Positions 1 through 20,579 of a stretch of DNA of 20,579 nt are shown here, one piece after another. A model generated the notes under the pieces. It saw only the letters and a program-made list of their open reading frames with translations. It was not told where the DNA came from and did not search any database. Each line of letters starts with the position of its first letter. Position 1 is the first letter of the stretch. This stretch comes from a virus. Location of the stretch: IMG/VR virus record IMGVR_UViG_3300010211_000013, positions 1 through 20,579 of that record. The stretch is one strand, 5' to 3'. The translations under genes and the position numbers were made by a program.

Positions 1-120
1 GCGACAGCGACAGCGCCAGCGATAGCGATAGCGCCAGCGATAGCGACAGCGCCAGCGCCAGCGATAGCGCCAGCGATAGCGACAGCGCCAGCGCCAGCGA
101 AAGCGCCAGCGCCAGCGACA
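1..120. repeat. Hexanucleotide tandem array, 20 units of GCGNNA
   Basis: Twenty consecutive six-base units, drawn from GCGACA, GCGCCA, GCGATA and one GCGAAA, fill the first 120 bases and probably continue off the edge. Read leftward in the frame of the membrane gene, each unit codes one X-Ala dipeptide: GCGACA gives Val-Ala, GCGCCA Gly-Ala, GCGATA Ile-Ala and GCGAAA Phe-Ala. Every variation is at the codon positions of X and all substitutions stay hydrophobic or small, which indicates selection on the leftward protein. Confidence 0.9.
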
Positions 121-650
121 ATGCCAGCCAAACCGACAATGTACCAAATAAGCGATCGGATTCCTGTAGTCGCTGTGAAGCGCCAATATGTGAAGATTTC
201 AAACGCAACGAGGGCGATCAAGGCAAATCGCCAATACCAGTCGGTTTGGGGCAAGAAAATCCAATCGCCGATCTTCCCTTCGCCGCTCTGGACGATCCAG
301 AAGCCGACCATTCCGAACAGGGGGTAGAGAAAGGCCAATAGCAGGCAACGATTGTAGGCCCGCGCAGTCCAGGGATTGAAGCCGAACCATCGGGAAAACA
401 AAGATGTGCCCTGACCCGGAGAGGGAGGATAGGCGTTGTCGCCAATCCACCGTGTGACCAGGGCAAGCATTGCGTTCAACGCACTGAGATAAGCTTCCCC
501 GAGCTGAAAGTCTTTCAACCAGCGGCGACGTTTTGTTATGGATATGATGTCGCTGTAGCTGTGGATGTAGGTAAAGGAAAGGCCGGCTAGTGAGGCGATC
601 AGCAGAGCCCAGATACCGAACAGCGCGACAAGATCGTCCAGAAAATCCAA
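1..650 (-). CDS. Membrane protein with X-Ala repeat segment, partial at window edge
   Basis: Function unknown. The frame is open from a TTG at 650 through the left edge (at least 216 codons). I chose TTG 650 because AGGAGG lies at 655-660, four bases upstream, and an in-frame TAG occurs at 693-695. The start reads MDFLDDLVALFGIWALLIAS, a membrane segment. A basic stretch (KRRRWLKDFQLGEAYLSALN) follows, then hydrophobic segments near residues 105-125 and 140-160. From about residue 172 the chain enters WYIVGLAGIVAGAGAFAGAG and continues to the edge as strictly alternating X-Ala (X = G, V, I, F), coded by the hexamer array at 1-120. I recall uncharacterised bacterial membrane proteins with such Ala-alternating tracts, but no function. 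It is divergent from the nuclease gene at 819. Other frames here give arginine/proline-rich shadow proteins; this frame alone gives coherent membrane topology. Confidence 0.7.
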   Translation of the reverse strand, partial: MDFLDDLVALFGIWALLIASLAGLSFTYIHSYSDIISITKRRRWLKDFQLGEAYLSALNAMLALVTRWIGDNAYPPSPGQGTSLFSRWFGFNPWTARAYNRCLLLAFLYPLFGMVGFWIVQSGEGKIGDWIFLPQTDWYWRFALIALVAFEIFTYWRFTATTGIRSLIWYIVGLAGIVAGAGAFAGAGAVAIAGAIAGAGAVAIAGAIAIAGAVAV

Positions 651-818
651 ACTCCCTCCTCGGATATAAGCTTGCGCAGGATGTGCTGAAGCCTATTATT
701 CCTGTCGTTGCCGTCTATACACAACCTTGGCAGTCGGCAGCTGCCTGCTCCCTGGTTCGACCTTCCGCGCTCTCGCTAGAATGCCCGCTCAGAGATTCGA
801 ATCGTAAGGAGAGTTGGA

Positions 819-1718
819 TTGAAGTGGCTGAGAAGATCGCTGGCCGCCTGTTTGATCGCGGCCAGCGCCGCAACCCTGGCATCATTCGATGCCTGCCTGA
901 GCGAGTTTCCCAAGAAGACCCCGCCGCAGGTCCCAACGCACATCGGACAACCCCGTGAGCTTTGTTTCGACGGGTTCGCCGTGTTGCATTCTGGGCGGTC
1001 TAAGACCCCCATCTTCGTCGTCGAGCGCATGAACCGCGCGCGCCTGGTCGATGCCCAAGACGAGGAGCGGTCCGACAGGTTCTACGAAGAGGCGAGACTG
1101 CCGAGCGCCCACCGCGCCCGCCTGGAGGACTACCGAGGATCGGGCTACGACCGTGGCCACATGGCGCCCGCAGCGGACATGCCGACGCCTGAAGCCATGA
1201 CGCAGTCCTTCTCGTTGGCCAACATGACGCCGCAAGTTCCCGATGTGAATCGCGGCATTTGGTCTCGGAACGTCGAGAAGGCGACCAGGAAGTACGTGAT
1301 GCGCTCCCAGGGCGACGTCTTCGTCTTCACCGGCGCGGTGTTCTCCGCGAACCACAGGGCGATCGGTCCCGGCCGAGTCTGGGTGCCGGATTACCTATAC
1401 AAGCTGGTCTATGACGAAGCCGATAACCGGGCCTGGGCCCATTGGGTCGAGAACCGCGAGGATGCCCGGATGGGTAAGCCGATCAGCTATCAGGAGTTGG
1501 TGAAGCGCACGGGGATCGAGTTTCTTCCGGGGATCTCGCCGCGCGCCTTGGGCGATGCCGTTGGGCGGAATCGGGATCCGCGCTCAGCCTGCGGCAGCAA
1601 GCGAACCTGCGGTGAGATGACGAGCTGTGCGGAGGCTCGGCACTATCTGACGGATTGTGGACTGAGCAGGCTGGATCGGGACGGGGATGGGGTGCCGTGT
1701 GAGGCGGTGTGTCGGTGA
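819..1718 (+). CDS. Secreted DNA/RNA non-specific endonuclease with C-terminal excalibur motif
   Basis: Predicted exported nuclease of the NUC1 (NucA / Serratia nuclease) family, cleaving DNA and RNA with a divalent metal. The TTG at 819 is preceded by AAGGAG at 806-811. Residues 1-25 (MKWLRRSLAACLIAASAAT) form a signal peptide. The family motif DRGHMAPAAD is at 111-120, with H114 the expected general base, and SLANMTPQ at 132-139 supplies the conserved metal-binding Asn. A Cys-rich C-terminus (about 258-299) holds DRDGDGVPCE at 286-295, the calcium-binding excalibur signature. Cysteines at 259, 264, 270, 280, 294 and 298 suit an oxidised extracytoplasmic protein. At 299 residues the length is normal for NUC1 plus this extra domain. 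It is convergent with the leftward island that follows. Confidence 0.92.
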   Translation: MKWLRRSLAACLIAASAATLASFDACLSEFPKKTPPQVPTHIGQPRELCFDGFAVLHSGRSKTPIFVVERMNRARLVDAQDEERSDRFYEEARLPSAHRARLEDYRGSGYDRGHMAPAADMPTPEAMTQSFSLANMTPQVPDVNRGIWSRNVEKATRKYVMRSQGDVFVFTGAVFSANHRAIGPGRVWVPDYLYKLVYDEADNRAWAHWVENREDARMGKPISYQELVKRTGIEFLPGISPRALGDAVGRNRDPRSACGSKRTCGEMTSCAEARHYLTDCGLSRLDRDGDGVPCEAVCR

Positions 1719-1772
1719 GGGGGGGTGCATGTAAAGGGGATGGAAAGAGCGCCATGACTCGCGAGGCGGCAT

Positions 1773-1801
1773 CGTGGAAAATATGTCCGTCCCCTTTTCT
1801 C
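1773..1801 (-). repeat. Dispersed GC-rich repeat, short copy C
   Basis: Bases 1773-1801 match the distal part of the longer copies at 3254-3331 and 4172-4251 (CGTGGAAAATATGTCCG followed by TCCCCTTTTCTC). Only about 29 bases are present and the attC-like half is missing. The TGA of the leftward gene ending at 1800 lies inside this element, so the repeat supplies its stop codon. Confidence 0.75.
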
Positions 1802-2216
1802 ATTTCTTCTCGCCACTACTCGAAGGGCAAGGCGAACCCTCAGGACATCTGCTAGTCGAAGGGCAAGGCGGGCCCTCAGGACAACCGCCAACTGTTAGAC
1901 CGATCAACTCGCTGCCTCTCAATATATCCGTTGTAAATTCAAGATCTCTTTCTTCTAATGTGCATTGTGTATTGCAATGCTCTGTATTATTTGGGTCCAG
2001 ATCACATTTGCTCAGCGTTATTTCACAATCGGTAGGGGGGGAATGCTTTTTTTTGTATGTGTGGTCAATTGTCACTGATAAATCATCAAGCGATATTTCT
2101 TTATTATCAATAATCAAGGGTGAATCATAAAAAAATGGAGTGGGTGGGTCAGCCTGAGCTATGCAATTATGTAAGCTGGCGATCACTAGGTAATAGCTTA
2201 TGTTTCGCATTTTCAT
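1800..2216 (-). CDS. Small exported Cys-rich protein with duplicated C-terminal tail
   Basis: Unrecognised 138-residue protein. The N-terminus (MKMRNISYYLVIASLHNCIA) looks like a signal peptide ending near residue 22. The body is polar with several cysteines (for example CEITLSKCDLDPN), suggesting disulfides outside the cytoplasm. The last 30 residues contain a 12-residue unit twice (CPEGPPCPSTSR, CPEGSPCPSSSG), from a 36-base tandem repeat, ending GEKK with the stop inside a dispersed repeat. The start codon lies two bases past the stop of the upstream 324-residue gene, with GGAAGG just before it, so the two are probably co-transcribed. The body is AT-rich compared with the flanking nuclease gene. 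The ORF is probably real, but the tail may be a late addition by repeats. Confidence 0.6.
   Translation of the reverse strand: MKMRNISYYLVIASLHNCIAQADPPTPFFYDSPLIIDNKEISLDDLSVTIDHTYKKKHSPPTDCEITLSKCDLDPNNTEHCNTQCTLEERDLEFTTDILRGSELIGLTVGGCPEGPPCPSTSRCPEGSPCPSSSGEKK
1817..1888. repeat. 36-bp tandem repeat, two units
   Basis: Units at 1817-1852 and 1853-1888 share CGAAGGGCAAGGCG and CCCTCAGGACA with few substitutions. They lie inside the leftward gene and code its duplicated 12-residue Cys/Pro/Ser tail. The words CCCTTCGA and TCAGGAC resemble a dispersed repeat family I recall from many bacterial genomes, so the tail may come from a mobile repeat. Confidence 0.8.
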
Positions 2217-2218
2217 AG

Positions 2219-3193
2219 TTACCTTCCGGTCCTTACTTTATTAGCGCAAGCGCTGCTGATTGTTTCAATATGCGCTGCCCTACCGGGGAGTTGCTGCAAC
2301 TTTTGCGCTAAAGATTCAAATTCATCTAAAAACTCAGGAGTTTTGTAGCTATCGCGAAATTGCGAAATATATTCTTTTATCTCAGGATAAAAGTATGCCT
2401 CTAAGATATAAGTCCCAAATATCTCATTAACGGTTTCAATAGAAAGAAATCCTCGCTTCCAAAAATAAGCGATCTCCTCAAAAAAATTTAAGTACTTATT
2501 AATCCTTGAAGAGTCAAACTTTCCTCCATAACTCAGATACAGTTTTGCACATTGATCGATTGCTGCGCTAATTTCTGTGTAGTCTCTGTCAGAAAAGAAC
2601 TGCCCGCTCTTTTGTATTGCAAACTCAAGTTCCTTGAAGCCGGCTTGCTTTATAATAAGTGACTTTTGAGATTCGAGTATCGCTGTTTGAGATTTGATTG
2701 CGTCTGTCTGAGCTTCAACGGCTTTCGTTTGCTTGACTAGAAATGCCGCGTTGACTATCAACAGGAATTCGCCGAGCAGAATAAAGAGAATGGTCAGTAA
2801 AGCCATTCTGGCTTGATAAGCTATAAAATATGCCGAGCCTTCACCTATCCTAATACCTATTCTTGAAAGTTGCCTGTCTTTTATGTCTACACCAATGTCT
2901 CTTATTAGTTCTCCCAACTGTTTTAAGTCGACACCAAACAGCTTTCTTACAGCAACACCCTGAAAGATCCACACCACAACTGCTATGAATGAAGTGGCAA
3001 TCATGACATAAAGAATTATTTTTGCGAGCGCAAGCGGTATATCGACTGACTCCGTTAAAAGCGTCACGATAGATGCTGTGAGAATGCTGCCGATGGTTAG
3101 CCCAAAAGAGAATGTTAATATACGACGAGTTTCACTGTTCACCTTATCAGTTCGCAATATTTCGTTTTCAATTTCTGATGTTTTTTTAGTCAT
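2219..3193 (-). CDS. Three-helix membrane protein with coiled coil and cytoplasmic C-terminal domain
   Basis: No family recognised with confidence. Of 324 residues, about 27-47, 54-79 and 130-153 are hydrophobic helices. Residues 154-185 form a heptad-like stretch (KAVEAQTDAIKSQTAILES), probably a short coiled coil. Residues 186-324 are a soluble aromatic-rich helical domain with FFEEIAYFWKRGFLSIETVN, which recalls the DUF4760 type of bacterial membrane-linked protein; that resemblance is from memory. No strong ribosome binding site precedes ATG 3193. It is the first gene of a pair with the exported protein ending at 1800. GC content is visibly lower than in the nuclease or phage genes, suggesting transfer. 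Confidence 0.75.
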   Translation of the reverse strand: MTKKTSEIENEILRTDKVNSETRRILTFSFGLTIGSILTASIVTLLTESVDIPLALAKIILYVMIATSFIAVVVWIFQGVAVRKLFGVDLKQLGELIRDIGVDIKDRQLSRIGIRIGEGSAYFIAYQARMALLTILFILLGEFLLIVNAAFLVKQTKAVEAQTDAIKSQTAILESQKSLIIKQAGFKELEFAIQKSGQFFSDRDYTEISAAIDQCAKLYLSYGGKFDSSRINKYLNFFEEIAYFWKRGFLSIETVNEIFGTYILEAYFYPEIKEYISQFRDSYKTPEFLDEFESLAQKLQQLPGRAAHIETISSACANKVRTGR

Positions 3194-3253
3194 TGTTATT
3201 CTGATTTATTGTTACGTTGCGTGTGATTGTGTGCCTCGCCGGAGCGGCCCTAA

Positions 3254-3331
3254 GCGGCTTGAACGCCTTGTTAAAACGGGCGGTCTATGTTGGAGCGGAT
3301 CGCGTGGAAAAGATGTCCGTCCCCTTTTCTC
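3254..3331 (-). repeat. Dispersed GC-rich repeat, copy A, with attC-like half site
   Basis: A 78-base element about 80% identical by eye to copy B at 4172-4251. On the plus strand it begins GCGGCTTGAACGCCTTGTTA, has TGGAGCGGATCGCGTGGAAA in the middle and ends GTCCCCTTTTCTC. Read leftward, the end is TTTTAACAAGGCGTTCAAGC, which resembles the R''-L'' half of integron attC sites. I could not find a matching R' half before the next start at 3193, so this may be a half site. Confidence 0.7.
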
Positions 3332-3365
3332 GGAGGAGAATAGGTGGGGCGGGATCGGAATGAGT

Positions 3366-3400
3366 AGTTGCTCGTGAAAAATGTTTGCTCCCTATTCTCT
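3366..3400 (-). repeat. Diverged copy D of the dispersed repeat
   Basis: CTCGTGAAAAATGTTTGCTC followed by CCTATTCTC has the same order of words as the distal half of copies A to C (CGTGGAAAATATGTCCGCTC then CCTTTTTTCTC) but with many substitutions. The TAG stop of the gene ending at 3392 lies within it, 60 bases from copy A, so this unit ends in two elements. Confidence 0.5.
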
Positions 3401-3772
3401 TTCTTTCTTTTTCGTTTTGGTACTTTTACCAAGCAAATAACCTGCAATGGTACCTAGTAGACCCATTACAGGAGATATTTGCTGATCACTGTATCCGGCT
3501 ACGACTAAGAAAACAGCCATCACGATTATTAATGATATGCCAAATATTCTTAACAGTTCATCAGGGTCCCTGCCTTTCTGTATCAGATAAGCTATAATGG
3601 CAACGACGGCTATGCCAAATGCTAAGACGGTAGCGCTCATTGTCATGGCATTTGTTGTTGACCACCATGAGTTACTATCTGTAATAACACTCTCTTTATA
3701 ATCCTGTTTGGCATCGTTCAGCTCCTTTGTCAAATTGTTTATATGCTCATCAATTTCCGTTTGTTTGCTCAT
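3392..3772 (-). CDS. Small membrane protein
   Basis: Unrecognised 126-residue protein. Residues 1-30 are charged and helical (MSKQTEIDEHINNLTKELND), followed by membrane segments near 43-64, 75-93 and probably 98-115. The third reads PVMGLLGTIAGYLLGK, a glycine-rich pattern common in small phage and accessory membrane proteins. The C-terminus is a basic tail (KSTKTKKKERE). The start overlaps the stop of the upstream 99-residue gene by four bases (ATGA), and AGAAGG lies seven bases before the ATG, so translation is likely coupled. The stop lies in a diverged dispersed repeat. The gene is AT-rich. Confidence 0.72.
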   Translation of the reverse strand: MSKQTEIDEHINNLTKELNDAKQDYKESVITDSNSWWSTTNAMTMSATVLAFGIAVVAIIAYLIQKGRDPDELLRIFGISLIIVMAVFLVVAGYSDQQISPVMGLLGTIAGYLLGKSTKTKKKERE

Positions 3773-4068
3773 TGCTGCGCCTTCTTTAATGCCGCTATTT
3801 TTTGCTCTAAAGATTGAATTTTCTTTGCTTGCAGTTCAATTAAAAGCCGCTGTTTTTCTAGAGTTTTTTCCATTTCTTTTATTTTTTGATGCTGGGGTTT
3901 TATGTTATTTCTTGAATAAGAATATCGGGGCTTTGACTCCATTGGAGGCCTCGATCTATTTAATGTTTTTAAATCTCTATTTGGTGGATTTTCTACGTTC
4001 TGTGCGTCGGCTACATTTGGTGAAATAGCCAAAAAATATGTCGTGGCGATAATAATAAAATTGATCAT
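3769..4068 (-). CDS. Exported coiled-coil protein
   Basis: Unrecognised 99-residue protein. Residues 1-22 (MINFIIIATTYFLAISPNVA) form a signal peptide with probable cleavage after ADA. A basic, Pro/Arg-rich linker covers about 25-58. Residues 60-99 form a strong coiled coil (KIKEMEKTLEKQRLLIELQA then KKIQSLEQKIAALKKAQQ). AAGGA sits eight bases before ATG 4068. It is the first gene of a two-gene unit with the membrane protein at 3392-3772, which begins with its own charged helix; a helix-mediated partnership across or at the membrane is conceivable but unproven. Confidence 0.72.
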   Translation of the reverse strand: MINFIIIATTYFLAISPNVADAQNVENPPNRDLKTLNRSRPPMESKPRYSYSRNNIKPQHQKIKEMEKTLEKQRLLIELQAKKIQSLEQKIAALKKAQQ

Positions 4069-4091
4069 CTGTACGTTCCTTTTCCGTTGAG

Positions 4092-4194
4092 CGTTAACGA
4101 TAGGATGAGCGCACTTGATAGACTAAAAAATCCTCTCCGTTTTTTGGGCTATCTGGTCCTGCGTCAATGGCGCGGCTTGAACGATTTGTTAAAC
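4092..4194 (-). other. Candidate divergent attC recombination site
   Basis: Read leftward, GTTTAAC at 4194-4188 fits the R'' consensus RYYYAAC and is followed by AAATCGTTCAAGCCGCGCC, typical of the left half of integron attC sites. About 100 bases on, GTTAACG (4098-4092) stands where R' (GTTRRRY) is expected, matching its first five positions. The length of 103 bases is within the normal attC range, and the next start codon (4068) is only 24 bases beyond, as in gene cassettes. The L' arm is poor. Confidence 0.4.
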
Positions 4195-4251
4195 GGGGTG
4201 GCCGACGTTGGAGCGGATCGCGTGGAAAATATGTCCGCTCCCTTTTTTCTC
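4172..4251 (-). repeat. Dispersed GC-rich repeat, copy B
   Basis: An 80-base copy of the repeat at 3254-3331. Shared blocks are GCGGCTTGAACG, TTGTTAAA, GTTGGAGCGGATCGCGTGGA and AATATGTCCG. It starts one base beyond the TAG (4253-4255) of the gene to its right and overlaps the left part of the attC-like site. Its GC content contrasts with the AT-rich genes on both sides. Confidence 0.75.
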
Positions 4252-4252
4252 T

Positions 4253-4900
4253 CTATCTATCCACTAATGAGGCTATCGTTTCAGTTGCCCCTATTATTGA
4301 TACGACTAGCATGATTGTAATTTGAACCGGAATATTGGATATTTCAAAAAATGAAAAAAAATCTTTCCAAAGGAATGTGCTTTCGATTCCGTTTCCTATT
4401 GAAATGGCATAAATTGCGGATGAGATAGTGAAGCCGGAAACTATTGGTCCAATAGCGGAGTAGATTGCGCCAATCACGCAGAAAAATAGGGTTGTCGCTA
4501 TGGCTGGGAATATGAGAAAAGGAATGCGGTCTAGAGTTGAAATTTCCTTGGCGAGCGATATAGAGCAAGAGAAACCATTAAACAATAACACTAGCATGAT
4601 AGAACCTACGGCCACTTTCGCGATTGGTCCGTCTTCTTTCATCAATTTGGCGAGAAATAATATACCTATTAATGGTGCTGCAAAGATTAGCGCGATCATA
4701 ATTAATCCCCCGAGAAATTCAAAAATTGGCGGAGGGTTACTGTAGTGGGTGAAAGCATATCCAACCCCGATCATTGAGAAAATGCTAGCGGTGATCGTGG
4801 TTGTGATAATGAATTTATCACGATCGAAGAGAAGGAAGCGCGATAGTGTTCCGGCAACTAAAGGAAATCCAATGGCGAGGTATAAAATAGTATCGATCAT
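4253..4900 (-). CDS. Polytopic membrane protein
   Basis: Unrecognised protein of 215 residues from ATG 4900, or 228 from ATG 4939. I prefer 4900 because the protein then begins with a membrane helix (MIDTILYLAIGFPLVAGTLS); neither start has a clear Shine-Dalgarno sequence. About six or seven hydrophobic helices cover nearly the whole chain, with short loops such as LLFDRDKF and LMKEDGPIAK, and no soluble domain. No catalytic motif or transporter signature stands out. It stands alone between the attC-like repeat at its 3' end and a GC-rich segment at 5040-5095 upstream. AT-rich codon use suggests it was acquired. Confidence 0.7.
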   Translation of the reverse strand: MIDTILYLAIGFPLVAGTLSRFLLFDRDKFIITTTITASIFSMIGVGYAFTHYSNPPPIFEFLGGLIMIALIFAAPLIGILFLAKLMKEDGPIAKVAVGSIMLVLLFNGFSCSISLAKEISTLDRIPFLIFPAIATTLFFCVIGAIYSAIGPIVSGFTISSAIYAISIGNGIESTFLWKDFFSFFEISNIPVQITIMLVVSIIGATETIASLVDR

Positions 4901-5094
4901 GATTTTGTCGCGTTGTATTGTGTGATAAATTACTGCCATTGGCGTTTTATAGCCATAGCTTTACCCATATCTTCTGGCGCTTTTCGTGTACGGCGAGATA
5001 AGTGCTTGATTGCGTGTCTTGGAGCCATGAGTTGCCAGCTTCGTGGGACGAAAACCGGGTGCCGTAAGTGTCTGAGCGGGCACGCGGGCTCGAC

Positions 5095-5208
5095 TTAATC
5101 TAGTTTTTTATTTTTCATGCTAAGTTTTTTTTCATTAATATATGTTGCCCCGTGCCCTCCAAAAAAGGCGCCGATTGCAGAGTTCAAAAATTGTGATAGT
5201 ATTTCCAT
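5095..5208 (-). CDS. Putative 37-residue membrane peptide
   Basis: ATG 5208 opens a short frame, MEILSQFLNSAIGAFFGGHG then ATYINEKKLSMKNKKLD, ending at TAA 5095-5097. A hydrophobic, Gly/Ala-rich helix followed by a Lys-rich tail looks like a small membrane protein or the surviving N-terminus of a longer one. An in-frame TAA lies 15 bases upstream of the start. It begins 12 bases past the stop of the 51-residue gene, so the two may form a small operon. There is only a weak purine-rich stretch (AAAAGAA) before the start. Confidence 0.35.
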   Translation of the reverse strand: MEILSQFLNSAIGAFFGGHGATYINEKKLSMKNKKLD

Positions 5209-5220
5209 AGATGCATTCTT

Positions 5221-5376
5221 TTAGCTATGATTAAAGTTGAATTTGTCTGGCAGATCTGGATCAGCTTCAGCGCTATGGGCAGCAATTCCGATTCGCGCCA
5301 ATGCATCCTTCCCCATCCCTCGTACACGCTCCTCGCGAAGCATATCCGCCAAACTGTGTATCCGCCTAGCGGCCAT
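5221..5376 (-). CDS. Putative 51-residue charged protein
   Basis: ATG 5376 is preceded by AAAGGA seven bases upstream, a good ribosome binding site. The product reads MAARRIHSLADMLREERVRG, then MGKDALARIGIAAHSAEADP, and ends DLPDKFNFNHS. It looks like a helical cytoplasmic protein with an unstructured acidic end. Codon use is GC-rich, like the host and unlike the island genes to its left. The family is not recognised; it could also be the end of a longer gene, since the frame stays open about 30 bases upstream of the ATG to a TGA. Confidence 0.45.
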   Translation of the reverse strand: MAARRIHSLADMLREERVRGMGKDALARIGIAAHSAEADPDLPDKFNFNHS

Positions 5377-5465
5377 TGACAGTTCCTTTGATCCAGGTCT
5401 AGTCTCGAATCGTCACGGCAAAATCCGTGGCCGGGTTTGGCGACCCGAACATCAGTAGGCGCGTA

Positions 5466-5493
5466 AGCGCCTCATCCGTCTGGCGCTTTTTTT
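5466..5493 (+). terminator. Attenuator-like hairpin in the C4 leader
   Basis: AGCGCC (5466-5471) pairs with GGCGCT (5482-5487), followed by seven T residues, the form of a Rho-independent terminator. The left arm can instead pair with GGCGC at 5458-5462 (loop GTAA), which would break the terminator. Early termination inside the leader fits what is known of P4 immunity transcription. Confidence 0.55.
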
Positions 5494-5580
5494 GTGCCCG
5501 GACGGTCTCCTATGGCGTCCTGCGTGGGGAGACCTTCGGGTCTGCCGGTGTCCTACTGAGCCGGTTCGCCAACCCTGCGT
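5472..5580 (+). ncRNA. c4: Putative C4 antisense RNA
   Basis: This segment holds both antisense motifs (5551-5559 and 5565-5572) and an internal hairpin, GGTCTCC at 5504-5510 with GGAGACC at 5528-5534. In P1 and P4 the C4 RNA is processed from the leader transcript and pairs with target sites in the same leader to silence the downstream antirepressor or lytic genes. The boundaries here are my estimate; ends cannot be read from sequence. Confidence 0.6.
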
Positions 5581-5645
5581 GGGATCGCCGCCCTGTTTGG
5601 CGACAGGGCAGCGGTCAAAGCAACCGCATCAGTAGGAGTCATCTC

Positions 5646-6242
5646 ATGGCCAACACTTTCCAGACCGTGACGGTCGAAAGCTTGCCTGTCATTACCCACG
5701 AAGATGTTCGCGTCATCACAACCGAACTGCTGGCGAATCTCTACGGCACCGAGCCGAAGAATCTGCGTATGAACTTTGCCAACAACGAAGATCGATTCGT
5801 TTCTGGCAAACATTTCTTCAAGCTCGAAGGCGAACCACTACGAGAATTCAAGAGCTTGCACAAAGCCAATGATGTTGGCTTTGTGGAAATCTCCCCCCGA
5901 GCCAAGCACCTAACCCTCTGGACCGAACGCGGCGCCGCCCGCCACGCCAAGATGCTCGACACCGACGAGGCCTGGGAGGTCTTCGAGAAGCTGGAGGACT
6001 GCTACTTCGGCGTCGGCAAGGACCACCCCACCACCGCCTTCCCCACCTATCAGCGCGCCCTGGTCACCATTGAGCACGGCAAGATCACCAGCATCCTGGA
6101 CCTCGAAGGCTGCAGCCTGGTCGAGACCAAGGGCTTGTGGACGGTCCGCGAGAACCTGCGCATCGTGATCGACCAGCTGAGCTGGCTGCAGGGCGAGGCG
6201 TCCGGCGAGGCGTTGGAGCGGCGGCTGAAGCCGTTGGGCTGA
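5646..6242 (+). CDS. ORF6N-domain phage regulatory protein (putative antirepressor)
   Basis: This 198-residue protein starts at ATG 5646, eight bases after AGGAG. Residues about 12-105 match the ORF6N domain pattern: LPVITHEDVRVITTELLANL, then YGTEPKNLRMNFANNEDRFV and SGKHFFKLEGEPL. That domain is found in phage DNA-binding and antirepressor proteins. The continuation (LTLWTERGAARHAKMLDTDE then AWEVFEKLEDCYF) is typical of its C-terminal side. The frame extends upstream to GTG 5427 without a stop, but the strong ribosome binding site and the RNA structure argue for 5646. A C4-type RNA could mask this site, which fits an antirepressor role. The gene is convergent with the nuclease-like gene at 6318. 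Confidence 0.8.
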   Translation: MANTFQTVTVESLPVITHEDVRVITTELLANLYGTEPKNLRMNFANNEDRFVSGKHFFKLEGEPLREFKSLHKANDVGFVEISPRAKHLTLWTERGAARHAKMLDTDEAWEVFEKLEDCYFGVGKDHPTTAFPTYQRALVTIEHGKITSILDLEGCSLVETKGLWTVRENLRIVIDQLSWLQGEASGEALERRLKPLG

Positions 6243-6248
6243 GGCAGG

Positions 6249-6292
6249 GCGGCTGAAAGCCGCTTGGAAGAGGCACCGCCGGGCGCGGTGCC
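6249..6292. terminator. Paired hairpins between convergent genes
   Basis: GCGGCT/AGCCGC (6249-6263, loop GAA) is followed by GGCACCGC/GCGGTGCC (6272-6292, loop CGGGC). They sit in the 75-base gap between two genes that end toward each other. No long T run follows, so termination in either direction is an inference from position and stem strength. Confidence 0.5.
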
Positions 6293-6317
6293 CCTGGTTT
6301 CGAGGATGAGCTTGGAT

Positions 6318-7292
6318 CTATTCCTTCAACGCCGGGATCAGCTGGTGCAACTGGTCCACTTTCTCGTGCGTCTGTTTCACGAGGTTCCGGATGTCATCGA
6401 AGAGCTGTTCGGCTTCCTTGGCTGGCGTGAGATCGCCCGCCGTAGCCACGTTCAGTTGCACAGCGATGGGGCAGTGATCGGAGAGCGCGAGGCGCTGCTC
6501 GTCGGCGTCGCTGATCTGGATCTGTTCGAATGAGCCTGCGACCATCATCTTGGCAGCCTGCTCATCAAGGATGATGTGATCGATGTACTTGGGGTAGCGA
6601 CCGCCGAGACATTTGGAATCCACTCCCTCGACAGCGCGCACCAGATCCAGGGGTGGCGGGTCTGCGTCATCGATCTCGAGATAGAACCCCTCGTTGGGCA
6701 CGTCGAAGCGGCGGTTGAAGTCTCCCAAGACGATGAAAGGAATGTCCTCCTCGGTGCGCTCGTCGATCCACTGCTCCAAGATGGGCAGCTGTTCGGCGAG
6801 CTTCCGGCAATTTCGGTTGTCCGTGTCGAGTGGAGCGTCGAAGCACGCGCTTTTCAGATGCACTGCGAGCAGACGTAGATGCTGGCCTCCTATCTTGACG
6901 ATGATGTCCGTTCCGCGGCGGACGCTCCCGTCGAGCGATAGCCCGACGAAATCCTCATCGGCGACGACGTCGATACCTTTGCGTACCGCGAAGCCAGTCC
7001 GCTGGACATTGTTGCGGTCGGAGAAGAAGAAGTCGTACTCGCTCCTTGGGAATACTCTGGCAGCGGCTTCAGGCCCGTCGACTTCTTGCAGGGCGATGAT
7101 GTCCGCGTCGAGCTCTGCAGCCAGCTGGGACAGGGCATCGTAGTCGGCATCGTCACGCTTGACGGCGCCGACATTGTTCTCGGCCCGGAGATGCTCGATG
7201 TTCCAGGTGGCGATCTTGACGATATCGGCCGAGGCGAGGCTGACGAAAGCCAGTAAACAAGGCAGCAGGATCCACTTCGTGTAGTTCTTCAT
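6318..7292 (-). CDS. Exported endonuclease/exonuclease/phosphatase-family protein
   Basis: Predicted metal-dependent phosphoesterase of the DNase I-like EEP superfamily; the substrate cannot be read from sequence. The signal peptide is MKNYTKWILLPCLLAFVSLA, with cleavage near SADIV. Family motifs occur in order: TWNIEHL with N31, ALQEVD with metal ligand E70, LAVHLKS with H145, LGDFNRRFD with D191 and N193, IDHIIL with D238, and SDHCPIA with D272 and catalytic H273. All key residues are present. Residues about 288-324 form a helical, possibly coiled-coil tail beyond the usual fold. Start ATG 7292 has AAGGA six bases upstream. At 324 residues it is normal for an exported EEP protein. It looks like a host or cargo gene, not a phage structural one. 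Confidence 0.9.
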   Translation of the reverse strand: MKNYTKWILLPCLLAFVSLASADIVKIATWNIEHLRAENNVGAVKRDDADYDALSQLAAELDADIIALQEVDGPEAAARVFPRSEYDFFFSDRNNVQRTGFAVRKGIDVVADEDFVGLSLDGSVRRGTDIIVKIGGQHLRLLAVHLKSACFDAPLDTDNRNCRKLAEQLPILEQWIDERTEEDIPFIVLGDFNRRFDVPNEGFYLEIDDADPPPLDLVRAVEGVDSKCLGGRYPKYIDHIILDEQAAKMMVAGSFEQIQISDADEQRLALSDHCPIAVQLNVATAGDLTPAKEAEQLFDDIRNLVKQTHEKVDQLHQLIPALKE

Positions 7293-7687
7293 AGCATTTC
7301 CTTCGCGCGAGTTTTAGTGAACGGGCGTTTGGGGGCGGCGACTTGCCGCAAACAATGCCACCTTAGTCTAGGCCGGAAATATTCAAAACGTGTGTACTCG
7401 TCAAAGCTTGAGGGGGCGTGATGGAGGCGCTCTACGACGGGAAGTTCGGGGCGGAGGAGGTGGCAGAGCGGAGGATGCATTAGGTACCGGGGAGGAGTGC
7501 GGCATACGCTCTTGCCTGTGCTGGGAGGCTGTGCTGTACTGATATGGCAGTCCGATGCGGCTGCGAACACAACCCCCCCCTTGTATATCCGTTAGGATAC
7601 AAGGCATAGCCAGTACGAGTGACTCGACTGGTTCCCGTCTCTGCCTTGCGGGCATGCGGGCTTCGATCATCAGAATTGAGGCCGCTT
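7293..7687. other. 395-base intergenic region without a supported gene
   Basis: Short frames occur on both strands, but none has a plausible start plus coherent protein. A 20-codon frame from ATG 7424 (MEALYDGKFGAEEVAERRMH) might be a gene fragment. The main structure is a palindrome at 7579-7604. The region presumably carries the promoter of the leftward EEP gene and of the rightward HNH gene. Confidence 0.5.
7579..7604. promoter_or_regulatory. Imperfect palindrome, possible operator
   Basis: CCTTGTAT at 7579-7586 and ATACAAGG at 7597-7604 are perfectly complementary, with a ten-base centre that is itself partly symmetric (ATCC, GGAT). It lies 84 bases upstream of the HNH start. The form is like repressor operators of Xre-type regulators, but no such regulator is adjacent. 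Confidence 0.35.
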
Positions 7688-8047
7688 ATGTCCAGAAATC
7701 TCTCAAAACCCCGCGCTCGTTCGTTCAAACTCCAGTCCGGCCGCTGTTTCTATTGCGGTGCGCCGATGTGGTTGGAGAATCCCGAAGCCTTTGCGAAACG
7801 TCACGGCCTATCCAAAGGGCTCGTGCCGCTTCTCAAGTGTACCGGCGAGCATTTGTTGCCTCGATCCGAGGGCGGCGATGCATCTCAGTCCAACATCGTT
7901 GCGGCCTGCTGGCACTGCAATGCGACCCGGCACAGGGCGAAGCATCCGCTGGATCCGCCCGCCTACAAGCAGCGTGTCGGAAAGCGTTTGCGTCAAGGAA
8001 AATGGCATCCTCCGGCGGTCCGGCGGCTCTTGGGCGCGGCTAGATAG
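7688..8047 (+). CDS. HNH endonuclease
   Basis: A 119-residue HNH-family nuclease. I place the start at ATG 7688, with GAGG six bases upstream, although the frame is open from GTG 7619. Zinc-binding pairs are C20-x-x-C23 (CFYCG) and C74-x-x-C77 (CWHC). Between them GEHLLPRSEGG carries the catalytic H55, and NIVAACWHCNATRHRAKH completes the beta-beta-alpha metal fold with N69 and H82. Small HNH proteins of this form occur in phages, often near terminase, and as mobile or restriction nucleases. Here no terminase is adjacent, so the role is open. Its basic C-terminus (KQRVGKRLRQGKWHPPAVRR) suits nucleic-acid binding. Confidence 0.85.
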   Translation: MSRNLSKPRARSFKLQSGRCFYCGAPMWLENPEAFAKRHGLSKGLVPLLKCTGEHLLPRSEGGDASQSNIVAACWHCNATRHRAKHPLDPPAYKQRVGKRLRQGKWHPPAVRRLLGAAR

Positions 8048-8162
8048 AGGGCGCTTGCCGCAAGGCCCGAATCGGGCTTCTGGACGAGCGGTTCTTGGAC
8101 GGCAAAACCTTGAGTGATATGGTTTTACCGTCGGAGTGATGACCTGACACCTTCAAGCCGAG

Positions 8163-8255
8163 AGCCCCTTGGGCTGGGACATTCGCCGTGCTGCGGAGCT
8201 TGACCGCATCCGGCGAGCCGGACTCATCATCCGGACCCAGCCCAAGGGGCTTTTT
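8163..8255 (+). terminator. 16-bp inverted repeat followed by a T run
   Basis: AGCCCCTTGGGCTGGG (8163-8178) and CCCAGCCCAAGGGGCT (8236-8251) are perfect complements, followed by T residues through 8255. The 57-base interior contains further GC-rich arms (CCGGCGAGCCGG). It may be a terminator after the HNH gene or a regulatory hairpin in the leader of the next gene. Confidence 0.6.
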
Positions 8256-8296
8256 CGTGCCCTGATTCAATGAGCCAACCCACGGAGAGAAACAGC

Positions 8297-8428
8297 ATGT
8301 CTGACCAAGCGAACTTGCACCGCGCAGTCGACCGTTGCGCGGATTCCATCGAATCCTTTTCCGTGAGTCATATTCATGAGCACCATCATCTCCATCCACG
8401 GTTACGACATCCATTACATCGACGATGA
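8297..8428 (+). CDS. Putative 43-residue leader peptide
   Basis: ATG 8297 follows GGAGAG (8284-8289) at a good spacing. The frame reads MSDQANLHRAVDRCADSIES, then FSVSHIHEHHHLHPRLRHPL and HRR. It overlaps the start of the regulator gene at 8376 by 53 bases in another frame. The regulator's own start has only a weak site (GTGAG), so translation of this frame may help load ribosomes there. The His/Arg-rich end is probably not a folded protein. Confidence 0.35.
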   Translation: MSDQANLHRAVDRCADSIESFSVSHIHEHHHLHPRLRHPLHRR

Positions 8429-9167
8429 GCCGACCATCCAGGATCTGGATCTGGCCAAGCGGCTTGGGTATGAGCGTCCGCGAGCGATTCGCGATCTCAT
8501 TAAACGGCTTCTGAGAGAGAAAAAGCTCAACGAAATCAATATTTGCCGTACCGTGGAGCAAACCCCGGGAGAATCTGGTAGGCCGTCGGAGGTGTTTTAC
8601 CTCGATGAATTTGCCAGTTTGAAAGTGACGGTGAAATCCGAGGCCGCCAAGGCTGACGAGATCACCGACGAAATCATCCAGGTCTTCATCGACGCGCGAA
8701 AGGGCGTGAAGCCGGCCGATTCGTCCAGCCAGTACGTCTACGACGTCGAGTTCCAGGTGGCCGAGGTCGCCGCGCGCATGCTGCGGATGTCCGACACCAG
8801 CAAAATCCGCATGCTCGCGTCCATCTGCGAAATCAAGGGCGTTCCCAGCACGTTCCTCCCGGCCTATGTCGACGAGCCGCAGGTCCGGGCGATGACCGCG
8901 CTGCTCAAGGAGCATGGCAGCTCGCTGTCCGCGAAGGCGGCCAATCTGGCCCTGCTGGATATGGGGTTCCTTGAGGAGTTGGAGCGCAAGGGCTCGAAAG
9001 GCGACATCAAGCGGTTCAAGAGCCTGACCGAGAAGGGAGTGCGCTACGGTCGCAACGAGACCAGTCCGCAGAACCCGCGCGAGACGCAGCCGCTGTACTT
9101 TGTGGATCGGTTCCCGGAGTTGTTGGGATTGATCGAGACGCATCTGGGTAAGAACAAGGCCGCCTGA
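8376..9167 (+). CDS. Phage antirepressor/regulator-like protein
   Basis: This 263-residue cytoplasmic protein has the look of a phage regulatory protein. Residues about 18-60 (PTIQDLDLAKRLGYERPRAI then RDLIKRLLREKKL) resemble an N-terminal DNA-binding segment of Rha or antirepressor proteins. Residues about 70-108 (GRPSEVFYLDEFASLKVTVK then SEAAKADEITDEIIQVFIDA) match the pattern shared by P22-type antirepressors and Rha, where a 'YLNE..A' motif precedes 'SxxxKA..V...V...F'. The C-terminal half is alpha-helical with no motif I recognise. It is the second such regulator in the window after the ORF6N gene. It is convergent with the leftward phage genes ending at 9246. Confidence 0.6.
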   Translation: MSTIISIHGYDIHYIDDEPTIQDLDLAKRLGYERPRAIRDLIKRLLREKKLNEINICRTVEQTPGESGRPSEVFYLDEFASLKVTVKSEAAKADEITDEIIQVFIDARKGVKPADSSSQYVYDVEFQVAEVAARMLRMSDTSKIRMLASICEIKGVPSTFLPAYVDEPQVRAMTALLKEHGSSLSAKAANLALLDMGFLEELERKGSKGDIKRFKSLTEKGVRYGRNETSPQNPRETQPLYFVDRFPELLGLIETHLGKNKAA

Positions 9168-9222
9168 GACGGAGGCAGGGAAGGGCCAGGGAGGGCCGTA
9201 GCAAGGATGCCGCGATCATGCC

Positions 9223-9247
9223 GAGCCCCGATGCGCTTCCGGGGCTC
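9223..9247. terminator. Hairpin between convergent genes
   Basis: GAGCCCCG (9223-9230) pairs with CGGGGCTC (9240-9247) across a nine-base loop. It overlaps the TGA of the leftward gene ending at 9246 and lies 56 bases after the rightward gene. No T run is present, so this is a position-based call. Confidence 0.5.
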
Positions 9248-9377
9248 ACTCGCTCCGCAGCTCCTCCCGGATCGTGTCCCGCACCACCTTGAGCGCCGGC
9301 ACGTCGCTGAGGAAATGCCATCCGCCGACCGGCTGGGCGCTATCGATCCACTCGACGAGCACCAGTCTCGCCTCCAT
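9246..9377 (-). CDS. Small phage protein, probably truncated
   Basis: A 43-residue protein: MEARLVLVEWIDSAQPVGGW then HFLSDVPALKVVRDTIREEL. The start shares one base with the preceding stop (TGATG), so translation is coupled. From memory, phage proteins with the pattern 'V.W.DS......W.FL.DLP.L.VV' are usually about 70-80 residues and continue with a 'SVGWL' segment. Here the pattern breaks after LKVV and ends RDTIREELRSE, which suggests truncation or frameshift. Function unknown; it is the last gene of the leftward head-tail block. Confidence 0.55.
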   Translation of the reverse strand: MEARLVLVEWIDSAQPVGGWHFLSDVPALKVVRDTIREELRSE

Positions 9378-9769
9378 CACCAGACCTCGAACCGGCTGGC
9401 GAAGAGCTTGAGCCCGGGGATGCGGTCCTCGTCCCAGGCGGTTTCGACCCACTGGGCGCGCCAGGTCCCGTCACCCGGAATGATCGCGTGCTTGATCTTG
9501 TCCTCCATGTCCATCAGCCATGCGTGCTGAGCCTCCAGACCGCCCTCGTCGAGGGGGCGCACGTTCTCGCCGTAATAGACGACGATCTCCATCAGCGGGT
9601 CCCAGGGGTTGCCCTGCTGCTGCTCGCGCGTCACCGACAGCACCAGGCGTAGCAGCGGGTAGGATCGCGGCAGGATCGGCGTTTCGAAACCGATTCGGCA
9701 GGTCGCGAGTCCGGGGAGCGTCGCGCAGGCGTCGCGGATCCCTGCGAGCTTCTGGAAGGGGGAGGTCAT
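9377..9769 (-). CDS. Probable tail terminator/completion protein
   Basis: A 130-residue phage protein in the slot after a gp10-like gene and a connector-like gene. The middle (YPLLRLVLSVTREQQQGNPW then DPLMEIVVYYGENV) has the beta-rich pattern of tail terminators of the gpU/gp17 type, which cap the tail tube at the head end; this is a weak assignment by pattern and position. ATG 9769 is one base beyond the TGA of the upstream gene, with GAGAGG as ribosome binding site inside that gene. The stop overlaps the next start. No cysteine-rich or catalytic motif is seen. Confidence 0.45.
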   Translation of the reverse strand: MTSPFQKLAGIRDACATLPGLATCRIGFETPILPRSYPLLRLVLSVTREQQQGNPWDPLMEIVVYYGENVRPLDEGGLEAQHAWLMDMEDKIKHAIIPGDGTWRAQWVETAWDEDRIPGLKLFASRFEVW

Positions 9770-9770
9770 T

Positions 9771-10067
9771 TCAGGCCCTCTCGATCGGGATCGTCAGCAA
9801 GGCCCCCGAGGCGGCCGCCAGAGCTTTCTTGGCTTGCTCCAGCGCTTCCTTGTACTGCGCCCGATAGGCCGCGAGCTTGAGGGCGTAAGCATCCTCGTCA
9901 GTCTGCTGGTAATGCAGGCACAGCAGGACGTAGACCCGCAGCATAACGAGGCGATCGCGCCAGGCTGCGGTGAAGGCTGCGATCGCGTCGACGTCAGCCG
10001 TGGCGAGCGCCTCGATCTCGGGCGTGACCAGTTCTTTCAGGGTGAGGTCGTAGTAGGTGAGGGTCAT
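9771..10067 (-). CDS. Small helical phage protein, possible head-tail connector
   Basis: A 98-residue all-alpha protein (MTLTYYDLTLKELVTPEIEA at the start). The later part, KLAAYRAQYKEALEQAKKAL, forms a long helix. AGGAG lies seven bases before ATG 10067 and overlaps the TAG of the upstream gp10-like gene. Small helical proteins next to portal and gp10 genes are often head completion adaptors, but here the assignment rests only on location. Tight spacing on both sides indicates one operon. Confidence 0.45.
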   Translation of the reverse strand: MTLTYYDLTLKELVTPEIEALATADVDAIAAFTAAWRDRLVMLRVYVLLCLHYQQTDEDAYALKLAAYRAQYKEALEQAKKALAAASGALLTIPIERA

Positions 10068-10076
10068 GGTGGTCTC

Positions 10077-10523
10077 CTATCGGCTGATCCGGTTCCAGGC
10101 CTCGGCGGCGATGCGGGCGAATTGTCGGGCGATCGCCGTGCGAGCGCGCACGAGGTAGGGATCGCCCTTGTAGCCCGGATGGTGGACGACCTTCGCGAAG
10201 ACGAACCCGTTTCCCGCCGCCCAACGCAACGCCTTGCGGTTCCTGGGGCGGATCTCGTGCGGTTTGGTGCCCCAGTGGACGAACGGTGCGTGCGGGGCGA
10301 CGCTGAGGTCGTGGTAGATCTCGTAGCGGTCCTCGCCGATCCGCCGGATCTTGAGCGAGCGCACCAGAGCACCCGAGCGGCTGTGACGCTCGGCCCCAGC
10401 CAGGGCTTGCTCGTAGGCATCCTGAGCGGTCTCCTGCGTGACCTCGCGACGCAGGTCTGGGACCAGCTGCAGCATCCGCCGGCGCAGCGCGGCGATCGAC
10501 GGGCGAACCTCGATCTGGAGCAT
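10077..10523 (-). CDS. HK97 gp10-like head-tail joining protein
   Basis: A 148-residue protein resembling the HK97 gp10 family, which joins head and tail in siphophages. The diagnostic stretch is YEIYHDLSVAPHAPFVHWGT at about residues 68-87, followed by KPHEIRPRNRKALRWAAGNG, FVFAKVVHHPGYKGDPYL and a terminal helix (ARTAIARQFARIAAEAW). The length is normal for the family. Its ATG (10523) shares one base with the portal stop (TGATG), so it is translationally coupled to the portal gene. In most siphophages this gene lies after the capsid gene; here it follows portal directly and is on the strand opposite to capsid. Confidence 0.8.
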   Translation of the reverse strand: MLQIEVRPSIAALRRRMLQLVPDLRREVTQETAQDAYEQALAGAERHSRSGALVRSLKIRRIGEDRYEIYHDLSVAPHAPFVHWGTKPHEIRPRNRKALRWAAGNGFVFAKVVHHPGYKGDPYLVRARTAIARQFARIAAEAWNRISR

Positions 10524-11830
10524 CAGGTCGCTCCGGGCCCGCGCTCGTGCGCGCCTTCGTCCTCGGCCTCGAGCAGGGCGGCCAGCTCGTCTTCCTCGGC
10601 GGCCGCGAAGCTCAGGGCGACGATCTGCTTGCGCTTGGCGCGCAGCGCCGCGTCGCTGAATCCCGTGGTCTGCATCGCCGCCAGCTCGTCAAGCTCGACG
10701 CCGACGTCGGTCAGGGCATAGTCGTCGTCCCAGCTGGTGGTGACGCGGTTACGTATCCCGAGCCAGCGGCAGACCAGATCCAGCGTGCGCCGCTCCAGAT
10801 CCTCCATCTTGCCCGCCCATTTACTCAGTGAGCTGTTGAGCTGCTGGAAGCGGATCTTGAGCGCAATGCCGCTTTCCGTGCGGTCCGGGGCCTCGATTTG
10901 GTGACCGACGCGGCGAATGCGCTCGTCGAGCTTGTCGATGCGCTCAAGGTAGATGCGCGCCGGACCCTCGCTCGGGGCGATGAAGGCCGGCGTATCCCCG
11001 GAGTGGACCAGCATGTTATGGGTGCCGATCTGGGCCGCCACCGTCGCCGCCTCGAACTGGCTGGTCTGCTCGGGCGGGATTTGGTAGGTCAGCAGGCTGA
11101 AGGTCTGCGAACGCAGGATCTCGTCGAGCTCCGAGTGCAGATTGAACAGCCGGCGCGAGAGGTCGGCGATCTGGGAGAACTCGCCCTCGGACGGAAACTC
11201 GCCCTCGGCGAAGGCGAGGACCGGACAGACGCCCAGGGCGTGCGTGCCGGACTCGATCTCCCGCTCCCCCTCGTGTACCCACCAGCGCGTCGCGTCCCAG
11301 CCGCGCAGCTGGGATCCGTCCTGGATCTCGATCGAGGCCAGGGCCCCGTTGTCCGCCAGCGCGTACTCCACGACCCGCTCCGGATCGATGCGCGTCAGAT
11401 AGGGAACGCTCCGGGTCTCGAGCTGCTCGGCCCGGGTCCCCCCGGTCGCGCGCGGCATGTCGACCAGCAGCAGCATGACCCCGCGCGCCTTGGCCTCGAT
11501 GGTGAAGGTCGACCAGAACACGTCGAGGCTGTCCCCCTGCCAGTTGCAGTCGTCAAGGAACAGGGTGAGCAGATCGTTGCCGCCGGTGTCGCGCTGCGGG
11601 CGGCGTTGCGCCAGATACCCGGAAAAGCGCTCGCAGGCCGACTTGAGATCGTTGACGTAGTAGGCGACCTGATTGCGGCGCGCGAACTTCTCGTCGCCCT
11701 CGCGGGGGTACTGGATCAGGTACGTCGGACCGGTCAGGGACGTGCCGTCGCTGGTGGTCGCGGGACGGAATCCGCCGGTCCTGTGCAGGGCCTCGGCGAT
11801 GAAGCGGAAACGGGCGGTATCGAGGTGCAT
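10523..11830 (-). CDS. Phage portal protein
   Basis: Likely portal, the dodecameric ring at the capsid vertex through which DNA passes. From ATG 11830 it has 435 residues; a TTG at 11860 would add ten. I prefer 11830 because the family-like sequence begins there (MHLDTARFRFIAEALHRTGG). Portal-like features are ARRNQVAYYVNDLKSACERF then SGYLAQRRP near residues 50-80, the wing-like stretch GVMLLLVDMP, and a helical segment (LDERIRRVGHQIEAPDRTES then GIALKIRFQQLNSSLSKWAG) typical of the stem/clip region of DUF4055- or SPP1-type portals. The C-terminus is acidic. It leads a leftward operon and diverges from the scaffold gene. Confidence 0.75.
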   Translation of the reverse strand: MHLDTARFRFIAEALHRTGGFRPATTSDGTSLTGPTYLIQYPREGDEKFARRNQVAYYVNDLKSACERFSGYLAQRRPQRDTGGNDLLTLFLDDCNWQGDSLDVFWSTFTIEAKARGVMLLLVDMPRATGGTRAEQLETRSVPYLTRIDPERVVEYALADNGALASIEIQDGSQLRGWDATRWWVHEGEREIESGTHALGVCPVLAFAEGEFPSEGEFSQIADLSRRLFNLHSELDEILRSQTFSLLTYQIPPEQTSQFEAATVAAQIGTHNMLVHSGDTPAFIAPSEGPARIYLERIDKLDERIRRVGHQIEAPDRTESGIALKIRFQQLNSSLSKWAGKMEDLERRTLDLVCRWLGIRNRVTTSWDDDYALTDVGVELDELAAMQTTGFSDAALRAKRKQIVALSFAAAEEDELAALLEAEDEGAHERGPGAT

Positions 11831-11949
11831 GCCGAGTCCATAGGCAGGAGGTTTTCTCAAACCTATTTCAATCCTGCGTCATTTAGCGGCACATCGTGTC
11901 GCGCCCAGTTGCCAGACTCGCGCCCAAGCACACCGCCGCGAGGGCACCC
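11831..11949. promoter_or_regulatory. Divergent intergenic region of the structural module
   Basis: These 119 bases separate the leftward portal operon from the rightward scaffold-capsid operon and must hold two promoters or lie within longer transcripts. A TTGAAA at 11873-11868 on the minus strand is a possible -35 box for the portal side, but no convincing -10 follows. The stretch around 11850-11890 is locally AT-rich. Confidence 0.3.
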
Positions 11950-12669
11950 ATGGATATCGAGGAACTGAAAGAGACGCTGGGCGAGGAGCGCTACACCGCT
12001 CTCGCCGCCCATGTGGCCGACCTGGAAGGGCAGCGCGACGCCGCCCGCAACGAGTCGATCAAGCACCGCCAGGGGCTGAAGACCAAGGTCGCCGAGCTCG
12101 AGAAGACCAACACCGAACTCACGCGCAGCCGCGACGAGATGCTCGAGCGCCTGGGCGTCGATTCGCTGGAGGCGCTCGCCGACCTGGATCCAAAGGGGCA
12201 GGCCGAAGCCGCCAAGCAGTTCGAGGTCAAGCTCAAACGCCTGGAGAAAGAGCTGTCCGACAAGACCGCCGCCTATGGCGAACTCGACGCGCGCTATCGC
12301 GGCTCGCTCAAGAGCTCGGCCATGCAGCAGGCGCTGGCCGGGCACGACTGGGTGGACCGCGAACTGGTCACGGCCTTCGTTTCCCAGCGCCTGGACTGGG
12401 ACGAGGACCAGGTCGTATTCAAGACCAACGACGGCGGCCTGGTGCCGCTCGATGACGGCATCAAGACGCTGACCAAGGAGCGTCCGCATCTTTTGAAGAG
12501 CGCCGGGGCGGGAGGTTCCGGGTATCGCGGCGGCCAGTCGGCGAACGGCGAGGCCAAAACCAAGAACCCCTGGGCCAAAGAGTCGCGCAACATCACTGAG
12601 CAGATTGCCCTGATGCGCGATGACCCGGCCCGCGCCGAGCAGCTTAAGGCCGCTGCCGGCGTCAGCTGA
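11950..12669 (+). CDS. Phage scaffold protein
   Basis: A 239-residue protein placed directly before the major capsid gene, as scaffolds are. ATG 11950 has GAGGG about six bases upstream; a GTG at 11896 is less likely. The N-terminal half is strongly helical and coiled-coil (HVADLEGQRDAARNESIKHR then VAELEKTNTELTRSRDEMLE and KRLEKELSDKTAAYGELDAR). A mid-region segment (VDRELVTAFVSQRLDWDEDQ) precedes a Gly-rich, flexible linker and a charged tail (ITEQIALMRDDPARAEQLKA), which in scaffolds contacts the capsid protein. Composition (Glu, Lys, Ala, few aromatics) fits a proteolysed or released assembly chaperone. The next gene starts 14 bases on. Confidence 0.8.
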   Translation: MDIEELKETLGEERYTALAAHVADLEGQRDAARNESIKHRQGLKTKVAELEKTNTELTRSRDEMLERLGVDSLEALADLDPKGQAEAAKQFEVKLKRLEKELSDKTAAYGELDARYRGSLKSSAMQQALAGHDWVDRELVTAFVSQRLDWDEDQVVFKTNDGGLVPLDDGIKTLTKERPHLLKSAGAGGSGYRGGQSANGEAKTKNPWAKESRNITEQIALMRDDPARAEQLKAAAGVS

Positions 12670-12683
12670 ACAGGTAACTCATC

Positions 12684-13637
12684 ATGGCCGTTGTCAAGAT
12701 TTCCGACATTCTCACGCCCGACAACTGGAATGAATACGGCGCGGCGCGTACCGCCGAACTCTCGGCGTTATGGACCTCCGGGGTCGTCTCCAGCATGGAT
12801 GATATTCAACTGCCGCAAGGTGGCGGCACCATCAACATGCCGTACTTCGGTGATCTGACCGGCGACGCCGAGACGCTCTCCGATGCGGCGGCGCTCACGC
12901 CGGGCAACATCGCGGCGCTCAAGCAGATCGCGGTCATCATCGGGCGCGGCCGGGCCTGGGGCGCCAACGACCTGGCCGCCGTCTTCGCCGGGGCCGACCC
13001 GGCGGCGGCGATCATCGACCGCATCGCAGGTTATTGGGCGCGTCAGATGCAGGCCGAGCTGATCGCCCTGCTGGCGGGCGTCTTCGGCGCAGCGTCGATG
13101 GCCGGGCTGGTGTCCGACGTCTCGGGCGGCGCGGACGCGGCGGCTCGCACCTTCACCGCCGAGAACTTCATCGACGCCACGCAACGGCTCGGAGACGCCA
13201 AGTCCTCGGTCTCGGCCATCGCTATGCACTCGGCCACGGAGGCATTCCTCGCCAAGGCCGACCTGATCGAGTACGAGACGGTAGCCGGCAAGTCCGACCG
13301 CGTGCCCTTCTACATGGGCAAGCGGGTGATCGTGGACGATGCGATGCCGGTGAGCTCGGGCACCTACACCTCGTACATCTTCGGCGCCGGTGCCGTCGGT
13401 TATGCCGATGGAACGATCGGGGAGGAAGACCTCGAGAACGACCGCGACATCCTGGCCGGCGAGAACGTCTTCACCATGCGCCGGCGTTTCATCTTGCACC
13501 CGCGCGGCCTGCGCTGGCAGGGCACGCCGGCGGGCGACTTCCCGACCCGCGCCGAGCTGGCGACCGGGGGCAACTGGCTGCGCGTCTTCGAGACGAAGCA
13601 GATCCCCATCGTGCAGTTCGTTCACAAGCTGGCCTAA
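12684..13637 (+). CDS. Major capsid protein
   Basis: A 317-residue HK97-fold-type coat protein by pattern and position. The N-terminal arm reads MAVVKISDILTPDNWNEYGA, followed by QLPQGGGTINMPYFGDLTGD, typical of gp13-like or SPP1-group capsid proteins. A helical spine lies around AAIIDRIAGYWARQMQAELI, and SVSAIAMHSATEAFLAKADL resembles the A-domain strand and helix. The C-terminal part (FTMRRRFILHPRGLRWQG and a final VFETKQIPIVQFVHKLA) is characteristic of the group. AGGTAA precedes ATG 12684. No protease gene is next to it, so maturation cleavage is not indicated. Confidence 0.85.
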   Translation: MAVVKISDILTPDNWNEYGAARTAELSALWTSGVVSSMDDIQLPQGGGTINMPYFGDLTGDAETLSDAAALTPGNIAALKQIAVIIGRGRAWGANDLAAVFAGADPAAAIIDRIAGYWARQMQAELIALLAGVFGAASMAGLVSDVSGGADAAARTFTAENFIDATQRLGDAKSSVSAIAMHSATEAFLAKADLIEYETVAGKSDRVPFYMGKRVIVDDAMPVSSGTYTSYIFGAGAVGYADGTIGEEDLENDRDILAGENVFTMRRRFILHPRGLRWQGTPAGDFPTRAELATGGNWLRVFETKQIPIVQFVHKLA

Positions 13638-13641
13638 GCGG

Positions 13642-13812
13642 ATGGGACTGACTTCCTTCAACCGCCGCCGCCGCGAACGAGCCGCGTCCAGCGCTGAGGT
13701 CCCGGCCTCGGAGGGTTCGCGGCCAGGTCCTGCTCCTACCAGGTCGTCCACGCCGCGACCGGACGCCAAACCCCAGCCGCGCACCCGCGCGCCGACCAAG
13801 CCGGCGCAGTAG
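13642..13812 (+). CDS. Small post-capsid phage protein
   Basis: A 56-residue protein beginning MGLTSFNRRRRERAASSAEV and ending in a Pro/Arg/Lys-rich disordered tail (KPQPRTRAPTKPAQ). Small proteins starting with 'SFNRxRR' right after the capsid gene are common in phage genomes; their role is not established. It starts four bases after the capsid stop, so it is probably translated by coupling. Confidence 0.7.
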   Translation: MGLTSFNRRRRERAASSAEVPASEGSRPGPAPTRSSTPRPDAKPQPRTRAPTKPAQ

Positions 13813-13851
13813 GCCGCCATTCCACCGCTGCGATTGCCAGGAGACGACGCG

Positions 13852-14058
13852 ATGAAAACCTTCCTCATCACCCAGCTGGTCGGCGTCCTCGTCGAGAGCC
13901 TCGGACCTTCGCTCGCCAAGCTGGCCCTTGAGGCCATGCTCGACGTGGTGGAGAAGGCTATCGAAGACAGCGAGACCCAGACCGACGACATCATCCTGCT
14001 GCCGGTGATCGCCAAGATCCGCGATCAGTTCGGTCTGAGCGACGGCCTGGAGGCCTGA
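13852..14058 (+). CDS. Small phage protein of unknown function
   Basis: A 68-residue protein from ATG 13852, with CAGGAG about eight bases upstream; a TTG at 13834 is a weaker start. The N-terminal half is amphipathic to hydrophobic (MKTFLITQLVGVLVESLGPS then LAKLALEAMLDVVEKAIED), and the end is acidic and polar. It precedes the M15 peptidase by four bases. Location suggests a link to lysis, but it lacks a clear transmembrane helix, so I do not call it a holin. Confidence 0.6.
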   Translation: MKTFLITQLVGVLVESLGPSLAKLALEAMLDVVEKAIEDSETQTDDIILLPVIAKIRDQFGLSDGLEA

Positions 14059-14062
14059 CACC

Positions 14063-14407
14063 ATGGGCGATCTCTCTCCGCATTTCTCGGCCCACGAGTT
14101 CCGCTGTCGCGACGGCTCCGAGCACCCCATCGACCCCCAGCTGATCGCCATGCTCGAGGAGGTCCGCGCTCATTTCGGGGCGCCGATCCTCATCACCAGC
14201 GGCTACCGCTCCCCGGACTACAACCGCCGGGTCGGCGGTGCTCGCAACAGCTACCACATGCGCGGCATGGCCGCCGATATCCAGGTGCGCGGCGTGCCGG
14301 CGAACGAGGTCCACGCCTGGTGCGACCAGCGTTTCGACCGTGGTGGCGTCGGGCGCTACGCGACCTTCACCCACGTCGACTGCCGTGGCCACCGCGCCCG
14401 GTGGTAG
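14063..14407 (+). CDS. M15-family peptidase, probable endolysin
   Basis: A compact 114-residue zinc peptidase of the M15 (DUF882-like) family, which cuts peptide cross-bridges of peptidoglycan. LITSGYRSPDYNRRVGGARN at 43-62 is followed by SYHMRGMAADIQ with zinc ligands H65 and D72. The third ligand is H104 in THVDCRGHRARW, with D106 after it. HFSAHEFRC at the start is the usual N-terminal segment of the family. There is no signal peptide, so a holin or other partner would be needed to reach the wall. The gene sits between capsid and tail tube genes, followed by a membrane protein. Confidence 0.88.
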   Translation: MGDLSPHFSAHEFRCRDGSEHPIDPQLIAMLEEVRAHFGAPILITSGYRSPDYNRRVGGARNSYHMRGMAADIQVRGVPANEVHAWCDQRFDRGGVGRYATFTHVDCRGHRARW

Positions 14408-14442
14408 GCCCATGATCTGCGTGGAGTGGGAGGAGGGCGGTG

Positions 14443-14829
14443 GTGAATGACATCGATTCGCGCTCGATCCGGCGCGAGCTGGATACCCACCGCGACCAGC
14501 TCACGCATGCCCACGAGGTGCTGCGTCAGCACACTCTGGACATCGCCGCCTTGCGCGAGGCCCAGGCCGACGACCACAGCCACCTGCTCGAGATGCGTTT
14601 GAACGTCGGGGCGCAGGCAGAGGAGTTGAAGCGCATCGGCCAGCTGACGGACCAGTCCTACCAGCTGCTGCTCAAGCACCAGGGCGAGGAGCTGGCTCTG
14701 TTCCACTCCCTCTCCAAGCGCATCGTCTGGGCAGGGTCCATCGGCCTGCTGGTCGTCTTCGGCCTCTCGCTGCTGATCCGCGATCTGGGGCTGATCGAGT
14801 GGCTGCGCACCCTTTCCCCCTTCAACTGA
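14443..14829 (+). CDS. Coiled-coil protein with C-terminal membrane helix
   Basis: A 128-residue protein from GTG 14443 (AGGAGG at 14431-14436, six bases upstream); GTG 14440 is possible. A long helical region (SRSIRRELDTHRDQLTHAHE onward to SYQLLLKHQGEELALFHSL) precedes one transmembrane helix near residues 95-115 (WAGSIGLLVVFGLSLLI) and a short C-terminal end. Position after the M15 peptidase suggests a holin-like or spanin-like accessory, but its topology (large soluble N-terminus, one terminal helix) is not standard, so the role is uncertain. Confidence 0.65.
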   Translation: MNDIDSRSIRRELDTHRDQLTHAHEVLRQHTLDIAALREAQADDHSHLLEMRLNVGAQAEELKRIGQLTDQSYQLLLKHQGEELALFHSLSKRIVWAGSIGLLVVFGLSLLIRDLGLIEWLRTLSPFN

Positions 14830-14839
14830 GGACACCAAC

Positions 14840-15640
14840 ATGGCCGACCAAGCGGCATCCAGCGTCTACCTTCAATGCTCGCTGCGCATCGGGTTCTGGG
14901 ACGGTCTCAACTGGCCGACCGTCTACTCCGACCGCATCAACTTCACCAAGGTCGAGATCACCTCGCCCGAGCAGGAGGCCGAGGAACTGCTCTCGAACAT
15001 GATCGAGGACTTCGGCGCCGCGCTCAACGCGAACGACAAGCCGACAAGCGCGGCTCAGATCTCACTCGAATTCAACACCATGACCCCGGATCTTCGCGCG
15101 CTGGTTCTGGGGGCGACGCGCACGACGATCACCCAGGAGGCCGGACAGGTCCAGGACGAGGTGATCGACACGACCCTTGGTGGCTGGACGCGCCTGACGA
15201 ATGGCTTCCTGGCCTCGCCCGGCACTGGAACCGAGATCACGCTCGCCACGGCCGCTGACGCCCAGGTGACGCTGGGGGACTGGGAAATCGACGAGCACGG
15301 CATCGCCACCAACGACAAGCTCGTCATCGACCTGACCGAGGGCATGGTCAAGCCCATTCATGCCGACGCGGTGGGCGAGGGGATGAAGATCTCCTACTAC
15401 AAGGCCGCCCGTGAATATGAGAACTACGCGTCAGGTCTGGCCAAAAGCAGATTCGTTCACATCACCGGCAAGGCTCTGGAGAAATCGACGAACAAGACGG
15501 GAATCATCGACATCTGGCGCGGTTCGCTGTCCTCGTCCAGTACGACGGATCCGGTTGCAGGCGGGTATTTCTCCGGCTCCCTCGGCGGCAAGATCATTGC
15601 GCCCGAGGGGAAACCCTCCCCTTGGAATTGGAGAGCCTGA
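14840..15640 (+). CDS. Major tail tube protein
   Basis: A 266-residue beta-rich protein fitting a siphophage tail tube subunit by position and composition. The opening MADQAASSVYLQCSLRIGFW leads to ISLEFNTMTPDLRALVLGAT near residues 74-93, a hallmark of tail tube proteins (strands followed by a short helix). The later part has alternating strands (KLVIDLTEGMVKPIHADAVG then GMKISYYKAAREYENYASGL) and a C-terminal FVHITGKALEKSTNKTGIID stretch. GAGGA lies before ATG 14840. No contractile sheath gene is present, which supports a non-contractile tail. Confidence 0.7.
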   Translation: MADQAASSVYLQCSLRIGFWDGLNWPTVYSDRINFTKVEITSPEQEAEELLSNMIEDFGAALNANDKPTSAAQISLEFNTMTPDLRALVLGATRTTITQEAGQVQDEVIDTTLGGWTRLTNGFLASPGTGTEITLATAADAQVTLGDWEIDEHGIATNDKLVIDLTEGMVKPIHADAVGEGMKISYYKAAREYENYASGLAKSRFVHITGKALEKSTNKTGIIDIWRGSLSSSSTTDPVAGGYFSGSLGGKIIAPEGKPSPWNWRA

Positions 15641-15641
15641 A

Positions 15642-15944
15642 GTGCGCCTTGTGAGCCTGGCCTCTGATCTGCTGAAGCTCTGGCGTTTGCGGAATCTGCT
15701 CCGCAAATGCCCTGCGTTCCGTGTGCTGCTATATGACTTCGAGACCGTGAAGGTCGACGAACATGGCAGTTCTTACAGGGTCAGTGTCGTGCGGATGACG
15801 TCTGCATCCACGCTTGATTCAGGAGACTGGGCGCGCTGGCCAAAGGAATACGCTGATCAACATCCGGAACTGCGCCCTTGGGGAGATCCGAACGGCATTT
15901 GCTATGCCTGCGACTTTGAGATCGATCCCCGGCTCTTTGACTGA
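15642..15944 (+). CDS. Small protein between tail tube and tape measure genes
   Basis: Unrecognised 100-residue protein starting GTG 15642 with GGAG eight bases upstream, inside the end of the tube gene; GTG 15651 is an alternative. It begins MRLVSLASDLLKLWRLRNLL, a basic amphipathic helix, and ends CYACDFEIDPRLFD. The early coding part contains a strong hairpin (15683-15710). It lies in the slot where tail assembly chaperones are normally coded, but I see no resemblance and no slippery sequence joining it to the next frame. Base composition is less GC-biased than in its neighbours. Confidence 0.6.
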   Translation: MRLVSLASDLLKLWRLRNLLRKCPAFRVLLYDFETVKVDEHGSSYRVSVVRMTSASTLDSGDWARWPKEYADQHPELRPWGDPNGICYACDFEIDPRLFD

Positions 15945-15947
15945 TCC

Positions 15948-16409
15948 ATGTCCATCACCCTCTCCAACGACACCACCACACTCACGCTCCCGCAGGGTCT
16001 GCGCTGGAGCGATGAGCACGCGTGGTCGGCCGTTGCGATCGACGCGAAAGCTATCGGTTTGACCGGTGCGCCGCTGATCCAGATCGGAATCAAAACCGCA
16101 GGCCGCCCGATGACATTGATCGGCGGTCGCGCTTTCGCGTGGATGACACGCGCCGAGCTGACGGCACTGCGCACCCTGCTGCATGCGGATGACGCAAACG
16201 ATGTCACCGCCCCCGCTGATCTTGAGTTGACGATTACGTTGCACGATGGTCGCGCGTTTCGGGTGATCCCAGACCATACCGGTGCCGGGCCGATCACAGC
16301 CGGTGCGCTCCCTATCGTCCGCGACTCAGGCCCCGCCGACCCGCCTGAAACCTGGAACTACGTGATCGACGAGCTGCGCTTCCTGATCCTCGACACGGTG
16401 TCTGTCTGA
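15948..16409 (+). CDS. Putative tail assembly or accessory protein
   Basis: A 153-residue beta-rich protein: MSITLSNDTTTLTLPQGLRW, then GRPMTLIGGRAFAWMTRAEL and LELTITLHDGRAFRVIPDHT. The final part (ETWNYVIDELRFLILDTVSV) is also strand-forming. Its fold looks like a small baseplate-like or minor tail protein, not a helical chaperone. It starts three bases after the preceding stop without a clear ribosome binding site. Its TGA shares the A with the tape measure ATG, so translation of the two is coupled. No family is recognised with certainty. Confidence 0.6.
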   Translation: MSITLSNDTTTLTLPQGLRWSDEHAWSAVAIDAKAIGLTGAPLIQIGIKTAGRPMTLIGGRAFAWMTRAELTALRTLLHADDANDVTAPADLELTITLHDGRAFRVIPDHTGAGPITAGALPIVRDSGPADPPETWNYVIDELRFLILDTVSV

Positions 16410-19400
16410 TGGCCGGAAACAACCTCATCACCCGGCTGATCTTCGAGGCCGAGGATCGGGCGTCCGGCGTCATTGGCAAGATCGGCGCCGCGCTGGTCAC
16501 TTGGTTCGCGGTCGACAGGATCAGCGGATTTTTCTCCTCTGCGGTTGGCGGGGCGAAGGACCTCGAGCAGCAGTTCAGCACGTTGCAGGCCGCGACCGAC
16601 GCGACTGGCGAGGAAGTGGCGCAGCTGCAAGCCAAGGCCGAGGAGCTGGGGGCATCGGACAAGCTGGCCGTCAGCGCCAAACAGGCCGCCGAGGGGATGA
16701 CGGAGCTGGGTCGGGCCGGACAGTCGACGGGCCAGATCCTTGAATCGATCACCCCGGTGATCGCGCTCGCCCAAGGCGCGGAGCTTGAGCTCGGGAAAGC
16801 CGCCGGTATCGTCACCGCCAATCTGGCTGGCTTCAATCTCGAAGCCGATCAGTCCGGGCGCGTGGCCGATGTGCTCGCCAAGGCGGCGACCAGCGCCAAG
16901 ACCACGGTTGCTCAGCTCGCCGATGCCCTGTCCTATGCCGCGCCCGCAGCCAATGCCGCCGGGATGTCGATAGAGGAGACGACGGCGGTCATCGCAAAGA
17001 TGCAGAACGCCGGCATCGACGGGTCACGCGCGGGCACCGCCCTTAACGCCATGCTGTCCCAGCTGGCCGACCCTGCCAGCACCGCCAGCAAGGCGCTCGA
17101 CAAAGCCGGCATCAGTACGCGCAATTTCTCCGAGGTGCTCGTCCAGCTGGAGCAGGGCGGGCCGGCGGCCGAGGCGGCTATCGTTGGGTTCGGCACCGAG
17201 GCGGGCCCGGCGCTTCGCGCGCTGCTCGCTCAGGGAGCGCAAAGCGTATCCGATCTGAACAACAAGCTCGTCGACGCCTCCGGAAGCGCCGAGAAGGCCG
17301 CTGCCACCATGAACGACAACCTGGCCGGCGCCGCAGAGGCGCTCGGCTCGGTGTGGGAAGGGCTCAAGACCACGCTGGTGCAGCCGCTCCTGGAGCCGAT
17401 TGAGCGTCAAGCGCGCTCCTTGGCGGCCACTCTGGCGGACTTCACCAAGTCGGCGCAGATGGAGCAGCTCAAGCAGGTTTTGGTTTCCACCTTCGAGACC
17501 GGTGCGGCCCAGTTCAAAGCGTTTGCCGGGGCGATCGACTGGCCGGCCTTCGCGCAGTCCGTCTCCGATACCATCACCTCCACCCTGGAGGCGCTCAAGA
17601 GCTGGGGCGAGAACGTCGGCACCGTCAAGGATACGGTGGTGCTGGCGTTCTCCTCGATCCAGACGGGCGTTGACACACTCAAGGCTGGTTTCTTCGCGCT
17701 TGCCGGAGCAATGGCGACGGTTGTCGAGAACGTCCTGCTGGGCTTCTCGAAGATCGTCGAGGGGCAGTCGAAGCTCGCGTTCGGCCCTTTCAAGACGATG
17801 CTCCAAGAGACGTCCGGTGAATTGAGGGCGCTCTCGGAGTCCTTCGCAACCTCGGCTGAAGTGAACTTCGGCAAAGCGAGCGACGCCATCGACGAAGCCG
17901 GGCGGCACGCCGAGACACTGCGCGGCGCCTGGTCGAATCTGACTGCTCCCGCTGACGATGTGGCCGACCGTTTAGCGCGCGTTGGCGATGAGCAACAGCG
18001 TCTTGCTCAGCTGACCCCCGCGCAGAGCGCCGCGCTCAAAGAGCTGGAAGCCGCGCAGAACGCCTACAACATCGCGTTGCAGCAGGCTCAAGAAGGGTCC
18101 GAAGCAGCCGGCCTGGCGCTCGTTTCTCTCGGTGTGAACGTCGGCGCCGTGCAAGCCAAATATGACGCCCTCACCACATCCGCTACCGAAGCTGCTCCTG
18201 CGATCGCTGGCACGGGCGAGGCAGCCAAGGACATCCGCACTCCGCTCGAGCAAGCATCGCAGCAGATCAACGCGCTGGAGATCGCCTACACAGCGTTGAT
18301 GAGCGCCGGTGACGTGCAGGGCGCTGCCCGGATCCGTGCGCAAATTGAAGGGCTCAAAGACTCGATTGAAGGGGTCGGGAAACAAGCTGGGCAGTCTTCA
18401 GAAGCGGTACAGTCGGCATTTCGTGCGCTCGACGTAACGTCACAAGCCGAACTCGAACAATTAGCTGCAAGCGCCAAGGCTGCATTCGAGACTATTTCCG
18501 CCGATGGGACGGCAGCGCCGGAAGATGTCGAGCGGGCGTTTATTGCCTACGCCGAAAAGGCCATCGCCGCGAATGACGGTGTAGCCGACTCTGCGCTCCG
18601 AGCGACAGCAGCAATGCTTGGGCTCCAGGTCACGACCAGCGAGACCGGTGATCAGATCGTCCAGCAACAGCAGCAGATTAGCGATGCCAACCAGCGTGTC
18701 TCGGACTCGGCCGATGACGGCGCTGATTCGAACGAGAAACTCGCCGACTCCATGGAGTCCGTCGGTGGGGCTGCGGACGTCATGCGCAAAATGGTCGAAG
18801 AGGCCATCGCCTCGCTCGCCCAGTATTCAAAAGGGGCAGCGGCAGCTGTCGACGCGATCATCCAGTCATACGCGAGCTGGAACGACAAGGTCGGACAGAT
18901 CCGCCAGCTCGAGCCGTCCGACTTCATTTCGACCGATGGCCTCGACGCCGCCAAGCAGGAACTGGCCGATCTGACCGCTGCCGCCGACGCCGCTCAAGCC
19001 AGCGCCGACGCCATGCGGAAATCGATGACGAAGGCATTTGACTGGTGGGGGCCTTTTTATGATGGGCTCTCCGCAATCAAAGAGCTGGAAGCCGGTCTTC
19101 TGCGCGCTGAAGCAGCCGCCAAGCGCCTTGAAATTGCCGCCGCAGAACTGGACGGCAAACTCTCCGACCTTGCCGATGCGTTTGATGCCGGCGATGTCGG
19201 TCTCACTGATTACCTCGCAAAGCTGGAGCAACTGCGCCGGCAGTATTCCCGCCTCTCGGACGACGATCTCGATGCGCTCGAAGACAAGATCCGCGATGTC
19301 AAGGATGCCCTGAAAGACCAGGCCGATACCGCCGTCGACGGCCTCAACTCTTGGCGCGTCAAGCTCGCTGGCATCTATGACCAAGAGGTCCAGATCCAGC

Positions 19401-20005
19401 AACTCAACTGGCAGCAGGATCGGTTGGTAGCCGAACTCGCGCTGCAGGAAGCCAGACGCAACGGCAACGCTGCGGAGATCGCAGCTCTGCAAGAGCAGCT
19501 CCGGCTGATCGATGAGTATTACCAGTACCAGCTCAAGGTCGCCGCCGAGCAAGAAGCCGCAGACGCTATCGCCGCAGCCGACGAAGCCGCTGCCGAGGCC
19601 GCGCGCCTTGCGGGTTTGAGCGATGAGGAGCGCAAATATGAAGAAACTCTCGCGCGACTCAAGGCGCGACTGGCCCAGGCCATTCTCGATCAGGACGCGG
19701 TGTTGCAGGCCTCCATTCTTGCTCAGATCGAAGCCGAGAAGGCGCGACATCAGCAGGTGCTGGCGGATCTCGAAAAAGAGACCAAGGCCAAGCAAGACGC
19801 GGCCAATGATTTAGGGTTGACCGAATCGAGCAGCGCCACGCAATCCGCGCGAGCCGCGTCTGCCGCAGTGCTGCCCGTGCGCGTCGTCGACGTGCGTGTC
19901 TCCATGCCGTCCGGCGACAGTGGAACGGTCCAGGTCGTCGAAGGGTCGGAGTCGACCCTGGAAGCGCTGCTGAAATCCCTCGAAAAATCCAAGTTGGTGG
20001 CCTGA
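16409..20005 (+). CDS. Tail tape measure protein
   Basis: A 1198-residue protein and the longest gene here. Residues about 75-280 match the phage tail tape measure core of the TP901 type (VSAKQAAEGMTELGRAGQST, ALSYAAPAANAAGMSIEETT, MQNAGIDGSRAGTALNAML, GPALRALL). The rest is mainly long helices and coiled coil, including Gln-rich stretches (QIVQQQQQISDANQRVSDS) and Ala/Glu-rich repeats near the end (AAADEAAAEAARLAGLSDEE). Tape measures set tail length at about 0.15 nm per residue, so a tail near 180 nm is inferred. It starts on the overlapping TGATG and is followed three bases later by another tail gene. Confidence 0.93.
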   Translation: MAGNNLITRLIFEAEDRASGVIGKIGAALVTWFAVDRISGFFSSAVGGAKDLEQQFSTLQAATDATGEEVAQLQAKAEELGASDKLAVSAKQAAEGMTELGRAGQSTGQILESITPVIALAQGAELELGKAAGIVTANLAGFNLEADQSGRVADVLAKAATSAKTTVAQLADALSYAAPAANAAGMSIEETTAVIAKMQNAGIDGSRAGTALNAMLSQLADPASTASKALDKAGISTRNFSEVLVQLEQGGPAAEAAIVGFGTEAGPALRALLAQGAQSVSDLNNKLVDASGSAEKAAATMNDNLAGAAEALGSVWEGLKTTLVQPLLEPIERQARSLAATLADFTKSAQMEQLKQVLVSTFETGAAQFKAFAGAIDWPAFAQSVSDTITSTLEALKSWGENVGTVKDTVVLAFSSIQTGVDTLKAGFFALAGAMATVVENVLLGFSKIVEGQSKLAFGPFKTMLQETSGELRALSESFATSAEVNFGKASDAIDEAGRHAETLRGAWSNLTAPADDVADRLARVGDEQQRLAQLTPAQSAALKELEAAQNAYNIALQQAQEGSEAAGLALVSLGVNVGAVQAKYDALTTSATEAAPAIAGTGEAAKDIRTPLEQASQQINALEIAYTALMSAGDVQGAARIRAQIEGLKDSIEGVGKQAGQSSEAVQSAFRALDVTSQAELEQLAASAKAAFETISADGTAAPEDVERAFIAYAEKAIAANDGVADSALRATAAMLGLQVTTSETGDQIVQQQQQISDANQRVSDSADDGADSNEKLADSMESVGGAADVMRKMVEEAIASLAQYSKGAAAAVDAIIQSYASWNDKVGQIRQLEPSDFISTDGLDAAKQELADLTAAADAAQASADAMRKSMTKAFDWWGPFYDGLSAIKELEAGLLRAEAAAKRLEIAAAELDGKLSDLADAFDAGDVGLTDYLAKLEQLRRQYSRLSDDDLDALEDKIRDVKDALKDQADTAVDGLNSWRVKLAGIYDQEVQIQQLNWQQDRLVAELALQEARRNGNAAEIAALQEQLRLIDEYYQYQLKVAAEQEAADAIAAADEAAAEAARLAGLSDEERKYEETLARLKARLAQAILDQDAVLQASILAQIEAEKARHQQVLADLEKETKAKQDAANDLGLTESSSATQSARAASAAVLPVRVVDVRVSMPSGDSGTVQVVEGSESTLEALLKSLEKSKLVA

Positions 20006-20008
20006 GCC

Positions 20009-20579
20009 ATGCCGATCCAAGAAGAGAACATCGTATTCGTCGAAAGCCAGGTCATGGACGACGTGCCGGAGGGCGGTGGAGCGCTAACTGGCGTCGTCGT
20101 TGCTGACGGAGTGCTGAATAACGTCTTCCCGGATGTCTCTGATCTCGCCCGCACCCTCGGCCGGCTGAACCTGAGAGGGCTTGGCTTGGCAGTCCGGTCC
20201 TTGGACACGCCGCCGTCGCTCTACAGCGGCGCCAAGCTCGCGATCACGTCGCTTCCGCAGGATCCTGCGCTCGGCTACACGCTATTCACGATCGAAAATC
20301 AGTTCGGCACGCGGACAGACGCGGCCGATCGGGTTGCTGCATATCTCTACAAGGGTCCACGGTGGCGCGGCGACCTGCTGGAGAACTCGGCGGTCAAGGG
20401 GTCGAAAGTGTTGCGCCTGGTCCAGCGAATCGGGTCGTCCATCCCTCCGATCGGCAAAACGCTGTATCTGGCGCAAGCCGAGGGGTTGTCCGGCGAATTC
20501 AATCAATACGTCCGCGTGACTGAGGTGTCCAGCGCGACCGAGACGTTCTCAGATTCGCAAGGCGATTTCGAGCGCCTGG
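20009..20579 (+). CDS. Tail protein after tape measure, partial
   Basis: The frame is open from ATG 20009 to the right edge (190 codons). The start, MPIQEENIVFVESQVMDDVP then EGGGALTGVVVADGVLNNVF and PDVSDLARTLGRLNLRGLGL, matches a phage tail family I recall with the pattern 'DGVSNNLFPDISDLDRTYGR', found in long-tailed phages downstream of the tape measure. It is probably a baseplate or distal tail component. It begins three bases after the tape measure stop. The C-terminal part lies outside the window. Confidence 0.75.
   Translation, partial: MPIQEENIVFVESQVMDDVPEGGGALTGVVVADGVLNNVFPDVSDLARTLGRLNLRGLGLAVRSLDTPPSLYSGAKLAITSLPQDPALGYTLFTIENQFGTRTDAADRVAAYLYKGPRWRGDLLENSAVKGSKVLRLVQRIGSSIPPIGKTLYLAQAEGLSGEFNQYVRVTEVSSATETFSDSQGDFERL

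What the first reader, a model, noticed from the sequence alone, without database searches (positions are those of the whole stretch)
5427..5645. C4-type antisense RNA circuit ahead of an ORF6N gene
Two copies each of TTTGGCGA and TCAGTAGG flank one set of complements (TCCTACTGA, TTCGCCAA). The second copy includes the Shine-Dalgarno sequence of the ORF6N gene, so antisense pairing would block its translation. This is the P1/P4 C4 immunity logic, here in an apparently non-enteric genome and attached to a different downstream gene.
Basis: partly seen in the sequence, partly recalled or inferred. Interest (0 to 1): 0.75.

Follow-up and report, generated by a model that had tools for sequence, protein, structure and literature searches.

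The report
C4 antisense RNA controlling ORF6N antirepressor
A phage sequence carries a genuine member of the known C4 family of antisense RNAs, which most likely keeps the phage dormant by blocking translation of an antirepressor gene; the same arrangement is already known from the Salmonella prophage Gifsy-1 and from Shiga-toxin phages, so it is real but ordinary.

Summary
Rfam finds C4 (RF01695, 66 bits, 5508-5595), its a1/b1 target model (RF03163, 58.7 bits, 5399-5451) and isrK (RF01394, 60.6 bits, 5412-5493), all above curated cut-offs. Sites a1, b1, b', a', a2 and b2 are all present, and b2 covers the Shine-Dalgarno of the ORF6N gene (5646-6242). Spacing closely follows the annotated P1 locus.

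The claimed novelty does not hold. C4 directly before an ORF6N antirepressor is standard: Gifsy-1 isrK-orf45-anrP, Lahn2/TL-2011a, Hafnia and Actinobacillus phages, and 64 C4 matches in 80 viral loci fetched by ORF6N protein. C4 outside enterics is also known.

Small additions: the leader reading frame whose translation the Gifsy-1 model needs is closed early in 23 of 32 ORF6N leaders, this one included, so antisense pairing looks like the conserved mechanism. The exact address was found in no other viral contig. New member of a known kind.

The parts
5399..5451 (+). c4-a1b1 leader element (two small hairpins carrying target site a1)
   Evidence: RF03163, 58.7 bits, gathering 46.7, E 9e-13
5412..5493 (+). 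isrK-like leader RNA, ending in a terminator-like hairpin and T run
   Evidence: RF01394, 60.6 bits, gathering 50; 3' hairpin AAGCGCC/GGCGCTT 5465-5488, -11.1 kcal/mol, z -2.35, with a 10-nt loop; the consensus terminator scan, which allows loops of 3-8, reported none
5437..5443 (+). target site a1 (TTGGCGA)
   Evidence: 7-nt complement of a'; duplex -14.4 kcal/mol
5452..5459 (+). target site b1 (TCAGTAGG)
   Evidence: 8-nt complement of b'; duplex -13.4 kcal/mol
5514..5592 (+). C4 antisense RNA, inferred processed form of 79 nt (model match 5508-5595)
   Evidence: RF01695, 66 bits, gathering 45; folds to the C4 structure at -42.2 kcal/mol, z -2.52; ends inferred from alignment with the annotated 77-nt P1 C4
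5551..5559 (+). b' loop (TCCTACTGA)
   Evidence: loop of the second C4 hairpin; complement of b1 and b2
5566..5572 (+). a' single-stranded segment (TCGCCAA)
   Evidence: unpaired in the predicted fold; complement of a1 and a2
5597..5603 (+). target site a2 (TTGGCGA)
   Evidence: 7-nt complement of a'; duplex -10.8 kcal/mol
5629..5637 (+). target site b2 (TCAGTAGGA), covers AGGA of the Shine-Dalgarno
   Evidence: 9-nt complement of b'; duplex -16.1 kcal/mol; SD AGGAG at 5634-5638 read from sequence
5646..6242 (+). ORF6N-domain antirepressor gene, 198 aa
   Evidence: PF10543 E 9.5e-20, residues 15-103; PHROG anti-repressor families, best 1.3e-54

Best explanation
This is a C4-type immunity module of a temperate phage. 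One transcript from upstream of 5399 carries an isrK-like leader (sites a1, b1 and a weak terminator), then C4 RNA, then sites a2 and b2, then the antirepressor gene. C4 is probably cut out of the transcript at GG 5514, as P1 C4 is by RNase P. It pairs through b' and a' with b2 and a2 and so covers the Shine-Dalgarno of the ORF6N gene, keeping the antirepressor off in the lysogen and in any incoming phage with the same a/b address. Pairing with a1/b1 would act on the leader, either promoting termination as with P4 seqA or acting as a competing site. Shown here: family membership, structure, all six pairing segments, and covariation across homologues. Inferred: transcription, RNase P processing, repression in vivo, and the antirepressor activity of this protein (taken from Gifsy-1 AnrP and from family names).
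For: Three Rfam matches over curated cut-offs. C4 fold of the window RNA. 80 distinct a'/b' address types: b' longest own match averages 7.3 nt upstream and 8.0 nt downstream against 4.7 with other loci; a' 7.0 against 5.5-5.7; 0/2000 permutations reach it in any of the four tests; no other locus matches window b' as well as its own sites. Geometry as in annotated P1: a1-b1 start distance 15 (P1 14), a2-b2 32 (P1 29), b2 end to start codon 9 nt (P1 10). Same order ahead of ORF6N in Gifsy-1, Lahn2, TL-2011a, PhiR5_2, Hafnia Meifeng and Actinobacillus pPE4. Anti-repressor PHROGs. AnrP expression induces Gifsy-1 (PMC4825925).
Against: No expression or processing data for this phage. No convincing promoter: one 9/12 match at 5202-5231, 0.3 expected. 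No integrase or CI-type repressor was identified in the proteins examined, so the lysogenic circuit it would feed is not seen. In Gifsy-1 the reported net effect of IsrK is activation through orf45 (PMC4825925), and co-expressing the C4-like RNA STnc1160 did not relieve IsrK toxicity. Predicted fold of the protein gave no PDB match.
Confidence: 0.9

Rival explanations
1. Gifsy-1 style control: the short isrK-like RNA acts in trans to open a leader reading frame running through C4, whose translation is coupled to the antirepressor.
For: The homologous Gifsy-1 locus was shown to behave this way (PMC4825925); the window has an isrK match.
Against: The frame from the conserved ATGG of C4 closes after 15 codons in the window, 86 nt before the gene, and closes more than 20 nt early in 23 of 32 distinct ORF6N leaders with that ATG; the 45-codon overlap was seen in 4 Gifsy-1-like leaders. 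The pairing segments, by contrast, covary.
Confidence: 0.06
2. P4-CI style: C4 acts mainly by causing premature transcription termination at the leader through a1/b1 (seqA), not by blocking translation.
For: isrK is described as a homologue of P4 seqA (PMC4825925; PMC10111431); the window leader has a terminator-like hairpin with a T run.
Against: b2 covers the Shine-Dalgarno here and matches its own b' in 68 of 80 types, which termination at the leader would not need. Both actions could coexist.
Confidence: 0.15
3. Decayed remnant without function.
For: No promoter or repressor gene recognised in the window; contig is a 20.6 kb fragment.
Against: All six pairing segments, the fold, the Shine-Dalgarno and the open reading frame are intact.
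Confidence: 0.05
4. Chance repeats.
For: The a sites alone are short and the 7-mer is frequent in the window, 12 against 4.1 expected.
Against: Rfam E-values 4e-11 to 9e-13; 0 of 20,000 shuffles give all four matches; covariation.
Confidence: 0.005

Closest known systems
Gifsy-1 isrK-orf45(STnc1160)-anrP locus, Salmonella (NC_010392; PMC4825925)
   Same: isrK, c4-a1b1 and C4 Rfam matches in the same order directly before an ORF6N gene; proteins 49% identical.
   Different: Other a/b address; Gifsy-1 has a 45-codon leader frame overlapping anrP by 4 nt, closed early in the window. Gifsy-1 ORF6N protein has a different C-terminal part.
Phage P1 immI: C4 RNA with icd-ant1
   Same: a1, b1, C4, a2, b2 in the same order and nearly the same spacing; b2 just before a start codon.
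   Different: In P1 b2 precedes icd, to which ant1 is linked; in the window b2 precedes the ORF6N gene itself. Addresses differ (P1 TTGACAG / GTTAGTGA).
Stx-phage ant loci (Lahn2, TL-2011a)
   Same: isrK-C4-ORF6N order; ORF6N proteins about 50% identical.
   Different: Addresses differ; these sit in a nin-Q region, the window gene does not.
P4 CI RNA with seqA/seqC
   Same: C4 clan RNA; seqA detected by isrK (PMC10111431).
   Different: P4 CI works by transcription termination; whether that occurs here is untested.
Acinetobacter baumannii Group 1 C4-like sRNAs (PMC5320573)
   Same: C4-fold RNAs outside enterics, expressed and apparently processed at GGW.
   Different: Described as chromosomal sRNAs with diverged a' segments, no antirepressor target described in the passages read.

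Membership tests
C4 antisense RNA (RF01695) | Match to the covariance model above the gathering score | tested here: met
   66 bits against 45
C4 antisense RNA (RF01695) | Closing stem with two hairpins, b' in a loop and a' unpaired | tested here: met
   fold of 5508-5595, -42.2 kcal/mol
C4 antisense RNA (RF01695) | Upstream a1/b1 targets | tested here: met
   RF03163 58.7 bits; 7 and 8 nt complements
C4 antisense RNA (RF01695) | Downstream a2/b2 with b2 at a ribosome-binding site | tested here: met
   7 and 9 nt complements, AGGA of the Shine-Dalgarno covered
C4 antisense RNA (RF01695) | Pairing segments covary among homologues | tested here: met
   80 address types, 0/2000 permutations. Caveat: loci L017-L136 were fetched with a pattern that fixes part of a1, so a1 is biased there; b1, b2 and a2 are not
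C4 antisense RNA (RF01695) | RNase P cuts the precursor at the 5' GG | not testable with these tools
   conserved TATGG present, GG at 5514-5515
C4 antisense RNA (RF01695) | Represses its target in trans | not testable with these tools
   needs a reporter assay
isrK (RF01394) | Match above gathering score with terminator | tested here: met
   60.6 bits against 50; terminator-like 3' hairpin and T run
Gifsy-1 type isrK-orf45-anrP | Leader frame through C4 overlapping the antirepressor start | tested here: not met
   frame closes after 15 codons, 86 nt before the gene
ORF6N antirepressor | ORF6N domain | tested here: met
   PF10543 71.1 bits against 27.8; PHROG anti-repressor
ORF6N antirepressor | Inactivates a phage repressor | not testable with these tools
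   inferred from Gifsy-1 AnrP (PMC4825925)

The most novel reading that the evidence does not exclude
The short isrK-like leader RNA of such loci is a trans-acting decoy: its a1/b1 sites titrate C4, so that a transcription burst that ends at the leader terminator lifts repression of the antirepressor. This would recast the Gifsy-1 IsrK activation as relief from C4 and explain why a1/b1 covary with C4 as well as a2/b2 do, even where the leader reading frame is lost, as in this window.
Probability: 0.2. Interest if true: 0.45.

Novelty: new member of a known kind. Interest (0 to 1): 0.22.

Why it matters
It adds a C4 address type (a TTGGCGA / b TCAGTAGGA) in a probably non-enteric phage and confirms by covariation that both pairing segments are under selection. 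Comparison with Gifsy-1 shows that the leader reading frame is dispensable across the family, which makes the mechanism of IsrK, a published Salmonella regulator, open to a direct test against C4 antisense repression. Beyond that the locus is ordinary.

Tried and rejected
Close protein search in genome contigs found no relative; Acinetobacter BRO/ORF6N loci and Lactobacillus PLE2 have no C4, so ORF6N genes also occur without it. The two nearest phages by capsid (L254 75%, L255 68%) lack C4, so the module is a swappable cassette. Exact-address search in viral contigs: none. Possible second C4 target before the regulator-like gene at 8376: no exact b site elsewhere in the window, rejected. Structure prediction of the ORF6N protein: N-terminal domain confident (pLDDT about 80-90), C-terminal third not; no PDB match at E<=0.001 and no sequence match. 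Host could not be identified: the record is an IMG/VR fragment. Chance and decay were considered and set aside.

Full report
What is there. The window is a 20,579-base IMG/VR virus record. cmscan of the whole window gives, all on the plus strand and above curated cut-offs, c4-a1b1 at 5399-5451, isrK at 5412-5493 and C4 at 5508-5595; the only other listed match is below its cut-off. The ORF6N gene is 5646-6242 (198 aa; PF10543; anti-repressor PHROGs). The a' match is 7 nt exact, the b' match 8 nt (b1) and 9 nt (b2), and b2 covers most of the Shine-Dalgarno.

Is it more than chance. Shuffling the flanks with dinucleotides kept gives probabilities of 0.002 for each b match, 0.06 for a1 and 0.0065 for a2, and never all four in 20,000 trials. 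The stronger test is comparative. Loci were collected by ORF6N protein, and by a leader DNA pattern. A covariance model of C4 built from eight loci found 195 matches, including the window. These hold 80 distinct a'/b' combinations. For each, the longest exact complement of b' and a' was sought upstream and downstream of its own C4 and of all others. Own sites: b' 7.31 nt upstream and 7.99 nt downstream; a' 7.01 and 6.99. Other loci: 4.67, 4.74, 5.70, 5.46. None of 2000 permutations reached any of the observed means. The C4 alignment was fitted to C4 alone, so it cannot create these matches. Caveats: the types are not phylogenetically independent, and the pattern-fetched loci have part of a1 fixed by the query. 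Window b' finds an equally long match in no other locus.

What it works like. P1 is annotated with a1, b1, C4, a2, b2 and then icd. My test recovers the P1 pairings, and the spacing is close: a1-b1 start distance 14 in P1 and 15 here, a2-b2 29 and 32, b2 end to start codon 10 and 9. P1 C4 of 77 nt aligns with 5514-5592 here. The natural reading is translational repression of the antirepressor by C4 in the lysogen, with superinfection immunity against phages of the same address. Expression, processing and repression are inferred, not shown.

The downstream gene is not new. Gifsy-1 anrP, Lahn2 ant, TL-2011a, PhiR5_2, Hafnia Meifeng and Actinobacillus pPE4 all have C4, with isrK and in most a1b1, directly before an ORF6N gene. 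In the 80 viral loci fetched by ORF6N protein there were 64 C4 matches. In the pattern-fetched loci C4 also precedes Bro-N, Phage_pRha and small unnamed genes. This agrees with the published note that C4 and isrK detect immunity RNAs in the Bro gene zone of satellites (PMC10111431). C4 beyond enterics has been listed since 2010 (PMC2864571) and studied in Acinetobacter (PMC5320573). My scan of GTDB genomes finds the leader in Pseudomonas, Halomonas, Salinicola, Marinobacter, Vibrio and others.

Bearing on the Gifsy-1 mechanism. Hershko-Shalev et al. (PMC4825925) reported that IsrK activates anrP through translation of orf45, the frame that runs through what Rfam calls C4, and mentioned the P4 seqA/CI parallel. 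I asked whether that frame is conserved. In 32 distinct ORF6N leaders with the ATGG it closes more than 20 nt before the gene in 23, including the window, and overlaps as in Gifsy-1 in 4. The antisense pairing is therefore the more conserved property. An untested possibility is that IsrK relieves C4 repression as a decoy.

Context. The nearest phages by capsid protein (L254, L255) have no C4, so the module is a cassette. The nearest leader DNA is from Pseudomonas phages and from Pseudomonas and Burkholderia plasmids; the host was not identified. The exact address occurs in no other viral contig.

Verdict. New member of a known kind, interest 0.22.

Noticed in passing
L060 2351-4994 (minus strand): Four tandem C4::Phage_pRha units about 850 bp apart, with near-identical 3' coding halves but four different a/b addresses, each matching its own sites: an apparent array of separate C4 switches in one phage.
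   Followed up: partly
genome of L233 (G002, Pseudomonas chlororaphis 14D6), loci L264, L266, L268-L271: Nine C4 matches in one genome (eight over the cut-off); the six loci read from this genome all have different b' segments, and most precede small unnamed proteins rather than Bro-type antirepressors.
   Followed up: partly
window 2000-5000: Low-GC islet (39-42% against 54-68% elsewhere in the window beyond it) with four minus-strand genes, one with DUF4760, the others unassigned.
   Followed up: no
window 10080-13634: Neck and portal genes are on the minus strand, divergent from scaffold and major head protein on plus; blastn suggests the same orientation in relative L254.
   Followed up: partly
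window 8376-9164: Regulator-like protein (C-terminal match to PHROG 129 transcriptional regulator) with no C4 site of its own.
   Followed up: no
L158 1853-2944: Two C4 genes with the same b' but different a' in one contig, suggesting a and b addresses recombine or diverge independently.
   Followed up: no
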